Shown one piece after another: positions 1 through 64,000 of a stretch of 64,000 bases of DNA. Each line of letters opens with the position of its first letter. Within the stretch, counting starts at the first letter, position 1. Position numbers and translations under genes: made by a program. Below the pieces are notes generated by a model. The model saw only the letters and a program-made list of their open reading frames with translations, was not told the DNA's origin and ran no database searches. The stretch spans positions 434,001 to 498,000 of the forward strand of contig NZ_AP019309.1 in assembly GCF_003925875.1 (NCBI RefSeq), written 5' to 3'. Source of the stretch: Intestinibaculum porci. Its GTDB lineage: Bacteria > Bacillota_I > Bacilli_A > Erysipelotrichales > Coprobacillaceae.

Positions 1-2
1 TT

Positions 3-65
3 AACGATATGGAAAAGATTTCACAAAAAATAGCTAGACGGATAGAAGATAATTTGATAGGATGA
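3..65 (+). CDS. C-terminal end of an unidentified protein (partial)
   Basis: An open frame enters from the left edge and ends at TGA (63-65). It encodes about 20 residues ending MEKISQKIARRIEDNLIG, a plausible charged helical C-terminus. The piece is too short to assign a family. It lies just before the glycine riboswitch, so it is probably the last codons of the upstream gene. It could also be a chance open frame. Confidence 0.35.
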   Translation, partial: NDMEKISQKIARRIEDNLIG

Positions 66-94
66 ATAAGAATTTAATAAGTGAAATGAAGTTC

Positions 95-250
95 ATAGGA
101 AATGGAGAAATCCTACCGAAGGAGTAACGCTCTCAGGTATCGTCATGATGAGGACTATGAATGGATCACAACTCTGGAGAATCTCAGGAAATGAGTGCCG
201 AAGGTGCAACGCGTTAAACGCTGAATCTCTCAGGCCAAAGGACAGAGTCA
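95..250 (+). promoter_or_regulatory. Glycine riboswitch (tandem aptamers)
   Basis: Two copies of the glycine-aptamer core are visible: CCGAAGGAGTAAC followed by CTCTCAGGTA (about 116-140), and GCCGAAGGTGCAACGC followed by CTCTCAGGCCAAAGGACAG (about 197-245). The second closes the classic GGAGA...GGACAGAG helix. Tandem glycine aptamers usually control glycine cleavage or glycine transport genes. The next gene, 74 bases downstream, is an alanine/glycine:Na+ symporter, so the ligand and the gene fit. The leader lacks an obvious terminator hairpin before the ATG, so I cannot tell whether it acts on translation or transcription. Confidence 0.93.
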
Positions 251-323
251 TATGGTAAGCAATCATTGTTTATTGTATTTCATGTTATTCTCAAGAGGGC
301 AATAAGTTCAGGAAGGAATTATT

Positions 324-1760
324 ATGTGGAGTACAATTAACAATTTTTTAGTATCTATTGATAACTTCGTGTGGGGAATCCCCCTGATGGCCCTGATTCT
401 GGTAGGCGGTATTTTACTGACTGTCAGAATGGGAGGAATGCAGTTTAAAAGACTGCCTTTAGCTTTTAAGTACATGTTTGAAAAAGAAGAAGACGGTGAA
501 GGCGAAGTCACCAGCTTTGCAGCATTATGTACCGCTTTATCAGCGACCATTGGGACTGGCAATATTGTCGGCGTAGCCACAGCTGTCATGGCTGGCGGTC
601 CCGGTGCGATCTTCTGGCTGATTGTCGCAGCCTGCTTTGGTATGGCAACGAAATATGCCGAAGGGTTCTTAGCCGTTAAATATCGTAAAGTGGACAAAGA
701 TGGCCATAGCTTAGGGGGCCCTTTCTATTATATTGAACGCGGAATGGGAGAAAAGTGGAAACCGCTCGCTAAGATGTTTGCTTTCTTTGGCGTGTGTGTT
801 GGTTTATTTGGCATTGGGACATTCTCTCAGGTGAATGGGATCTCTAGTGCTGTGCAAAACTTCTTTGATCCTAAAAACGCCCATGCCATTACCATTCCTT
901 TTGTGGGCACTTATTCTATTGCCATTGTGATCACTTCCATTGTTTTAACGATCTGCGTGGCCGGCGTCTTATTAGGCGGTCTTAAACGCATCGCGCAGGT
1001 TTCTGAAGTCATTGTCCCATTTATGGCAGCGACTTATATCATCTGTGTCGTCTTATTAATCGTAACGAATATTTCTAAAGTGCCAGAAGCTGTATCCATT
1101 ATTGTTCAGGGGGCTTTCAATCCTAGCGCAATAACTGGCGGGGCGATTGGTTCGATGATTATCGTCATGCAAAAAGGGATCGCTCGCGGGATCTTCTCTA
1201 ATGAAGCGGGTTTAGGCTCGGCTCCGATTGCGGCGGCTGCGGCTAAAACAAAAGAACCGGTTCGTCAGGGTTTAGTATCGATGACGGGTACCTTTATTGA
1301 TACGATTGTTATTTGTACCATGACGGGTATTTCAATTGTTTTAACGGGAGCCTGGAAAGTTAAAGGCTTAGAAGGGGTTCAGGTGACTACTTATGCTTTT
1401 GCCCATGGTTTACCATTTCCATCAAGAGTGGCAAGCTTCCTGTTAATGTTATGTTTAGTATTCTTTGCCTTTACGACGATCTTAGGCTGGGATTACTACT
1501 CTGAAAGATGTTTAGAATATTTAGTGGGGAATAAGAAGATCGCGTTAAAGATCTTCCGTTATGCCTATATCTTATGTGTTTTCGCCGGTCCTTATATGAC
1601 GGTGGAAGCGGTTTGGACGATTGCGGATATCTTTAATGGCTTGATGGCGATTCCTAATATGATTGCCATTTATGCCTTAAATGGAGAGGTTGTAGCTGAG
1701 ACCAAAGCTTACTTTGCGAAAATGGTGCGTGCCCGTAAATTATCCCCGGCAGAAGAATAA
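324..1760 (+). CDS. Sodium:alanine/glycine symporter (AGCS family)
   Basis: This 478-residue integral membrane protein has about ten hydrophobic segments. It carries AGCS signatures such as ALSATIGTGNIVGVA near residue 75, GGPGAIFW near 90 and the GIARGIFSNEAGLGSAP block near residue 290. The family imports alanine or glycine with Na+. The length is typical. The start is set by AGGAAGGAATT seven to eight bases before the ATG. A glycine riboswitch directly upstream argues that glycine is the physiological substrate and that expression follows glycine level. A strong terminator follows, so it is monocistronic. Confidence 0.93.
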   Translation: MWSTINNFLVSIDNFVWGIPLMALILVGGILLTVRMGGMQFKRLPLAFKYMFEKEEDGEGEVTSFAALCTALSATIGTGNIVGVATAVMAGGPGAIFWLIVAACFGMATKYAEGFLAVKYRKVDKDGHSLGGPFYYIERGMGEKWKPLAKMFAFFGVCVGLFGIGTFSQVNGISSAVQNFFDPKNAHAITIPFVGTYSIAIVITSIVLTICVAGVLLGGLKRIAQVSEVIVPFMAATYIICVVLLIVTNISKVPEAVSIIVQGAFNPSAITGGAIGSMIIVMQKGIARGIFSNEAGLGSAPIAAAAAKTKEPVRQGLVSMTGTFIDTIVICTMTGISIVLTGAWKVKGLEGVQVTTYAFAHGLPFPSRVASFLLMLCLVFFAFTTILGWDYYSERCLEYLVGNKKIALKIFRYAYILCVFAGPYMTVEAVWTIADIFNGLMAIPNMIAIYALNGEVVAETKAYFAKMVRARKLSPAEE

Positions 1761-1769
1761 AAATTGCTG

Positions 1770-1799
1770 GTGTAGTCAATAATTTGACTACACTTTTTA
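1770..1799 (+). terminator. Intrinsic terminator after the symporter gene
   Basis: A perfect 10-bp stem (GTGTAGTCAA / TTGACTACAC) with a 4-base loop is followed by TTTTTATTT. Confidence 0.9.
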
Positions 1800-1886
1800 T
1801 TTAGACAATATTTGTTTTGAAAACTGTTTCACATTTCGATAATTGATTAATATCGTAACTAATATTTTAAAAAAAGCTAATTATAG

Positions 1887-1914
1887 TTGACATAAAGTGG
1901 ATACACGGTATAAT
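1887..1914 (+). promoter_or_regulatory. Sigma-A promoter of the liv operon
   Basis: TTGACA (1887-1892) and TATAAT (1909-1914) match consensus perfectly, with a 16-bp spacer. The upstream in-frame ATG at 1897 falls between the -35 and -10 and so cannot be the livJ start. Confidence 0.85.
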
Positions 1915-1953
1915 AAGAGTCATCAATCAGGGAGATTGAAAGGGGAAATGTCT

Positions 1954-3099
1954 ATGAAATTCAAAAATCTTCTTACTTGCGTAGCAGTAGCCTCAATGAT
2001 GGTTGGCTGCAGTAACTCTGGAACTAAGAGCAGTGCCAACGGTACTGTCAAAGCACCTAAGTTTGGCTTTATTGGTCCATTAACTGGTGATGCTTCTCAG
2101 TATGGTACTGCCGTAAAGAATGCCTTAAAATTAGCAATCAAAGAATATAACAAGGCTCATGGTACTAAAATTACTGCTGTTTACTATGATGACAAAGCTG
2201 ATGCCACTGAAGCCGTCAATGCTTATAACAAGCTCGTTGATGAAGATAAAGTAACGGCGATTCTTTCACCAGTTACAACTGCTTCATGTTTAGCTGTCGC
2301 TTCCGCTGCAAAAACTAAGGGTACACCAATCTTAACACCTTCAGGAACTGGTGATAAGATCACTATGGATGGAGATAAAGCTTATTCTAACGTCTTCAGA
2401 ATCTGTACAAATGACTCATATGCTGGTACTTATTTAGCAAAATTATGTAAGACTAAATTCCATTACAAGAAAGTAGCCATCCTTTATAATAAGGAACTTG
2501 ACTACTCTACTGGTTTAAATAATGCCTTCATTAAAGAAGCAAAGAATCAGAATGTCAAAGTGAAGTACAATGGTGCTTATAATGCCAATACAAAAGACTT
2601 CTCTACATTCATCTCAAAGATCAAAGCTTCTGGTGCTGATTCTGTATACTTACCAGACTACTATGAAACTGTTGTGACGATCACAAAACAGTTAAGAGAT
2701 GCTGGTATCAACTTACCATTATTCGGTGGTGACGGCTGGGATGGTGTCCTTGGCGTTAAAGGTGTGAATGCGAAGAACTTCGAAAACACTTACTATGTAT
2801 CAGGTTTCGATAAAGATGCGACAACTGGTCCAGCAAAGAAATTCGTTGATGCATACACGAAAGAATATGGTTCTACACCTAACATGTTCGCAGCTATGGA
2901 ATATGATGCATTAAACGTTATGATGGAAGCTATCAATAATGCTAAATCTACTGATTCTACAAAGATCTGCAATGCTCTTGCAAAAATCAAAGTCACAAGC
3001 GCAGCCTGCGGTGCCTTCACTTACAACAAATATCATAACCCAATCAAGGATATGGCAATCGTTACTGTTAAGAAAGGTAAATACGTTACAGTTAAATAA
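1954..3099 (+). CDS. livJ: Branched-chain amino-acid ABC transporter, substrate-binding lipoprotein
   Basis: This 381-residue periplasmic-binding-protein-fold protein has a lipoprotein signal, MKFKNLLTCVAVASMMVGC, whose cysteine would be lipidated and held on the outer membrane face. The body matches the LivJ/LivK type (FGFIGPLTGDASQYG, then the AVNAYNKLVDEDKVTAILSP region). The start at 1954 follows AAAGGGGA by eight bases; upstream ATGs lie in the promoter or too near the Shine-Dalgarno. It is first in the operon with livHMGF, which supplies a complete transporter. Exact substrate (Leu/Ile/Val or another amino acid) cannot be read from sequence. Confidence 0.93.
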   Translation: MKFKNLLTCVAVASMMVGCSNSGTKSSANGTVKAPKFGFIGPLTGDASQYGTAVKNALKLAIKEYNKAHGTKITAVYYDDKADATEAVNAYNKLVDEDKVTAILSPVTTASCLAVASAAKTKGTPILTPSGTGDKITMDGDKAYSNVFRICTNDSYAGTYLAKLCKTKFHYKKVAILYNKELDYSTGLNNAFIKEAKNQNVKVKYNGAYNANTKDFSTFISKIKASGADSVYLPDYYETVVTITKQLRDAGINLPLFGGDGWDGVLGVKGVNAKNFENTYYVSGFDKDATTGPAKKFVDAYTKEYGSTPNMFAAMEYDALNVMMEAINNAKSTDSTKICNALAKIKVTSAACGAFTYNKYHNPIKDMAIVTVKKGKYVTVK

Positions 3100-3114
3100 C
3101 GCAATGTTTTGATG

Positions 3115-3141
3115 AAAGGAGAGTTCATCTCTCCTTTTTTA
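3115..3141 (+). terminator. Attenuating hairpin between livJ and livH
   Basis: AAAGGAGAG (3115-3123) pairs with CTCTCCTTT (3129-3137) around a 5-base loop and is followed by a T-run. It sits inside the operon, so it should let the binding protein be made in excess over the membrane parts, or stabilise the livJ 3' end. Confidence 0.75.
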
Positions 3142-3162
3142 AATATTAGGGGAGGAAATAGT

Positions 3163-4038
3163 ATGGACTTTTTAAACCAGATCATTAATGGTCTTTCAAC
3201 TGGTTCCATGTATGCCTTAGTAGCCATTGGTTACACGATGGTTTACGGGATCGGTAAAATGATCAACTTCGCCCATGGTGAAATCATCATGGTCTCGGCT
3301 TATATTGCCCTGATCTGTATCTCGACATTCCATTTGCCAGCAGTGGTCGCAGTGTTAATCTCGATCGTTTTAACGGCATTACTGGGGGTTGTGACAGAAA
3401 AGGTTGCCTATAAGCCACTTCGTGGTAAAGGCTCATTGGAAGTATTAATTACCGCCATCGGTGTCTCTTACTTACTGCAGAACATTTTCTTATTAGCATT
3501 CACGTCTAGCGGACGTACATTCCCACAGATTATGCCATCTGGTGATATTAAATTTGGTGGCTTATCAATCTCTTACATTACTATTATTACATTAATTATA
3601 TCAGCTATTTGTACAGCTTTATTACTGGTATTCATTAATAAAACCAAATTAGGAAAAGCCATGTTAGCTGTTTCGGAAGATAATGGCGCTGCCTCTTTAA
3701 TGGGGATCAACGTGTCTTCGACAATCTCTTTAGCCTTCGCGATCGGTTCTGGTTTAGGGGCTGTCGCAGGGACCATCTATGGCTGTAAATTTTCATTAAT
3801 CAACCCATACATCGGTCAGATGTTAGGGATCAAAGCCTTCATCGCAGCCGTTTTAGGCGGAATCGGTTCGATTCCTGGGGCGATGATCGGGGGCTTAATG
3901 ATCGGGGTTGCCGAATCCTTAACCATTGCCTACATCTCATCAGATTTCTCTGATGCCGTTGTCTTTGGAATCTTAATTTTAATCTTAATCATTAAACCAG
4001 CTGGTTTATTTGGTTCAAATGTCCGAGAGAAGGTGTAA
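3163..4038 (+). CDS. livH: Branched-chain amino-acid ABC transporter permease LivH
   Basis: This 291-residue permease starts MDFLNQIINGLSTGSMYALVA, the typical LivH N-terminus, with about eight membrane segments. The conserved GKAMLAVSEDNGAASLMGI loop near residues 165-190 contacts the ATPase. The ATG at 3163 follows GGGGAGGAAATAGT; the longer frame from 3109 would run through the attenuator hairpin and is rejected. It pairs with LivM to form the channel. Confidence 0.93.
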   Translation: MDFLNQIINGLSTGSMYALVAIGYTMVYGIGKMINFAHGEIIMVSAYIALICISTFHLPAVVAVLISIVLTALLGVVTEKVAYKPLRGKGSLEVLITAIGVSYLLQNIFLLAFTSSGRTFPQIMPSGDIKFGGLSISYITIITLIISAICTALLLVFINKTKLGKAMLAVSEDNGAASLMGINVSSTISLAFAIGSGLGAVAGTIYGCKFSLINPYIGQMLGIKAFIAAVLGGIGSIPGAMIGGLMIGVAESLTIAYISSDFSDAVVFGILILILIIKPAGLFGSNVREKV

Positions 4039-4989
4039 ATGATGAAAAAGAAATTAGTACGTCAGATCATTATGCAGGTTGTCATTTATGTCGTTGCCTT
4101 CATCATTTTCCAGGTTCTCATGGGAACGGGTGTGATCAACAGCTTCTGGCAGGGGATCTTCTTACTTTGCGGCATTAACATTATCTTAGCCGTATCCCTG
4201 AACTTAGCGACTGGTTACTTAGGACAGTTAACGTTAGGACATGCTGGCTTTATGTCTGTCGGCGCTTATACGAGTGCCTTATTATCTATTCATTTAGGGT
4301 TACCATTCCCTATTACCCTGATTATCGGCGCATTAGCGGCGGGGGTTGTCGGGTTATTAATCGGTATTCCAATCTTACGATTAAAAGGTGACTACCTCTG
4401 TATCATCACCTTAGCTTTCAACGAAATCATCCGTGTCATCATGGTCAACTTAAACATCACCAATGGGGCTAAAGGCTTAATTGGGACTCCTAATGAAACA
4501 ACATTTGGCTGGGTGTTCTGGCTGATGGCCTTAACGATTTTCGTTGTCTATTCCATTGTCCATTCTCGTCATGGTCGTGCCATCATCGCCATCCGTGAAG
4601 ATGATACGGCTTCTGAATTATCCGGCATTAACAATGTCTACTACAAAATCTTAGCCTTCGCTATTTCCGCTTTATTTGCCGGCTTAGCAGGCGGGTTATA
4701 TTCACACTATATCGGTGTCTTAGTACCGAAATATTTCGACTACAATAAATCTGTCGAAATCCTCGTTATGGTCGTATTAGGCGGTATGGGGAACTTAACG
4801 GGTTCCATCATTGCGGCTGTCGCATTAACGATTATCCCATCATTATTAATGAGCTTCTCGCAGTATCGTATGCTTATCTATGCGATCGTCTTAATCGCTG
4901 CGATGTTATTAAAGCATAGTGATGCCGGGATCGCTTTACGTGCTAAGCTGCCAAGCTTCCACAGAAAGAATCCGGAGGTGAGTGAATAA
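4039..4989 (+). CDS. livM: Branched-chain amino-acid ABC transporter permease LivM
   Basis: This 316-residue membrane protein begins directly after livH with AGAAGGTG in the livH 3' end as ribosome-binding site. Two adjacent ATGs (4039, 4042) are possible starts. LivM marks include NLATGYLGQLTLGHAGFMSVGAY near residue 55 and the coupling loop GRAIIAIREDDTASELSGIN near residue 180. The stop TAA shares one base with the livG ATG, indicating translational coupling. Confidence 0.93.
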   Translation: MMKKKLVRQIIMQVVIYVVAFIIFQVLMGTGVINSFWQGIFLLCGINIILAVSLNLATGYLGQLTLGHAGFMSVGAYTSALLSIHLGLPFPITLIIGALAAGVVGLLIGIPILRLKGDYLCIITLAFNEIIRVIMVNLNITNGAKGLIGTPNETTFGWVFWLMALTIFVVYSIVHSRHGRAIIAIREDDTASELSGINNVYYKILAFAISALFAGLAGGLYSHYIGVLVPKYFDYNKSVEILVMVVLGGMGNLTGSIIAAVALTIIPSLLMSFSQYRMLIYAIVLIAAMLLKHSDAGIALRAKLPSFHRKNPEVSE

Positions 4990-5762
4990 TGAGTAACACA
5001 CCATTATTAAAAACAGAAGGTTTAGGCATCCAGTTTGGGGGCTTAAAAGCCGTTGATGAATTCAACTTTGAAATTGATCATGGTCAATTATTTGGTTTGA
5101 TCGGTCCTAACGGGGCTGGGAAAACGACCATCTTCAACTTGTTAACTGGGGTTTATACACCAACAAGTGGTCAGATCTTATTTGAAGGTCAGTCTTTAGC
5201 ACATAAATCCCCAACCAAAATCACCGAATTAGGCATTGCCCGTACTTTTCAGAATATCCGTTTATTCAAAGAAATGAGCGTTATTGATAACGTTAAAGTC
5301 GGCTTGCATCATTCTGAAGAATACAACTTATTAAGTGCCATCTTCCATACCCCAAGTTATTTCAAAGGGGAAGAAAAGATGGATCAGGATGCGCGTAAAC
5401 TCTTAGCGGTCTTTGGCTTAGAAGCATACGCAGATGTAAAAGCTTCGAACTTACCATACGGGAAACAGCGTCAGCTGGAAATTGCCCGCGCATTAGGCAC
5501 GAATCCAAAGTTATTATTACTCGATGAACCAGCTGCGGGGATGAACCCAACGGAAACGGCAGAATTAATGAAAACCATTGAATTAGTAAGAGAAAAGTTC
5601 AATGTTGCAATTCTGTTAATCGAACATGATATGAAACTAGTCATGGGGATCTGTGAAAAGATTGCCGTTCTGAACTTCGGAACGATGTTAGCTTTCGATA
5701 CCCCTGACAAGATTAAAAACAATCCAGATGTCATTGAAGCTTATCTGGGCAGTGATGACTAG
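4989..5762 (+). CDS. livG: Branched-chain amino-acid ABC transporter ATPase LivG
   Basis: This 257-residue ABC ATPase has Walker A GPNGAGKTT (about 36-44), a Q-loop in ARTFQNIRLF, the LivG-type signature YGKQRQLEIARAL, and Walker B LLLLDEPAAGMNP near residue 180. The variant signature (YGKQRQ instead of LSGGQ) is normal for LivG. It hydrolyses ATP with LivF to drive LivHM. Confidence 0.94.
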   Translation: MSNTPLLKTEGLGIQFGGLKAVDEFNFEIDHGQLFGLIGPNGAGKTTIFNLLTGVYTPTSGQILFEGQSLAHKSPTKITELGIARTFQNIRLFKEMSVIDNVKVGLHHSEEYNLLSAIFHTPSYFKGEEKMDQDARKLLAVFGLEAYADVKASNLPYGKQRQLEIARALGTNPKLLLLDEPAAGMNPTETAELMKTIELVREKFNVAILLIEHDMKLVMGICEKIAVLNFGTMLAFDTPDKIKNNPDVIEAYLGSDD

Positions 5763-5780
5763 AAAGGTGGATGGAAAAAA

Positions 5781-6485
5781 ATGTTGCTAAATGTAAAAGA
5801 TCTGGAAGTCCATTATGGTGTCATCAAAGCCATTAAAGGCATTTCCTTCTCCGTTAACGAAGGAGAAATCGTGGCCTTAATCGGTGCGAACGGTGCCGGG
5901 AAAACGTCTACGATGCATGCGATCTCTGGCTTACTGAACTCTAAAAGCGGTCTGATTGAATTTGATGGCAAAGATATTTCCAAAATGCCGGCGCATAAGA
6001 TTGTCGGCTTACACTTAGCCCAGGTACCTGAAGGCCGTCGTGTCTTCGCGCAGTTAAGTGTTGAAACCAACTTGGAAATGGGCGCTTACTTAAGAAATGA
6101 TAATAAGATTGATGCCGATATCCAGCATATCTATGAACTGTTCCCACGTTTAAAAGAACGTCGCAAACAGTTAGCGGGGACCCTGTCCGGCGGGGAACAG
6201 CAGATGTTAGCGATGGGGCGTGCCCTGATGTCAAAACCAAAGCTGTTATTGCTTGATGAACCATCAATGGGGTTATCACCAATCTTAGTCAATGAAATCT
6301 TTGATATCATCAAAACCGTCAATGAAAAAGAAGGCGTAACTGTTTTATTAGTAGAACAGAATGCCTCTAAAGCATTACAAATTGCGGATAAAGCCTATGT
6401 TCTTGAAACAGGGAATATTACCGTTTCCGGCAATGCCAAAGAAGTGGCTAACAACCCACGTGTCCGTGAAGCATACCTTGGATAA
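5781..6485 (+). CDS. livF: Branched-chain amino-acid ABC transporter ATPase LivF
   Basis: This 234-residue ABC ATPase has Walker A GANGAGKTS (about 33-41), signature LSGGEQQMLAMGRALM, Walker B LLLLDEPSMGLSP and an H-loop replaced by VEQN, as is usual in LivF. It starts after AGAAAGGTGGATGG. It is the last gene of the liv operon and is closed by a strong terminator. Confidence 0.94.
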   Translation: MLLNVKDLEVHYGVIKAIKGISFSVNEGEIVALIGANGAGKTSTMHAISGLLNSKSGLIEFDGKDISKMPAHKIVGLHLAQVPEGRRVFAQLSVETNLEMGAYLRNDNKIDADIQHIYELFPRLKERRKQLAGTLSGGEQQMLAMGRALMSKPKLLLLDEPSMGLSPILVNEIFDIIKTVNEKEGVTVLLVEQNASKALQIADKAYVLETGNITVSGNAKEVANNPRVREAYLG

Positions 6486-6510
6486 AAAGTGTTTTTCGAA
6501 ACACTTTTTT
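6484..6510 (+). terminator. Terminator of the liv operon
   Basis: GTGTTT / AAACAC closes a stable TTCG tetraloop. The stem is flanked by A5 and T6 tracts and begins inside the livF stop codon. Confidence 0.9.
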
Positions 6511-6572
6511 CTTTCCCTGGAAAAATATCATTTTCTTCCTTATTTTCTATAAAATAAAAGTGAGGTGATATT

Positions 6573-7604
6573 ATGCAAACAATCCATGTGGGATTTATTG
6601 GGGCTGGGAAAAGTACCCACCGTTACCAGGCGCCCTTTATTTTAAGACGGCCAGAGAAGTTTACTATAACCAAAATCTTTGCCCGTCATTTAGATCATAT
6701 AAAGTGGGAAAAGATTCCTGGTGTCACTTACACCGATGACTTAGAAGCTGTGCTTGCGGATGAGAATATTGATCTGATTGTCGTTTCGACACCAGTCATG
6801 CATTATGAATATACTAAGATGGCTTTAGAACATGGAAAAAACGTTGTCTGTGAAAAACCATTTACAGATACATATAAGCAGGCTAAAGAACTTTTTGATC
6901 TCGCTAAGGAAAAGCATTTGCTTTGCATGGCTATTCAGAATCGTCGCTTTGACAGTGACTTTTTAACCACGCAAAAGGTTATAGAATCAGGCTTATTAGG
7001 CAATATTTTAGAAGTGAATATGTGCTATGACTACTATCGCCCTGATGTCCCTTTAAACGCGCATCATTTTGATCCTTATCATGGCTATCTTTATGGTCAT
7101 GCCTGCCATACCTTAGATCAGGCCCTTTCTTATTTTGGCATGCCGAAGAATCATCACTTTGAAGTGCGTCAGTTACTTGGCAAAGGGCGGATGAATGATT
7201 ACTTTGATTTAGATTTATTTTATGATAAAGGCTTAAAAGTATCAGTTCAGTCTTCTTATTTCCGCGTCAAAGCGCGGCCACGTTTCACCGTCTATGGCAC
7301 GAAGGGAACTTTTATTAAACAAAGCGAAGATCGTCAGGAATTTGATCTTAAACGATTCTATATGCCAACCCCTGATCATCCTGATTTTGGCATTGATTTA
7401 CCAAGTGATTATGGCACTGTTTATTATTATGATGACCATGGGGATTATCATGAAGAAGTCATTAAACCTGTGAATGGTGATTATGCCCGCTATTATGATG
7501 CCGTTTATGATTCATTAGTCAATGAGGCACCATTATTAGTCAAACCAGAAGAAACGCTCACGCAGTTAGCCTTTCTTGAAGAAGGCATTAAGCAGTGCTT
7601 TTAG
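6573..7604 (+). CDS. Gfo/Idh/MocA-family NAD(P)-dependent oxidoreductase, YhhX-like
   Basis: This 343-residue protein has an N-terminal Rossmann fold (VGFIGAGKSTHRYQAPF), the VVCEKPF motif near residue 95 with the usual catalytic lysine, and the C-terminal dehydrogenase fold. The GAGKSTHRY start and QNRRFDSDFL segment resemble E. coli YhhX in my memory; its substrate is not established. The start follows AGTGAGGTGATATT. It stands alone between terminators, so context gives no substrate. Confidence 0.85.
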   Translation: MQTIHVGFIGAGKSTHRYQAPFILRRPEKFTITKIFARHLDHIKWEKIPGVTYTDDLEAVLADENIDLIVVSTPVMHYEYTKMALEHGKNVVCEKPFTDTYKQAKELFDLAKEKHLLCMAIQNRRFDSDFLTTQKVIESGLLGNILEVNMCYDYYRPDVPLNAHHFDPYHGYLYGHACHTLDQALSYFGMPKNHHFEVRQLLGKGRMNDYFDLDLFYDKGLKVSVQSSYFRVKARPRFTVYGTKGTFIKQSEDRQEFDLKRFYMPTPDHPDFGIDLPSDYGTVYYYDDHGDYHEEVIKPVNGDYARYYDAVYDSLVNEAPLLVKPEETLTQLAFLEEGIKQCF

Positions 7605-7645
7605 AGATCTAGTACGTTATAATAGGGGTATAAGGAGGAAGAAAG

Positions 7646-8056
7646 ATGGATCATCAGATTTATGATTACTTACATCCCGATGCCCGTTTTATTCGTAAAA
7701 TGGTCTTCATGAAAGAACAGGGCTTTCAAAATGAGTTCGATGATATTGATGAAAAAGCGAAGCATATCGTGATTTATTCGCAGAATAATCCCGTTGCCAC
7801 CTGTCGTTTCTATGAAAAAGATGGGAAGTATTATATTGGCCGCATCTGCGTCCTGATCGAATACCGCGGGGCTCATTTAGGCTCTCAATTATTAGACTAT
7901 GCCATTGAGGCATTAAAAGAAGAGACGGATGAAGTGTATTTATCTGCTCAGGTAAGAGCGCAGGCTTTTTATGAAAATAATGGCTTTAGTGCTTTTGGCG
8001 AACCTTATGATGATGAAGGCGTTCCACATATCCAAATGAAAAAGGCGATTCGTTAG
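7646..8056 (+). CDS. GNAT-family N-acetyltransferase
   Basis: This 136-residue single-domain GNAT has the acetyl-CoA loop as GRICVLIEYRGAHLGSQLL (about residues 68-86) and the C-terminal AQAFYENNGFSAFG strand that closes the fold. It is of the small ElaA/YjcF type. AAGGAGGAAGAAAG precedes the ATG, and a TATAAT at about 7617 may be its -10. The acceptor substrate is unknown. Confidence 0.87.
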   Translation: MDHQIYDYLHPDARFIRKMVFMKEQGFQNEFDDIDEKAKHIVIYSQNNPVATCRFYEKDGKYYIGRICVLIEYRGAHLGSQLLDYAIEALKEETDEVYLSAQVRAQAFYENNGFSAFGEPYDDEGVPHIQMKKAIR

Positions 8057-8067
8057 GAATCGTCTTT
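8043..8067 (+). terminator. Terminator between the convergent GNAT and metI genes
   Basis: GGCGATTC (8043-8050) pairs with GAATCGTC (8056-8063) and is followed by TTTT. The stem lies over the GNAT stop codon. Confidence 0.75.
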
Positions 8068-8723
8068 TAATTAATTTTATCAATCTTTTTCGCAATCGCA
8101 TTACCGATGATCTGGAAGATTTCCACCAGCAGCATTAACAGAATAACCGCTACCCACATCGTTAATTCTTCACGACGATAGTAACCGTAACGGATGGCAA
8201 TATCACCAAGACCGCCGCCGCCGACAGCGCCAGCCATTGCGGAATAACCTAAGATCGTCGCAAAGACAATCGTTGCTCCAGAAACTAAGGAAGTTCTTGC
8301 TTCAACCATTAAGACATGGATGATAATCTGCCAGTTGGTGGCACCCATGGACTGCGCCGCTTCGACAACACCGGGATCGACTTCTTTTAAAGAAGATTCA
8401 ACCATGCGGGCGATAAATGGGAAGGCTGAGACAGTTAATGGGACACAAGTCGCCATTGTTCCATAAGATTTTCCCACAATAATACGGGTTAAAGGAATAA
8501 TGACAACTAATAAAATTAAGAATGGCACCGAACGTAAGATGTTCGTAATAAAGTCTAAGACGCGATAGACTTTGGCATTAGGTTTTAACCCATTATCATC
8601 CGTGACAGTCAGGACAATTCCTAATGGCGTTCCGATGACATAGCCTAAAACGGTTGAGACAATAACCATGATGAGGGTTTCTCCAACCCCTTGAATAATC
8701 ATATTAATGGTAGAACTATCCAT
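8067..8723 (-). CDS. metI: Methionine ABC transporter permease MetI
   Basis: This 218-residue permease has five hydrophobic segments and the MetI coupling motif VVEAAQSMGATNWQII in the C-terminal half. Start ATG (8721-8723) overlaps the end of metN by 8 bases and uses GAGGAGGTG inside metN, so the two are translationally coupled. MetI dimerises and is driven by MetN. The earlier TTG at 8741 is less likely. No metQ binding protein is adjacent, so it must lie elsewhere. Confidence 0.92.
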   Translation of the reverse strand: MDSSTINMIIQGVGETLIMVIVSTVLGYVIGTPLGIVLTVTDDNGLKPNAKVYRVLDFITNILRSVPFLILLVVIIPLTRIIVGKSYGTMATCVPLTVSAFPFIARMVESSLKEVDPGVVEAAQSMGATNWQIIIHVLMVEARTSLVSGATIVFATILGYSAMAGAVGGGGLGDIAIRYGYYRREELTMWVAVILLMLLVEIFQIIGNAIAKKIDKIN

Positions 8724-9720
8724 TGATCTGCACCTCCTCAACTGCTAATCCTCTTTCTTTGAAGTAAGCCACAATATCACTCGCTTGCTCTTCAGGTAAA
8801 CCAACGATCATTTCTCCTACGGCAATGTTTTTCACATTTTTCGTGGTTGCCCCTAAGATATTAATCGGGGTATTGAACTTGAGAATCGCATTGGCAATAA
8901 CTGGTTCAAAGGCTGACTGATGATCGAAGGTGAGACGATAAATCGTTTTGGTTTTGAGTTCTTCTAAACCTGCTCCTTTGACATCTTTTAAGACCAAACG
9001 ACGGCCGACATCACTTTGTGGATGCGCGAAGATTTCAGATACCAGGCCACATTCCTGCACTTCACCGTTTTCCATGATAGCGACGTGTTTACAAATATCA
9101 GAGACAACATTCATCGCATGGGTGATGATCACAATCGTGATGCCCATCTTTTCATTAATATCTTTTAATAATTCTAAAATCTGCGTTGTTGTCGCTGGGT
9201 CTAAGGCACTGGTCGCTTCATCACACAGTAAGATTTCTGGATCACTTGCGAGCGCGCGGGCGATCGCTACACGCTGCTGCTGGCCGCCAGAAAGCTTCGC
9301 TGGATAGGTTTTGGCTTTATCCGCTAAACCCACTAACGCTAGTAAATCCTTCGCTTTTTTCTCTGCTTCGTCATTTTTGACGCCGGCTAAGCGTAATGGA
9401 AAACAAACGTTATCTAAAACACTTTTCTGCATTAATAAGTTGAATGACTGGAAGATCATTGAGATCTTCTTACGTTCACTGCGTAACTCTTTTTCACTCA
9501 ATGAACTGAGTTTTGTCCCTTGGACAATCACTTCCCCAGAAGTTGGACGCTCTAAGAAGTTGAGGCATCGTACTAACGTACTTTTCCCCGCTCCTGACAT
9601 CCCAATGATCCCAAAAATATCACCTTTCTCAATAGAAAGATTGACATTTTTCAGAGCATGAACTTGTCCTTCTTCAGTGGAGAATGTTTTCGAGACATTG
9701 ACAATATCTATTTCTGCCAT
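8716..9720 (-). CDS. metN: Methionine ABC transporter ATPase MetN
   Basis: This 334-residue ATPase has Walker A GMSGAGKST (about 38-46), signature LSGGQQQRVAIARAL, Walker B ILLCDEATSALDP and H-loop ITHAM. The C-terminal 90 residues form the NIL/ACT-like domain that in MetN binds methionine and inhibits transport. AAAGGGGGAAATTTGAT precedes the ATG. It is the first gene of the metNI transcript. I see no SAM riboswitch or T-box in the short leader. Confidence 0.94.
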   Translation of the reverse strand: MAEIDIVNVSKTFSTEEGQVHALKNVNLSIEKGDIFGIIGMSGAGKSTLVRCLNFLERPTSGEVIVQGTKLSSLSEKELRSERKKISMIFQSFNLLMQKSVLDNVCFPLRLAGVKNDEAEKKAKDLLALVGLADKAKTYPAKLSGGQQQRVAIARALASDPEILLCDEATSALDPATTTQILELLKDINEKMGITIVIITHAMNVVSDICKHVAIMENGEVQECGLVSEIFAHPQSDVGRRLVLKDVKGAGLEELKTKTIYRLTFDHQSAFEPVIANAILKFNTPINILGATTKNVKNIAVGEMIVGLPEEQASDIVAYFKERGLAVEEVQING

Positions 9721-9764
9721 ATCAAATTTCCCCCTTTGTATGTATCATAACCATTAATATGGCT

Positions 9765-9793
9765 ATAGTACCAAGCTATGACACATTCGTCAA
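9765..9793 (-). promoter_or_regulatory. Promoter of metNI
   Basis: On the minus strand TTGACG (9793-9788) and TACTAT (9770-9765) are separated by 17 bp, about 45 bases upstream of the metN ATG. Confidence 0.65.
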
Positions 9794-9878
9794 TGAATAA
9801 GACTATTTCTATAAACTATAACACGTTATTAATAGCGTCTGCATTTCAGGCTGCTGAGCATGATTTTTGGGAAAATGA

Positions 9879-9906
9879 TTGACTTGAGGGAGAATTATGG
9901 TAGAAT
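9879..9906 (+). promoter_or_regulatory. Promoter of tRNA-Leu
   Basis: TTGACT (9879-9884) and TAGAAT (9901-9906) with a 16-bp spacer end ten bases before the mature tRNA 5' end. Confidence 0.75.
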
Positions 9907-9915
9907 ATTTATGCT

Positions 9916-9999
9916 GCTCGAGTGGTGGAATGGTAGACACGCTAGTTTCAGGTACTAGTGGTTTATGCCGTGTGGGTTCAAATCCCATCTCGAGCACCA
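9916..9999 (+). tRNA. tRNA-Leu (anticodon CAG)
   Basis: The acceptor stem GCTCGAG / CTCGAGC is perfect, with discriminator A and encoded CCA (9997-9999). The anticodon stem CTAGT / ACTAG closes the loop TTCAGGT, giving anticodon CAG. There is a long variable arm, as in class II tRNA-Leu, and a T-arm GTGGGTTCAAATCCCAT. Length is 84 nt. Confidence 0.95.
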
Positions 10000-10010
10000 T
10001 CTTAGTGATA

Positions 10011-10037
10011 AACTGCTGGGTTTCCGGCAGTTTTTTT
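10011..10037 (+). terminator. Terminator of tRNA-Leu
   Basis: AACTGCTGG (10011-10019) pairs with CCGGCAGTT (10024-10032), followed by seven Ts. Confidence 0.85.
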
Positions 10038-10183
10038 ATATTGATTTAATAATAGAATTATAAGTTTTTTTACATGGATTTTGTTTCATAAATAGATTAA
10101 AATAAATATAGAGTTCATGAGAATTATTACATTCATAAATATGATTTATATGAGACCAAAAAGTGGCCCGGAAAGGAATACTT

Positions 10184-12958
10184 ATGGAAAGTGCAACCAG
10201 TTTATTTCCTACAGAAGTGAAAGAGACATTAGAAAAACTAGATTCCGCATTTGCCATTTATCAGTATTATGACGGAGTGATTCGTGTTTTAGTCGTATCC
10301 AATGGTTTGATTCATCTGATGGAGCCGGGAATGACAAGAGAAAAAGCTGTCAAAAGAATGGAGATGAATGCAGAAAAGCATACGCATCCTGATGATCAGG
10401 AACGTGTGGAAGCGGAAATTCAATCTTATATCCGTGGAGAAAGCAATGGTTTAGATATTATTTATCGTAAGCGTCTGTATGGCAAGGATGCTTATGCCAT
10501 GTTACATGCCAAAGGTTCTGATCAGATTATTAACGGGCAGCGCATTGTTTTGATCGGTTATGATGATATGACTGCTGTTTTAGATAAAGAATCAAGTGTG
10601 CAGGGGGCATATGAGAAGTCTTTATTTCAGGTTGTTGATAACCGGGTGGATGCCTTTGCGATTATCAATTCGGATACCTTTAAAATCGAAATAAGCAATC
10701 AGGCCATGAATACATTGCTTAAGAAAGGACATCATAATACCGTTTATTTCACAAATGTCCTTATTGACGCAAAAGGGCAGCCTATTGATTTGCATAATGT
10801 GATTTATCATCATGGGGGAATTGTTTCGGCAAGCGGCTATGATAAAGATATGATTCTTCATGTCAGTGCGATCACCTGGCATCATCAGCCGCGTCTGATG
10901 ATTCATTTGCGGCCATTTGATTTCTACTACTATGATGCGATGACTAAATTACCGAATATGACGTATTTACGCTCTGAGAGTCAGAGTATTTTGAATGAGG
11001 CTTTTGATCGCTACGCGCATCCGATTGTTCTTTTTCTAGATGTGCGCGCTATGAAGGGGTATAACCATACCTATGGCTTTACGGCTGGGGATCGCTTATT
11101 AAGCGATCTTGCCCGCATTATTGAAAGAACTTTTCCGCAGGATTATGTTTTTAAGTTCTCGGAAGATCACTTTGTCGTGATCACGGGGGATGATCAGCTA
11201 ACCGAGCGACTGAGGCAAGTAGAAAAACAGATAGAAACGGCAGGACGCGGTTTATCGACCAATGTCCGTGGGGGTATCTGTTATTTAACGAAAGATGTCA
11301 AAGATATTATGAGTGCCTGTGATCAGGCAAAATTAGCTTGTGACGCGATCAAATCAGAACCTAATGAGTTATTCCGTATCTATGATGAATCACTCACCAG
11401 ACATGCCGAGATCTATGATTTTGTTATTGAACATCTTGATGACGCTTTGAAACATCATGACATAAAAGTCTATTATCAGCCGGTTATTCGCACCTTAACC
11501 GGGCAGTTATGTTCAATGGAAGCTTTAAGCCGCTGGGATGATCCCCATTATGGAATGCTCAATCCAGGTGATTTTATCAGTGCCTTAGAAGAAACCCATC
11601 AGATTGTCCATTTAGATCTTTATGTTATTAAACAGATCTGTATGGATATGCGTAATGCGATGAATCTAGGGCTAAGTGTTGTTCCAGTATCATTTAACTT
11701 ATCCCGCTTAGACTTTATCACCAGTGATATTTTTACTGAAGTGGAGCGAACCTTAGCCCAGTATCAGATTCCGCGTTCGATGATTTATATCGAGATCACC
11801 GAATCAATCATTGCCAACAGCAGTTATGTGCGGGATCAGGTTACACGTTTTAAAGATGCAGGCTATCAGGTATGGATGGATGACTTTGGCTCAGGTTACT
11901 CTTCCCTGAACTTATTAAAAGACTATGACTTTGATGAGCTAAAGTTAGATATGGCTTTTATGTCCAGCTTTACGAAACGTTCAAAGGATATTATCACCTC
12001 AGTGGTCGCGATGGCGAAAAAGATTGGGATCCAAACCTTGGCCGAAGGGGTGGAAACCAAAGAGCAGTTTGATTTCTTAAAAGAAATCGGCTGTGAAAAA
12101 GTGCAGGGTTATTATTTTGGCAAGCCGATGCCGAAAAATACGCTGCGTGAACATTTAAAACACCATCAGATCACCATCGAAAAGAGGGAAGAAATGGATT
12201 ACTATCGCCAGGCTGGGGCAATCGAACTCACCAAAGCCGATGCGCTCGCGCTCTTAGAAAAAGAAGCGCATGGTTATCATTATCTCTACTATAATAAAGC
12301 CTATATGGATCTTGCTAAGCAGTTTGGCTATAGTCAAAGCTTTGAGGATTATGATGCTCTGCAAAATTATTTTGATAGCTTAAAAGCTCAGGATAGTCGT
12401 GATGGCACCATTACGACGGTTTCTATGGAAAAAGGCTATATGCTTTTCCTCAATGTCCGGAAGGTGGTCAGCTGTAAAGAGAAATCCATCTTTGAATTAA
12501 GTATTGATGCAGCCTACATGGATGATCGTCATCACTATATCAAAGGTTTAAACAGCTTTGTGACGGAGATGGTCCAGCTTTATGATATTGTAAATATCGT
12601 CCATCTCAATGAAAATTATGTCGATGGCTTTATCGAAAAAGGCGCGCTTTTTGAATCAGGTATTAACCGTAAACAAAATGTGGATGATTTCCGCTTATCT
12701 TATGCCCATCGCTTTGTTCATCCTGATGATCAAAAGCGGTATCTGGACTTTGTGGAAAGTCATTCTTTAGTCAATCGCATTCGTGATGCCAAGTATGGCA
12801 CGATCAGTGATCGCTTCCGCACGTACAATGAAAAAAATAGACGGTATGAATGGAAACTCTATACCGAATTACTGCTCCCAAGAGAGAACCAGAATATTGT
12901 GATGGAACTGATTAAGACATCCATCATGGAAGAAAATGAAAATTGGAAATTAGGATAA
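10184..12958 (+). CDS. Cyclic-di-GMP phosphodiesterase: degenerate GGDEF + EAL, with extra C-terminal domain
   Basis: This 924-residue cytosolic protein starts after GAAAGGAATACTT. An N-terminal PAS-like sensor region (about 1-240) leads to a GGDEF-fold domain (about 240-400) in which the signature reads SEDHF near residue 325, so cyclase activity is not expected. The EAL domain (about 415-665) keeps every catalytic mark I can check: MEALSRW, NLSRLDF, EITES, DDFGSG near 565, KLD, AEGVET near 619 and QGYYFGKP. It should therefore hydrolyse cyclic-di-GMP. The last 250 residues are another PAS-like region containing a second HPDD motif (HRFVHPDDQKRY), echoing THPDDQER near residue 70 in the N-terminus. 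No membrane segment is seen. Confidence 0.88.
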   Translation: MESATSLFPTEVKETLEKLDSAFAIYQYYDGVIRVLVVSNGLIHLMEPGMTREKAVKRMEMNAEKHTHPDDQERVEAEIQSYIRGESNGLDIIYRKRLYGKDAYAMLHAKGSDQIINGQRIVLIGYDDMTAVLDKESSVQGAYEKSLFQVVDNRVDAFAIINSDTFKIEISNQAMNTLLKKGHHNTVYFTNVLIDAKGQPIDLHNVIYHHGGIVSASGYDKDMILHVSAITWHHQPRLMIHLRPFDFYYYDAMTKLPNMTYLRSESQSILNEAFDRYAHPIVLFLDVRAMKGYNHTYGFTAGDRLLSDLARIIERTFPQDYVFKFSEDHFVVITGDDQLTERLRQVEKQIETAGRGLSTNVRGGICYLTKDVKDIMSACDQAKLACDAIKSEPNELFRIYDESLTRHAEIYDFVIEHLDDALKHHDIKVYYQPVIRTLTGQLCSMEALSRWDDPHYGMLNPGDFISALEETHQIVHLDLYVIKQICMDMRNAMNLGLSVVPVSFNLSRLDFITSDIFTEVERTLAQYQIPRSMIYIEITESIIANSSYVRDQVTRFKDAGYQVWMDDFGSGYSSLNLLKDYDFDELKLDMAFMSSFTKRSKDIITSVVAMAKKIGIQTLAEGVETKEQFDFLKEIGCEKVQGYYFGKPMPKNTLREHLKHHQITIEKREEMDYYRQAGAIELTKADALALLEKEAHGYHYLYYNKAYMDLAKQFGYSQSFEDYDALQNYFDSLKAQDSRDGTITTVSMEKGYMLFLNVRKVVSCKEKSIFELSIDAAYMDDRHHYIKGLNSFVTEMVQLYDIVNIVHLNENYVDGFIEKGALFESGINRKQNVDDFRLSYAHRFVHPDDQKRYLDFVESHSLVNRIRDAKYGTISDRFRTYNEKNRRYEWKLYTELLLPRENQNIVMELIKTSIMEENENWKLG

Positions 12959-12963
12959 GATTT

Positions 12964-12993
12964 GACCTCAATTCTTAAGAATTAGGGTCTTTT
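12964..12993 (+). terminator. Terminator after the EAL gene
   Basis: GACCTCAATTCTT pairs with AAGAATTAGGGTC (imperfect) and is followed by six Ts. The apex contains a CTTAAG (12974) that matches the half-sites described next. Confidence 0.75.
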
Positions 12994-12994
12994 T

Positions 12995-13065
12995 TATAAG
13001 AAATTCTTAAGAAATAGCACTTTTTTAATACTAATTTTTTAAGAACTTCTTAAGATAAAATTAAG
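12995..13065 (+). promoter_or_regulatory. Upstream array of 11-bp-phased TTAAG half-sites
   Basis: Half-sites begin at 12995 (TATAAG) and 13006 (CTTAAG), then at 13038 (TTTAAG), 13049 (CTTAAG) and 13060 (ATTAAG). Each group is spaced exactly 11 bp, i.e. NTTAAG-N5-NTTAAG. This is the layout bound by OmpR/PhoB-family response regulators and very close to the streptococcal CiaR consensus NTTAAG-N5-WTTAAG. It lies 80-150 bp upstream of the promoter of the secreted protein gene. No cognate two-component system is in the window. Confidence 0.6.
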
Positions 13066-13145
13066 AAATAACCCTAAAATTGCTTATGAAAATGCAAAAA
13101 AATGGCTAAAAATGCCAACATTTTATGAAAATGTGGGAAAATTGC

Positions 13146-13173
13146 TTGACGAATCAAAGATTTTGGGTACAAT
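13146..13173 (+). promoter_or_regulatory. Promoter of the secreted coiled-coil protein gene
   Basis: TTGACG (13146-13151) and TACAAT (13168-13173) are separated by 16 bp. It is flanked on both sides by TTAAG half-site arrays. Confidence 0.75.
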
Positions 13174-13181
13174 GGAGGCAT

Positions 13182-13242
13182 CTTAAGAAATACTTAAGAA
13201 ATTTGAAAGAAAAACTTAAGAGCATTGAAAGAAATGCTTAAG
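13182..13242 (+). promoter_or_regulatory. Leader array of six 11-bp-phased half-sites
   Basis: CTTAAG begins at 13182, 13193, 13215 and 13237, and the intervening 11-bp positions 13204 and 13226 both carry TGAAAG. The result is a six-register array downstream of the -10 and inside the transcribed leader. The last 44 bases amount to two copies of a 22-bp unit TTGAAAGAAAnnCTTAAGA. A protein bound here would block the promoter; alternatively it is an RNA element. Confidence 0.6.
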
Positions 13243-13265
13243 AAATAAAAAGTGAGGGTTCCATT

Positions 13266-13991
13266 ATGAAGAATTATAAACAGAAATTTTTAGTTGCCGT
13301 ATTAACAGTGATGACAATGGTTGGCGTGGCTGATGCCTCTATTGCGAAAAATCCTGCTTATGCTCAGAGCGTGGATACCAAAGCTTTAGCAAGTTCTCAA
13401 AAGTTATTAAAAGCGGTGGATGATGTCCATAAAGTGGAAACTGTGGAAGAAAAAGAAGCCGCCGCTAAAGAAGCGATGGCAAAATTAAAAGCGGCTAGAG
13501 AAGCGGCAGCGAAAAAAGCAGCTGAAGAAGCCAAAGCAGCCAAAGCAAAAGCCAAAGCTTTAGCGGCTTCTTATAAAAAGACTTATCGTCGTAATGGGAC
13601 TTCTTTCTATAAATTTGTAGCTCCAGAAACAAGCGGTAATGTGGAAGGCACATCGACATACAAAGCAGTGCAGCGCGCAGCTTCTTACCGCGGCGGTCGT
13701 TTAACGCGTTCAGCGGGGACAAAAGTTGGCCCTAACGGCAAAGAAACATATTATAACTTAAACATGGGTCGCGTTGTCTCAGTGATGAAAGCTAAAGGTT
13801 ATAAAGGCAGCTACTGGGTTCGTAGTGACGGCGTAAAGATGTTTGGTAACTATATTATTTTAGCATCTAACCACAATGTCCGTCCACGCGGCACCATCTA
13901 TGAAACATCATTAGGCTTAGGGATTGTTTGTGATACTGGTTCATTCGCAGCGGGTAACCCACGCATGACAGATATTGCCGTAGCCTGGTAA
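13266..13991 (+). CDS. Secreted Ala/Lys-rich coiled-coil protein with 3D-like C-terminal domain
   Basis: This 241-residue protein has a Sec signal peptide (MKNYKQKFLVAVLTVMTMVG..., probable cleavage after ASIA or AYA). An Ala/Lys/Glu-rich helical coiled coil follows (about 45-105), then a compact C-terminal domain (about 120-241) ending GIVCDTGSFAAGNPRMTDIAVAW. The VRPRGTIYETSLGLGIVCDTG pattern resembles the 3D (double-psi barrel) domain of cell-wall lytic enzymes, with a DTG core; this assignment is inferred. It probably acts at the wall. Its phased-operator promoter suggests control by a cell-envelope response regulator. Confidence 0.7.
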   Translation: MKNYKQKFLVAVLTVMTMVGVADASIAKNPAYAQSVDTKALASSQKLLKAVDDVHKVETVEEKEAAAKEAMAKLKAAREAAAKKAAEEAKAAKAKAKALAASYKKTYRRNGTSFYKFVAPETSGNVEGTSTYKAVQRAASYRGGRLTRSAGTKVGPNGKETYYNLNMGRVVSVMKAKGYKGSYWVRSDGVKMFGNYIILASNHNVRPRGTIYETSLGLGIVCDTGSFAAGNPRMTDIAVAW

Positions 13992-13996
13992 TGATC

Positions 13997-14020
13997 ACCC
14001 GCTTAGGCGGGTTTTCTTTT
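13997..14020 (+). terminator. Terminator after the secreted protein gene
   Basis: ACCCGC and GCGGGT pair around a TTAG loop and are followed by TTTCTTTTT. Confidence 0.85.
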
Positions 14021-14032
14021 TATCAAAAAGTC

Positions 14033-14060
14033 TTCACAATGACATGATAAATGCTATAAT
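14033..14060 (+). promoter_or_regulatory. Promoter of glmM
   Basis: TTCACA (14033-14038) and TATAAT (14055-14060) with a 16-bp spacer. Confidence 0.75.
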
Positions 14061-14089
14061 GGACAAGACAAAGTGAGGAAAATAAAATT

Positions 14090-15439
14090 ATGGGAAAATA
14101 TTTTGGTACCGACGGCTTCCGTGGGGAAGCGAACGTCGACTTAACAGTAGAACATGCCTATAAAGTAGGCCGTTATTTAGGCTGGTATTATGGTGTCAAT
14201 AAAAACCATAAAGCCCGCATCTTAATCGGCAAGGATACCAGACGTTCAAGCTATATGTTTGAATATGCTTTAGTATCTGGCTTAACAGCTTCCGGGGCAG
14301 ATGCTTACTTATTGCATGTCACAACGACACCTTCAGTAAGCTACATTGTTCGCAGTGATGGTTTTGACTGTGGGATTATGATTTCCGCATCACATAACCC
14401 TTTTTATGATAATGGTTTAAAAGTTATTGATGGCAATGGCAAAAAACTGCAGGGGGAAGTAGAAGCTGGCATTGAACGCTATATTGATGGCTTAAGCGAT
14501 GAAATTCCTTTTGCGAAGCGCGAAGATATTGGCCGCGCTTTAGATTATTCGATGGGCCGTAACCGTTATATCGGTTACTTAATGTCGATTCCAACCAGAG
14601 CATTCAAGGATTTAAAGGTGGGCTTAGACTGTGCCAACGGCTCTTCTAGTTCCATTGCGAAAGCAGTCTTTGATGCCTTAGGGGCAAAAACCTATGTCAT
14701 TAACAATCAGCCTGATGGCACAAATATCAATACCAACTGCGGCTCTACGCATATTGAAAGCTTACAGTCATTTGTGACCAGCAATGCTTTAGATGTTGGT
14801 TTTGCCTATGATGGTGATGCCGATCGATGCATCGCGGTGGATGAATTTGGCCGCGTCGTTAATGGCGACTTAATTCTTTATGTCTGTGGCAAGGAATTAA
14901 AGAAACATGGCGAATTAAACAATAATAAGATCGTTACGACCGTAATGAGTAATATCGGTTTATACAAAGCGTTAGATGAAGCGGGCATCGGTTATGCGAA
15001 AACTCAGGTCGGTGATAAATATGTCTATGAAAACATGGTGGAAGAAGGCAATGTCATCGGCGGTGAACAGAGCGGTCATATTATCTTCTCTAAACACGCC
15101 ACTACTGGTGATGGGATTTTGACATCCTTAAAGATTGTCGAAACGATGATGGAAGAAAAACAGACCTTAGCGCAGTTAATTGAACCGGTGAAGATCTATC
15201 CACAGTTACTGATTAATGTCCGCGTGAAAGATAAGAAGGTTGTCTTAGATGATCCGGATATCAAAGCGGAAGTCGATAACGTCGAAAAAGCGTTAAAAGG
15301 TGATGGCCGCGCTTTAGTAAGAGCTTCAGGGACAGAACCAGTGATTCGTGTGATGGTGGAAGCGTCTACCGATGCATTATGTCACGAATATGTTTTGAAG
15401 GTTGTCAATAAAATCAAAGAAAAAGGTTATGCAATTTAA
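14090..15439 (+). CDS. glmM: Phosphoglucosamine mutase
   Basis: This 449-residue enzyme converts glucosamine-6-phosphate to glucosamine-1-phosphate for UDP-GlcNAc and peptidoglycan synthesis. It has the N-terminal MGKYFGTDGFRGEAN block, the phosphoserine loop ISASHNP with Ser101, the metal loop YDGDADRC near residue 243 and the phosphate-binding RASGTEPVIRV near residue 405. Full family length; start after GTGAGGAAAATAAAATT. Single gene with its own promoter and terminator. Confidence 0.96.
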   Translation: MGKYFGTDGFRGEANVDLTVEHAYKVGRYLGWYYGVNKNHKARILIGKDTRRSSYMFEYALVSGLTASGADAYLLHVTTTPSVSYIVRSDGFDCGIMISASHNPFYDNGLKVIDGNGKKLQGEVEAGIERYIDGLSDEIPFAKREDIGRALDYSMGRNRYIGYLMSIPTRAFKDLKVGLDCANGSSSSIAKAVFDALGAKTYVINNQPDGTNINTNCGSTHIESLQSFVTSNALDVGFAYDGDADRCIAVDEFGRVVNGDLILYVCGKELKKHGELNNNKIVTTVMSNIGLYKALDEAGIGYAKTQVGDKYVYENMVEEGNVIGGEQSGHIIFSKHATTGDGILTSLKIVETMMEEKQTLAQLIEPVKIYPQLLINVRVKDKKVVLDDPDIKAEVDNVEKALKGDGRALVRASGTEPVIRVMVEASTDALCHEYVLKVVNKIKEKGYAI

Positions 15440-15441
15440 AA

Positions 15442-15463
15442 CCAGGCACATGCCTGGCTTTTT
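15442..15463 (+). terminator. Terminator of glmM
   Basis: CCAGGC / GCCTGG hairpin with loop ACAT, then CTTTTTG. Confidence 0.85.
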
Positions 15464-15471
15464 GAGTGGTA

Positions 15472-15804
15472 TTACTTTTTCTTTTCTAGCGTATTGAGGG
15501 CGAGTTTACGAGCGTTTTCATCTTCAATGATCTTTTTCACGACTTTGCGATGCGCTGGTGAGATGTGACTCAAATCAACATGCAATGAGGGCTGATGTTC
15601 ATGATCCCCAATCGGGATGACTTCCATATGATAGAACTTCATCATGTCATCTAACATGCCGAGAAACTTCATATTGGTTTCGCCATTTTCCAGCATTGTA
15701 ATGGTTTCATGATTGACATGCACATTGGTGGCAACGGCATTGGCACTGATCCCCAAGGCTTCACGATACGCTTTAAAATACGGTCCTAATTCTGTAAATT
15801 TCAT
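15472..15804 (-). CDS. XRE-family helix-turn-helix regulator
   Basis: This 110-residue protein starts after AGGAGGTTAAACA. Residues 5-60 fit an HTH_3 domain (YFKAYREALGISANAVATNVHVNHETITMLENGETN). The C-terminal half is charged and of unknown role. It is divergent from the LytTR gene at 15873, so it may control that gene or itself. No clear operator seen. Confidence 0.78.
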   Translation of the reverse strand: MKFTELGPYFKAYREALGISANAVATNVHVNHETITMLENGETNMKFLGMLDDMMKFYHMEVIPIGDHEHQPSLHVDLSHISPAHRKVVKKIIEDENARKLALNTLEKKK

Positions 15805-15872
15805 TGTTTAACCTCCTTTTCTTCAACCTAACAAAGAACGTTGCGGAGATGTCCGCGAACAGAGTGTAAGTT

Positions 15873-16190
15873 ATGATGAAAATAATTGATATGAATCAAA
15901 TGAAAGAAATTAAACTTGAAAAACATGAAATAATATATACTGAGTCTTATTTAAATACTTTGCATATCTATACTGCAAAAGCGCATTATACCATCAAAGG
16001 GCATCTGCCGGCTTTTTGTGAGCAGGCTTCATTAGTGCGTGTCCATGAGTCGTATGCGATCAATCTCAGATACCTCTATGATTTTGATAACCATGATGTT
16101 TTTCTCTTGAATTATGATGTACGCCTGCCTATTGGGATTACCTATCGGACGACGTTTCAGGACGCTTATAAGCACTATTTCGAAGAATGA
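15873..16190 (+). CDS. Stand-alone LytTR DNA-binding protein
   Basis: This 105-residue protein is almost entirely one LytTR domain: IIYTESYLNTLHIYTAKAHY, the VRVHESYAINLRYLYDF core (family consensus is F.R.H.S..VN...I) and LPIGITYRTTFQDAYKHYF. No receiver or membrane part is present, so it is not a normal AlgR/AgrA response regulator. The start is uncertain: no strong Shine-Dalgarno precedes the paired ATGs (15873, 15876). The stop lies five bases before the first Zur-type operator. Confidence 0.78.
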   Translation: MMKIIDMNQMKEIKLEKHEIIYTESYLNTLHIYTAKAHYTIKGHLPAFCEQASLVRVHESYAINLRYLYDFDNHDVFLLNYDVRLPIGITYRTTFQDAYKHYFEE

Positions 16191-16193
16191 TTT

Positions 16194-16245
16194 TGCAATT
16201 CAGTTGCAATTTCATTCTTTTTGTGTATAATGCAAATGAGTTGCA
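16194..16245 (+). promoter_or_regulatory. Promoter and two Zur-type operators of the zinc operon
   Basis: The promoter is TTGCAA (16204-16209), 16 bp, TATAAT (16226-16231). Two perfect dyads TGCAA-N5-TTGCA occur at 16194-16208, covering the -35, and 16231-16245, starting at the last base of the -10. Their placement blocks RNA polymerase at both ends. Because the first gene is a Fur-family protein next to zinc-transport genes, I read them as zinc-responsive Zur sites giving autoregulation. Confidence 0.78.
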
Positions 16246-16261
16246 AAAAGGAGAGAGTCTC

Positions 16262-16663
16262 ATGAAGAAGTACAAAGACATCATTACGGATTATTTAAAA
16301 AATCATGAAGAACATCGCATCAAAGCGATTGATATTTATAATATGATGCGCGAAGAAGACTGTAACGTGAATAAGACGACCGTCTATCGGAACTTAGATA
16401 AGCTTGAAGCCGAAGGCGTTTTAAAGAAATATAAATTGGCCGATGAGAATGTCAGTTATTATCGCTATGTCGATCGGCAGGCCCACTGTGATACGCATTT
16501 ACATATGCAGTGCAAACGCTGCGGTAAGATTTTTCATCTCAATTGCGATTTTATGGATGAAATTAAACATCATTTATTAGCGGAACATGGGTTTCTGTTA
16601 GATTGCAGTGATTCCTTATTAGTGGGGTACTGCGCTGACTGTCAGAAGGAGATGAAGCGATGA
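16262..16663 (+). CDS. zur: Fur-family zinc uptake repressor (Zur)
   Basis: This 133-residue Fur protein has an N-terminal winged helix (residues 1-80, KTTVYRNLDKLEAEGVL) and the dimerisation half with two CxxC pairs, CKRC and CADC, of the structural zinc site. The metal-sensing HLHMQC region is present. The ATG at 16262 follows AAAGGAGAGAGTCTC; the longer frame from 16187 runs through the promoter and is rejected. PerR is an alternative, but the ATGA overlap with znuA strongly favours Zur. Confidence 0.88.
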   Translation: MKKYKDIITDYLKNHEEHRIKAIDIYNMMREEDCNVNKTTVYRNLDKLEAEGVLKKYKLADENVSYYRYVDRQAHCDTHLHMQCKRCGKIFHLNCDFMDEIKHHLLAEHGFLLDCSDSLLVGYCADCQKEMKR

Positions 16664-17604
16664 AAAAATTAGTCTCTTTATTATTAGTTTTCGTCTGCGC
16701 TCTTTCTTTAGCTGGGTGCACGTCTTCTTCGCCGACGAAAACGATCGTCACCACCAATTTCCCGGCTTATGATTTTGTCCGTGCAATTGTTGGAAAAAAT
16801 AGCGGCTATAAGGTGAAAGTCTTAATCAAGCCCGGCACAGATGTGCATTCTTATGAACCGACGCCGAAAGACATTATTGCGGTCGAAAATGCGGATCTGT
16901 TTTTTTATGTTGGCGGGGATTCGGATGAATGGGTAGAAGGGATTCTTCATGATATCGATCAGAAGAAAACCAAAGTGGTCAAGATGTTAGATCTCGTCTC
17001 TTCTAAACGGGAAGAAGAAAGCGTTGAAGGGATGCAGGAGGAACACGAAGGCCACGAAGAGGAAGAAGAAACAGAATATGATGAACATGTCTGGACGTCA
17101 CCAGCCAATGTCGTGGATATTCTTCAAAACTTAGAAAAAAAGATCATTGCGATGGATCCTAGTCATCAAGCGACCTACATGAAAAATGCGCAGGCTTATA
17201 TCAAACAGGTCAAAGCGTTAGATGCAGCGTTTCAAGATGTGGTGAAACACGCAAAAAGAAAAGAACTGATCTTTGGGGATCGCTTCCCATTCCTTTATTT
17301 TGTGAAAGAATATGGCTTAAGCTACCGCGCGGCCTTTGCCGGCTGCGCGGAGCAGACAGAAGCGAGCGCGGCCACGCTCTCTTATCTGATTGATTATGTC
17401 AAAGCGCATCATCTCCATTATGTGCTTAAATTAGAACTGTCTAATGGGAAAGTCGCTCAGACGATTGCCGGGGAAACCGGGGCCAAGGTGTTAACATTTA
17501 ATAGTGTTCATAATGTGACGAGCACGCAGTTTAAAGACGGAGTGACTTATGTGGATCTGATGCAAAAGAATGTCAGTGTCTTAAGGAAGGTATTAAATGC
17601 ATGA
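16660..17604 (+). CDS. znuA: Zinc ABC transporter, substrate-binding lipoprotein
   Basis: This 314-residue lipoprotein has lipobox LAGC at residues 18-21 and the cluster-9 metal-binding fold. A His/Glu-rich loop (EEHEGHEEEEETEYDEHVW, about 128-146) is typical of zinc rather than manganese binders. Candidate ligands are His in DVHSYEP, DEHVW and a later Glu/Asp. It overlaps zur and znuC by ATGA. It captures Zn2+ outside the membrane for ZnuBC. Confidence 0.93.
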   Translation: MKKLVSLLLVFVCALSLAGCTSSSPTKTIVTTNFPAYDFVRAIVGKNSGYKVKVLIKPGTDVHSYEPTPKDIIAVENADLFFYVGGDSDEWVEGILHDIDQKKTKVVKMLDLVSSKREEESVEGMQEEHEGHEEEEETEYDEHVWTSPANVVDILQNLEKKIIAMDPSHQATYMKNAQAYIKQVKALDAAFQDVVKHAKRKELIFGDRFPFLYFVKEYGLSYRAAFAGCAEQTEASAATLSYLIDYVKAHHLHYVLKLELSNGKVAQTIAGETGAKVLTFNSVHNVTSTQFKDGVTYVDLMQKNVSVLRKVLNA

Positions 17605-18263
17605 AAAGCTTAGTGGAAGTGAAAGACTTAGCACTCGGTTATGAGGGCAAAGAAGTCTTTTCACATTTGAATTTTCAAATTGAAGAACGTGATTTTATTG
17701 TCGTATTAGGACCAAATGGCTCGGGTAAAAGTACCTTAGTCAAAGGGTTATTAAAATTATTAAAACCGATGAGTGGGGAGATTATCTATCATCTCTCACA
17801 AAATCGTCTCGGCTATATGCCCCAGGTGACGAAAGTGGATGCTCACTTTCCCGCCACGGTGTTTGAAGTCGTCTTATCGGGAGCGATTAATCGTTTAGGT
17901 AAACGGGCTTTCTTCCATCGCGAAGAAAAGGCTTTAGCGTTAGAGAGTTTATCTTTATTAGGCATTGAAGATCTTAAAAACTGCGCTTTTTCAGAGTTAT
18001 CGGGCGGGCAAAAGCAGAAGGTTTTATTAGCCCGCGCTTTATGTGCGACGCGCGAGCTATTAATCTTAGATGAACCATCGAATAACTTAGATCTCAAATC
18101 AAAAGCCGAATTTTATGAGCTGATTCAAAAGCTCAATAAGGAAAAACATATTGCGATTATGCTCATCACCCATGATGAGCATGGCAAAGAAACTTTAGGT
18201 AATAAAGAATTAGTGTTTGAAGATGATCAGGTCATCTTTAGAAGGAGGGAAAACCATGTCTGA
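17601..18263 (+). CDS. znuC: Zinc ABC transporter ATPase
   Basis: This 220-residue ATPase has Walker A GPNGSGKST, signature LSGGQKQKVLLARAL, Walker B LLILDEPSNNLD and H-loop ITHDE. It is of the short ZnuC/AdcC type. It overlaps znuA by 4 bases, and its end overlaps the znuB start by 8 bases. Confidence 0.93.
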   Translation: MKSLVEVKDLALGYEGKEVFSHLNFQIEERDFIVVLGPNGSGKSTLVKGLLKLLKPMSGEIIYHLSQNRLGYMPQVTKVDAHFPATVFEVVLSGAINRLGKRAFFHREEKALALESLSLLGIEDLKNCAFSELSGGQKQKVLLARALCATRELLILDEPSNNLDLKSKAEFYELIQKLNKEKHIAIMLITHDEHGKETLGNKELVFEDDQVIFRRRENHV

Positions 18264-19071
18264 GCTTATGACGATGTTAAGCTATGGCTTTATTGTCCGC
18301 GCTTTAGTGACCGGCGTCTTAGTCTCGATTTGTGCTGCTTTATTAGGTGTCACCTTAGTTTTACGCAGTAATGCGATGATTTCCGATGGCTTATCCCATG
18401 TGTCTTTTGGCGCTTTTGCGATTGCCGTGGTATTAGGGTTAACGCCGCTTTATGTAGCCATTCCGGTTGCGATGATCGCCTCGATCTTTATCCTGCGTTT
18501 AAATGATGGCCGTCTCCATGGGGATAGTGCCGTGGCGATTATTTCATCGAGTGCTTTAGCCATTGGGGTCGTCGCTATTTCCGTAGGAAATGGCGTGAAT
18601 GTCGATATGAACGCTTATCTTTTTGGTTCAATTTTATCGATTACCAAAGGTGATATGGTTGTCTCGATTATCACCTGTCTGATTGTGTTAGCCTTATATA
18701 TTCTCTCTTATAATAAGATCTTTGCCTTAACTTTTGATAAGGATTTTGCGTCTTCAACGGGCGTCCATACGCAGTTTTATGAAACCATTTTAGCGGCTTT
18801 AGCGTCTTTAGTGATCGTTTTAGGGATGCGGATGATGGGGGCATTATTAATTTCTTCCTTAACAATCTTCCCAACCATTACCGCGCGTTATTTAGTGAAA
18901 TCATATAAAGGAGTGATGATCACTTCAGCGGTGGTTTCCGTCATTTGTTTTGTCATTGGCTTAGTGTTATCGTATTTTTATTCTCTGCCCACCGGAGCGA
19001 TGATTGTCATTATCAATTTAATCGCACTATTATTGGCGATTGCCTATGCAAAAGTTTTCCGGAAGCAGTAG
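18256..19071 (+). CDS. znuB: Zinc ABC transporter permease
   Basis: This 271-residue ABC-3 family permease with about eight membrane segments starts MSELMTMLSYGFIVRALVTG after AAGGAGGGAAAACC. The conserved RSNAMISDGLSHVSFGAFAIA block lies near residues 38-60. It is the membrane channel for ZnuAC and the last gene of the zur operon. The longer frame from 18217 is inside znuC and is rejected. Confidence 0.93.
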   Translation: MSELMTMLSYGFIVRALVTGVLVSICAALLGVTLVLRSNAMISDGLSHVSFGAFAIAVVLGLTPLYVAIPVAMIASIFILRLNDGRLHGDSAVAIISSSALAIGVVAISVGNGVNVDMNAYLFGSILSITKGDMVVSIITCLIVLALYILSYNKIFALTFDKDFASSTGVHTQFYETILAALASLVIVLGMRMMGALLISSLTIFPTITARYLVKSYKGVMITSAVVSVICFVIGLVLSYFYSLPTGAMIVIINLIALLLAIAYAKVFRKQ

Positions 19072-19128
19072 AAATTTCTTTCTGATGAGATTACAATAAT
19101 ATTAGTCAACAATAAGGAGGGAAAGCTT

Positions 19129-19461
19129 ATGCTTAATGTTCATGCTGTCAATACGAAACTCGCTAAAGAAGTAAGCTGTTTCGATATCAAAAACAAAAAA
19201 TATAAAATGATGATTGAAGTGGAATTCACCGATTACAATCCGATTGAATTCAGTTATTCAATGCTTGATCAGTGGATTAAATCCACAATTCTTCAGAAGA
19301 CCATCTTCCCGGAAGAAGTGGCCCAGTTAGTCTTTGAAAAGATGTATTCTATGACGAAAGATGAAGGTCATGACTGTCCTTTCATCGTTCATGTTTATAC
19401 TACCAAAAACAAAGAAAATTTAAACGTGTCTGTCACGATGGAACACAAATTAGGTGAATAA
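19129..19461 (+). CDS. Conserved-looking small protein of unknown function
   Basis: This 110-residue soluble protein has a strong AAGGAGGGAAAGCTT ribosome-binding site. Alternating hydrophobic and charged residues (YKMMIEVEFTDYNPIEFSYSM, FIVHVYTTKNKENLNVSVTME) suggest an alpha/beta fold. A GHDCPF motif near the C-terminus offers possible metal ligands. It lies 57 bases after znuB and may be co-transcribed. I do not recognise the family. Confidence 0.65.
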   Translation: MLNVHAVNTKLAKEVSCFDIKNKKYKMMIEVEFTDYNPIEFSYSMLDQWIKSTILQKTIFPEEVAQLVFEKMYSMTKDEGHDCPFIVHVYTTKNKENLNVSVTMEHKLGE

Positions 19462-19467
19462 GAAAAC

Positions 19468-19494
19468 GAGGTATCACAGCGATACCTCATTTTT
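19468..19494. terminator. Bidirectional terminator
   Basis: GAGGTATC / GATACCTC stem with loop ACAGC, flanked by A and T tracts. It serves the gene ending at 19461 and the convergent MATE gene. Confidence 0.85.
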
Positions 19495-20821
19495 ATATAT
19501 CTGTTTTATTGTACCATTTGATGAGAAAAGGAATTTCAAAAGCCATCATCACAATCCAGCCGACTAAATAAGAAATCGGCACCGCTTTAAAGCCTAAATG
19601 CATGACAAAGGTAAAATAAGCACAGCTGAGGCATCGTCCCGTCATATTGATGAGGGAAGAGAAGAAGGTGATTTTTAAATCACCGATGCCTCGAAAATAG
19701 CCCTGTACGCCATTGGTGATCGCTGGAATCATATACATGAAGGCAATCAGATGAAGATATTCTTCTCCTAAACGTACTACCTGTGCATCTAAGGTAAAAA
19801 TGTGCATGATTGGTGTCGCTAATAAGAGGAAGATGATTCCGCTAATGAAACCATAGACAATTTCAATTTTCATGCCAATGGTGAAGGTATCTTTCATACG
19901 TTTGGTTTCCTGTGCGCCTTTGTTTTGAGCCATGACGGCGGTCATGGCATGAGCGATGTTCTGCTCAGGCAGAATCGCAAAGTCATCGGGTCGATTGACG
20001 ACGTTGAAAGCCGCCATTTCCGGCACACCCATAGTATTGACGATGGTCTGAATGCCCAGTTTACCGATCTGGACGGTGGACTGCTGAAGAGCGGTCACGA
20101 TACCATAGGTGATGGTCTTTTTGAGCATCTTGAAATCAAAGACGAGCCAGGCTTTGCCTAAGCGTAAGATCGGCACTTTATGTTTGATATAAAGCAGACA
20201 CATAACGACGCTTAAGGCTTCACAAACAACGGTGGAAATGGCGGCGCCATGAACGCCCATATGTAAGACGATGACGAAAAAGAGATCACCGATAATATTA
20301 AAAAGAGCGGATGCCGCTAAGAAATAAAGCGGAGAAGCACTATCGCCCATGGCTCGTAAAACAGACGCAAAGTAGTTGTAGATAAAGGTAAAGATCAAAC
20401 CTGCCATGATAATGCGTAAATACATCGTAGCCATCGGCAGGATCTTTTTTTGGACCTGCAAGAGCATTAACAGCTGCGATGCAAAAAGGATGCCTAAGAG
20501 TGAAACGATCAGAGAGAAGATTCCACCCGCAATCATCGCGGTGGAAATCTGCCTTTTGAGGCGCTTGTAGTCTTTGGCACCATATAAGTTACCAATTAAG
20601 ATCCCCGCGCCTAAGGTAATACCGTTCAGCCAGAGAATTAATAAAGTGGTGATGGGATTGGCGGTACCGATGGCCGCTAAGGCGTCTTTGCCGACGAAAC
20701 GCCCGACGACAATCGAATCGATGGCGTTATAGAGTAATTGCAGTAAATTTCCAAGAATTAAAGGAATGGTAAATTCAATAATCAGGGGGAAGAGTTTTCC
20801 TTTGGTTAAATCTTTTGTCAT
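19493..20821 (-). CDS. MATE-family multidrug/Na+ efflux protein
   Basis: This 442-residue protein has 12 predicted membrane segments and the MATE start PLIIEFTIPLILGNLLQLLYNAIDSIVVGRFVG. An internal repeat is present at the second half, PDDFAILPEQNIAHAMTAVMAQNKGA. It exports cationic compounds using Na+ or H+. It starts 32 bases after luxS on the same strand and is probably the last gene of an nrdG-luxS-MATE unit. Substrate unknown. Confidence 0.92.
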   Translation of the reverse strand: MTKDLTKGKLFPLIIEFTIPLILGNLLQLLYNAIDSIVVGRFVGKDALAAIGTANPITTLLILWLNGITLGAGILIGNLYGAKDYKRLKRQISTAMIAGGIFSLIVSLLGILFASQLLMLLQVQKKILPMATMYLRIIMAGLIFTFIYNYFASVLRAMGDSASPLYFLAASALFNIIGDLFFVIVLHMGVHGAAISTVVCEALSVVMCLLYIKHKVPILRLGKAWLVFDFKMLKKTITYGIVTALQQSTVQIGKLGIQTIVNTMGVPEMAAFNVVNRPDDFAILPEQNIAHAMTAVMAQNKGAQETKRMKDTFTIGMKIEIVYGFISGIIFLLLATPIMHIFTLDAQVVRLGEEYLHLIAFMYMIPAITNGVQGYFRGIGDLKITFFSSLINMTGRCLSCAYFTFVMHLGFKAVPISYLVGWIVMMAFEIPFLIKWYNKTDI

Positions 20822-20853
20822 AACACCTTGTGAAAAAAATAAGTCGTATAGAC

Positions 20854-21306
20854 TTATTTTTCTAAATAATGATATTCAAATTCTAAGCTGGCATTTAAGA
20901 AATGTTTCGCGGCGGCTTTGGCGCCTTCTAAATCCATATAGGTATAGTTCCCGCATTCTTCTGGCTTCGCACCAGGGATTTCACCTTCCCAGTCGGCAAT
21001 CTTCTTGAAGGTATCCATAATGACTGGGACACTCGCTAACATATCTAAATCACGGGTGATTAAGTAGAAACCTGTCATACAGCCCATTGGCCCAAAGTAA
21101 ACGATTTTATCAGCCACGCTCGAGTTACGTAATAATGTGGCCCCGATATGTTCAATCGCATGCGCTGCTTTTGGATCTAAAGCTGGTTCGTTGTTTGGTT
21201 CCGTCATACGGATATCCCAGGTATAGAGATCACCGTCTAAACGTGATAAATAAATGCCTTTCTTTAATTTTGTGTGATCCACACAAAAGCTTTTAATTCT
21301 TTCCAT
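20854..21306 (-). CDS. luxS: S-ribosylhomocysteine lyase (copy 1, intact)
   Basis: This 150-residue enzyme splits S-ribosylhomocysteine into homocysteine and DPD, the AI-2 precursor. The metal ligands HxxEH (HAIEH, His49 and His53) and Cys118 in ECGNY are present, with GPMGCMTGFY in between. The ATG at 21306 follows AGGGGGAATACAAA; the longer frame to 21339 has no support. A split second copy lies at 42.3 and 48.0 kb. Confidence 0.95.
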   Translation of the reverse strand: MERIKSFCVDHTKLKKGIYLSRLDGDLYTWDIRMTEPNNEPALDPKAAHAIEHIGATLLRNSSVADKIVYFGPMGCMTGFYLITRDLDMLASVPVIMDTFKKIADWEGEIPGAKPEECGNYTYMDLEGAKAAAKHFLNASLEFEYHYLEK

Positions 21307-21372
21307 TTTGTATTCCCCCTGAATCACTTTTTTCATCATTATAATAAATGGTTAAAAGGATAATGTAAAGAC

Positions 21373-21867
21373 TTATTCAAATAAGACGATCTCACCTTTG
21401 GCTTTGGTTTCCGGAATATTGATGAGTCGCTGATTTGAAGAGCCGCGAAAATGTAAGTGCGGATCTTTTAAGTCATTAATAAACATGCCATCGACTAAGA
21501 CATCGACATAATCAAGAATCGGTTCGTCAAAGTTTTTGAAATCTTCGTATAAGAAGGAAGAGTATAACCAGATATTCTTATGAGGGCATTCCTTGCGTAC
21601 ACGCTTCAATAAATGAAGAATCGCGGGACGGCTTTCTTTTTCCATCGGTTCGCCGCCTAAGATCGTTAAACCGGCAATATGGGGTTTGTTGACTAAAGTA
21701 ATAATCGCATCTTCTTCTTTTTCGGTAAAAGGAAGGCCACCGTTAAAATCCCAGGTTTCCTCATTAAAACAGAAAGGGCAGTGACGACGACAGCCCTGGG
21801 TATATAAAGAGACGCGGATGCCTGGCCCATTGGCGACATCGATCTCTCGTATTTGTGCATATCTCAT
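21373..21867 (-). CDS. NrdG-like radical SAM activating protein (copy 1)
   Basis: This 164-residue radical SAM protein starts MRYAQIREIDVANGPGIRVSLY after GAGGTGAACATT. It has the CxxxCxxC cluster motif (CRRHCPFC) and GGEP near residue 80. The short form is that of the anaerobic ribonucleotide reductase activase. No nrdD is nearby, and the close pairing with luxS is repeated at 48.0-49.0 kb. Its exact target is therefore open. Confidence 0.85.
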   Translation of the reverse strand: MRYAQIREIDVANGPGIRVSLYTQGCRRHCPFCFNEETWDFNGGLPFTEKEEDAIITLVNKPHIAGLTILGGEPMEKESRPAILHLLKRVRKECPHKNIWLYSSFLYEDFKNFDEPILDYVDVLVDGMFINDLKDPHLHFRGSSNQRLINIPETKAKGEIVLFE

Positions 21868-21971
21868 AATGTTCACCTCAAGTGCTCATTATAGTGTTTT
21901 TTGCCCCCGCATTCAAGAATGGCGCCTTGCTTATTGCCCGGGCAATGTTTTTTTTACAATTTCATTAAAAT

Positions 21972-21999
21972 TTTACAAGTGTATAAAATAGGTTATAAT
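21972..21999 (+). promoter_or_regulatory. Promoter of the PTS regulator gene
   Basis: TTTACA (21972-21977), 16 bp, TATAAT (21994-21999). A 200-base leader follows before the ATG at 22208. Confidence 0.7.
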
Positions 22000-22004
22000 A
22001 ACAA

Positions 22005-22018
22005 TGTAAACGGATACA
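22005..22018 (+). promoter_or_regulatory. Candidate cre (CcpA) site
   Basis: TGTAAACGGATACA matches the consensus TGWAANCGNTNWCA at 13 of 14 positions. It lies at the likely transcription start, where CcpA binding represses. This fits a sugar PTS operon. About 33 bases further down TGTATAA (22051-22057) and TTATACA (22074-22080) form another dyad of unknown meaning. Confidence 0.6.
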
Positions 22019-22207
22019 CAAATGATAATAAGGATCATAATGACTCTATCTGTATAAGTTACTGTATAAACAGTTATACACAAGGTGCGATTGCTGAAAG
22101 AAATGCGCTGATAGTGTATAAAAACTGGACTTTTGACACGTTTGAGATGAGCAATGGTTTTGACTATGATGGATGGCGGATAGAGAAGTTGTGACAAGGA
22201 GGCCACG

Positions 22208-24646
22208 ATGAAAAACAAACAACGCGTCTATGAATTCCTCGTCAATTACAGTCGAGAAGATCAAGAAGAGGTGCCCAAATGTACCACGACCTTTCTATCA
22301 GAGCAGCTCGCGATGCAGCGCAGTAACCTCTCGGCAATCCTCAATGCTTTAGTGCGTGAGGGAAAAGTCATCAAGTATAGTGGACGTCCCGTTCTCTATG
22401 CCCTGAAGCCAGATAGCGCCGAAGATGCTTTTGACAGCTTATATGGGAAGGAAAGTTTTTTTAAGGAAGCGATCGAAACGATCAATGCGGCGTTAAACTT
22501 TCCCGAAGAGACGAAGAAAGTCCTGCTCATTGGCAAAGACGGCAGTGGAACGACGGATCTCGCCCAGGCGGCGATGCGCTATGCATATGCGAAACGAATG
22601 ATCGGGTCAGAAGATTTACAGATCTATGATGTACGCGATGATTCACAAGACAATTTTATATCAAACGAAGGATTTTATCTGATTCGCAATGCTCAGCTGT
22701 TAAGTCATAGTGCTTATGAAAAACTGCTTAATGAGCGGCGGGGCGTGATCTTCTTTCAGGCCAGTGAGGAAGTGTCATCGTTACTGGAGGATGTGCGCTT
22801 TATTGTCCATCTGCCTGATGTGAATAATCTGTCGCTACCTGATCGCTTTGGCTTTATTGAACAAATCTGCCAGAAAGAAGCGAAACGGCTTAATGATCGT
22901 CTGATCATAAATAGCGGTCTGATGCAGTGCTTACTGGTGTATAACTGTCAGGGCGGCTTCAAGCAGTTACGACTGGATGTCGAAAAAGGCGTCGCTAATG
23001 CGTTTAAGCGACAAAAAAGCGGAGCCCTTACTCTGCAGCTCAATGACTTTGGGGCAGCGATTCGCCGCAGCCTTCTGGAGATGAAAAATCGTCAGGATGT
23101 GCGGGAGTTTCTCGCGCATACCGCCTTGTTCATCTTTACGGCTGAGACGACGTTAAAAACGCGGGAGAAGGAAATTGAGACAGATCTTTATCAGCTTGTT
23201 TATGAGAAGCGAAAACGGTTAGCGCAGATGCTCAATGCAGCGCCTGATCATCACATCAGTGAAAACATTCAGGACTATCTGCATGATCTTTATCAGCTGT
23301 ATCAGGAAAACAGCGAGGAAAATGTCATCAATGAAGATTTACAGACATTAACGGGCAGTTTTCTTAAAGAAGCGGGCGAGAAGCTTAATCGTCACTACGA
23401 TCATGCATATGTCATCAGTATCGCTTTGCATATCCAAAGCGGGCTCATTATTGATCAGAAGCCGCTTCTCAGCTACGCGGTGATGATGGATTTAGCGGAT
23501 GCCTATAATCAGGAATATCTGCTTAGTCGTCAGTTTTTACGCCAGGTTGAGGAAGCTACCGGAAAGAAGACAGTCCTTGATGAAAGTCTCTTCCTTTCTT
23601 TATTTCTCGCCTCGGTGAGTGAAACGAAGTTAGAGAAGCAGGTGGTCGTCCTCATTGCCATGCATGGGCAAGCCGCCAGTGCGGTTCAAGACGTTGTTTT
23701 TCATCTGATGCCAAAAAATCAAGTGTATAGCTTCGATATGGCTTTAGAGGAAGATCTCAATGCGACCTATGAGCGCTTAAAGACATGCGTGCAGACGATT
23801 GATCAGGGGATGGGGATCCAGGTGATTTATGATATGGGCTCTTTCAAAGTGATGCTTAACAGTATCGCCGAAGAAGTGCATGTGCCCATTCGCTGCCTGG
23901 AGATGCCGGTGCCATTATTAGTCATGAGCGCCTTAAAGCTTGCGGATCAGGGTTACCGCTTGGAAGAAGTCCACAATCGCTTATTGGATTATGCCAATGC
24001 CGGCAGCGTGATGAAAAACGTTAATGGCAAAATTCTTGTGGCGTTTTCGACGCGAGAAGAAAAGGCGAGTGAGGATATCAAAAAGCAGCTGAAAGCTTTA
24101 GACGGCGCCGCTGATTATGAAGTGTACAGCTTTGAAGCGGATGGCCCGGAAGATTTTGCAAGGCAAATTGATGCGCTCCTCATGATTGGGTCGTTAGAAG
24201 CGGTTATTGGCACGTATGATCCCCATTTCTTCAATGTTCGCTATATCGAAGCGACGCGTTTAGAAAACGTGACTTCGATGAGAGAGCTTTTAGAAAAAGA
24301 AGAATCCTTCGATATTCTTGGTTACCTGGAATCACAGTTTGAAGCCTTTTCCAGAGCCGATCTGGAAAAGACAATTGTCCCCTTTATGGAGGACTTCCAA
24401 CGGATTTTATCGATTGACTTAGATGAAGATGCTTATGTTGGCTTAATGGTCCACATGGCCTGCTTAGTGGATCGGCTGATGAAAAACAAAACGCCGATTG
24501 TCAACTTTGATTCCGATAAGATCATTGAGAAGTATCCTCAGGAAACCAAAGCCCTCACTCAGTCTTTAGAATCGATCGCGCGTTATTTCCACATTTCTTT
24601 CTTAGAAGGAGATGTTGCGACCCTCATTCACATTGTGAAAAGGTAA
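22208..24646 (+). CDS. LevR/ManR-like PRD-containing transcriptional regulator
   Basis: The 812-residue architecture is an N-terminal winged HTH (1-70), then an AAA+-like region with a poor P-loop (GKDGSGTTD near 108) and no GAFTGA. PRD1 follows (His in ALHIQSG near 408), then an EIIA-Man-like domain (AMHGQA, His near 485), an EIIB-like stretch (about 610-690) and PRD2 (MVHMACL near 749). These domains receive phosphate from HPr and a PTS EII to switch activity. Missing sigma-54 contact loop suggests it does not act as a true sigma-54 activator. GGAGG precedes the ATG. It directly precedes lacFEG. Confidence 0.85.
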   Translation: MKNKQRVYEFLVNYSREDQEEVPKCTTTFLSEQLAMQRSNLSAILNALVREGKVIKYSGRPVLYALKPDSAEDAFDSLYGKESFFKEAIETINAALNFPEETKKVLLIGKDGSGTTDLAQAAMRYAYAKRMIGSEDLQIYDVRDDSQDNFISNEGFYLIRNAQLLSHSAYEKLLNERRGVIFFQASEEVSSLLEDVRFIVHLPDVNNLSLPDRFGFIEQICQKEAKRLNDRLIINSGLMQCLLVYNCQGGFKQLRLDVEKGVANAFKRQKSGALTLQLNDFGAAIRRSLLEMKNRQDVREFLAHTALFIFTAETTLKTREKEIETDLYQLVYEKRKRLAQMLNAAPDHHISENIQDYLHDLYQLYQENSEENVINEDLQTLTGSFLKEAGEKLNRHYDHAYVISIALHIQSGLIIDQKPLLSYAVMMDLADAYNQEYLLSRQFLRQVEEATGKKTVLDESLFLSLFLASVSETKLEKQVVVLIAMHGQAASAVQDVVFHLMPKNQVYSFDMALEEDLNATYERLKTCVQTIDQGMGIQVIYDMGSFKVMLNSIAEEVHVPIRCLEMPVPLLVMSALKLADQGYRLEEVHNRLLDYANAGSVMKNVNGKILVAFSTREEKASEDIKKQLKALDGAADYEVYSFEADGPEDFARQIDALLMIGSLEAVIGTYDPHFFNVRYIEATRLENVTSMRELLEKEESFDILGYLESQFEAFSRADLEKTIVPFMEDFQRILSIDLDEDAYVGLMVHMACLVDRLMKNKTPIVNFDSDKIIEKYPQETKALTQSLESIARYFHISFLEGDVATLIHIVKR

Positions 24647-24661
24647 AGGAGAAAGACAGTT

Positions 24662-24970
24662 ATGACAAAAGAAGAAGCAACCATGGTAGGATTTGAAATC
24701 GTCGCGTATTCCGGCGATGCTCGCACCAAATTACTCTTGGCACTAGAGGAAGCCAAAAAGCAGAATTTTGAAAAATGTGAAGCTTTGATCGAAGAAGCGA
24801 ATCAGTGTCTGGTTGATGCCCACAAATCCCAGACTGAATTATTACAGGAAGAAGCCCGCGGTCAGGGCGTGGAAGTCGGTTTTATTACCGTGCATGCCCA
24901 GGATCATCTGATGACCACGATGCTTTTAAAAGATATTATGAGTACCCTCGTTGATGTGTACAAAAAGTAG
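24662..24970 (+). CDS. lacF: PTS lactose/cellobiose-type EIIA
   Basis: This 102-residue all-helical EIIA-Lac protein has the active-site region VHAQDHLMTTMLLKDI (His near 78, conserved Asp and second His at +3/+4). It forms trimers and passes phosphate to the EIIB domain of the next gene. AAAGGAGAAAGACAGTT precedes the ATG. The lac symbol rests on the lacG neighbour; celC-like function for another beta-glycoside is the alternative. Confidence 0.85.
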   Translation: MTKEEATMVGFEIVAYSGDARTKLLLALEEAKKQNFEKCEALIEEANQCLVDAHKSQTELLQEEARGQGVEVGFITVHAQDHLMTTMLLKDIMSTLVDVYKK

Positions 24971-24978
24971 GTGAGCGT

Positions 24979-26634
24979 ATGGATACAATTATTGGAACAA
25001 TTGAAAAGGGTAAACCATTTTTTGATAAGTTAGCCCGTAACCGTTATTTAAAAGCTATTCGTGATGGTTTCTTATCGGCGATGCCGATCATTATCTTCTC
25101 ATCGATTTTCTTATTAATTGCTTACGTTCCTAATATCTGGGGCTACAACTGGCCAAAATCGATTGAAACCATTTTAATGAAACCTTATAACTATTCAATG
25201 GGCATTATGGCTTTAGTCGTTTCGGCCACGACGGCGAAACATTTCACCGATGCTTTAAATCGTGATATGCCAGAAAACAACCAGCTGAACTTCATTTCCA
25301 CAATGGTCGCTTCAATGGTTGGGTTCTTACTTTTATCAAGTGATGCCTTAACCGCGAAAGACGGCGCCGCCGGCTTTGGCAATGCCCTGCTTGGCTCAAA
25401 AGGCTTATTAACGGCTTTTATCTCAGCCTTTATTGTCGGCGGGATTTATAAGTTCTTTGTCTCACGCAATATCACCATCAAATTACCAGAACAGGTTCCA
25501 CCAAACATTTCACAGACTTTCAAGGATGTTATTCCTTTCTCGGTAGCGATTGTCTTCTTCTGGTTATTTGATTTAGGTTTTAGAAATATCTTTGGTTACT
25601 GTTTTGCCCAGGGCGTGATCAATGTCTTCCAGCCATTATTTGGCGCCGCTGACGGTTATATCGGTTTAGCCATTATCTATGGCGCGATGTCCTTATTCTG
25701 GTTTGTCGGCGTCCATGGTCCATCGATCGTCGAACCAGCGATCTCGGCTGCTTTATTACTGGGCATGTCGGAAAACTTAGCCGCTGTTCAGGCGGGCCAG
25801 CATGCGACACATGTCTTATCATTAGGCGCGCAGTATTTCGTTGTCTGCCTTGGCGGTACCGGAGCTACCTTAGTGCCTTGTCTGATGTTTGCCTTCTTAG
25901 CGAAGTCTAAACAGTTAAAAGCGATTGGCCGCGCCTCAGCCATTCCGGTATTCTTCAATGTCAATGAACCATTCTTATTTGGGGCACCAATGGTTTTAAA
26001 CCCAGTGTTCTTTGTGCCATTTATTTTAACACCAGTCTTCAATATCTGGCTGCTTAAAATCTTTATTGATTTCTTAGGTATGGATGGGTTCCTTTATACC
26101 TTACCTTGGACAACCCCTGGTCCCATTGGGATTATCTTAGGCTGTGGCATGAAACTCTTACCATGTGTCTTCTTAGCGGCTGTGGTGGCGTTAGACTTTG
26201 TCATGTATTATCCATTCTTTAAAGTGTATGACGCTGAAAAAGTGGAAGAAGAAAAGAATGCGACGAATGAAGTCAAAGCGGAAAAAGAAGTCGATGTCGA
26301 CGGCGAAGTCTTAGATTCGAAAAAGATTCTGGTCTTATGTGCCGGCGGCGGAACGTCTGGTTTATTAGCCAATGCCTTAGCCAAAGGCGCTAAGGAAAAA
26401 GGCATTCCATTAGTGACGGCAGCGGGCAGTTATGGCGCACACACCGATATTATGAAAGACTATGATCTGGTCATCTTAGCCCCGCAGGTGGCCTCATACT
26501 ATCAGGATTTAAAGAAAGATACCGATCGTTTAGGTATTAAGTCGGTGGCTTGTCAGGGGAAACAGTATATTGAATTAACCCGTAACCCACAGAAAGCATT
26601 AGAATTTGTATTTAGCGTATTGGAGGAAGCATAA
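24979..26634 (+). CDS. lacE: PTS lactose-type EIICB transporter
   Basis: The 551 residues comprise an EIIC membrane domain (about 1-420; GVHGPSIVEPA and the FNVNEPFLFGAPMVLNP motif that binds sugar) joined by a charged linker to a C-terminal EIIB domain. The phospho-cysteine lies in VLCAGGGTSGLLAN near residue 453. This IICB fusion order is that of LacE, whereas cellobiose systems usually have a separate EIIB. It imports and phosphorylates lactose at C6. Confidence 0.85.
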   Translation: MDTIIGTIEKGKPFFDKLARNRYLKAIRDGFLSAMPIIIFSSIFLLIAYVPNIWGYNWPKSIETILMKPYNYSMGIMALVVSATTAKHFTDALNRDMPENNQLNFISTMVASMVGFLLLSSDALTAKDGAAGFGNALLGSKGLLTAFISAFIVGGIYKFFVSRNITIKLPEQVPPNISQTFKDVIPFSVAIVFFWLFDLGFRNIFGYCFAQGVINVFQPLFGAADGYIGLAIIYGAMSLFWFVGVHGPSIVEPAISAALLLGMSENLAAVQAGQHATHVLSLGAQYFVVCLGGTGATLVPCLMFAFLAKSKQLKAIGRASAIPVFFNVNEPFLFGAPMVLNPVFFVPFILTPVFNIWLLKIFIDFLGMDGFLYTLPWTTPGPIGIILGCGMKLLPCVFLAAVVALDFVMYYPFFKVYDAEKVEEEKNATNEVKAEKEVDVDGEVLDSKKILVLCAGGGTSGLLANALAKGAKEKGIPLVTAAGSYGAHTDIMKDYDLVILAPQVASYYQDLKKDTDRLGIKSVACQGKQYIELTRNPQKALEFVFSVLEEA

Positions 26635-26635
26635 C

Positions 26636-28039
26636 ATGAAATTTCCTAATGATTTTGTCTTTGGCGGCGCGACCGCTGCTTATCAGTGTGAAGGAGAAAC
26701 CCGCACTCATGGAAAGGGGAAAGTCGCCTGGGACGACTTTCTCGCCGCCCAGGGGCGTTTATCCGGTGATCCCGCCAGTGATTTTTACCATCAGTATCCC
26801 GTGGATTTAGATTTATGTCGTAAATTCCACATCAAAGCCATTCGTATTTCTATTGCCTGGAGCCGTATCTTCCCTGAAGGAACAGGCAGCATCAACCAGG
26901 AAGGCGTGGATTTTTATCATCGCGTTTTTCAGGAATGCCATAAAAACGGCGTTGAACCTTATGTGACATTGCATCATTTCGATACGCCCGATACCCTTCA
27001 TAAAGCCGGGGACTTCCTCAATAAAGACACGGTTGAAGCCTATGCCGCTTATGCAAAGTTTTGCTTTGAAGAATACCATCAGGAAGTCAAATACTGGTTT
27101 ACCTTCAATGAAGTATGGCCGGTGGCTACCAATCAGTATATTGAAGGGACTTTCCCGCCAGGGATCAAATATGATATTCCCAAAGCGATTCTCTCGATGC
27201 ATTATATGATGCTCGCTCATGCTAAAGCGGTCTTAGCCTTTAAAGAAGGCGGCTATCCTGGTCAAATTGGTGTCATTCACTCATTAGAGACGAAATATCC
27301 TTATGAAGATAATGAAGAAGATCGCTTAGCCGCGAAGAAGGAAGATATCTTAGCCAATCAGTTTGTCTTAGATGCGACCTTCTTAGGGACATATACCGAT
27401 GAGACTTTAGCTGTTATTCGGGACTTAGCCGCTCTTAATGGCGGTGACTTTAATCCTGATCCGGCCGATCTGGCAATTATGAAAAAAGCAGCTTCTATGA
27501 TTGATTACTTGGGCATGAATCATTATCAGAGTCATTTTATTAAAAGCTATGATGGGGAGAATGATATCTTCCATAATGGCACTGGTGAAAAAGGCACCAA
27601 CCGTTTCCGTCTCAAAGGTATTGGTGAACGAATGTTTAAAGAAGGCATTGAAACGACGGACTGGGACTGGCTCATCTACCCGCAAGGCATGTATGATATG
27701 ATCATGCGTATTAAAAAGCAGTATCCAATGTATAAAGCTATTTATATTACCGAAAATGGCATGGGTTATAAAGATACCTTCGAAGATGGTTTTATTGATG
27801 ACACGCCACGCTGTGATTATATCAATAAACACTTAAAAGTTTTAAAACAAGCCATCGCTGATGGCGCTCATGTGAAAGGCTACTTTGTCTGGTCTTTAAT
27901 GGATGTCTTCTCCTGGTCAAATGGCTACAACAAGCGTTATGGCCTCTTCTATGTCGACTTTGAGACCCAGAAACGTTATCCAAAGTGTTCTGCTTATTAC
28001 TATAAGATGGTCATTGACCGTAAGGACGTGATCGAATGA
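26636..28039 (+). CDS. lacG: 6-phospho-beta-galactosidase (GH1)
   Basis: This 467-residue GH1 enzyme begins MKFPNDFVFGGATAAYQCEG after TGGAGGAAGCATAAC, one base after lacE. The acid/base Glu is in FTFNEVWP near residue 157 and the nucleophile Glu in YITENGMGYK near 377. Overall wording is very close to LacG proteins (PASDFYHQYPVDL, PPGIKYD, DVFSWSNGYNKRYGLFYVDF). It cleaves lactose-6-phosphate. No tagatose-6-phosphate genes are in the window. Confidence 0.85.
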   Translation: MKFPNDFVFGGATAAYQCEGETRTHGKGKVAWDDFLAAQGRLSGDPASDFYHQYPVDLDLCRKFHIKAIRISIAWSRIFPEGTGSINQEGVDFYHRVFQECHKNGVEPYVTLHHFDTPDTLHKAGDFLNKDTVEAYAAYAKFCFEEYHQEVKYWFTFNEVWPVATNQYIEGTFPPGIKYDIPKAILSMHYMMLAHAKAVLAFKEGGYPGQIGVIHSLETKYPYEDNEEDRLAAKKEDILANQFVLDATFLGTYTDETLAVIRDLAALNGGDFNPDPADLAIMKKAASMIDYLGMNHYQSHFIKSYDGENDIFHNGTGEKGTNRFRLKGIGERMFKEGIETTDWDWLIYPQGMYDMIMRIKKQYPMYKAIYITENGMGYKDTFEDGFIDDTPRCDYINKHLKVLKQAIADGAHVKGYFVWSLMDVFSWSNGYNKRYGLFYVDFETQKRYPKCSAYYYKMVIDRKDVIE

Positions 28040-28707
28040 AAGGGGTGATCTTTGATTTTAATGGGACACTTTTTCTCGATCATGATAAACATGTCAAAGC
28101 CTGGAATCAGATCTCTCAGCTGCTTCGTCATTGTCCTATTACTAAGGAAGAGCTCTTTACCAAGTTCAATGGCGTTCCTAATGATGTCATTATAAGCGAG
28201 ATGTTAGCGGGGAAAGGGACGAAGCCGCAGATTCAAAAATACAGTGCCTTAAAGGAAGAATACTACCGCGCTTACTGTCAGAAAGATCCGGCTTCCTTTC
28301 ATTTGATTAATGGGGCTTATGACTATTTTCAATCCTTGCAGAAAAGGCATATCCCATTTACTATTGCCAGTGCATCGATTAAAGAGAATATTGATTTCTT
28401 TATCTCTTCCTTTCATTTAGATGATTACTTTGATATCTCAAAAATTGTTTATGATGATGGCACTTATCAAAATAAAGTGGCGATGTTTATTAAGGCGGCG
28501 CACAATATTGGCGTAGATATTTCTGACTGTTTGATTTATGAAGACAGCATCTCTGGAATTCAAAGCGCCTATGAAGCGGGCTGTCATGAAATCATTGTCA
28601 TTGATACGGCAGGGCAGAAAGATACCTACCAAAAACTGCCTGGCGTCGTGCGGGTCATCAGTGATTTAACGGAGGTCTGTTATGACAAAAGTGATTGCTC
28701 ACAATAA
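28036..28707 (+). CDS. HAD-superfamily hydrolase, beta-phosphoglucomutase-like
   Basis: This 223-residue protein overlaps lacG by ATGA. Motif I is DFNGTLF at residues 7-13 (family DxDxT), so the second Asp, normally acid/base, is Asn. Motif II is TIASASIK near 115, Lys is in KVAMF near 152, and EDSISG supplies motif IV near 171. It is probably a sugar-phosphate phosphatase or mutase acting on products of the PTS pathway. The Asn substitution favours neither firmly. Confidence 0.78.
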   Translation: MKGVIFDFNGTLFLDHDKHVKAWNQISQLLRHCPITKEELFTKFNGVPNDVIISEMLAGKGTKPQIQKYSALKEEYYRAYCQKDPASFHLINGAYDYFQSLQKRHIPFTIASASIKENIDFFISSFHLDDYFDISKIVYDDGTYQNKVAMFIKAAHNIGVDISDCLIYEDSISGIQSAYEAGCHEIIVIDTAGQKDTYQKLPGVVRVISDLTEVCYDKSDCSQ

Positions 28708-29689
28708 TCTGATTGATGAAATTATTCTCCGTAATGAGGAGATGGAAGTCCATCTCCTCAATCTGGGAGCCACGATCAAAAATATTTATGTTTCTGATGC
28801 GCAAAAGCATATCCGTGATGTGGTACTTGGATATGGTGATGTCTTTGATTACATGCGTTATGATGGCTACTTAGGTGCTAGTGTTGGTCGCTGCGCTAAC
28901 CGCATTGCGAAAGGACGCTTTACTTTAGACGGCAAAACCTATCATTTGCCAATCAATAATGGTCCTCATAGCTTGCATGGCGGTCTCAAAGGTTTTTCTT
29001 ATCGCTTATTTGACTACATTTATACCAATCATCAGGTCACTTTCCATTACTTATCGCCTGATGGCCAGGAAGGCTATCCCGGCACGTTAGATGTCTATGT
29101 CACCTACACATTAGACAAAACAACCCTCACGATGGATTATCAGGCAGTGACGAGTCAAACGACTTTAGTCAATCTCACTAATCATACGTACTTTAACTTA
29201 GATGGCATCGCGTGTCCTATTGATGATCATCTGCTTACGGTGAAAGCCTCGCACTATGCCCTCGTTGATGGTGATGGCTTAGTCACTGGTGAAATCAGGG
29301 ATATCCACCATACACCTTTTGATTTCACAAAGGAAAAAGCGATTGGGGAAGCTTTACATAGCGATGATCCCCAGATTATCCTTGCCCGCGGCTTAGATCA
29401 TCCGTTCTTATTTGATGACAATCATGATCAGGTGATTTTACGTTCAAAAGCGAGCGGGATCACAATGAAAGTATCGACATCTCTGCCTTTGGCGCAGATT
29501 TATAGTGCTAACTATTTAGATGGCCGCTTAGGCAAACATAAATATCCGATGAACGCGCAAAGTGCGCTGTGCATAGAAACATCGTATCTTCCCGATAGCA
29601 TCCACTTGGAAAAAGACTCACCGACGATCTTAAAACCAGGGGAGAGTTATCAGGCATCCACATCTTATACATTCACTCATGAAGGCTAG
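28682..29689 (+). CDS. galM: Aldose 1-epimerase (galactose mutarotase)
   Basis: This 335-residue GalM-fold protein has ASVGRCANRIAKGRF near 62-76, NNGPHSLHGG near 93-102 with the catalytic-type His, NLTNHTYFNLDG near 163 and a C-terminal CIETSYLPDS block carrying the catalytic Glu. It overlaps the HAD gene by 26 bases, with GGAGG before the ATG at 28682. It interconverts alpha and beta anomers of galactose or related sugars released by the operon. Confidence 0.9.
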   Translation: MTKVIAHNNLIDEIILRNEEMEVHLLNLGATIKNIYVSDAQKHIRDVVLGYGDVFDYMRYDGYLGASVGRCANRIAKGRFTLDGKTYHLPINNGPHSLHGGLKGFSYRLFDYIYTNHQVTFHYLSPDGQEGYPGTLDVYVTYTLDKTTLTMDYQAVTSQTTLVNLTNHTYFNLDGIACPIDDHLLTVKASHYALVDGDGLVTGEIRDIHHTPFDFTKEKAIGEALHSDDPQIILARGLDHPFLFDDNHDQVILRSKASGITMKVSTSLPLAQIYSANYLDGRLGKHKYPMNAQSALCIETSYLPDSIHLEKDSPTILKPGESYQASTSYTFTHEG

Positions 29690-29811
29690 AAGATTTACTA
29701 ATCTTTTAGTCTTTTTCTATGTTTAAACGATTGATTTCGTTAATAGACAAATAATGAGAATGTTAACTTCCTGAAAAATGATCACTAAAACTTAATCGAT
29801 TTATTCGAAAG

Positions 29812-29854
29812 AGCAAAAATAGTTGAAAAAATCATGCTATTTTTGCTATTTTTT
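29812..29854 (+). terminator. Terminator inside the left end of IS copy A
   Basis: A perfect 11-bp stem AGCAAAAATAG / CTATTTTTGCT is followed by a T-rich run. It lies between the left terminal repeat and the transposase promoter. Confidence 0.75.
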
Positions 29855-29930
29855 ATATCTTTTCTTATGAAGTTATGATATAATACTAGTGAAGAATCTC
29901 ACTAAAAAATCGTTGAAAAGAGGTGCTTTT

Positions 29931-31613
29931 ATGTTTTTGAAAGAACTGGTTAAAATTCCAGAAGAAAAAGGAAGAATCAATCAGACAAAGAAAGGTAAAA
30001 ACTGCTATGTTCGATATCTTTTAGAGGCTAAGTATTATCCGGACAAAAAGTATGCTATTCCTAAATTTGTCAATATAGGCAAAGTGGCTGATGAAGCTGG
30101 CATGATGTATCCAAATCAGAACTATATTAAATATTTTGGAAGGGACGAGCTATCCGAAGATCATTCTTCAGAAAGAAGCGGCTGCCTTAAAGTGGGGGCT
30201 TATATTGTTTTATCAGAATTGGCGCGAGAGATGGAATTAAAAAAGATACTCGAAAAAAGATTTACATCTGAAGATGCAAATCTGATTCTTGATTTAGCTT
30301 TCTATGCGATCATAACTGAAAATTTTCAGGGCCAGTACTATCCCTATTATGCATTTGAGCATCCTCTGATGACGGACCATATGAAAATATATAGCGATTC
30401 AAAGATTTCAAGCTTTCTGGCATCGGTTGAACCGAATCAAATTCAAGGCTTTATGAATGACTGGAACTGCAATCGAGATCACGATAAGCGCATTTATGTT
30501 TCTTATGATTCAACCAATAAAAACTGTCAAGCTGGAGACATAGATATGGTGGAATTTGGACATGCAAAGGTTGATAAGGGATTGCCTATTGTAAATATAG
30601 CTATGGCCTATGATACCTGTAATGAGCAGCCTCTTTTCTATGAGCAGTATCCGGGAAGTATTGTGGATGTATCCCAGCTGAGATATATGATTGGCAAGGC
30701 TCAGGGATATGGGTACAGGAATATTGGGTTTATTTTGGACAGAGGCTACTTTAGTAAACCAAATATACATGACTTGGATCATGCAGACTATCCTTTTATA
30801 ATTATGGTCAAGGGACAAAAAAGCTTAGTAAGAAGCATTGTTTTGGAAAACCAGGATACTTTTGAAAAGGATAGAGACTGTTTTATACCAAAATATAGGG
30901 TATATGGAAAAACAGTTAAGCGAACACTTTATGCCTCTGATGAAAAAGATCGTTATTTTCATCTTTACTATTCTAATAAAAGAAATGCTTTGGAAACAGA
31001 ATGTTTTGAGGATAAGATAGCAGCTATGAAAGATTTTCTGGATAGTCTCAGAGGAACGAAAGCGACGATATCAAACAAATATAGTAAATATTTCAATCTT
31101 GAAATGCATAAGGATGGGACATTTATTTGTGCAAGTGAAAAAAATAATGTTATTATCGAAGAATTATCACTTTTTGGATATTTCTGTATTATTACATCAG
31201 AACCGTTAACTGCCAAAGAAGCTCTTGAGATTTATAAAAGCAGAGATACGTCCGAAAAATTATTTAGAGGAGATAAATCTTATTTGGGGGCGGATGCGAT
31301 CAGAGTTTATTCAGGGGAATCAATGAGAACGAAGATGTTTGTGGAATTTATAGCACTGATATTAAGAAACAGAATGCACATTCAATTGAAGCGTGAAGAA
31401 GAAAAGATGAAAAAGAAACCAAATTATATGACAGTACCAGCAGCTATTAGAGAGTTGGAGAAGATGCAATTAATTAGAGATGGTCAAGGTGATTATATAG
31501 TAGATCATGCCACAACAAAAACTCAGAAGGCTATTCTTAAGGCATTTGGCATTGATGCAAATGTTCTGAAAAAGCGAAACGCGAGTTTGTGCAAAGAGTT
31601 GAACGATGTTTAG
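29931..31613 (+). CDS. IS1634-family (IS4 superfamily) transposase, copy A
   Basis: This 560-residue DDE transposase starts MFLKELVKIPEEKG after AAGAGGTGCTTTT, matching the start of copy B. The acid residues are in YVSYDSTNKN, GFILDRGYF and the YREK signature YKSRDTSEKLFRGDK (Y-x2-R-x3-E-x6-K). A promoter with TATAAT near 29878 and shared ATGATATAATACTAGTG precedes it. It appears intact. It differs from copy B at many positions, so the two are old relatives rather than a recent duplication. Confidence 0.92.
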   Translation: MFLKELVKIPEEKGRINQTKKGKNCYVRYLLEAKYYPDKKYAIPKFVNIGKVADEAGMMYPNQNYIKYFGRDELSEDHSSERSGCLKVGAYIVLSELAREMELKKILEKRFTSEDANLILDLAFYAIITENFQGQYYPYYAFEHPLMTDHMKIYSDSKISSFLASVEPNQIQGFMNDWNCNRDHDKRIYVSYDSTNKNCQAGDIDMVEFGHAKVDKGLPIVNIAMAYDTCNEQPLFYEQYPGSIVDVSQLRYMIGKAQGYGYRNIGFILDRGYFSKPNIHDLDHADYPFIIMVKGQKSLVRSIVLENQDTFEKDRDCFIPKYRVYGKTVKRTLYASDEKDRYFHLYYSNKRNALETECFEDKIAAMKDFLDSLRGTKATISNKYSKYFNLEMHKDGTFICASEKNNVIIEELSLFGYFCIITSEPLTAKEALEIYKSRDTSEKLFRGDKSYLGADAIRVYSGESMRTKMFVEFIALILRNRMHIQLKREEEKMKKKPNYMTVPAAIRELEKMQLIRDGQGDYIVDHATTKTQKAILKAFGIDANVLKKRNASLCKELNDV

Positions 31614-31875
31614 ATATAGTATAATAAATTAATTTAAAAAGCATCCTGATGATATTCCATTAATCAGGATGCTTTTGTATATCTACATTTAACAGAATAT
31701 ATTAAACGTATAATTATTAACTGAAATAGTGAGAAAATTCTAGGAAGTTAAGAGAGAATCATTATTGTTATAATAAAATACAATCAAAATGATAAAAAGT
31801 TATTGACCCTAGTATAATGCTAGAGTTTATACTGTGAAGCATACAAGAAAGAAATCCACAAGGGGGCGTATAGTT

Positions 31876-33018
31876 ATGGATACGAAAATCGATTTCTTAT
31901 ATCTCTCAGAACCGGATATGATCAAAGCCGGGGTTAAAGACATGAAAGCCTGCGTGGCATCAATGGAATCGATGTTACTGCTGTTAAAAGAAGGGGACTA
32001 CCGCATGGGCGGGGAAAATGGCAACTCCCATGGCTGTATGATCATGTTCCCAGATCATCCGAAGTTTCCGGGAATGCCCAGAAATACTCAGGATCGTCGC
32101 TTTATGGCGATGCCAGCATATCTTGGCGGGGCATATCAGATGGCCGGAGTCAAATGGTATGGCTCCAATATTGAAAATAAAGAAAAAGGCTTACCAAGAA
32201 GTATCTTGATGATGACCTTATCTGATAAAGACACTGGGGCACCGTTAGCCTTTATGTCAGCGAACTTATTATCCGCTTACCGAACCGGCGGGGTGCCGGG
32301 TGTGGGGGCGAAGTACTTAGCCCGGAAAGATAGTGAAACCGTTGCGATTATTGGTCCTGGGGTCATGGGCAAAACGAGCTTAGCCGCTTTTGCGGTGACT
32401 TGCCCCAAACTGCATCGTTTGCATATTAAAGGGCGCGGCCGCAAGTCGATTGACAGTTTTATTGATTTTGTGAAGAAAGAATTCCCACAGTTTGATGAAA
32501 TCAAAGTGTGTGAAACGGAAGAAGAAGCGGTCCGCGATGCCGATATTATTTCTTTCACCACGGTTGCTCAGTGCGGTGATGATATCGCCATTGTGGATAC
32601 TTATCCTTATGTGGCAAAAGAATGGGTCAAGCCAGGGGCTTTTATCTCGATGCCATCAGCGGCGAAGTTTGATGATGAGATGGTTGTCAAAGCCAAATGC
32701 GTCGTTGATAACATGATGTTATATGAAGCCTGGGAAGAGGAATATCCCTATCCGACTTATCCTAAGATTGCCATTATTGGATCGAAATTTACCGATTTGA
32801 TTCATGAAGGCAAAAAGAAGAAAGAAGACATCGCCGAAATGGCGGATATCATCTTAGGCAAAACACCTGGACGAACAAGTGATGATGAAATCATTATTTA
32901 TTCCGTTGGCGGAATGCCGGTCGAAGATGTCGCCTGGGGCTGCAGCGTCTATAAGAAAGCTAAAGAGCTAGGCATTGGCGTGAAGTTAAATCTCTGGGAC
33001 AAACCAGAAATGGCATAA
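31876..33018 (+). CDS. Ornithine cyclodeaminase/mu-crystallin family protein
   Basis: This 380-residue protein starts MDTKIDFLYLSEPDM after AGGGGGCGTATAGTT. The central Rossmann motif is VAIIGPGVMGKTSLAAF near residue 155, with an SANLLSAYRTGGVPGVGAKYLA block before it, as in the family. Members act as cyclodeaminases, imine reductases or opine-type dehydrogenases. It is the first gene of an operon with PII, a permease and redox subunits, so it probably processes an imino or amino acid. I recall relatives being labelled tyramine oxidase subunit B but cannot verify this. Confidence 0.8.
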   Translation: MDTKIDFLYLSEPDMIKAGVKDMKACVASMESMLLLLKEGDYRMGGENGNSHGCMIMFPDHPKFPGMPRNTQDRRFMAMPAYLGGAYQMAGVKWYGSNIENKEKGLPRSILMMTLSDKDTGAPLAFMSANLLSAYRTGGVPGVGAKYLARKDSETVAIIGPGVMGKTSLAAFAVTCPKLHRLHIKGRGRKSIDSFIDFVKKEFPQFDEIKVCETEEEAVRDADIISFTTVAQCGDDIAIVDTYPYVAKEWVKPGAFISMPSAAKFDDEMVVKAKCVVDNMMLYEAWEEEYPYPTYPKIAIIGSKFTDLIHEGKKKKEDIAEMADIILGKTPGRTSDDEIIIYSVGGMPVEDVAWGCSVYKKAKELGIGVKLNLWDKPEMA

Positions 33019-33032
33019 AGGGGGAAAAGCGT

Positions 33033-33380
33033 ATGAGTAAACTATCAAGAATTGAAATTATCTGTGACATGTCCAAATTCAGTCTATTGAAAAGCGAACT
33101 AAGTCAGTTGGGTGTCCGAGGAATGACTTTCATTCAGGTCTTAGGCTGTGGCGCTGAAAAGGGCACGAAAGAATATGAAGTGGATGAAAACTATGAAATG
33201 GAATTGTTGCCAAAAATAGAGGTGCAGTGCGTCGTCGAAAGTGAACGTGTGGCAGAGATTGTCGATCGTGTGGAAAAAGCGCTGTATACCGGTCATATCG
33301 GTGATGGCAAGATCTTTGTCATGAGCTTAGATGATGTCATTCGCGTCCGCACAGGAGATCACGGAGAAAAAGCTTTATAA
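33033..33380 (+). CDS. PII-family signalling protein (GlnB/GlnK-like)
   Basis: This 115-residue ferredoxin-fold trimer protein has a first strand RIEIICDMSKFSLLKSELSQLGVRGMTFIQV, a T-loop region GCGAEKGTKEYEVDENYEMELLPK and the C-terminal GDGKIFVMSLDDVIRVRTGD signature. PII proteins bind ATP/ADP and 2-oxoglutarate and clamp transporters or enzymes. The next gene is a permease, so the permease or the oxidase is the likely partner. The T-loop differs from canonical GlnB, and modification at its tyrosine is unproven. Confidence 0.88.
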   Translation: MSKLSRIEIICDMSKFSLLKSELSQLGVRGMTFIQVLGCGAEKGTKEYEVDENYEMELLPKIEVQCVVESERVAEIVDRVEKALYTGHIGDGKIFVMSLDDVIRVRTGDHGEKAL

Positions 33381-33410
33381 ACATCTTCCTAAAGGAAAGG
33401 GGGAACTTTT

Positions 33411-34811
33411 ATGGAAAAGAAACTCGGCTTACGTAACGTTGTCTCCGTCTCCGTTGGTTTAGTCATTGCGACCAGCTGTCTGATTTCCTTAGGCCAGGGG
33501 GCTGGGGAAATCGGTGAGCTGTTCATCTTTGCGATGATCATTGCCTGTTTGTTAAACATGGTGACGATGGCCACAATGAGTGAACTCAATGCCTTAATGC
33601 CCAACGTTACCGGCGGTCTGGCTCAGTATACGTTAGCGGGCATTGGCCCGGTGCCAACGATCGTTCTGATGGTGGGCGGCTATATGATTTCGAATATCCT
33701 CTCCTCAGGGGTAGAAGCCTCGATCTTCGCCTATGCGATGGGGAAAGTCTTAGGCTTACCGATTCCCAATTTCTTTTGGACGGTGTTAGCCTCAATCGTC
33801 ATCCTGATTGCGAATTTACGCGGTGTCGATATGTTTGCGAAGATTCAGGATTTGGTTGCTTATTTATTACTTGGTTCGATGCTTCTGATGGGGCTTATCG
33901 GCGTCTTCAAATTAGGCACCGGCACGGTCATTCATCAGCCGGCCATCATGCATCCGCATTTCAAAAATGTCGTGTCGATGACCGCTGTGGCCTTCTGGTT
34001 ATTTATTGGTGCCGAATATGCGATTCCCATTTCCAAGGATGTCAAAAATGCGAAGCGTAATGTTCCTTTAGGAATGTTCATTGGCTTAGGCATTATCTGT
34101 TTAGTCCAGTCGATTCTTATTATGGGCTTTAAAAACTATACCTACTGGGATGCTTTAGCGGCCAGTGCCGCCCCGCATTTACTCTATGGAGAAAACTTAT
34201 TAGGCAAAGCCGGCCAGATCTGGATGGCTTTCGTGGCCGCCTTAGCGGTTGTCAGTACCCAAAACTCAACTGTGCAGGGGCTATCCAGCATCTTTGCGGG
34301 GATGTCGCGAACGAATCTGATGCCTCAGTTTTTTGGGAAGTTAAACAAACATAAAGTGCCTTATATCGGTATTTGGGCAGTTACTTTATCAATCTTATTA
34401 TTTGCCTGGTTATCCCAGGATTCTTCTGATCGTATCAGTTTCTTAATCTTAGTCGGATCCGTGTTCTGGATGGCTTCCTATATTACCGCACATATCGATT
34501 TACTCGTATTCCGTAAACGATTACCCAATGCGCCAAGAAGCTTTAAAGTCCCTTTTGGTCCCATCTTACCAATCATTGGGATCTTAGGGGAAGTGTACAT
34601 GATTATGAACATCTCGATTGATCCAGTAGAACGTCATCATATTTGGGCTTTGACCGGGGTCATCTTTGTTATTCTCTTTGTCTATGCGATCATCTGGACG
34701 AAAGTCAAGATGCGCATACCCATCTTTAAACCAGTGCCAATGGAAAAAGTCCTGGCGATGGAAAATACAATGTACTACAAAATCAGAAAAAGAAGAGGTA
34801 TCTGGAAATAA
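33411..34811 (+). CDS. APC-superfamily amino-acid permease
   Basis: This 466-residue protein has about 12 membrane segments. The N-terminus GLRNVVSVSVGLVIATSCLISLGQGAGEIG fits TM1 of the APC fold, with its unwound substrate site. AFWLFIGAEYAIPISKDVKNAKRNVP is the conserved TM6-loop. GGGGGAACTTTT precedes the ATG. It probably imports the amino acid or amine oxidised by the downstream enzymes. Confidence 0.9.
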   Translation: MEKKLGLRNVVSVSVGLVIATSCLISLGQGAGEIGELFIFAMIIACLLNMVTMATMSELNALMPNVTGGLAQYTLAGIGPVPTIVLMVGGYMISNILSSGVEASIFAYAMGKVLGLPIPNFFWTVLASIVILIANLRGVDMFAKIQDLVAYLLLGSMLLMGLIGVFKLGTGTVIHQPAIMHPHFKNVVSMTAVAFWLFIGAEYAIPISKDVKNAKRNVPLGMFIGLGIICLVQSILIMGFKNYTYWDALAASAAPHLLYGENLLGKAGQIWMAFVAALAVVSTQNSTVQGLSSIFAGMSRTNLMPQFFGKLNKHKVPYIGIWAVTLSILLFAWLSQDSSDRISFLILVGSVFWMASYITAHIDLLVFRKRLPNAPRSFKVPFGPILPIIGILGEVYMIMNISIDPVERHHIWALTGVIFVILFVYAIIWTKVKMRIPIFKPVPMEKVLAMENTMYYKIRKRRGIWK

Positions 34812-34829
34812 CTCTCAGGGGGAACTTAT

Positions 34830-35150
34830 ATGGATAGAATTTCAATGCATCCCATCTTAGGGGAAAGGCCAGCAGGGAAAGTTGTGACCTTTACCTGTGA
34901 TGGCAAAACATTAGAAGGCTATGAAGGCGAGCCGATCGCTTCCGCGCTGCGTGTCAACGGCATCATGGTGCATCGTTACACAGCCAAAAGACATGAACCA
35001 AGAGGCGTCTTCTGCGCCATTGGCCGCTGCACTGACTGCGTCATGATCGTCGATGGCGTGCCGAATGTCCGTACCTGCATTACACCATTAAAAGCAAATA
35101 TGGTCGTGGAAACACAGTATGGTGTCACGAATAAGGAGGGGTCAAAATGA
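34830..35150 (+). CDS. [2Fe-2S] small subunit, HcnA-like
   Basis: This 106-residue plant-ferredoxin-like domain carries CAIGRCTDCVMIVDGVPNVRTC (Cys near 67, 72, 75 and 87), preceded by EGYEGEPIASALRVNG. It matches the small iron-sulphur subunit of HcnABC/opine oxidase/sarcosine oxidase-type dehydrogenases. It overlaps the next gene by ATGA. It would relay electrons from the flavin subunits. Confidence 0.85.
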   Translation: MDRISMHPILGERPAGKVVTFTCDGKTLEGYEGEPIASALRVNGIMVHRYTAKRHEPRGVFCAIGRCTDCVMIVDGVPNVRTCITPLKANMVVETQYGVTNKEGSK

Positions 35151-36724
35151 AAATGGAACATAAAGAATTGATCGTGATCGGGGCGGGTCCTGCCGGGCTA
35201 TCGGCAGCCATTGAAGCGGCCAGCCATGGCATTAAAGTGACCGTTTACGATGAAAATGCCCGTCCTGGCGGACAGTTATTCAAACAAATTCACAAGTTCT
35301 TTGGCTCCAAAGAACATCGCGCCAAAATCCGCGGTTTCAAAATTGGCGAACAGTTGCTCAATGAAGCGCGGGAAAAAGGTGTCGAAGTTGTCCTCAATGC
35401 GACCGTTATGGGTTTATTTGCAGAAAAAGAAATTACCGTCATGATCGAGAATGAAGTCCATCATGTCAAAGGTGATGCGATTTTAGTGGCGACGGGGGCG
35501 AGTGAAAATATGGTGAACTTCAGAGGCTGGACGCTGCCTGGCGTGATCGGCGCGGGGGCCGCTCAGACGATGATGAACCTCCATCATATCAAACCCGGCA
35601 ATAAGATCTTAATGTTAGGAACCGGAAACGTTGGCTTAGTGGTCTCTTTCCAGTTATTACAGGCAGGCTGTGACGTTGTGGCGTTAGTTGACGCGGCGCC
35701 AAGTATTGGCGGCTATGGCGTCCATGCCTCTAAATTAGCGAGAACAGGTATTCCGTTTTATTTATCGCATACGATCAAAGAAGCCGAAGGTGATGATCAT
35801 GTGACAGGTGTCACCATTGCGGAAGTTGATGAACATTTTCGGTTCATTCCAGGTACCGAGAAACATTTCGATGTCGATACCATCTGCGTAGCCGTTGGCT
35901 TATCACCAATGGCGCAGTTATTAAAGATGGATGGTGTCGGCATGAAAGATACCCGCGGCGGCTTTGTCCCTGACTGTGATGCATGCGGCGCGACAAGCAT
36001 TCCAGGCATCTTCGCTGCCGGTGATGTGGCGGGCATTGAAGAAGCTTCATCCGCGATGATTGAAGGCCGCATGAGCGGGATCGCCGTGGCTGAATACTTA
36101 GGCTATACCTCAAAAAAAGCGAAGGAGGAGCGTGAAAGCGAACTCGCAGCGTCCCTGGATTCCTTACGTCAGGGGATGTTCGCTCCGAAAAATCGAGGCA
36201 AAAAGATTACCGAAACGGAAGAACAAATTCCTATTTCGACAAACTTGCTCAAACATGGTTATGTGGCCGATGATGAAATTGAACGTTTCCCTGGCTTTAT
36301 TCATAAAGCCAAAGTGCATCCAGTGATTGAATGTACCCAGAATATTCCCTGTAACCCATGTCAGAGTGCCTGCCATAAAGGCTGTATCTCGATTGGCAAG
36401 CATATGACGTCTTTGCCGATTTCCGTCAGTGAAAGCGAATGTATCAACTGCGGGATGTGCGTGGCGTCCTGTCCTGGGCAGGCGATCTTCTTAGTTGAAG
36501 AACATGAGGATTTTGGTTTAGTCACTTTACCTTATGAATTTCTGCCGCTGCCAGCAAAAGGCGACAGGGGCGTCGCATTAGGACGCGATGGCTGCGTTTT
36601 ATGCGAGGCTGAAATTGTTAATGTCCGCAGCGTCAAAGCTTATGATCATACCGCATTAGTAACGATGAAAGTGCCAGCGGCCTACGTTGATCGCGCACGT
36701 TTCTATAAAAAGGGGGATGAATAA
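35147..36724 (+). CDS. FAD/NAD(P)-binding oxidoreductase subunit, HcnB-like, with Fe-S C-terminus
   Basis: The 525 residues have an FAD motif IGAGPAGLSAAIEAA near 10-25, PGGQ near 42, a second dinucleotide site MLGTGNVGL near 160-168 and GIFAAGDVAGIEE near 287. After a linker comes a cysteine cluster (CTQNIPCNPCQSACHKGC, then CINCGMCVASCPG near 440-450), which looks like one or two [4Fe-4S] sites. AAGGAGGGGTCAAA precedes the ATG. It is the alpha-type subunit of the dehydrogenase. Confidence 0.87.
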   Translation: MKMEHKELIVIGAGPAGLSAAIEAASHGIKVTVYDENARPGGQLFKQIHKFFGSKEHRAKIRGFKIGEQLLNEAREKGVEVVLNATVMGLFAEKEITVMIENEVHHVKGDAILVATGASENMVNFRGWTLPGVIGAGAAQTMMNLHHIKPGNKILMLGTGNVGLVVSFQLLQAGCDVVALVDAAPSIGGYGVHASKLARTGIPFYLSHTIKEAEGDDHVTGVTIAEVDEHFRFIPGTEKHFDVDTICVAVGLSPMAQLLKMDGVGMKDTRGGFVPDCDACGATSIPGIFAAGDVAGIEEASSAMIEGRMSGIAVAEYLGYTSKKAKEERESELAASLDSLRQGMFAPKNRGKKITETEEQIPISTNLLKHGYVADDEIERFPGFIHKAKVHPVIECTQNIPCNPCQSACHKGCISIGKHMTSLPISVSESECINCGMCVASCPGQAIFLVEEHEDFGLVTLPYEFLPLPAKGDRGVALGRDGCVLCEAEIVNVRSVKAYDHTALVTMKVPAAYVDRARFYKKGDE

Positions 36725-36725
36725 T

Positions 36726-37055
36726 ATGTTTGATATCCAGGAAGCATTAAAAGAAATTGGTCCTTATCTGCCCGAAGATGATGATGACTTATTAGTCTGT
36801 CGCTGTGAAGAGGTGACCAAAGGAGAAATTCGGAGAGCTATTCATTCCGGTTTGTTTACCATTGAAGAGTTAAGACGATTCTTACGCTGCGGCATGGGCT
36901 TATGCCAGGGGCAGACCTGCGGTCTGCTGACGAGACGTTTAGTAGCGAAAGAATTACATGTGCCCATGACAGAAATCGAAGTCGCCACCTCCCGTTCACC
37001 AATGCGCCCAGCGCAGATGGCGACCTGCGGTGATGACTTAGGAGAGGGGGAATAA
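36726..37055 (+). CDS. BFD-like [2Fe-2S]-binding subunit
   Basis: The 109-residue protein has VCRCEEVTKGEIRRAI (CxC) and CGMGLCQGQTCG, the four-cysteine pattern of bacterioferritin-associated-ferredoxin-like domains that often end HcnB proteins. Here it is a separate gene. The ATG at 36726 follows AAAGGGGGATGAATA. It should hold one [2Fe-2S] cluster between the two flavoproteins. Confidence 0.85.
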   Translation: MFDIQEALKEIGPYLPEDDDDLLVCRCEEVTKGEIRRAIHSGLFTIEELRRFLRCGMGLCQGQTCGLLTRRLVAKELHVPMTEIEVATSRSPMRPAQMATCGDDLGEGE

Positions 37056-37058
37056 TTC

Positions 37059-38192
37059 ATGAAACATGCAAAAGTAATTATTATTGGCGGCGGCATTGTC
37101 GGCAGCGCCACGGCTTATTATTTAGCGAAACGCGGCGTCACTGATGTGATGGTGTTAGAAGGTTCCGCTTCGATCGGTCATGGTGCCAGCAGTCGTAATG
37201 GCGGCGGCGTCCGTCAAAGCGGCCGTGATGTTCGTGAATTACCCATTGCGATGTGTGCCGTGCAGAAATTCTGGCCGACTTTATCGGAAGAATTAGGCGT
37301 CGATACTGAATATACCCAGGATGGCAACTTACGTTTGGGCAAGAATGAAGCGCATATGAAAAAGCTGAATACTTTAGCTTCTAACTGCCAGGCAATGGGC
37401 CTTGATGTTTATATGGTCGATAAAGAAAAAGCCCATGAAATCAATCCTTATTTATCGGATGATGTTATTGGCGCCAGCTTCTGCCCAACCGATGGTCATG
37501 CCAATCCATTGACCACCACCTTAGGCTATTATATGAAAGCTTTAGAATTAGGTGTGAAGTTCTATACCAAAGCTAAAGTCAAAGCTTTAAAGAAAGTCAA
37601 AGGCAAAGTTTCAGTAGTTATTATGGATGATGGTGAAGAATTAGCCGCCGACACGATTGTCTTAGCCGCTGGTTATCATTCGCGGGTGATCATGAATACG
37701 ATTGGCTTAGATGTGCCGATGCAGGATGTGATTGATGGCTGTATCGTCACGGAAATGCAGCCAAAGATGTTTGGTCAGATGTTGGGGACAGCGGGTGCTG
37801 ATTTCTATGGTCATCAGACCCATCATGGTTCCTTTGTCTTCGGCGCGGTCGCTGGTCCGGAAGCGTATATGGATGTGCCTCCCGAAACAACGAACTTTGC
37901 CCATTCAGCGACGCTTGGCGCAACGTGCCGCGCGGTTGAAGGCTATATTCCAGATTTAGCGAAAGCAAAGATTGTGCGATCATGGACGGGCTGGTGTGAC
38001 TGTACAAGTGATGGGGTTTGCGTGTTAGGGAAAGTGGAAGAAGCCCCAGGCTTAATTCTCGCCTGCGGCTTTAATGGACATGGCTTTGGGACAGCGCCAG
38101 CAGTTGGTTATATGATGGCGCAGTTAGCGATGGATGAAAAGCCATTATTAGATTTAAGTGCCTTACGTTATGAACGTTTTTATAACTTCTAG
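37059..38192 (+). CDS. FAD-dependent amino-acid/amine dehydrogenase, HcnC/DAO family
   Basis: This 377-residue DAO-fold enzyme begins with VIIIGGGIVGSATAYYLAKRG and has ASSRNGGGVRQSGRD near 46-60, then C-terminal ILACGFNGHGFGTAPAVG near 330-347. It is the beta subunit that oxidises the C-N bond of the substrate. It begins three bases after the BFD gene. Its stop overlaps the stop of the convergent MerR gene by two bases. Candidates include D-amino acids, hydroxyproline, opines or glycine-type substrates. Confidence 0.87.
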   Translation: MKHAKVIIIGGGIVGSATAYYLAKRGVTDVMVLEGSASIGHGASSRNGGGVRQSGRDVRELPIAMCAVQKFWPTLSEELGVDTEYTQDGNLRLGKNEAHMKKLNTLASNCQAMGLDVYMVDKEKAHEINPYLSDDVIGASFCPTDGHANPLTTTLGYYMKALELGVKFYTKAKVKALKKVKGKVSVVIMDDGEELAADTIVLAAGYHSRVIMNTIGLDVPMQDVIDGCIVTEMQPKMFGQMLGTAGADFYGHQTHHGSFVFGAVAGPEAYMDVPPETTNFAHSATLGATCRAVEGYIPDLAKAKIVRSWTGWCDCTSDGVCVLGKVEEAPGLILACGFNGHGFGTAPAVGYMMAQLAMDEKPLLDLSALRYERFYNF

Positions 38193-38995
38193 GCAACGGG
38201 CAGCTGTAATTCGATGAGATATTCTTCGATATTGCTGGTCTCGTAGCGGTCAATGTGACAAAACTCAATCGGATCACCAATGATCTCTAAGTGATGGGCT
38301 TTTGCATATTTCATCATCTTAGGGACGAGATGCAAAGATTTATGAAACCCGCCCCGGTAACATAATGTTAAATAATCCCCTGCCGGGAGGGTGAAATTGG
38401 TGTGCATAGAAAGATGAGGGGCATAGAAAAATACCCCCTTGGTTTTATAATCATTGCCTTCCTCATTAATTTCATTAGGGTTGAGAATATAACAGTCACA
38501 GACCCCGATGGTGGATGTCTGATCATCATCAGCTTTCGTATAATTCGCTAAAGCATAATTGATCATGACATCAGGCATATCGCCATCGACAATCTTCAGG
38601 CCTGCTCTTTCATCAAAGTGTTTCAACGTGATATTTTCTGAGGTATCTAACGTTAACGCTTCCTGTAAGGATGTAAGACGGGCCTTTATCCCCTTTTGTT
38701 TTGTTTTAAGAGAAGCGATCTGTTTACGGATCGCTTTTTCTTCATCTTCTAACATATGCATCATATGATCAAGTGAACGATCTTCTTCAAATTGTAAGAT
38801 ATCATTGGTCTGAAAGCCTAAGTCTAATAATTCTCTGATCGTATTCATAACCCTGACATCATCTAAGGTATAGAGACGATAGTTGTTTTTCTCACTGCGG
38901 ATGGGATGTAATAAACCTACTTTTTCATAGTAACGAATAGAATCAACACCGATGTTAAAAAGCTCTGAGAGTTCACCAATTTTAAAAAGCTTCAT
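38189..38995 (-). CDS. MerR-family regulator with effector-binding domain
   Basis: This 268-residue protein starts MKLFKIGELSELFNIGVDSIRYYEKVGLL, a textbook MerR winged HTH (1-70). A coiled coil (about 75-120) and a GyrI-like ligand-binding domain (about 140-268) follow, as in BmrR/BltR. The ATG at 38995 has GAGGAA upstream; a GTG at 39004 is an alternative. It is divergent from the VOC gene and probably controls it, or the adjacent oxidation operon. Confidence 0.87.
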   Translation of the reverse strand: MKLFKIGELSELFNIGVDSIRYYEKVGLLHPIRSEKNNYRLYTLDDVRVMNTIRELLDLGFQTNDILQFEEDRSLDHMMHMLEDEEKAIRKQIASLKTKQKGIKARLTSLQEALTLDTSENITLKHFDERAGLKIVDGDMPDVMINYALANYTKADDDQTSTIGVCDCYILNPNEINEEGNDYKTKGVFFYAPHLSMHTNFTLPAGDYLTLCYRGGFHKSLHLVPKMMKYAKAHHLEIIGDPIEFCHIDRYETSNIEEYLIELQLPVA

Positions 38996-39034
38996 GTCTT
39001 TCACTTCCTCTTTTTACTAGTGTAGCACAAATAA

Positions 39035-39071
39035 TTGTATCTCTTTATACAAAATATTATACTTTTGTATA
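39035..39071 (+). promoter_or_regulatory. MerR-type operator region between divergent genes
   Basis: Two dyads lie here: TTGTAT-N6-ATACAA (39035-39052) and TATAC-TTTT-GTATA (39058-39071). The first is a typical MerR-size palindrome placed between promoter elements of the VOC gene. Confidence 0.6.
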
Positions 39072-39087
39072 GAAAGGAGCTTATTTT

Positions 39088-39471
39088 ATGCAGTTACAGA
39101 AAATCCATCACGTGGCGATTATTACCTCTGATTATGACAAGACCATGGACTTTTATGTTCATAAACTTGGTTTTAAGATCATCCGAGAAAACAAAAGAGA
39201 AGAGCGTCATGATATCAAATTAGATTTAAAACTAGGGGATAGTGAATTAGAGATCTTTATTGAGGAGAATCCTCCTAAACGTGTCTCTTATCCCCAGGAA
39301 GCCTGCGGCTTACGCCATTTAGCTTTCCACGTCGAAGACGTCGAAGCAACGATTAAAGAACTAGAAGGTAAAGGTATTGCCTGTGAACCATTACGTTATG
39401 ATACCTACACCCATAAGAAGATGACATTTTTTAAAGATCCAGATGGTTTACCATTAGAAATTCATGAATAA
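39088..39471 (+). CDS. VOC-family (glyoxalase-like) metalloenzyme
   Basis: This 127-residue protein has two beta-alpha-beta-beta-beta modules: IHHVAIITSDYDKTMDFYVHKLGF and GLRHLAFHVEDVEATIKELEGKG, with metal ligands His in HHVA, Glu in ELEIF, His in RHLAF and Glu in PLEIHE. Glyoxalase I and similar isomerases share this layout. AGAAAGGAGC precedes the ATG. Substrate unknown; the divergent MerR sensor suggests it detoxifies the sensed compound. Confidence 0.88.
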   Translation: MQLQKIHHVAIITSDYDKTMDFYVHKLGFKIIRENKREERHDIKLDLKLGDSELEIFIEENPPKRVSYPQEACGLRHLAFHVEDVEATIKELEGKGIACEPLRYDTYTHKKMTFFKDPDGLPLEIHE

Positions 39472-39497
39472 ATGCAGAGTCACATCTGCATTTTTCT
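39471..39497 (+). terminator. Terminator of the VOC gene
   Basis: AATGCAGA / TCTGCATT stem with a 6-base loop, followed by TTTCTTTT. Confidence 0.85.
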
Positions 39498-39960
39498 TTT
39501 GGAAGGAAAGTCACATGAATGACATAAAATGAAAGAAAAACGAAATTCACGAAAATACGTAATTCTATAAAAATTGCATGAAAAGCCTTTTATAACAGTA
39601 TATTTAACGATATTGGCAGAAACCTGTTTAAGAATAAAATACACAATAAATAGGATTATATATGACTTTAAGCGTCCATAATAAATTTCATGATATTTTT
39701 ACATAAAATTAATATAACATTTACATTCCTAAAAACATACAAGTTTGTTTTGTGGCATTTATGAGATAAAACGTAATGAAAAGCCTATTAATAAAGGGAT
39801 TACAAGGATGCAAAAAGTTTTCATTATATAAAAATAACTCAAAAAATACATACAATAATTCTATAAAACATAAATAAAATTTCATAATATTACTGAAATC
39901 TCTAAAATTATTAAAACACATTAGAAGAAAAATTCACATAAAGCTAAGAAATCTTATATC
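39498..39960. other. AT-rich intergenic stretch
   Basis: About 460 very AT-rich bases lie between the VOC terminator and IS copy B. I see no gene with a ribosome-binding site, no RNA fold and no clear repeat. It may be decayed flanking DNA. Confidence 0.5.
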
Positions 39961-40006
39961 TTAACTTCCAGAAAAAATTGCACTAAGTAATATATTTTTT
40001 ATGATC

Positions 40007-40055
40007 AAAGGACAAAATATTATGAATATTTCATGATGTTTTGTCCTTTTTTCTC
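40007..40055 (+). terminator. Terminator inside the left end of IS copy B
   Basis: AAAGGACAAAA (40007-40017) pairs with TTTTGTCCTTT (40039-40049) and is followed by TTTTCT. As in copy A it lies between the terminal repeat and the transposase promoter. Confidence 0.8.
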
Positions 40056-40130
40056 TGTATTATCATCTAAAATTATGATATAATACTAGTGTAAAGTTGC
40101 ACTAAATATTTTGAAGAAAAGGGTGATAAT

Positions 40131-41819
40131 ATGTATTACAAGGAAACTGTCAGAGTGCCTGATGAAAAAGGTAAAATTAATGTTATGAAGAAGGGTAAAA
40201 GCTGTTATGTTCGTTATCTTCTGGAGACCAGATATGTGCCTGAAAAAAAGTATGCAATTCCTAAATTTGCGATCATTGGCAAGCTGTCTGATGACCCCGG
40301 TATGATGTTCCCTAATGAAAACTATGTGAGATATTTTGGGCCTGAGGCGTTCTCTGAGGAATCACAGTCTGAAAGAAGCTGCTGCCTCAGGAGCGGCACA
40401 TTCATGGTCCTTTCTGAGCTGGCAAGAGAGCTCAATCTTAAGAAGATACTTGAAAACCGGTTTGATGACAGGGATGCTGCACTTATTCTGGATCTTGCTT
40501 TTTACTCAATCATTACGGAAGGAAATCAGTCTCAGTATTATCCGGATTATGCATATAATCATCCGTTGATGACTGAAGATATGAAGATTTACAGTGATTC
40601 TAAGATTTCAGAGTTTCTTTCATCAGTTGATTATAATCAGATTCAGGGTTTTCTTGATGACTGGAACCATGATCGTGATCATGGTGAAAGAATATATATT
40701 TCTTATGATTCAACCAATAAAAACTGTCAGGCAGGGAATATAGATATGGTTGAATTTGGACATCCTAAGGTGGACAAGGGGCTGCCGGTTGTCAATATTG
40801 CTATGGCTTATGATACAAATAATGAGATTCCGCTGTTTTATGAAGAATACCCAGGCAGTATCGTTGATGTTTCACAGTTAAGATATATGGTAGAGAAGGC
40901 ATCAGGATATGGATACAGAAACATTGGCTTTATTCTGGATCGGGGTTATTTCAGTCGCACCAATATCCATGATATGGATAAGGCAGAATATCCATTCATA
41001 ATTATGGTGAAGGGCCAAAAGAAGCTTGTCAGAGAGATTATTCTTGATTGTAAGGGAAGCTTTGAAAGTGACAGAAACAGCCTAATCAGACCATACAGAT
41101 GCTATGGAAAAACGGTAGCCAGAAAGCTCTATCCTTCAGATTCAAAGCACAGGTATTTTCATCTGTACTATTCCCATGAGAAGGCAGCAGCTGAAATGGC
41201 AGTATTCGAGGATCAGATTGAGGAAATGCAGAAATATTTGGATTCTCTGTCAGGTGAGAAGGTTACGCTATCCGAAAAGTATAGTAAATATTTTCACATC
41301 GAATATCATAAAGATGGGACGTTTGTTTGTGCGAGCGAAAAAACATCAGTAATAGAGAAAGAAATCTCTCTTTTTGGATATTACTGCATAATATCGTCTG
41401 ATCCTATGACTGCAGAAGAAGCTCTTACCATTTATAAGAGCAGAGATGCTTCTGAAAAGCTTTTTAGAGGAGATAAGTCTTATCTGGGTGGTGCTGCACT
41501 ACGGGTTCATAGCAGTAAGTCTGTGAGAACAAAACTATTCGTTGAGTTTATAGCTCTGATCATAAGAAACAGGATGCATACAAAACTGAAAAAGGAACAG
41601 AAAAACCTGAAAAAAAGGCTTAATTATATGAATGTACCAGCTGCGGTTAGGGAACTTGAGAAAATAGAACTGATGAGATGTTCTCAGGGAAACTATATTC
41701 TTGATCATGCGCCAACCAAAACGCAGAAAACAATTCTGAAGTCTTTTGACATTGATGCAAATGTTATGAAAAGACGAAATCGCAGTTTATGCGAAATTCT
41801 AGAACATGTATCGAAATAA
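40131..41819 (+). CDS. IS1634-family transposase, copy B
   Basis: This 562-residue DDE enzyme is closely similar in wording to copy A (for instance ISYDSTNKNCQAG, GFILDRGYFSR and YKSRDASEKLFRGDKSYLGG with the YREK pattern). AGAAAAGGGTGATAAT precedes the ATG. The promoter ATGATATAATACTAGTG is shared with copy A. The frame is intact and the element looks competent. Confidence 0.92.
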   Translation: MYYKETVRVPDEKGKINVMKKGKSCYVRYLLETRYVPEKKYAIPKFAIIGKLSDDPGMMFPNENYVRYFGPEAFSEESQSERSCCLRSGTFMVLSELARELNLKKILENRFDDRDAALILDLAFYSIITEGNQSQYYPDYAYNHPLMTEDMKIYSDSKISEFLSSVDYNQIQGFLDDWNHDRDHGERIYISYDSTNKNCQAGNIDMVEFGHPKVDKGLPVVNIAMAYDTNNEIPLFYEEYPGSIVDVSQLRYMVEKASGYGYRNIGFILDRGYFSRTNIHDMDKAEYPFIIMVKGQKKLVREIILDCKGSFESDRNSLIRPYRCYGKTVARKLYPSDSKHRYFHLYYSHEKAAAEMAVFEDQIEEMQKYLDSLSGEKVTLSEKYSKYFHIEYHKDGTFVCASEKTSVIEKEISLFGYYCIISSDPMTAEEALTIYKSRDASEKLFRGDKSYLGGAALRVHSSKSVRTKLFVEFIALIIRNRMHTKLKKEQKNLKKRLNYMNVPAAVRELEKIELMRCSQGNYILDHAPTKTQKTILKSFDIDANVMKRRNRSLCEILEHVSK

Positions 41820-41938
41820 GATGAAATATATATTAAAGAGGCTATCCTGCATGGTGAAGAAGGAAGATAGCACAAATCATACTGTAGAAAGTGAAATATT
41901 TCTCCATATAAAGATTTAATACCTATTTAGTGCAAATA

Positions 41939-42022
41939 TCATTGGAAGTTAAGATAAATGTAAGCACCTAGGGCAATTACAACAGCTCCGGCAGCAATCG
42001 CAGCAATATAGCTTTTTTTCAT
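41939..42022 (-). pseudogene. N-terminus of a small membrane or exported peptide, cut by IS copy B
   Basis: The frame reads 27 residues, MKKSYIAAIAAGAVVIALG..., with one hydrophobic helix after a positive start, then stops inside the IS terminal repeat. A near-perfect CGGAGGTTAGT ribosome-binding site precedes the ATG. A good promoter and a phased TTAAG pair lie upstream. The native C-terminus is lost; I could not find it on the far side of the IS. It could be a signal peptide or a single-pass membrane protein. Confidence 0.55.
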
Positions 42023-42099
42023 ACTAACCTCCGAATATTTCAACAAATCATATTTCATAAAATTGTATTTAAGATGCAATCTTATATATGACAACACGA

Positions 42100-42191
42100 A
42101 TTATAACATTTATTTAGGTATTTACAATACATTTGCATAAATACTTTTAGGCATATTTTGTTAAATATAGAATTCTTAAGAAAATCTTAAT
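42100..42191 (-). promoter_or_regulatory. Promoter and TTAAG pair upstream of the truncated small gene
   Basis: On the minus strand TTGTAA (42127-42122), 16 bp, TATAAT (42105-42100) point to the gene at 42022. Further upstream is ATTAAG-N5-CTTAAG (42191-42175), the same 11-bp-phased pair seen at 13.0 kb. Confidence 0.55.
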
Positions 42192-42280
42192 TTATATGAT
42201 AAATTCTATATATTTTAGTTTTTAAAAGATTATATTGTACGTAGGATATAAGTATATTAATAAAGCATTGTTTAAACAAA

Positions 42281-42304
42281 AAAGCAGTTTTCATTAACTG
42301 CTTT
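42281..42304 (-). terminator. Terminator of the original second luxS
   Basis: On the minus strand AAAGCAGTT pairs with AACTGCTTT around a 6-base loop and is followed by TTTTGTTT. It lies nine bases past the luxS stop remnant. Confidence 0.75.
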
Positions 42305-42312
42305 ATAAAATA

Positions 42313-42391
42313 CTATTTTGCTTCTTCATTACCTTCAAGATAATGATATTCATATTCTAACTCTGCATCTAAGAAGTGCTTAGCACTTTCT
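42313..42391 (-). pseudogene. Detached 3' end of the second luxS
   Basis: The minus strand encodes KESAKHFLDAELEYEYHYLEG NEEAK and a stop. It aligns with the C-terminus of intact LuxS (AAAKHFLNASLEFEYHYLEK). It lacks any start of its own. Its missing N-terminal 131 codons lie at 48067-48459 on the same strand, separated by a mobile element. Confidence 0.9.
42385..42391 (+). repeat. 7-bp direct repeat at the left junction of the luxS insertion
   Basis: ACTTTCT occurs here and again at 48067-48073, exactly where luxS homology breaks on each side. Joining the two copies through one repeat restores an open luxS frame (PKAES|AKHF). Confidence 0.75.
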
Positions 42392-42396
42392 TTTGT

Positions 42397-42417
42397 GCGA
42401 TTGGCAGTTACAATCGC
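42397..42417 (+). repeat. Left terminal hairpin of the RIT-like element
   Basis: GCGATTG and CAATCGC pair around GCAGTTA, five bases inside the 7-bp direct repeat. It mirrors, in position and shape but not in sequence, the right terminal hairpin. Alternatively GTGCG at 42395 could be read as an intron 5' end. Confidence 0.6.
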
Positions 42418-43047
42418 GTATTATTAATTAGTGCTTTAGCCAAGGTAGCCCCAAAGGCAGGATTCGGTGAACATGGCACGAAAGATTTTCTCCTAACAGG
42501 GTGAAAGACCCTGTCCATCCAAGGGAGTAGCCAGGTGGATAGCGAAGGGCACTGCAGTCTCGTGAGGGACTGTGGAGAGGGCCCGGATGCGAGTTGTCAG
42601 GCCTGAATCTAATCAAGGTGAATATGGCCTTTGTATAGCGTCGACGTTGCGAAGCCATGCGGAAGACCTATGTGACTTACTATAGACTACTAGCTAGCAA
42701 GTCAGCATGCAGGGGTGATAGCACAAAGCATGACAACAAGGGAGATTGTAATGACCCAGTGATGTCTGGGTACTTTAATGGACCTTGATCTATAAGCGTA
42801 GCGAAATGGTACAAGGTGTACTCAGAAGTCAGACTCCTGTTACCTATAAACGGTAACGATACAGGCAATCCTGTATGCCATAGTACGTTTGATAGCTGAT
42901 GAAAGTCAGAAGGACGGAAGGGAGGGGGCCTCTTGGGCTCTAAGTAAATGTAGGGGCAATAATGTAAATCCTCAGGTATATGCAAGTTAAATTGTATAAG
43001 CAACCAGGGAGACGTATGCCTCAGTAGAAAGGAGATATGCAAATAAA

Positions 43048-44472
43048 ATGAACGACCCATTAAAACACAAACTATTTACAATCTATGGGCAAATTCTTCA
43101 TAAGAAAGTGCTCATGGATGCCTGGAAGAGCGTCAAAGCTAATAAGGGCTGTGCAGGCATTGATAAAATGTCGATCAAGAAGTTCTCGGAACATGAGGAT
43201 GAGTATATTGATGAACTCTTAATTGAGCTCAAAAATAAGACTTATAAGCCTTCGCCGGTGAAACGCGTTTATATCAAGAAGAAAAACGGCAAACTCAGAC
43301 CGCTTGGTATACCAACTATCAAAGATAGAATAGTACAGCAGGCCATTGTTATGAGAGTGCAGGGATTCTTTGAGAAGAATGTGTTCCACCAAAATTCATG
43401 CGGGTTCAGACCTGGCATGGGTACGCAAGATGCTATTTACAAAGTAGCCAATAGGCTGAATAAAGGTTTCAAATATATTTATGACTTTGACATCAAAGGG
43501 TTCTTTGACAACATCCCTCATAAGAAATTAATGAAGGTGTTAAATAAGTACATTGCAGATGGAACAGTCCTGGATATCATTTGGAAAAGTCTCAAAGCTG
43601 GGTACATGGAAGATCGCATCAAGTATGAGACTTCAAAAGGTACTGTGCAGGGTGGTGTCATTTCACCGCTATGTGCAAATATTTATCTCAATGAATTGGA
43701 TTGGGAACTGCATAAAGCTGAAATAGAGTCAGTGCGTTATGCCGATGATTCTCTGGCTTTATGTAGAACAAAGGAAGATCTTGAGCGAGCGATACAGGTG
43801 GTACATAGAGTCCTGGATGAGCTTGGTTTAGAACTAGCAGAGGAAAAGACTTATGTTATTGACTTTGACAAGGATGACTTTGATTATCTTGGGTTTACGT
43901 TTGGTCACTGGAGACTAAATAAAAACGGTGAAAGGTATTTCACCTACTCACCTAGTAAAAGTTCTATTAAGAAGTTTAAATCGGACATCAAGGCTAAAAC
44001 ATGTAAAACCTTCTCTCATTCCTTTGAAGAATGGGTCAGCATACTTAATCCGATTCTAAGAGGAAAATTCAATTATCTTCTTATCCCTCATAAAATTCTG
44101 AGAGACTGCAGGGTCTTTGCGGCCAAGGCTGGCAAGGTTTTCCGTGGAAAAGCAATCTTCAAACCAAATTCGTTAGACGGATATGTCAGAGGGCGCTTAA
44201 GAGTTAACTTTGCAAACAGAGGCAAGAAGTCAGCTAAAATCAAAGATGGATTTATGCTCCACGTTAAGTATGGAATAGATTTCTTTGTCTCAACCATAGG
44301 GCTATTCACAGGCGGCCTTGAATTATATTCCTGGTGTCATAAAGACATTACACCTGAAGAATATGTCTCTATCCTCAGAGAGCGCAGGTCTAAATCAAAA
44401 TCCAATTCTCAATTAACCTCTGTGCAATGGGCAAAAAGAAGGGAATTTTGGAACAATGCTTATGCTAAATAG
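43048..44472 (+). CDS. ltrA: Group II intron reverse transcriptase/maturase
   Basis: The 474 residues have RT domains in order: NKGCAGIDKMSIKKF (RT0-1), KLRPLGIPTIKDRIVQQAI (RT2), SCGFRPGMGTQDAI (RT3), YDFDIKGFFDNIPH (RT3-4), GTVQGGVISPLCANIYL (RT4) and YADDSLALC (RT5 catalytic YADD). A maturase/domain X region follows (about 300-420). No HNH endonuclease domain is seen, so retrohoming would use nascent DNA primers. It helps the intron splice and copy itself. AAAGGAGATATGCAAATAAA precedes the ATG. Confidence 0.93.
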   Translation: MNDPLKHKLFTIYGQILHKKVLMDAWKSVKANKGCAGIDKMSIKKFSEHEDEYIDELLIELKNKTYKPSPVKRVYIKKKNGKLRPLGIPTIKDRIVQQAIVMRVQGFFEKNVFHQNSCGFRPGMGTQDAIYKVANRLNKGFKYIYDFDIKGFFDNIPHKKLMKVLNKYIADGTVLDIIWKSLKAGYMEDRIKYETSKGTVQGGVISPLCANIYLNELDWELHKAEIESVRYADDSLALCRTKEDLERAIQVVHRVLDELGLELAEEKTYVIDFDKDDFDYLGFTFGHWRLNKNGERYFTYSPSKSSIKKFKSDIKAKTCKTFSHSFEEWVSILNPILRGKFNYLLIPHKILRDCRVFAAKAGKVFRGKAIFKPNSLDGYVRGRLRVNFANRGKKSAKIKDGFMLHVKYGIDFFVSTIGLFTGGLELYSWCHKDITPEEYVSILRERRSKSKSNSQLTSVQWAKRREFWNNAYAK

Positions 44473-44510
44473 TTTGTTCGTTCTTATGTTTTAATTTGTA
44501 ACAAGTTGGT

Positions 44511-44575
44511 AAGCCGTATGCATTAGTAGTGCACGTACGGTTTGATAAGTTATGTAGATGTGCTCATAACTTATC
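44511..44575 (+). ncRNA. Group II intron domains V and VI
   Basis: Domain V is AGCCGTATGCA / TGCACGTACGGTTT with the catalytic AGC triad and a small bulge. Domain VI is GATAAGTTATG / CATAACTTATC, with a candidate branch-point A in its 3' strand. Confidence 0.85.
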
Positions 44576-44599
44576 TTATGCGGAGAAAAATGTTATGTG
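44570..44599 (+). repeat. Left 30-bp inverted repeat of the RIT-like element
   Basis: It runs CTTATCTTAT then GCGGAGAAAAATGTTATGTG. Its partner is at 48011-48040 (inverted), differing at one base. The first ten bases are also the end of the intron, so the true RIT sequence there may be shorter. Confidence 0.8.
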
Positions 44600-44727
44600 C
44601 TGTTTCATGAAATATATTCGATAAATTCAACATAATTATTTACTTTCAATGCATAATATGTCACTATAGGATTAGAAAAGATGATTTGGTGACTTCCCCT
44701 TGTGAGAGAGAAAGGAGATGTGATTTT

Positions 44728-45978
44728 ATGTTATGCCGTCAAATCATTAATGAAGTTAAAGAACTGATGATTCTTCAGAACTACAGTTATAGAACCATTG
44801 GCGATTATAACAAAATTTGGAATGCTTTAATGAGTTTTAATGCTGATAATAATATTGAAGAATTTAGCTTGGAATCTGCATTTGATTTTCTTGAAAAGCA
44901 TTACAGATATAATGTTTATACTAATAAAATGAGAACTTCTCGAGAGAGAAGAGTTTATCGCGCAATAATAATTTTAGACACATATGATAAAACAAAGACA
45001 CTTCTTCCTAAACATATGTGTATCCATCCAAGTTGCAAATCTCTTCAACTGCTGAATGAACAATTTGAGGATATACTAAAAGATTATTCGGTTCACGTTG
45101 ATTTAAGGTGTCTAAAACATGTTACCAGTGAAAAATACGTTAGCTTTGCAAGACGTTTACTTACTCATTTTCAAAGCCATCACGTGAACGACATCAGCTG
45201 TATTACTATTCAGGACTGTTATAATTACTTTATCTTAAGAGATGATCTTGAAATAAGATCCATGCAAAGATATCTTCTTTATACAAATGATTTCTATTCC
45301 TTTTTATGCGATTCCGGAATGAATGACAATGTTCCAAAAATTTATTTAAAAACTGCAAACCAAGCTGTCACAGATAAAATTCCATCAGCATGGTCTCTGG
45401 AGGAACTCAATCTATTGCTCGGGGCAATAGATCGGAATACCCCAATGGGCAAAAGGCAGTATGCAATGATAATGCTTGCCGCTGTCACTGGTATGCGGAT
45501 TGGTGATATAAAAAAGCTTACGGTTCAAAATTTTGACTGGAAAGAAAATACGGTTTCTTATACTCAGAGTAAGACATGCATACATGTTTGCACGCCTTTA
45601 CCAAAGAATGTAATTGATGCAGTTCTAGATTACCTGCAAAATGGACGACCAAAAAATTTTGAATGCAGCACAGTATTTATCAGGCATAAAGAACCATTTA
45701 CACCATTATCTGGCAGCGATTCACTTTATAGGACAATTGCCGATAATATACATAAAGCCAATATGAAAATTAATGAAAACAGACATTATGGATTTCATTC
45801 ATTGAGGCATACGTGCGCTTCAATACTTCTAGCAGAAGGTGCTCCACTTTCTACTATCGCCAGCATTTTGGGGCATTCCAGTATTGATTCCACAACTGTT
45901 TATCTAAAGATTGATATTAATAAGCTGAGAGAATGTATACTTCCATTATCTTTTGAGGAGGATGATGGTTATGGCTGA
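44728..45978 (+). CDS. Tyrosine recombinase 1 of the trio
   Basis: This 416-residue integrase starts MLCRQIINEVKELMILQNYS after AAAGGAGATGTGATTTT. An N-terminal SAM-like core-binding part is followed by the catalytic domain: Arg in VTGMRIGDIKKL near 257, HSLRHTCAS (HxxR) near 356, LGHSSIDSTTVYLK with His and the nucleophile Tyr. It overlaps recombinase 2 by 8 bases. It is the longest of the three, as the first protein of RIT elements usually is. Confidence 0.92.
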   Translation: MLCRQIINEVKELMILQNYSYRTIGDYNKIWNALMSFNADNNIEEFSLESAFDFLEKHYRYNVYTNKMRTSRERRVYRAIIILDTYDKTKTLLPKHMCIHPSCKSLQLLNEQFEDILKDYSVHVDLRCLKHVTSEKYVSFARRLLTHFQSHHVNDISCITIQDCYNYFILRDDLEIRSMQRYLLYTNDFYSFLCDSGMNDNVPKIYLKTANQAVTDKIPSAWSLEELNLLLGAIDRNTPMGKRQYAMIMLAAVTGMRIGDIKKLTVQNFDWKENTVSYTQSKTCIHVCTPLPKNVIDAVLDYLQNGRPKNFECSTVFIRHKEPFTPLSGSDSLYRTIADNIHKANMKINENRHYGFHSLRHTCASILLAEGAPLSTIASILGHSSIDSTTVYLKIDINKLRECILPLSFEEDDGYG

Positions 45979-46948
45979 TAAAATTTTCAAAAGTATATTT
46001 AAGACGGAATTTTATGAAATTCTAAAGCTGAAGCATGAACAGGGATATAAATACGTTACTCAGGAAGATTGTTTACACATGCTTGATGATTATCTTGTTT
46101 CAATTGGCCTGGATAAAAAGGCCATAACTAAGGATATTTGTGAAGACTGGTGTAGAAGACGGAAAGGAGAGTCTCTAGGAACTCAAAAAAAGCGTGTAAC
46201 TGCAATGAGGGAGCTGACCAAACAGCTTAGTGGGAAAGAAATTTCGACTTATTCAATGACCGGCATCCAAGTACGGAATCCGCCAAAATATAGTGCTTAT
46301 ATTTATACTGATCAAGAGATTTTTGATTTCTTTAAAGCTGCCGATTCATGCGTTGCTGGAACAGTTAAATACTACCCGCTGTTTTTTAAAATTCTTTATA
46401 CGAGTGGGCTGAGAGTGTCAGAACTTATAAATCTAAAAATAAGAGACTTTAATTTCACTGAATCATACATAATAATACGAGGCGGGAAAAACAACAAGGA
46501 TAGAGTCGTCCCAGTACATCCAGATCTTACTAAGAGATGCATTGAAATGATTAAAGATGATAATCTCCATGTTTTTTCAAATGATGATGACTACTTATTT
46601 AAAAGAACAGCCACCAAACCTCTATCAGCTGCTTCTCTTTACACTAAATTTAGACAGTATTTAAAAGCAGCCGGAATTAGACATATGGGAAAGGGTCCCC
46701 GCATCTATGATTTTCGTCATACTTATGCAGTCAATGTTCTCAAAATGTGGGTTGATGAAGGTAAGAACCTTTTGAATTATCTCCCTTACCTACAAACAAT
46801 GATGGGGCATAAGACATTTATAGAAACTGCTTATTATTTGAAACTTACTCGTGTAATGTTTCCAACGCTTATGCTTAAGCTGGAAGAGGAATATCCGAAT
46901 CTCATAATAAAGGATGTGATTTCTGAAAATGAAGAAGAATTTTACTGA
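45971..46948 (+). CDS. Tyrosine recombinase 2 of the trio
   Basis: This 325-residue protein starts MADKIFKSIFKTEF after GAGGAGGATGATGGTT. Catalytic marks: Arg in YTSGLRVSELINL, YDFRHTYAVN (HxxR replaced as RHT with the upstream Asp-Phe), MMGHKTFIETAYYLKL with His and Tyr. The insert between RHTYAV and MMGHK is longer than usual. It overlaps recombinase 3 by 20 bases, so the three are made together. Confidence 0.9.
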   Translation: MADKIFKSIFKTEFYEILKLKHEQGYKYVTQEDCLHMLDDYLVSIGLDKKAITKDICEDWCRRRKGESLGTQKKRVTAMRELTKQLSGKEISTYSMTGIQVRNPPKYSAYIYTDQEIFDFFKAADSCVAGTVKYYPLFFKILYTSGLRVSELINLKIRDFNFTESYIIIRGGKNNKDRVVPVHPDLTKRCIEMIKDDNLHVFSNDDDYLFKRTATKPLSAASLYTKFRQYLKAAGIRHMGKGPRIYDFRHTYAVNVLKMWVDEGKNLLNYLPYLQTMMGHKTFIETAYYLKLTRVMFPTLMLKLEEEYPNLIIKDVISENEEEFY

Positions 46949-47948
46949 TTTTGCAATATGCTTAACCAAATTCCTTACTGATTACCTTCCTCATCAGCGT
47001 GGCTATCTTCCTAACACTGTAGTTAGCTATAAAGATGCAATGAAAATATTTCTTGTTTTTCTTAGTGAAAATGGTACCGATATTAACTCATTCGTAATAA
47101 GTGATTTCAATCGTGATATTGTTATGGAGTTTCTTAAAGAATTGAGAAAAAAGAATAATTCATTAAGAACTGCTAACCATCGCCTTTCCGTTCTGAAAGA
47201 GTTTGCAAAATTCTGCCAAATTGAATCACCTGAAAACATGGCTACTCTTCAAGGTATAATTAACATCAAATCTATGAGAGAGAAAAGTAAGGAAGTTGGC
47301 TTTCTCAGCCAGGAAAATATGAGTCGGCTAATCAATAAGCCAGATATTAGAAGTAGGAATGGTCTACGGCATAAGGCAATCCTCTGTTTTCTTTATGATA
47401 CCGCTGCACGAGTTTCAGAAGCTTGCAACATAAGAGTAAGAGATATTTCATTTGGAACAGCTCCCACGGTAAAGATTTATGGTAAAGGGAACAAGATTAG
47501 AATAATTCCAATGTCTGAGAATATTCAGCCACTTCTAAAATCATATATAAAGAAATTTGATAGAAAGTCTGATGATTACCTGTTTGTCAATAAACAAAAT
47601 GATCAGATTACAAGAAGCGGCATAGAATACATTATAGATAAATATGTTGAACTGATATGCCTCAAAGATCCGTTTTTTTGCTCGAAGGTAAGCCCACATA
47701 TGTTTAGACACAGTCGAGCGGTTCATATGGTAGATGCAGAAATTCCCATTGCATACATTAGAGACTTTTTAGGGCATGAGAATATTTCAACCACAATGAT
47801 CTATGCGAAGGTAAGCTTAAAAACTAAAAAGAAGGAAATATCAAAAATTAGTAATTTGATTGACTCAGAAAGCAAATATATGCCACAACTGGCTGAAGAA
47901 AATGATCTTTTGAAGTTTCTTTCAAACTTTAAAGTTCAAGATCTATAA
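46929..47948 (+). CDS. Tyrosine recombinase 3 of the trio
   Basis: This 339-residue XerC/D-like recombinase has Arg in YDTAARVSEACNIRV, PHMFRHSRAVHM near 257 (HxxR), FLGHENISTTMIYAKV with His and the nucleophile Tyr. The N-terminal core-binding domain (about 1-110) is present. All catalytic residues are visible, so the trio looks functional. It ends 63 bases before the right inverted repeat. Confidence 0.92.
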   Translation: MKKNFTDFAICLTKFLTDYLPHQRGYLPNTVVSYKDAMKIFLVFLSENGTDINSFVISDFNRDIVMEFLKELRKKNNSLRTANHRLSVLKEFAKFCQIESPENMATLQGIINIKSMREKSKEVGFLSQENMSRLINKPDIRSRNGLRHKAILCFLYDTAARVSEACNIRVRDISFGTAPTVKIYGKGNKIRIIPMSENIQPLLKSYIKKFDRKSDDYLFVNKQNDQITRSGIEYIIDKYVELICLKDPFFCSKVSPHMFRHSRAVHMVDAEIPIAYIRDFLGHENISTTMIYAKVSLKTKKKEISKISNLIDSESKYMPQLAEENDLLKFLSNFKVQDL

Positions 47949-47952
47949 ATAT

Positions 47953-48033
47953 TATGCGGAGATTATTTATGGATAAATGCCTAAAATAATACCAAAAAGC
48001 TAATTATATCCACATAACGTTTTTCTCCGCATA
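47953..48033 (+). repeat. Extra copy of the terminal-repeat core forming a long dyad
   Basis: TATGCGGAGA (47953-47962) repeats the core of the left inverted repeat and is complementary to TCTCCGCATA (48024-48033) in the right one. The right end therefore holds an 81-bp stem-loop with a second recombinase-site-like core. Confidence 0.6.
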
Positions 48034-48040
48034 AGATAAG
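48011..48040 (-). repeat. Right 30-bp inverted repeat of the RIT-like element
   Basis: Inverted match to 44570-44599 at 29 of 30 bases (one C/T difference). Confidence 0.85.
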
Positions 48041-48041
48041 G

Positions 48042-48065
48042 GGTCTCTGTAGTAATGCAGAGACC
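48042..48065 (+). repeat. Right terminal hairpin of the RIT-like element
   Basis: GGTCTCTG and CAGAGACC pair around TAGTAATG, one base inside the right 7-bp direct repeat. Confidence 0.7.
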
Positions 48066-48445
48066 TACTTTCTGCCTTTGGTAAGTCCATATATGTGTAG
48101 TTGCCACATTCTTCAGGTGCAGCCCCAGGAATAGGACCTTCCCAATCTCTAACAACTGATAATGCTTCTTTCACATAAGGAATTGCAGCTTCAAAATCAA
48201 GATCCCTGACAATAAGATAGAAACCAGTCATACATCCCATTGGTCCCCAATAGATGACATGACGAGCTATTTCACTGTTTCTAAGCCATGTAGCACCAAT
48301 ATGTTCAATCGTATGAGCAGCCTTTGGGTCCATTGCTGGCTCATTGTTTGGTTCTGTCATTCTCACATCCAAAGTAAGAATATCCCCATCAGTTCTAGAA
48401 ACATAAATACCTTTCTTTAACTGTCTGTGATCAACACTAAAACTC

Positions 48446-48982
48446 TTAATTCTTTCCATAATAATCTTCTCCTAAATCAGGATCATAAATTGGATGACGT
48501 ATTACAGTATGATTCTTCAGGCTTTCCTGAACATCAATAATACGCTGATTAGATGATCCTCTAAATTTTAATGACGCATATTTCAAATCTTCAATAAATG
48601 GTCCATCAACAAGAATATCCATATAGGATAATGCTTCGGGTCTTCTTTCTAAAAGCACTTCCCAAGTATAGGAAGAGTAGACCCATATATCCTTACCTGG
48701 ACAACGTTCACGAATCTGCTTTAACAGATCATCAATAACATCTTTATTTTCAGGACTCATTGGTTCTCCTCCAAGGAGTGTGAAACCTTTGATATGAGGC
48801 TTGTTGATGAGATTTACAAGAGTATCAACTTCATGCTGGGTGAAAGGCTTTCCCTTGTTGAAATCCCATGTCTCTTCATTAAAACAACCAGGACAATGAA
48901 CATGACAGCCTTGTGTATAGAGCGAAACACGTATACCCTCACCATTAGCGACGTCAATCTCCCTGATTTGTGCATAATGCAT
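48446..48982 (-). CDS. NrdG-like radical SAM activating protein (copy 2)
   Basis: This 178-residue protein starts MHYAQIREIDVANGEGIRVSLY after GGGGGGATAAT. It has the CxxxCxxC motif (CHVHCPGC) and LLGGEP near residue 80. It is clearly paralogous to the protein at 21373-21867, with the same position upstream of a luxS. It overlaps luxS copy 2 by 14 bases, a tighter coupling than in copy 1 (66-base gap). Confidence 0.85.
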   Translation of the reverse strand: MHYAQIREIDVANGEGIRVSLYTQGCHVHCPGCFNEETWDFNKGKPFTQHEVDTLVNLINKPHIKGFTLLGGEPMSPENKDVIDDLLKQIRERCPGKDIWVYSSYTWEVLLERRPEALSYMDILVDGPFIEDLKYASLKFRGSSNQRIIDVQESLKNHTVIRHPIYDPDLGEDYYGKN

Positions 48983-49030
48983 ATTATCCCCCCTTACCTT
49001 CATAATGTACTATTCTAGCATTCTTCAAAT

Positions 49031-49060
49031 AAAAAAGAAGAGCAGACACTCTTCTTTTTT
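49031..49060. terminator. Bidirectional-looking terminator
   Basis: AAAAAAGAAGAG pairs with CTCTTCTTTTTT around a 6-base loop. It separates the nrdG-luxS pair from the small membrane gene upstream on the minus strand. Confidence 0.85.
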
Positions 49061-49102
49061 AGATTTTTAAATAAATATGTATGATATACAACATAAATAT
49101 TA

Positions 49103-49354
49103 TCAATCCTTACTTTTCCTTTGATGAAGATAATGATCAATCACAATAGAAACCAAACCAATACTAATGACTACAAGCAAAGAGTAGAGATGATGAAGAT
49201 CATGAAAATGACCTGATATAATATAAATCATTAATCCAGCAAGAATACAACCAAGTATTAACAACAAACCAGTATAGGCAGGCTTTCCAGTCCTATATTC
49301 CTGAGTAATCAGGTCATCTTCTTCTTTTTCATAATAACCATATTTGTTTTTCAT
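49103..49354 (-). CDS. Small two-helix membrane protein
   Basis: This 83-residue protein starts MKNKYGYYEKEEDDLITQEYR after GAAGGTGG. Two hydrophobic segments follow (GLLLILGCILAGLMIYII and LLVVISIGLVSIVIDHYL), separated by a His-rich loop (HFHDLHHLY) that might bind metal. Family not recognised. It is the first gene upstream of the divergent pilus locus. Confidence 0.65.
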   Translation of the reverse strand: MKNKYGYYEKEEDDLITQEYRTGKPAYTGLLLILGCILAGLMIYIISGHFHDLHHLYSLLVVISIGLVSIVIDHYLHQRKSKD

Positions 49355-49390
49355 ACGACCACCTTCACTTAACAATATAGCACTTTTCAT

Positions 49391-49683
49391 AAAAGTGTTA
49401 ATACATATAAAAATATGTTGGTAGTTCTTGAAATATTAAGAAGTTTTAGCATGACATGAAAACATCTTTAACGCCAAGAGAAATAGCAAAACTAAAGTTG
49501 CATATATATATAACAAAAATATAATAATTATTGACATAATGATATGAAATAAATACATATGTAACGTAAGTCTAATAAAAATAATATAAAAAGCAGTTTT
49601 CTTATATGTAAGAGCTTTCTTATGTATAGTATGATGAAACCGCTACAAGCGTGAGGAAATATTTGGGAAAGGGGAATACGAGC
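49391..49683 (+). promoter_or_regulatory. Leader and promoter region of the pilus operon
   Basis: TTGACA (49531-49536), 17 bp, TACATA (49554-49559) is the best promoter. Further on, TTTCTTATATGTA and TTTCTTATGTATA form a near direct repeat (about 49596-49630) that might be an operator. No gene is seen in this stretch. Confidence 0.5.
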
Positions 49684-52600
49684 ATGAAGAAGCAAGTAGG
49701 AAAAATCATTCTTTGCCTACTGACAATCACGATGGTCTTTGTGAATTTCACACTTTCAACAAAGGCTACGGATTATGATTTGTCTCAATATATTTCTCAA
49801 GTTGCATTAGAATATGAAAAGGATGGAAGTTACATAGCTTATGACCAATCAGCTTTAGCCGATCAGACAAAGCTACGCTTTAATATCACGGCAGCACTTC
49901 CTAAGACATCTTTGGACGTTAACAATAGTATTCGTCTGACAATGCCTGATCATCTTGCTCTTGAGGATACTGTTGCACCAGTTAGTGCCATTTATAGTTA
50001 TGCGGGTGAAAGTCATGATTATAGTCGTGATGGACCAATTGGCTCATACACAGTTAAGGATCACCAGATAACGGTGACAATCAATAATCCACAGGATGAT
50101 CCCTTAAATGTATATCTTCAAATCAATACAACTTTAAATCAGCTTACTTTTACAAATAATGAAGTAACGCTAGCATTCAGTGCACCTTCAACAACAATCA
50201 CAATTAAGAAAGCTACAGAAACAACTGAAGCACAAACAAATGAAACACAAACAACACCTAAAACAGTTAAGCGAGCACCATTAAAAGCTAATCCTAACAC
50301 TGATGCTCCTAATAAGATAAGTGGCAATATTGATGACTTAGTCAAGAGTGGCTTATCAGGATCTTATCAATTGGTTGGTAAAACAACAGTGGATAAGAAC
50401 ATTGGTAACATTGGTAGCCCAATCAATATTGATAATGATGTCACAATTGATTTAAATGGGAATAAATTACAACTCTATGATCAAACCTATTTCTATATCA
50501 AATCAGGCAAGCATCTTACCATTATTGATTCACAAGCTGATAATTACAAGCCTACTGCTACTGATGCAGAGGGCGTTGGCAAGCTCAGCAGCCTAACAAC
50601 CGAAAAAGACTCACAAGATAATCGTAATATTCCTAGTATCCTTGATTACTATGTCACAGAACCTAATGTGAATGGTACAACAACGACTGATACCACAAAG
50701 AAATATGAAGTTGTTTTTTCTCATGCCGGACGTATCTATAGTGAAACATCAAGTACTAGTGGAAAAGATAGTACGTTCATGATTGAAAAAGGTGGCACAC
50801 TTGATTTCAAGAGTGGTGTAGCCTACAACACTGGACCTCATGTCGTCGCAACGCATGGTAGTAATGGCTCAGGAACAGGTACATTGAATTTATCAGGTGG
50901 TTATCTCATTGGTAATCGTAATGGTAATGTTATATGGAATAATGCCGGAAACGTTCTAAGTATCAGTGGTGGTGTTATCACAAATGGATGTGCTGAAAAT
51001 GGCGGTGGCGTCTACAATAATGGTACAAACAATGGCGCTACTGGTGGTGGAACCATCAATATGACTGGCGGTATTATTACCGGTAATGAAGCTTATCATG
51101 ATGGTAATGATTCTACAGCTAACCGATTTAGTGGTGGCGGCATTTATATGAAATCAGGAATATTGAATATTTCTGGTGATGCTTACATTACAAATAATAC
51201 AAAATCCTCTGGTAACTCAACTTTTAATCACTACAGCGTTCATGGTGGTGGCGGTGTTGCTGCTGACAATAATTCACAGGTCAATATGTCTGGTGGATAT
51301 GTCACTGGTAACAAATCGAATGAAGCAGGTGGTGGTCTCTATATTGGCTACTATTCACAAGATGGTCTTGCAAAGCTGACATTGACTGGTGGTGTTATTG
51401 CTTCTAATATCGCAGAAACTGGTGAAGGCGGAGGCATAAGAATTGGTGGCTCTGGTCGTGGTGTCATTCGTGCTACATCAAAGGATAATCCTATCTATAT
51501 CACCAACAATACAACCAATACTGGTTCTAAAGAAGGAACAAATGAATCAGGTGGTGACTGGGGTGGTGGAGGTATCTTCATCCAGCAAAATGGTATGTTG
51601 AATATCATGAATGCGATTATCTCTACTAATACAGCTGATGGCTTTGGTGCTGGTGTCAGTGCCTGTCCAACAGGGAACACAAGTATCAATACGGATCAGG
51701 GTGCTGCTATCTATGACAATACAGCTAATGGGAAACACTATTCACGAGGCTCTGGCGCTGGAAGTGAAAAGAAGAACGAAGACTATGTAGCTCATGAATT
51801 CTATAAAAATAATCAACGCACTAATTATCAGGATTATTTCTTAGCCCATGCAGCTAATGTTGGCTCTTATACAATCACGAATGGAATGCTTGGTGGTAGT
51901 GAAGAATACCAAGGAACCTTCGATAATAATAAGTCTTATGAACAACATTATAATGCAGGTGGAGTAGAAGCAAAGTTTATTGGCTTAAGTGCTCATCCTA
52001 GCAACGAAGATGTTGAGAAGGCTTTAGCTATTGCCTCAACATATATTAGTGGTAACCATTCCCATAACCATGGTGGTGGTATTATGACCAATGGTATGTT
52101 GACTTTGGGTGAATCAAATGAGATTTATCCATCATTCCATGTAGAAGCCTATAAAGCCTTTAAGTTAAAATCAGCACTTGATAATACGGCTACAAATCTG
52201 CCAATGGATAACAAACAGTTTAAATTTGCTATCTATAAACATACTGGTGATTCAACAACTCTACCTCAATGGGATGGCAATGAATTTACTGCTGGTTCAG
52301 GCACAAATGAATTTGTTGCCGAAATGGGTAATGAAGATGCAGACAAAGATCAGCTTGGAAGAATATATGCATCAATTCCAAACTTCCTCTATGATAATGC
52401 TGGTGATTATACATTCTATCTTGTAGAAAAAGATTCGGATGATACAAGTATTACTTATGATCATACAATCTACAAGATTCAATTCACGGTTTATGCTTCA
52501 GGTACGAAAATTGTAAACAATGTTGAAACAACAACATATTCAATTAAGGATATAAAAGTAAATCGTATTGTTGATGGAACAAGAACTGAGAATATTAATC

Positions 52601-53223
52601 ATCAATATGATAGTGAAAATTCAAAGCTAACACTCTTAAGTAATTCAGAAGCGGCCTTTAAGAATACAGAGCAGTCCTATGGCTTACAGCTTACAAAGAA
52701 GGATGCGGAAAATGGTCGTGTTCTTGCGGGCGCAGAGTTTAGGCTCTATCAATTTGCGGACAACTATGTAGATAAAAGTATCAATTCAATCGATATTAGT
52801 GAAGTCGCAACACTGACAACAGATGTGGATGGCAAATTGACATTCTCATCACTAAGAGGTGGTAGTCTTTACTACTTAAAAGAAACAAAAGCTCCTGATC
52901 AATATAAATCATCAGGACCTTGGGTGATAGAAGTCAATAAAGATGGAACAGCTCAGTTCTATGATGCAGACTGTACAGAGAATGAAAATACAACAAATTT
53001 GACAAGAAATGACTCTAAACTATTCGTTAATAAAGAGAGCGAAATAGTTTTAGATAAAACTGGTTATGTATTCAATAAAGAAATAACGAATACATCTATC
53101 AAGTACAAACTGCCTGATACTGGTGGCAGTGGTATAGAGCAATATTACCAAGCAGCTTTTGTTTTCATCGCATTAGGCTTGCTAGTAATATTAGTACGCT
53201 ATATCAAAAGGAGGGTTGTGTAA
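49684..53223 (+). CDS. Large LPDTG-anchored pilus-associated surface protein (beta-helix, FctA and SpaA-type domains)
   Basis: The 1,179-residue protein has a signal peptide (MKKQVGKIILCLLTITMVFVNF, cleavage after KA/AT region). A Thr-rich segment and a right-handed parallel beta-helix region (about 250-700; repeated GGG.Y, ISGGVITNG and MTGGIITGNEA rungs) follow. Next are an FctA/Spy0128-like pilin domain (about 820-960), a SpaA/Cna-B-type domain with AGAEFRLYQF and YLKETKAP, and LPDTG near 1143 with membrane helix and RRVV tail. Likely the tip adhesin. ATG chosen with AAAGGGGA upstream; GTG at 49651 is the alternative. Confidence 0.85.
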   Translation: MKKQVGKIILCLLTITMVFVNFTLSTKATDYDLSQYISQVALEYEKDGSYIAYDQSALADQTKLRFNITAALPKTSLDVNNSIRLTMPDHLALEDTVAPVSAIYSYAGESHDYSRDGPIGSYTVKDHQITVTINNPQDDPLNVYLQINTTLNQLTFTNNEVTLAFSAPSTTITIKKATETTEAQTNETQTTPKTVKRAPLKANPNTDAPNKISGNIDDLVKSGLSGSYQLVGKTTVDKNIGNIGSPINIDNDVTIDLNGNKLQLYDQTYFYIKSGKHLTIIDSQADNYKPTATDAEGVGKLSSLTTEKDSQDNRNIPSILDYYVTEPNVNGTTTTDTTKKYEVVFSHAGRIYSETSSTSGKDSTFMIEKGGTLDFKSGVAYNTGPHVVATHGSNGSGTGTLNLSGGYLIGNRNGNVIWNNAGNVLSISGGVITNGCAENGGGVYNNGTNNGATGGGTINMTGGIITGNEAYHDGNDSTANRFSGGGIYMKSGILNISGDAYITNNTKSSGNSTFNHYSVHGGGGVAADNNSQVNMSGGYVTGNKSNEAGGGLYIGYYSQDGLAKLTLTGGVIASNIAETGEGGGIRIGGSGRGVIRATSKDNPIYITNNTTNTGSKEGTNESGGDWGGGGIFIQQNGMLNIMNAIISTNTADGFGAGVSACPTGNTSINTDQGAAIYDNTANGKHYSRGSGAGSEKKNEDYVAHEFYKNNQRTNYQDYFLAHAANVGSYTITNGMLGGSEEYQGTFDNNKSYEQHYNAGGVEAKFIGLSAHPSNEDVEKALAIASTYISGNHSHNHGGGIMTNGMLTLGESNEIYPSFHVEAYKAFKLKSALDNTATNLPMDNKQFKFAIYKHTGDSTTLPQWDGNEFTAGSGTNEFVAEMGNEDADKDQLGRIYASIPNFLYDNAGDYTFYLVEKDSDDTSITYDHTIYKIQFTVYASGTKIVNNVETTTYSIKDIKVNRIVDGTRTENINHQYDSENSKLTLLSNSEAAFKNTEQSYGLQLTKKDAENGRVLAGAEFRLYQFADNYVDKSINSIDISEVATLTTDVDGKLTFSSLRGGSLYYLKETKAPDQYKSSGPWVIEVNKDGTAQFYDADCTENENTTNLTRNDSKLFVNKESEIVLDKTGYVFNKEITNTSIKYKLPDTGGSGIEQYYQAAFVFIALGLLVILVRYIKRRVV

Positions 53224-53281
53224 TAGACAAACATTCAACATACAACACTCATAAAACATATTAAAGAAAAAGGAGAAAATT

Positions 53282-54766
53282 ATGAATTTAACTAAGAAAT
53301 TATTCAGTTATATCGTTGCGATCGCAATGATCTTCACATTAACTGCCTTTGCCGGTGGTGCTGTTAATGCAGCGAACGCAAAGACATACGCACTTACGCT
53401 ACAAAACAATGGTAAAACAACGCATACTTTTGAAGTTTATCAGATCTTCACTGGTGATTTAAGTGAAGGTATATTATCAAACGTTCAATGGGGTAATGGT
53501 GTTTCAGAAGAAGGTAAGACTACTCTTGGTGATGCTGCTAAAAAAGCTGAAGATTTAGCAAAATCAGATAACGACTCTTTACCTGTTAAGACTTTTGCTG
53601 AAGATTTACAGAAATACCTTCAAAATAGTACTGAAAAAGAAGTTGCAGCAAATCAAACTGCATCAATTGAAGGTTTAGCTGCTGGTTACTATTTAGTAAA
53701 AGATAAAGCTAGCTCTCAGAACCAAACAAATGGTGCTTATACTTCATATATCTTAAAAGTTGTAAAAGACATTACAGCAACTACTAAATTAGATGTTCCT
53801 ACTGTTGAAAAGAAAGTTCAAGATACAAATGATTCAACTGGTAAAACTTCTGGTTGGCAGGATTCAGCTGACTATGATATCGGTGATGAAATTCCTTACC
53901 AGATCACAGGTTCTATGCCAGCTAACATTGGCGACTACAAATCTTACAAATATGTCTTCACTGATACAATGGGCAAAGGCTTATCTTTCAAAACTGGTTC
54001 AGCTAAAATCATGATTGGTACTACTGAGGTTACAGGAAAATTCACAGAAAACGTCACAACAAATGATGATGGCTCTACAGTAACATGGACATGTGACGAC
54101 TTAAAAACTGCTGGTGTTGAATTAACTTCAGTTACAAAGGTTGTTGTAACATACAAAGCAACATTAAATAAAAAGGCAGTTACCGGTTCTGCAGGTAACC
54201 CTAATACAGTTAACTTGACTTATTCTAACAACCCTAACAAGGGCGGCGAAGGTGAAACTGGTAAGACTCCAGATGACAAGAATATCGTCTTCACTTATAA
54301 AGCAGTTGTCAACAAGGTTGATCAGGACAAGAAATCATTAGCTGGTGCTGGCTTCACATTACAGAAGAAAGTTAATGGTGCATACACAGATGTTAAATCA
54401 TTCACTGCTGGTGAAGCTACAACATTCACGTTCACAGGCTTAGATGATGGTGAATATAAGTTAATCGAATCAACAACTCCAGCTGGATATAACACAATTA
54501 CTCCAATCGAATTCACAATCTCAGCTACACATGATGAAGAATCAGCTGACCCTAAGTTAACAGAGTTAACAGTATCCAAAGTATCTGGTGAAGCTACATT
54601 TACAGCTGATAAAGATGCTGGTTCATTAACTACTGATGTTGTCAACAAGAAGGGTTCTACATTACCTGAAACTGGTGGCATGGGTACAACATTATTATAT
54701 GTAGCAGGTGGTATCTTAGTAGCATGTGCTGCTGCATATGTAGTGTTAAATAAAAAACGTGCTTAA
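53282..54766 (+). CDS. Major (backbone) pilin, LPETG-anchored
   Basis: The 494 residues have a signal peptide MNLTKKLFSYIVAIAMIFTLTAFAGGAVNAA, an N-terminal domain, and the segment LDVPTVEKKVQD near 170 whose lysine is a good candidate for the inter-subunit isopeptide bond. A FimA-like middle domain follows (DYDIGDEIPYQITGSMP), then a SpaA-type C-terminal domain (LAGAGFTLQKK... YKLIESTTPAGY). LPETG is at 461-465. AAAGGAGAAAATT precedes the ATG. Codon use and size fit an abundant pilin, polymerised by the sortase at 56332. Confidence 0.88.
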   Translation: MNLTKKLFSYIVAIAMIFTLTAFAGGAVNAANAKTYALTLQNNGKTTHTFEVYQIFTGDLSEGILSNVQWGNGVSEEGKTTLGDAAKKAEDLAKSDNDSLPVKTFAEDLQKYLQNSTEKEVAANQTASIEGLAAGYYLVKDKASSQNQTNGAYTSYILKVVKDITATTKLDVPTVEKKVQDTNDSTGKTSGWQDSADYDIGDEIPYQITGSMPANIGDYKSYKYVFTDTMGKGLSFKTGSAKIMIGTTEVTGKFTENVTTNDDGSTVTWTCDDLKTAGVELTSVTKVVVTYKATLNKKAVTGSAGNPNTVNLTYSNNPNKGGEGETGKTPDDKNIVFTYKAVVNKVDQDKKSLAGAGFTLQKKVNGAYTDVKSFTAGEATTFTFTGLDDGEYKLIESTTPAGYNTITPIEFTISATHDEESADPKLTELTVSKVSGEATFTADKDAGSLTTDVVNKKGSTLPETGGMGTTLLYVAGGILVACAAAYVVLNKKRA

Positions 54767-54771
54767 GATGT

Positions 54772-55764
54772 ATGAAGAAATGGATTAGGATTGTTAGTTT
54801 TGTATTAACCCTGCTGCTTGTAATAAACATACAAGGCGTACATGCGAGTACTGATTCACTGAAGGTGAATCAGACGAGAAATGGTATGCATGTACATCTC
54901 TATAAAATAGCGGATCAAAGTGATGATGGATATACGTATACTGATGCATTTCGTGATGCGAAGGAAACGAGTATTGATGTAAATAACTTAAAGACTACAG
55001 AAGATGTCTTACAGGCAGCTCAGACCTTTAAAGGTCTGGCTGCTAGTAAGATTGGAACTGACCTGATTGCCACAGGGAATGTACTTTATTTCCCGTCTCT
55101 AACTAAAGGTGTATACCTTCTATTAATTGATAATTATACGAGTGGAGACACAACCTATAGTTATCTGCCCTTACTTATTGCATTCCCTGAGACAAATGAG
55201 GTAGCTCTAACGAAGTATTCTAGTACTAGTATTCATAAATATTTGCTTGTAAAGCATTGGAATGGTGGCAGTAATTATCCAAAAAGTATTCAAGTTGATC
55301 TGTATAACGGTAAGAAGTTAGAAAAAACCTTGACACTGAGTAAAGAAAATAACTATGCTTATTCTTGGACAACAACAGAGAATAAGGACTATAGTATTAA
55401 AGAACATCAGGTTCAAGGGTATTCATCAAGTGTTGATGTGAGTGAAAGTAATGATACACAAAGCTTTATATTAACCAATATAAAGAATCCTGTTACTGTA
55501 ACAAGTGATGCTGATAATGTGCCTACTGATAATGAGAATAATGCGGATCAGTCAGCTGATACGGCTACATCTCAAGGAGGCAAGGGTAATGTAAAGACAA
55601 GCAATAGTGGTCAGACTAAGACCAATGCTGAAAGTTCAAATGTGAAACCAACATCAACACAGTCTGTGAAAACAGGTGATGAAACAAATATTAATGTATT
55701 AATAATGATCTTTATAACAGCTGGTATAGCTTTGATAATTATTGGTAGATTTCTTAAGAACTAG
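54772..55764 (+). CDS. Minor pilin / pilus base protein with VKTGD-type sorting signal
   Basis: The 330-residue protein has a signal peptide MKKWIRIVSFVLTLLLVINIQGVHA and an N-terminal pilin-like domain. A Cna-B-like domain follows (HKYLLVKHWNGGSNYPKSIQVDLY ... DYSIKEHQVQGYS), then a Ser/Thr/Asn-rich stalk, the variant motif VKTGD near 298 and a membrane helix ending FLKN. The motif lacks the LP of LPxTG, as in some pilus base subunits. It begins five bases after the backbone gene with no clear Shine-Dalgarno, so translation is probably coupled. Confidence 0.78.
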   Translation: MKKWIRIVSFVLTLLLVINIQGVHASTDSLKVNQTRNGMHVHLYKIADQSDDGYTYTDAFRDAKETSIDVNNLKTTEDVLQAAQTFKGLAASKIGTDLIATGNVLYFPSLTKGVYLLLIDNYTSGDTTYSYLPLLIAFPETNEVALTKYSSTSIHKYLLVKHWNGGSNYPKSIQVDLYNGKKLEKTLTLSKENNYAYSWTTTENKDYSIKEHQVQGYSSSVDVSESNDTQSFILTNIKNPVTVTSDADNVPTDNENNADQSADTATSQGGKGNVKTSNSGQTKTNAESSNVKPTSTQSVKTGDETNINVLIMIFITAGIALIIIGRFLKN

Positions 55765-55800
55765 GTGTTTACACTTAGTTCTTTTTTGTGGAGGATAACG

Positions 55801-56322
55801 ATGAAAGGTAAGAAGATCAGTAAGGAAAAGAAGAAAACGATTGTATCGATTATTGTTGTGGTATTCGCCGTGGCAATGATATTGGTAGCAACGTTTGTAC
55901 CCTTCTACCATGTAGAAGGGGATGCCATGGCGAATACTATGAATAATGGTGATTTGGTTTGTGTGCATAAGACGAAAGATATCCAAAAAGGGGATGTGAT
56001 TGCTTTCTACTATAATAATAAGGTTTTGGTAAGAAGAGTGATTGGTGTTTCTAATGATAAGATATCGATTGATCAAAGTGGTAATGTCAGTGTCAATGGA
56101 ACGAAGATTAAGGAAGATTATACTTCTGATAAGGGAGATCTGAAAAATCGTGATATTGTGTATCCTTATACCGTGGATGCGGATAAATATTTTGTCTTAG
56201 GGGATCATCGTTCAAGAAGTGTAGATTCAAGGGTGAAAGCGTTAGGCTGTGTCACTTCTAAACAGATTATTGGAAAGGTCATTTTAACAATCTGGCCGCT
56301 TCCTCATTTTGGTGTGCATTAG
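55801..56322 (+). CDS. Signal-peptidase-I-like pilus protein lacking catalytic Ser and Lys (SipA-like)
   Basis: This 173-residue S26-fold protein has one N-terminal membrane helix. Box B, normally GxSMxPT, reads GDAMANT, so the nucleophile Ser is Ala42. Box D, normally (Y/V)xKR, reads LVRRVIG, so the Lys is Arg78. Box E GDHRSRSVDSR is intact. Streptococcal SipA shows the same kind of loss and acts as a chaperone for pilus polymerisation. ATG at 55801 follows TGGAGGATAACG. Its place between minor pilin and sortase fits. Confidence 0.87.
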   Translation: MKGKKISKEKKKTIVSIIVVVFAVAMILVATFVPFYHVEGDAMANTMNNGDLVCVHKTKDIQKGDVIAFYYNNKVLVRRVIGVSNDKISIDQSGNVSVNGTKIKEDYTSDKGDLKNRDIVYPYTVDADKYFVLGDHRSRSVDSRVKALGCVTSKQIIGKVILTIWPLPHFGVH

Positions 56323-56331
56323 GAGGTCTCT

Positions 56332-57153
56332 ATGGTTAGGAAAATAATGAATGTCGTGGTGGCTTTAGTCTTTTTAGTTGGAATTGGTTTATTAGCCTAT
56401 CCAACGTTTAGTGACTGGTGGAATGCGCAGCATAAATCACAGGTCATTGCATCTTACGAAAAGAAAGTTGAAAACTTAACAGATAAACAGTATAAGAAAT
56501 TATGGGATGGTGCTGTTAACTACAATAAGAAGTTAAAGACCACAAATATGAATTTATCAAAGTCTGATTTGAAAGTTTATAATAAAACTCTTGATGTTAC
56601 GGGTACTGGTATTATGGGATATGTGGAAATTCCTAAGGTGAATATCTCTTTACCAATCTATCATGGGGATAATGCAGCCATCTTACAGGTAGCGATCGGG
56701 CATATTCCAGGAACCTCTTTACCAGTTGGCGGAAATAGTACGCATTGTGTTATATCTGGACATCGTGGTTTACCAAGTGCTAAGTTATTTACCGATATTG
56801 ATCAGATGAAGATTGGTGATACCTTTATGTTACAGACGTTGGATAATACCTTAACATATAAAGTGGATCAGATTAAAGTTGTTTTACCGACCAATACTAA
56901 GTACTTACAAATAGAACAAGGGAAAGATTTATGTACATTAATGACTTGTACACCTTATGGGGTGAATACTCATCGATTATTAGTGAGAGGTCATCGTATT
57001 CCTACTTTATCTACAAGAGTCCATCGAGATCTTGTCAAAGCTGATCCGGTTATCTTTGATGCTATCTGGGCAGTCATTGCCTTAATAGTGGTTATTATTA
57101 ATGTCCGTCGTTATAAGAAATATAAGAAACCAAAGGTTTCTAAAAGTGAATAA
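56332..57153 (+). CDS. Class C (pilus) sortase
   Basis: The 273-residue membrane protein has an N-terminal helix, the class-C start LLAYPTFSDWWN, catalytic His144 in SGHRG, Cys206 in TLMTC, and Arg215 in THRLLVRG, then a C-terminal helix typical of class C. The usual DP(W/F/Y) lid motif is not visible before the barrel. It links pilin lysines to LPxTG threonines. AGGAGGTCTCT precedes the ATG. It is the last gene of the pilus operon. Confidence 0.92.
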   Translation: MVRKIMNVVVALVFLVGIGLLAYPTFSDWWNAQHKSQVIASYEKKVENLTDKQYKKLWDGAVNYNKKLKTTNMNLSKSDLKVYNKTLDVTGTGIMGYVEIPKVNISLPIYHGDNAAILQVAIGHIPGTSLPVGGNSTHCVISGHRGLPSAKLFTDIDQMKIGDTFMLQTLDNTLTYKVDQIKVVLPTNTKYLQIEQGKDLCTLMTCTPYGVNTHRLLVRGHRIPTLSTRVHRDLVKADPVIFDAIWAVIALIVVIINVRRYKKYKKPKVSKSE

Positions 57154-57161
57154 GTATTAAG

Positions 57162-57190
57162 CTGGTGGATGTATATTCACCAGTTTTTTG
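57162..57190 (+). terminator. Terminator of the pilus operon
   Basis: CTGGTG / CACCAG hairpin with a 10-base loop, followed by TTTTTTG. Confidence 0.8.
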
Positions 57191-57391
57191 TTTGGCATAA
57201 ATTGATGAATGATGTGATGTCACGATTAAAAGTGTCAAAGACGAAACGATAACTGAAATAGAATCATCTGGGATAAATACAGGAAACTAAAGTCTTAAAA
57301 ATAGTTTCCATATAACGTTTTTACTACAGTTAGACATCTGCCGTATAGAGTAAGAATAGATGAATTTAATGTAATATCATGTAATACAATA

Positions 57392-59857
57392 ATGAAAGGT
57401 ATTTATTATTGCATGAAAGATAAAGATGATCATGGTAATGAAGTTGATTATGATCGTAATGCCTATACATGGGAATTGAAATGTTACGACGCTAAGGGTA
57501 ATGAAATTAATGAAAATGACAATGATGCGAAAGTAAAGTCATTTACTTTAAAGGTTAATGCTAATGATTCAAATACATTTAGACCAACAAGTGCATCTAT
57601 CCAATATAAGATGATAGGTGATTTATCAAAAGTAATGCCTGGTCAGAAGTGGGATTTCAAGAATAGTGGTCTTATTACAAATTATAATGGACATGATATA
57701 GATCAAGGCCACACAACAAAAGGCGAATCTCAATATGAATATGAGAATGTAAAAAAACTAGCAAAGCTGGCTAGTGCTACAGGAAAAGAAACAACATATA
57801 CAAATGGTATTTTAGATGTAGAAAAAGATAAATTGACTAATGATACAATCCATTATCGTATTATGTTGAATGTAGATAAAGATAAATCGGGATCTATAAC
57901 AGTTACAGATACTTTGCCTAAAGGTATGAGCTACAAAGAAGGTTCAATGAATGTGATGTTTTATGGAAGTGAATGGTGGATGTATTCATCTAGCGGTTCT
58001 TATGACTTTACAAATGACAAATATAAACCAACTGTTGATGTAGCCACGAAAGATGATCAAACGATTTTAACGTTCCACATCAAAGATGGCTATGAAAACG
58101 GCGATAATCAAAAGATTGTGATTGATTATGAGGGCATTGTTACTGATGATCCAGCCTGGAAAAATATGACTATAGAAAAGAAGTCTTATACAAATAGTGT
58201 AAAATGGGATAATCACGAAGATTCTCAGACTACAAATGTGAAAAGACCAGTGGAGGTTGTGCATAAGAAGGGTGAACAGCTTAAAGATGCAAATGGTCAA
58301 TACACAAATACGATAGAATATTCAGTTAAAATTAACCCGGCTGGAAAAGTTCTTAATCCTAAAGGTGATTCGGTTACATTTTCTGATGCTTTAACGGTTG
58401 AAGATGGCGTGAAAGCTTATTTAGACTTACAAAATGTAAAGCTATATAAGTTTGACTCAAATGCAGAAAATCACCGTAGTTCAACAGAAATTGATTCAAG
58501 TTCGTATAGCTTAAAGTATGATGAAAAGACACATGAGATTTCTGGCGAGTTGCCAGATGCAACACCTTGTGTTCTTGTCTATCGCTATAATATTGACAAA
58601 GGCAATAAAGGTACGCCAACTATTTCTAATGAGGTAGAGCTAGCGGGAAGTTATACTGCTAAAGATAGTGGTAAAATGAAGTCGAATAGTGCTGAAATGA
58701 CTGATTCAACAACAAAAGTTACGATTCGGGAGGTGGATGCGGACAACTATGCAAAGGGATTTCCAGGCGCTGAATTTAGCGTTGAAGAATATTTAAACGG
58801 TTGGATTACACCGGAGGCTTATAGAAACAAGCAAGTTACTGACAGCAAAGGTGAAGCGGTACTAAATACTTACGAACCGGGAAAACTTTATCGTATTAAG
58901 GAAACAAAAGCACCTGCTGATTATACAGGGGATTCAAACTATTACTATTTCATGATTACAAGTAATCAGGATAACAGTACTGCACAAAGCGCTTTAGACG
59001 ATGATTATAAAAATCTTCCTGCTAATATGCAAGATCCAAATGATAAAGTGAATTATGTGGATAAAAGTAAAATTCATTATTTTGGTCAAAATGGTGAAGA
59101 GATTATTGTGTCAAATGAATATACTCAGCTAACAGTAAATAAAACGTGGCAAAATGCGGATGGCTCGAAAGCTGATAAACCTGGAGAAAATTTTGTGGAC
59201 GTTAAACTCTATCGCTATATAAAGAAGTCTGATGGCGTTAAGGTTACGCTAATAACTGATAATAGTTATAAAAATATATCAAAAGAGTTTGCTGTTGATA
59301 GCGGTTCAACCTTTACAGTTGAGTGGGGGCAATATGATACAAGTGGTATTAAAAGTGCTTTAGTAAATGGTAAAGAAGCGAGTGTTACAGATGATCATAA
59401 GTTTACTTCGCAACCTCTCACAAGTGATACAACAATTCGTGTTACAAGCAAAGATTGGTTTAATGATCCGACATATAGATATAAGAAACCTCAAACAGTA
59501 GTTTATGAATCTTCAAAGTATGAAGTCGTTAGCTTCACGTTACAGGCGGATAAAAACTGGTCTAAGTCATTTAATGATTTGCTGACCCGAAACGGTAATG
59601 ATGAATATGTCTATGTAGCTGAAGAAACTACAAAGTTAGATGGCTATGAAACAAAATACTATGGCAACACAGCTAAATCAGGAACAATTACTGTCGCAAA
59701 TAAAAAGAATCCAGATGCACCTAAAACACCAGAAACAGTTTTACCGTCTACTGGTGGTAAAGGGACAACGATGTTCTATGTGGCTGGGATATTACTGATT
59801 TTAGTAGCAAGCTTCTTGCTTATCATAAGATATAAACATTTGAATGAAAGGGGATAA
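57392..59857 (+). CDS. LPSTG-anchored adhesin lacking a signal peptide (probable 5' truncation)
   Basis: The 821-residue frame starts at a weak ATG without Shine-Dalgarno and has no export signal; the frame stays open upstream to a stop at 57302. The body has isopeptide adhesin domains. These include VDKDKSGSITVTDTLPKGMSY, a SpaA-type domain (PGAEFSVEEYL... YRIKETKAPADY near 460-510), a Cna-B domain (LTVNKTWQNADGSKADKPG near 590) and LPSTG at 784-788 with membrane anchor. A true surface protein must be exported, so the 5' end was probably lost. It is similar in style to the split gene at 60467/63064. Confidence 0.75.
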   Translation: MKGIYYCMKDKDDHGNEVDYDRNAYTWELKCYDAKGNEINENDNDAKVKSFTLKVNANDSNTFRPTSASIQYKMIGDLSKVMPGQKWDFKNSGLITNYNGHDIDQGHTTKGESQYEYENVKKLAKLASATGKETTYTNGILDVEKDKLTNDTIHYRIMLNVDKDKSGSITVTDTLPKGMSYKEGSMNVMFYGSEWWMYSSSGSYDFTNDKYKPTVDVATKDDQTILTFHIKDGYENGDNQKIVIDYEGIVTDDPAWKNMTIEKKSYTNSVKWDNHEDSQTTNVKRPVEVVHKKGEQLKDANGQYTNTIEYSVKINPAGKVLNPKGDSVTFSDALTVEDGVKAYLDLQNVKLYKFDSNAENHRSSTEIDSSSYSLKYDEKTHEISGELPDATPCVLVYRYNIDKGNKGTPTISNEVELAGSYTAKDSGKMKSNSAEMTDSTTKVTIREVDADNYAKGFPGAEFSVEEYLNGWITPEAYRNKQVTDSKGEAVLNTYEPGKLYRIKETKAPADYTGDSNYYYFMITSNQDNSTAQSALDDDYKNLPANMQDPNDKVNYVDKSKIHYFGQNGEEIIVSNEYTQLTVNKTWQNADGSKADKPGENFVDVKLYRYIKKSDGVKVTLITDNSYKNISKEFAVDSGSTFTVEWGQYDTSGIKSALVNGKEASVTDDHKFTSQPLTSDTTIRVTSKDWFNDPTYRYKKPQTVVYESSKYEVVSFTLQADKNWSKSFNDLLTRNGNDEYVYVAEETTKLDGYETKYYGNTAKSGTITVANKKNPDAPKTPETVLPSTGGKGTTMFYVAGILLILVASFLLIIRYKHLNERG

Positions 59858-60466
59858 TCATATGTTAGAAGATTATTATCAGGGTACTAGTCCCTGATTA
59901 AAGATAGATCTCAATAAAAAACACTTGATGATACTCTTACTTATTACTTGTATGACATGGTCTGGTATATCTTAAAGAAGTCTTAAAGAAAAATGAAAAC
60001 TTGCTTTCTTAAATGGGTTTCTATAATGAGTTAATATAAACTTGTACGGATATGATACATAAATATATTAAATACACTTAGTTAATTTCGCATATATGAA
60101 TATTTTGTGAATGAAGTGATGATTTACAAATCTAATTAACGGGTTATTTGTAAATATTTAGATATTTATATGTGTGACGTGCAAATGTTCTGCATAGAAC
60201 ATATAAAAATGGAGAATAATCCGTGATTTTGGTCACATGCAGTATAATTACCATTTATTTACGAATGAAAGTGTAACGCGTTTGTAGAAAATAGACACAT
60301 ATACGTTAAAAACTACAAAATATTATGATTTCACTAAAGTCACAAATAACATAAAAATTTGATATAAATCATAGAAATTTGATATTTATGACCTTGGTGT
60401 GACCTTACTTGATTAACATTTACGTTGTAATACGGGAAAAAATTAAATAAGTAAGGGATGATCGTT
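59858..60466 (+). promoter_or_regulatory. Intergenic region upstream of the split adhesin, with a TTAAA pair
   Basis: The 609 AT-rich bases hold no convincing gene. CTTAAA-N5-CTTAAA (59971-59987) repeats the 11-bp phasing seen at 13.0 kb, and TATAAT lies at about 60022. Two copies of ATTTGATAT (about 60356 and 60376), 20 bp apart, may be another binding site. Confidence 0.4.
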
Positions 60467-61075
60467 ATGAAAAACCTGGTAAACAAAGGTTTCAAGTATT
60501 TTGTGGCGATTATGATGGTTTTCTCACTCATGAGTATGAATGCATGGGCGAATGGACCAGAGAGTGGTACATCAAGTGAGACGGGTAGTACTACTACGGA
60601 AAATAAGGGAACTACAAAAGATACTGGTGATAGCCAGGAAGATACAGCTGATCAGCTGATCTCAAACGAAGAAAAGAAAACAACTACCTCAAAGGAATCA
60701 GATGACAAGGAAGGACAAACTGATCAAACAACTGATAAGAAAACTGATTATACTTATGAAGATAAGAAAATCAGTGTGAAAGCAGTGCTTGCTAATGCAA
60801 GCGCTATTAGTGATCAGGCTGAATTAAGAGTCAAAGAGATTCCTGAATCTACAACTGAATATAAAAAATATCAGGAAGCATTAAATAAGAAGTCTAATCT
60901 TTATAGTAATGTCTTACTCTATGATATCTCATTTATATTAGATGGTAAGGAAGTAGAACCAACTGATGGAAATGTCAAAGTGTCTATGTCTTTTAAAGAT
61001 CAGCAGTTATCTGATGATCTTAATGTAAAGGATAATAATGATCTTAAGGTTATTCATTTTAAGGATAATGATGTG
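60467..61075 (+). pseudogene. 5' part of an adhesin gene interrupted by IS110
   Basis: The first 203 codons include a signal peptide (MKNLVNKGFKYFVAIMMVFSLMSMNAWA), a Thr/Ser/Asp-rich low-complexity part and the start of a folded adhesin domain (YTYEDKKISVKAVLANASAISDQAELRVKEI; VEPTDGNVKVSMSF; LKVIHFKDNDV). Translation then runs seven codons into foreign DNA and stops at 61096. The rest of the gene resumes at 63064. AAGGGATGATCGTT precedes the ATG; ATG at 60458 is too near the Shine-Dalgarno. Confidence 0.85.
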
Positions 61076-61184
61076 AATAAACAGACATACTATTAAATGT
61101 CAATAGAAAATATGAGGGGAGTTGATTTTGTTAATTATATAAATTAATTGAATCTTTGTTTACTCTGATTCTAAAGCCAAGTGA

Positions 61185-61205
61185 GTTTGTCTTGGCTTAG
61201 AGGTG
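61185..61205 (+). repeat. 21-bp inverted repeat, copy near the transposase 3' end
   Basis: GTTTGTCTTGG then CTTAGAGGTG; an exact inverted copy is at 62795-62815. Part of it (61191-61198) also pairs with AAGCCAAG at 61174-61181 in a local hairpin. Confidence 0.85.
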
Positions 61206-61326
61206 AGTGCTACAAATATGTAGTATTAAAAATTACAAAAAGAAAACATCTTAGTGTGTATAAATGTGAAAGTTGTCACAATCCATTGAAACATATGTGT
61301 TTTATATCAAAAATCTACATACAGTA

Positions 61327-62748
61327 TTACTCTTCTGGGTCATTTCCAGTAAAGGTAAAATCATGTACTACACCATTCTCATCAGAATATTTGTAAATAC
61401 ATCTTCTTGTCTTTTCTGGAATGTCAGTAGTAATACTTTGGAAGAACGTGGCTCGGGTATCTTCCGGAAGCTTCATGAGATCCTCATAAAGCAGTACGAA
61501 ATCACTATCATGCTTAAGAATAGCGTAAATATAACGTGCCATCTTATTGGCAACAGCTACTGTTGCAAGCTTATGGCGCTTCTTATTGCCATTTTTAACC
61601 CTTGCAAAAAGGTTGGCAAGGTATGGATTATGCCGTCTGGCATACTCTGATGCCAGGTATATAGCGTGTCTGAGGATAGGCGATCCCATTTTGGAAATCT
61701 TCCCATGGGTATCAACTGATGAACCTGATTTCTTATTTCTTGGCGTTAATCCACAGTATGATGCAAAGTTTTCCGCTTTCTTGGAAAGAGCTATGTCATA
61801 TACCTCACCAAGAATCATAGCTGCGGATTCTTCACCAACACCGATTAATGTCTGAAGACGCTTAAATGCAGGCTGTTCTGAAGCAAGATTAACCATCATT
61901 TTCTTGTAGTTTCTCCTTGTCTGAAGCAGATTTCTGATACTGCTGACCATTTCAACGGTGATCAGTTCAGCTTCCTGAGGAACATTAAGAGTAACAATGG
62001 TATTTTCACAAAGATCGAACAAATCGTCTATTTTAGCTTCCTTACAGCGATGCTTAGAGGCCTCGTAAGCCACATTAAAGACTTCATTTTTAGAAGATTT
62101 AATGATATGATGTGCAGTAGGATATGCCTCTAAGATTGCAAGCGCAGTCGCAGAACGTATTGAGAAAACAGCGGTAAGCTCCGGGAAGAACTTTTCACAC
62201 TGTGCACTCAGTCGATTGTATTCAGCATTTAGCTGTTTATTCAGCTGCTGATAGCGATGCGTCAGAATTTTTAGATTCGCATGTCCTTTTTTGTTGTTTT
62301 CTTCGTTGTAATTAGGAGCTTTTTCAACATAACGTGCATCATCATCAGTTGCGCACATCTGTGCAATAGTCTTAGCGTCAAGTGGATCGGATTTGGCATA
62401 TCCGTGTGCATCGCGCCACCTGTCAACGAATTTAGTATCCAGAAACTTAACTGCTTCACTTTCCTGGAGATGATCGCGTATATACATATAGACATTGTCA
62501 GAGTACACGCCTGTTACTTCCATTGTGAAAAGAACGCTCAGGCAGTCTTCATCTTTGTAATGTCTAACGGTATCGAGGAACTCATCGACACCTGGCTTGG
62601 TGAATTTAAACTTTATCGCCTTTCGAACAAATTTGGATTTAACATTTCTATCTCTGTTACGTTTATAAATGGCAGCATCTGCTTTGCCTTTAGAAACGTC
62701 TAAACCGATAAATAAATCATATTGTTTTGAAAAGATATTGTTTTTCAC
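61327..62748 (-). CDS. IS110-family transposase (DEDD, bridge-RNA type)
   Basis: This 473-residue protein has a RuvC-like DEDD domain: GLDVSKGKAD near 16, TMEVTG near 75 and KSDPLDAKTIAQ near 118. A coiled-coil middle follows, then a C-terminal Tnp20 domain (LQTLIGVGEESAAMILGE and YCGLTPRNKKSGSSVDTHG...GSPILRHAIY) that carries the catalytic serine. GTG start (62748) follows GAGGTACTTATC. The frame is intact. It moves as a circle and selects targets through an RNA guide in characterised relatives. Confidence 0.92.
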   Translation of the reverse strand: MKNNIFSKQYDLFIGLDVSKGKADAAIYKRNRDRNVKSKFVRKAIKFKFTKPGVDEFLDTVRHYKDEDCLSVLFTMEVTGVYSDNVYMYIRDHLQESEAVKFLDTKFVDRWRDAHGYAKSDPLDAKTIAQMCATDDDARYVEKAPNYNEENNKKGHANLKILTHRYQQLNKQLNAEYNRLSAQCEKFFPELTAVFSIRSATALAILEAYPTAHHIIKSSKNEVFNVAYEASKHRCKEAKIDDLFDLCENTIVTLNVPQEAELITVEMVSSIRNLLQTRRNYKKMMVNLASEQPAFKRLQTLIGVGEESAAMILGEVYDIALSKKAENFASYCGLTPRNKKSGSSVDTHGKISKMGSPILRHAIYLASEYARRHNPYLANLFARVKNGNKKRHKLATVAVANKMARYIYAILKHDSDFVLLYEDLMKLPEDTRATFFQSITTDIPEKTRRCIYKYSDENGVVHDFTFTGNDPEE

Positions 62749-62794
62749 GATAAGTACCTCATTTCATAAATTGATAGTAATTTGTTTTGAACTG

Positions 62795-62815
62795 CACCTC
62801 TAAGCCAAGACAAAC
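62795..62815 (-). repeat. 21-bp inverted repeat, copy upstream of the transposase
   Basis: Exact reverse complement of 61185-61205, located 46 bases before the transposase start. Confidence 0.85.
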
Positions 62816-63040
62816 GCAACCTCGAAAATAAGAAGACAATGCAAACAAAGCTTCAACAAACTCATTAGGGTATAAAGAACTGTTTTGGCTGAGGAATAAG
62901 TCTATGTGAAGCGGACATCCCATAGGGGCCGCAAGGAGAAAGAATACAACCTTAGGTTCAAAACAGAATCTATTATCCTGGATTTGAAGTGTATATTCAA
63001 ATCTAAAGAATCATCAATTATTAGCGATGATTCATTAATC
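62816..63040 (-). ncRNA. Candidate IS110 bridge RNA region
   Basis: The noncoding stretch upstream of the transposase, where IS110-group elements encode the bridge RNA, is rich in hairpins. On the minus strand, GAATCATC / GATGATTC (63033-63008) comes first, then GATTTGAA / TTCAAATC (63003-62981), AACC / GGTT (62958-62948) and GCGG / CCGC around CCCCTATGGG (62932-62911). No reading frame explains it. I have not been able to assign target and donor loops. Confidence 0.4.
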
Positions 63041-63063
63041 AAATTACAAACATATTATACGAG

Positions 63064-64000
63064 GAGACATTGAATGCTAAAACGAATGTGAAAAAAGATA
63101 CGACTGCTTTTGATACGAAAAGTTTTAGTACGTATGCATTAGTTGACAATGATAGAGATTGGGTTACATCTGTTAATACATATAAAATGGGGGCAGATGG
63201 TAAATATGAAAACAATCCTTCCACGACATTTACTGATGGTGACAATGTTAAATTTGAACTTTCATACTTTATTCCTGATGATACTTTTAAAGAAGAGGAG
63301 ACACCAAAACAGATCACTTATCAGATGCCAAAAGGTATAAACGTTTCCACTGAACAGAATGGTACTGTAGCGAATAAAAATGATCCAGCTCATCCTTTTG
63401 GTACATATAAGATTTCAACGTCTGGTCTAGTTACCGTTACTTTTAATGATGATAATTTTGATCCTACGGCATATTTTACAGGTTCCATAGAATTTGAAGG
63501 AAAATTAGATAAAAGTTCGAATGAAAACAAGGGTTCAGTAAACTTTCCAGGCGCAAGTACTGGCTCAACCATTACAATTAAAGATAAAGAAGATAAGCCA
63601 TCAGAAAATACCAGTGACATTAATGTAAAAAAAGATGGAGAATTTTCTGATGATAAGAAGTCTATCAACTATACAGTTACTGTTTCAACTACAAAGGGAA
63701 CTGCTGATACCGTTGATATTATAGATGAGGTTGGCTCGTTTCAAAATGTTGATTTAAACTATAGAAAAAATTTGAGGTTGGTAAGAAAAGATTCGAACGG
63801 ATATGAATATGGTGTGAATTATAATGTTTCATATGGGGAAAAAATATATGAAAACAACAAACCATATTTTGAGATAAAAGGTTTACCTAAATTAAGTGCT
63901 GGTGAATCCTATGTTCTCACTTACACAATGGATCTTACTGATCAGAAGAATTCAAATGGTGATGTATATGTTGATAACAATGCATATGCTAATTCTGGAA
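63064..64000 (+). pseudogene. 3' part of the IS110-split adhesin gene (runs off the window)
   Basis: The frame resumes with ETLNAKTNVKKDTTAFDTKSFSTYALV, a common adhesin junction. It stays open to the window edge (312 codons). Isopeptide-type domains are visible (VKFELSYFIPDD, ITYQMPKGINV, AYFTGSIEFEG; then INVKKDGEFSDDKKSINYTVTV). In this frame a stop occurs at 63028-63030, so it has no start of its own. Its sorting signal must lie beyond 64000. Confidence 0.82.

Follow-up and report, generated by a model that had tools for sequence, protein, structure and literature searches.

What reads the TTAAG repeats that recur every 11 bp around the promoter of a secreted wall protein gene in Intestinibaculum porci, and what might they do there? 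The locus lies in a stretch of 64,000 nucleotides (hereinafter the window), G000:C1:434001-498000, of the 3.21-Mb genome of this bacterium (G000). Its relevant features, in window coordinates, are as follows:

12964..12995, + strand: intrinsic terminator of the upstream GGDEF/EAL gene, GACCT..AATTCTTAAGAATT..GGGTC followed by T6 (from the sequence and the Pfam assignment of the upstream gene)
12995..13011, + strand: outermost register pair, a degenerate TATAAG (12995) and an exact CTTAAG (13006), 11 bp apart (from the sequence)
13038..13065, + strand: distal upstream array, TTTAAG/CTTAAG/ATTAAG, in three exact 11-bp registers (from the sequence)
13146..13173, + strand: predicted sigma-A promoter, TTGACG-N16-TACAAT, with the start expected near 13180 (predicted from the sequence)
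13182..13247, + strand: leader array of six 11-bp registers, CTTAAGAAATA/CTTAAGAAATT/TGAAAGAAAAA/CTTAAGAGCAT/TGAAAGAAATG/CTTAAGAAATA (from the sequence; layout conserved in G026)
13254..13258, + strand: RBS GAGGG, directly 3′ of the leader array (from the sequence)
13266..13991, + strand: gene for a secreted wall protein of 241 aa with a signal peptide, an Ala/Lys-rich coil and a divergent C-terminal 3D-type domain related to YuiC (from the ORF and a profile match)

A pattern search recovers exact TTAAG words starting at 13007, 13039, 13050, 13061, 13183, 13194, 13216 and 13238. The original prediction, made from the sequence alone, had placed NTTAAG half-sites at 13006, 13038, 13049, 13060, 13182, 13193, 13215 and 13237, all of which are present, and at 12995, which instead reads TATAAG and overlaps the T-tract of the GGDEF/EAL terminator. 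A further TTAAG at 12975 is part of the stem of that terminator. The two registers assigned to TGAAAG (13204 and 13226) are indeed occupied by it, and all six leader registers between 13182 and 13247 are filled at 11-bp intervals. The claimed one-turn spacing is exact inside the clusters at 13038-13065 and 13182-13247 but fails between clusters, which are out of register with each other (32 bp from 13006 to 13038 and 122 bp from 13060 to 13182). The phased TTAAG repeats around this promoter are not a product of chance: the 307-bp region holds nine TTAAG words and three pairs at 11 bp, none of 20,000 dinucleotide shuffles of it matched any of these counts, and when the same nine words were placed at random, three pairs were reached in 170 of 200,000 trials.

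Given the predicted promoter, the leader array would begin at about +2 and end just 5′ of the GAGGG RBS, while the distal array sits at about −142 to −115 relative to the expected start and is the sole exact three-register match among the matches listed for this genome. The promoter itself is near-consensus, with no box abutting its −35. Two copies of TTATGAAAATG, at a distance of 40 bp, lie in the interval from the distal array to the promoter (13084-13134); the sequence is unlike every box type. An Rfam search of the window leader matched no family. As the array occupies the leader up to the RBS, the repeats might be held to act as RNA, in the form of a structured or protein-bound leader, and a GCAUU..AAUGC hairpin does form around the fifth register in the folded leader, with CTTAAGAAT..ATTCTTAAG at the same place in G026. 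We regard this as highly improbable: the folding of the leader is unexceptional (z −1.66), and the same arrays are also found 5′ of promoters and, at NlpC/P60 genes, in the reverse orientation. Moreover, G030 and G031 have orthologues of the window gene whose array lies upstream of the promoter, with one CTTAAG between the −35 and −10; this argues for DNA rather than RNA as the working form of the repeats. In G026, which belongs to another genus, the orthologue has an eight-register leader array, and leader arrays, of 4-8 registers, recur in G000, G001 and G026 at genes of the 3D type and at lysozyme genes, the latter being those at 406928 and 2543942 of I. porci and one each in G001 and G026.

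That the array precedes the gene of a secreted wall protein, as had been proposed, agrees with the signal peptide and the YuiC-related 3D-type domain of the 241-aa product. While a Pfam search with its C-terminal domain gave no match, a nine-sequence profile of this domain matches YuiC (E 0.0018) over the Asp-containing core. The match likens the domain, very divergent as it is, to YuiC, a 3D-domain lytic transglycosylase of Bacillus, and the window protein is probably a divergent lytic transglycosylase. Its AlphaFold model, computed for the protein by itself, has a pLDDT of 42 and was left out of account. In G030 and G031, the Ig protein ends in the same 3D-type domain instead of NlpC/P60.

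Genome-wide counts were obtained by pattern searches and from fetched stretches of the I. porci genome. TTAAG-N6-TTAAG occurs 41 times as against 11 for a reversed-pattern control, and the mean for spacings other than 11 is 16 (P about 1e-7 for the excess at spacing 11). Summed across spacings 5-33, TTAAG pairs show no enrichment (492 vs 538); therefore, it is spacing 11 that is special. These counts speak against the motif being equally common elsewhere in the genome, and the original prediction survives them. Several TTAAG-pair sites inside or beside unrelated genes are probably due to chance. The surroundings distinguish two kinds of sites, namely Pho-type TTAAC repeats, found at phosphate genes, and TTAAG arrays, most of which lie 5′ of genes for secreted peptidoglycan hydrolases and a CtpB-like protease. 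The array genes code for an Ig-like + NlpC/P60 protein, two other NlpC/P60 proteins, four Phage_lysozyme2 proteins and the CtpB-like S41 protease, which has a peptidoglycan-binding domain; genes for an Amidase_3, a DUF5722 and an LCP-like protein are less certain members. The half-site consensus is NTTAAGAAWT, with TGAAAG, TGTAAG and CGTAAG as weaker registers, and because these recur as alternative registers, the TGAAAG "fillers" of the window are genuine members of its array. An array may adjoin the −35, in either orientation, may occupy the leader from the −10 to the RBS, or may do both; the boxes just upstream of the −35 at many other regulon promoters suggest activation. A TTAAG pair also lies 5′ of an alpha/beta-hydrolase (lipase-like) gene (C1:1328483 of I. 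porci and L176 of G001) and is kept in both species of the genus.

Pho boxes and TTAAG boxes thus occur side by side in this genome, and Pho-type TTAAC 11-bp direct repeats, present at phoU-phoP and a Na/Pi transporter gene, read GTTAAG-N5-GTTAAG on the opposite strand. Hence, the sites might be Pho boxes of L114, the PhoP/PhoB orthologue. The Pho boxes of PhoP/PhoB, with their 11-bp tandem TTAAC half-sites, are similar in layout to the TTAAG boxes but differ from them in the last base, the genes served and the regulator. Moreover, the Pho-type repeats face phosphate genes with TTAAC in the sense of the gene, and PhoP is also present, with nearly the same helix, in genomes of the family that lack the TTAAG box. 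Accordingly, we consider it extremely unlikely that the TTAAG sites are Pho boxes of L114.

Across genomes, boxes were counted as CTTAAG-N5-CTTAAG because the broader TTAAGA-N5-TTAAGA also takes in Pho boxes. The Ig-NlpC/P60 gene is present in 41 of 43 family genomes, and in 12 genera (g1, g2, g4, g6, g7, g8, g11, g15, g16, g17, g18 and g19) this box lies 7-8 bp 5′ of its weak −35 (GTGGACT/TAGACA); the Ig-NlpC promoter of I. porci is at C1:1511204-1511220. It was looked for and is missing at the Ig-NlpC/P60 promoters of g9, g12, g13, g20 and g3, while that of g10 has a displaced pair only. A literature search found no account of such a regulon in the bacterial group of I. porci. As the repeats recur beside genes for secreted wall-cutting enzymes across this group of gut bacteria, they are most likely docking sites for one response regulator, which would set the time at which these bacteria cut their own wall, and the presence of head-to-tail half-sites at 11 bp agrees with the earlier suggestion of an OmpR-type regulator.

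The OmpR-type regulators of I. porci were compared with those fetched from nine other genomes, a comparison confined to the OmpR family and covering response regulators exclusive to the other genomes in part only. It points to one candidate:

C1:160240-160941 of I. porci: L115, VanR-like response regulator, adjoining a VanS-like kinase (from co-occurrence with the box)

Among the I. porci OmpR-type regulators compared, L115 alone is present in every box-bearing and absent from every box-lacking genome tested (nine genomes). This split yielded a prediction for the remaining family, which was borne out: CTTAAG-N5-CTTAAG occurs in 23/23 genomes with an L115 orthologue (66-91% identity, 324 bits or more) as against 1/20 of those without, where the best L115 match reaches 235 bits (about 50% identity; Fisher 2.5e-11 for whole-genome occurrence, kinship ignored). 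The one box in an L115-less genome lies between two non-wall genes. The L115 orthologues share a strongly conserved recognition helix, [IV]MVHIRKLREK. The box-bearing and box-lacking genomes are separated by one split in the trees of conserved regulators (support 81-100), so the co-occurrence may reflect one evolutionary event, and any gene gained or lost alongside would fit it as well. The promoter of L115 has no TTAAG array; hence, autoregulation does not come to its support. Taken by its co-occurrence, L115 is the likely regulator of the TTAAG boxes, a well-supported prediction short of proof. Genus g2 (G002 and G003; L148 and L159) has another VanR-like regulator gene, whose −10 is immediately preceded by CTTAATAAATTCTTAA; the gene may be a further target of this system.

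The operators could also be read by L119 (C1:1068703-1069365), the widely conserved WalR/MtrA-like regulator that is the counterpart of WalR in this family. WalR likewise recognizes direct repeats of 11 bp and controls wall hydrolases (PMC9210968). An L119 orthologue is found in every genome whose L119 locus was fetched, save G009, and WalK is the best-scoring model for its kinase; yet we deem this reading unlikely, in that box-lacking genomes retain L119 (71-77% identity, helix nearly unchanged) but have no boxes, even where the target gene is the same. More generally, the recognition helices of L114 (PhoP), L118 and L119 are nearly the same in box-bearing and box-lacking genomes with no systematic difference; thus, a specificity change in these regulators is unlikely to explain the loss of the box.

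A more local proposal assigns the window-gene array to an L121-type regulator (C1:2235051-2235725), acting alone or with L115. The neighbors of L121 are an L,D-transpeptidase and wall proteins; each of the five genomes with a 3D-type protein has a regulator of the L121 type or a paralogue, and in G030 and G031 this regulator is about 3 kb from the 3D-type gene. However, clear orthologues (77-83%) are confined to G001 and G026 while the box is found in 13 genera, and this assignment is accordingly improbable. Indeed, L121 had been our first choice for the regulon, on account of its wall-gene neighborhood and the paralogue near the 3D-type gene in G030/G031, and was dropped as its orthologues are too narrowly distributed. 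L116, whose own leader carries TTTAG/TTTAAG registers, was discarded as it is missing from the box-bearing G012 and present in box-lacking genomes. In several genera, a gene that probably encodes a small alarmone synthetase adjoins an L121-like regulator-kinase pair (L132, C1:870000-880000 of I. porci; L124; L125).

With L115 as the best candidate, the regulon can be set against known systems. The published CiaR box of streptococci, TTTAAG-N5-TTTAAG (PMC8186281), is identical in half-site and spacing to the window repeats, as the original prediction had held; its CiaR-like regulator, in contrast, is not upheld, the response regulator whose distribution follows that of the boxes being VanR-like. 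No CiaR model is among the NCBIfam matches of the I. porci regulators, L115 scoring best on VanR. Published CiaR sites are single direct repeats, whereas up to eight registers are found here, the leader included, and the strongest promoters of the CiaR regulon drive small RNAs, whereas the sites here front wall-hydrolase genes rather than a CiaR-type set led by small-RNA genes. Hence, despite the agreement in the box, we do not file it as CiaR, the regulon being of another type. The WalRK (YycFG) system of Bacillota shares the 11-bp direct repeats, an OmpR-family regulator and a regulon dominated by peptidoglycan hydrolases. However, the WalR box is TGTWAH-N5-TGTWAH (PMC9210968) as against the consensus NTTAAG here, where TGTAAG is a minority register only, and all I. 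porci regulators fall short of the NCBIfam WalR/YycF cut-off (340 bits; best score 196 bits); for both reasons we do not file it as WalR. Finally, although the best-scoring models are VanR for L115 (283.8 bits) and VanS for its kinase (268 bits), both scores are below the respective cut-offs (350 for NF033117 and 400), for which reason L115 is not filed as VanR; its neighbors are a nudix-type gene, ispF and pyrG, with no adjacent van genes. Stated conservatively, the regulon is new, its leader operator of several registers is unusual, and the best candidate for its regulator is VanR-like. By analogy, the TTAAG boxes can be taken to work like the operators of the WalR or CiaR regulons at wall-enzyme promoters.

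Thus, we posit that the repeats are probably operators of an OmpR/PhoB-family regulator, with L115 as the best candidate, which would act over the family's peptidoglycan-hydrolase regulon. The sites, their enrichment and conserved layout, the content of the regulon and the co-occurrence are results of computation, whereas binding, the identity of the regulator and the sign of control are inferred. Regulator dimers would occupy adjacent half-sites on a single face of the DNA, and activation would be the probable outcome at weak −35 elements with an abutting pair. At the window gene, regulator bound to the six registers between about +2 and the RBS would most likely block promoter escape or elongation, a plausible effect in view of its position, making the leader array a repressing, cooperative and dose-dependent brake; looping, the other mode named in the original prediction, may or may not occur. 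A bolder version, which we advance tentatively and consider doubtful, is that a VanR-like two-component system took over a WalRK-like master role, with the flanking arrays turning each hydrolase promoter into a dose-reading device. A few phosphorylated dimers would then fill the upstream pair and activate, while many would polymerize along the leader array of 4-8 registers and turn transcription off. If true, such dose reading would create a self-limiting window of wall-cutting activity.

The control of wall-cutting enzymes is essential, a possible drug target, and has been worked out mainly for WalRK. In this group of gut bacteria the hydrolase regulon is intact, its box is another one and none of the regulators exceeds the WalR cut-off; the one regulator-kinase pair predicted from co-occurrence amounts to a prediction that is concrete and can be tested. 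Leader arrays of several registers are, in addition, an unusual promoter architecture.

Elsewhere in the window, a glycine riboswitch (Rfam RF00504) is found at 164-255, and elements that by appearance are mobile include a transposase (40131-41819), a group II intron-type reverse transcriptase (43048-44472) and an IS110-type transposase (61327-62748). A gene for a glmM-like phosphoglucosamine mutase is present in two copies, one in the window (14090-15439) and the other at about 772-774 kb of C1 (L118:1-984), directly upstream of the two-component system L118; the copies are 96.5% identical across the 984 bases compared.
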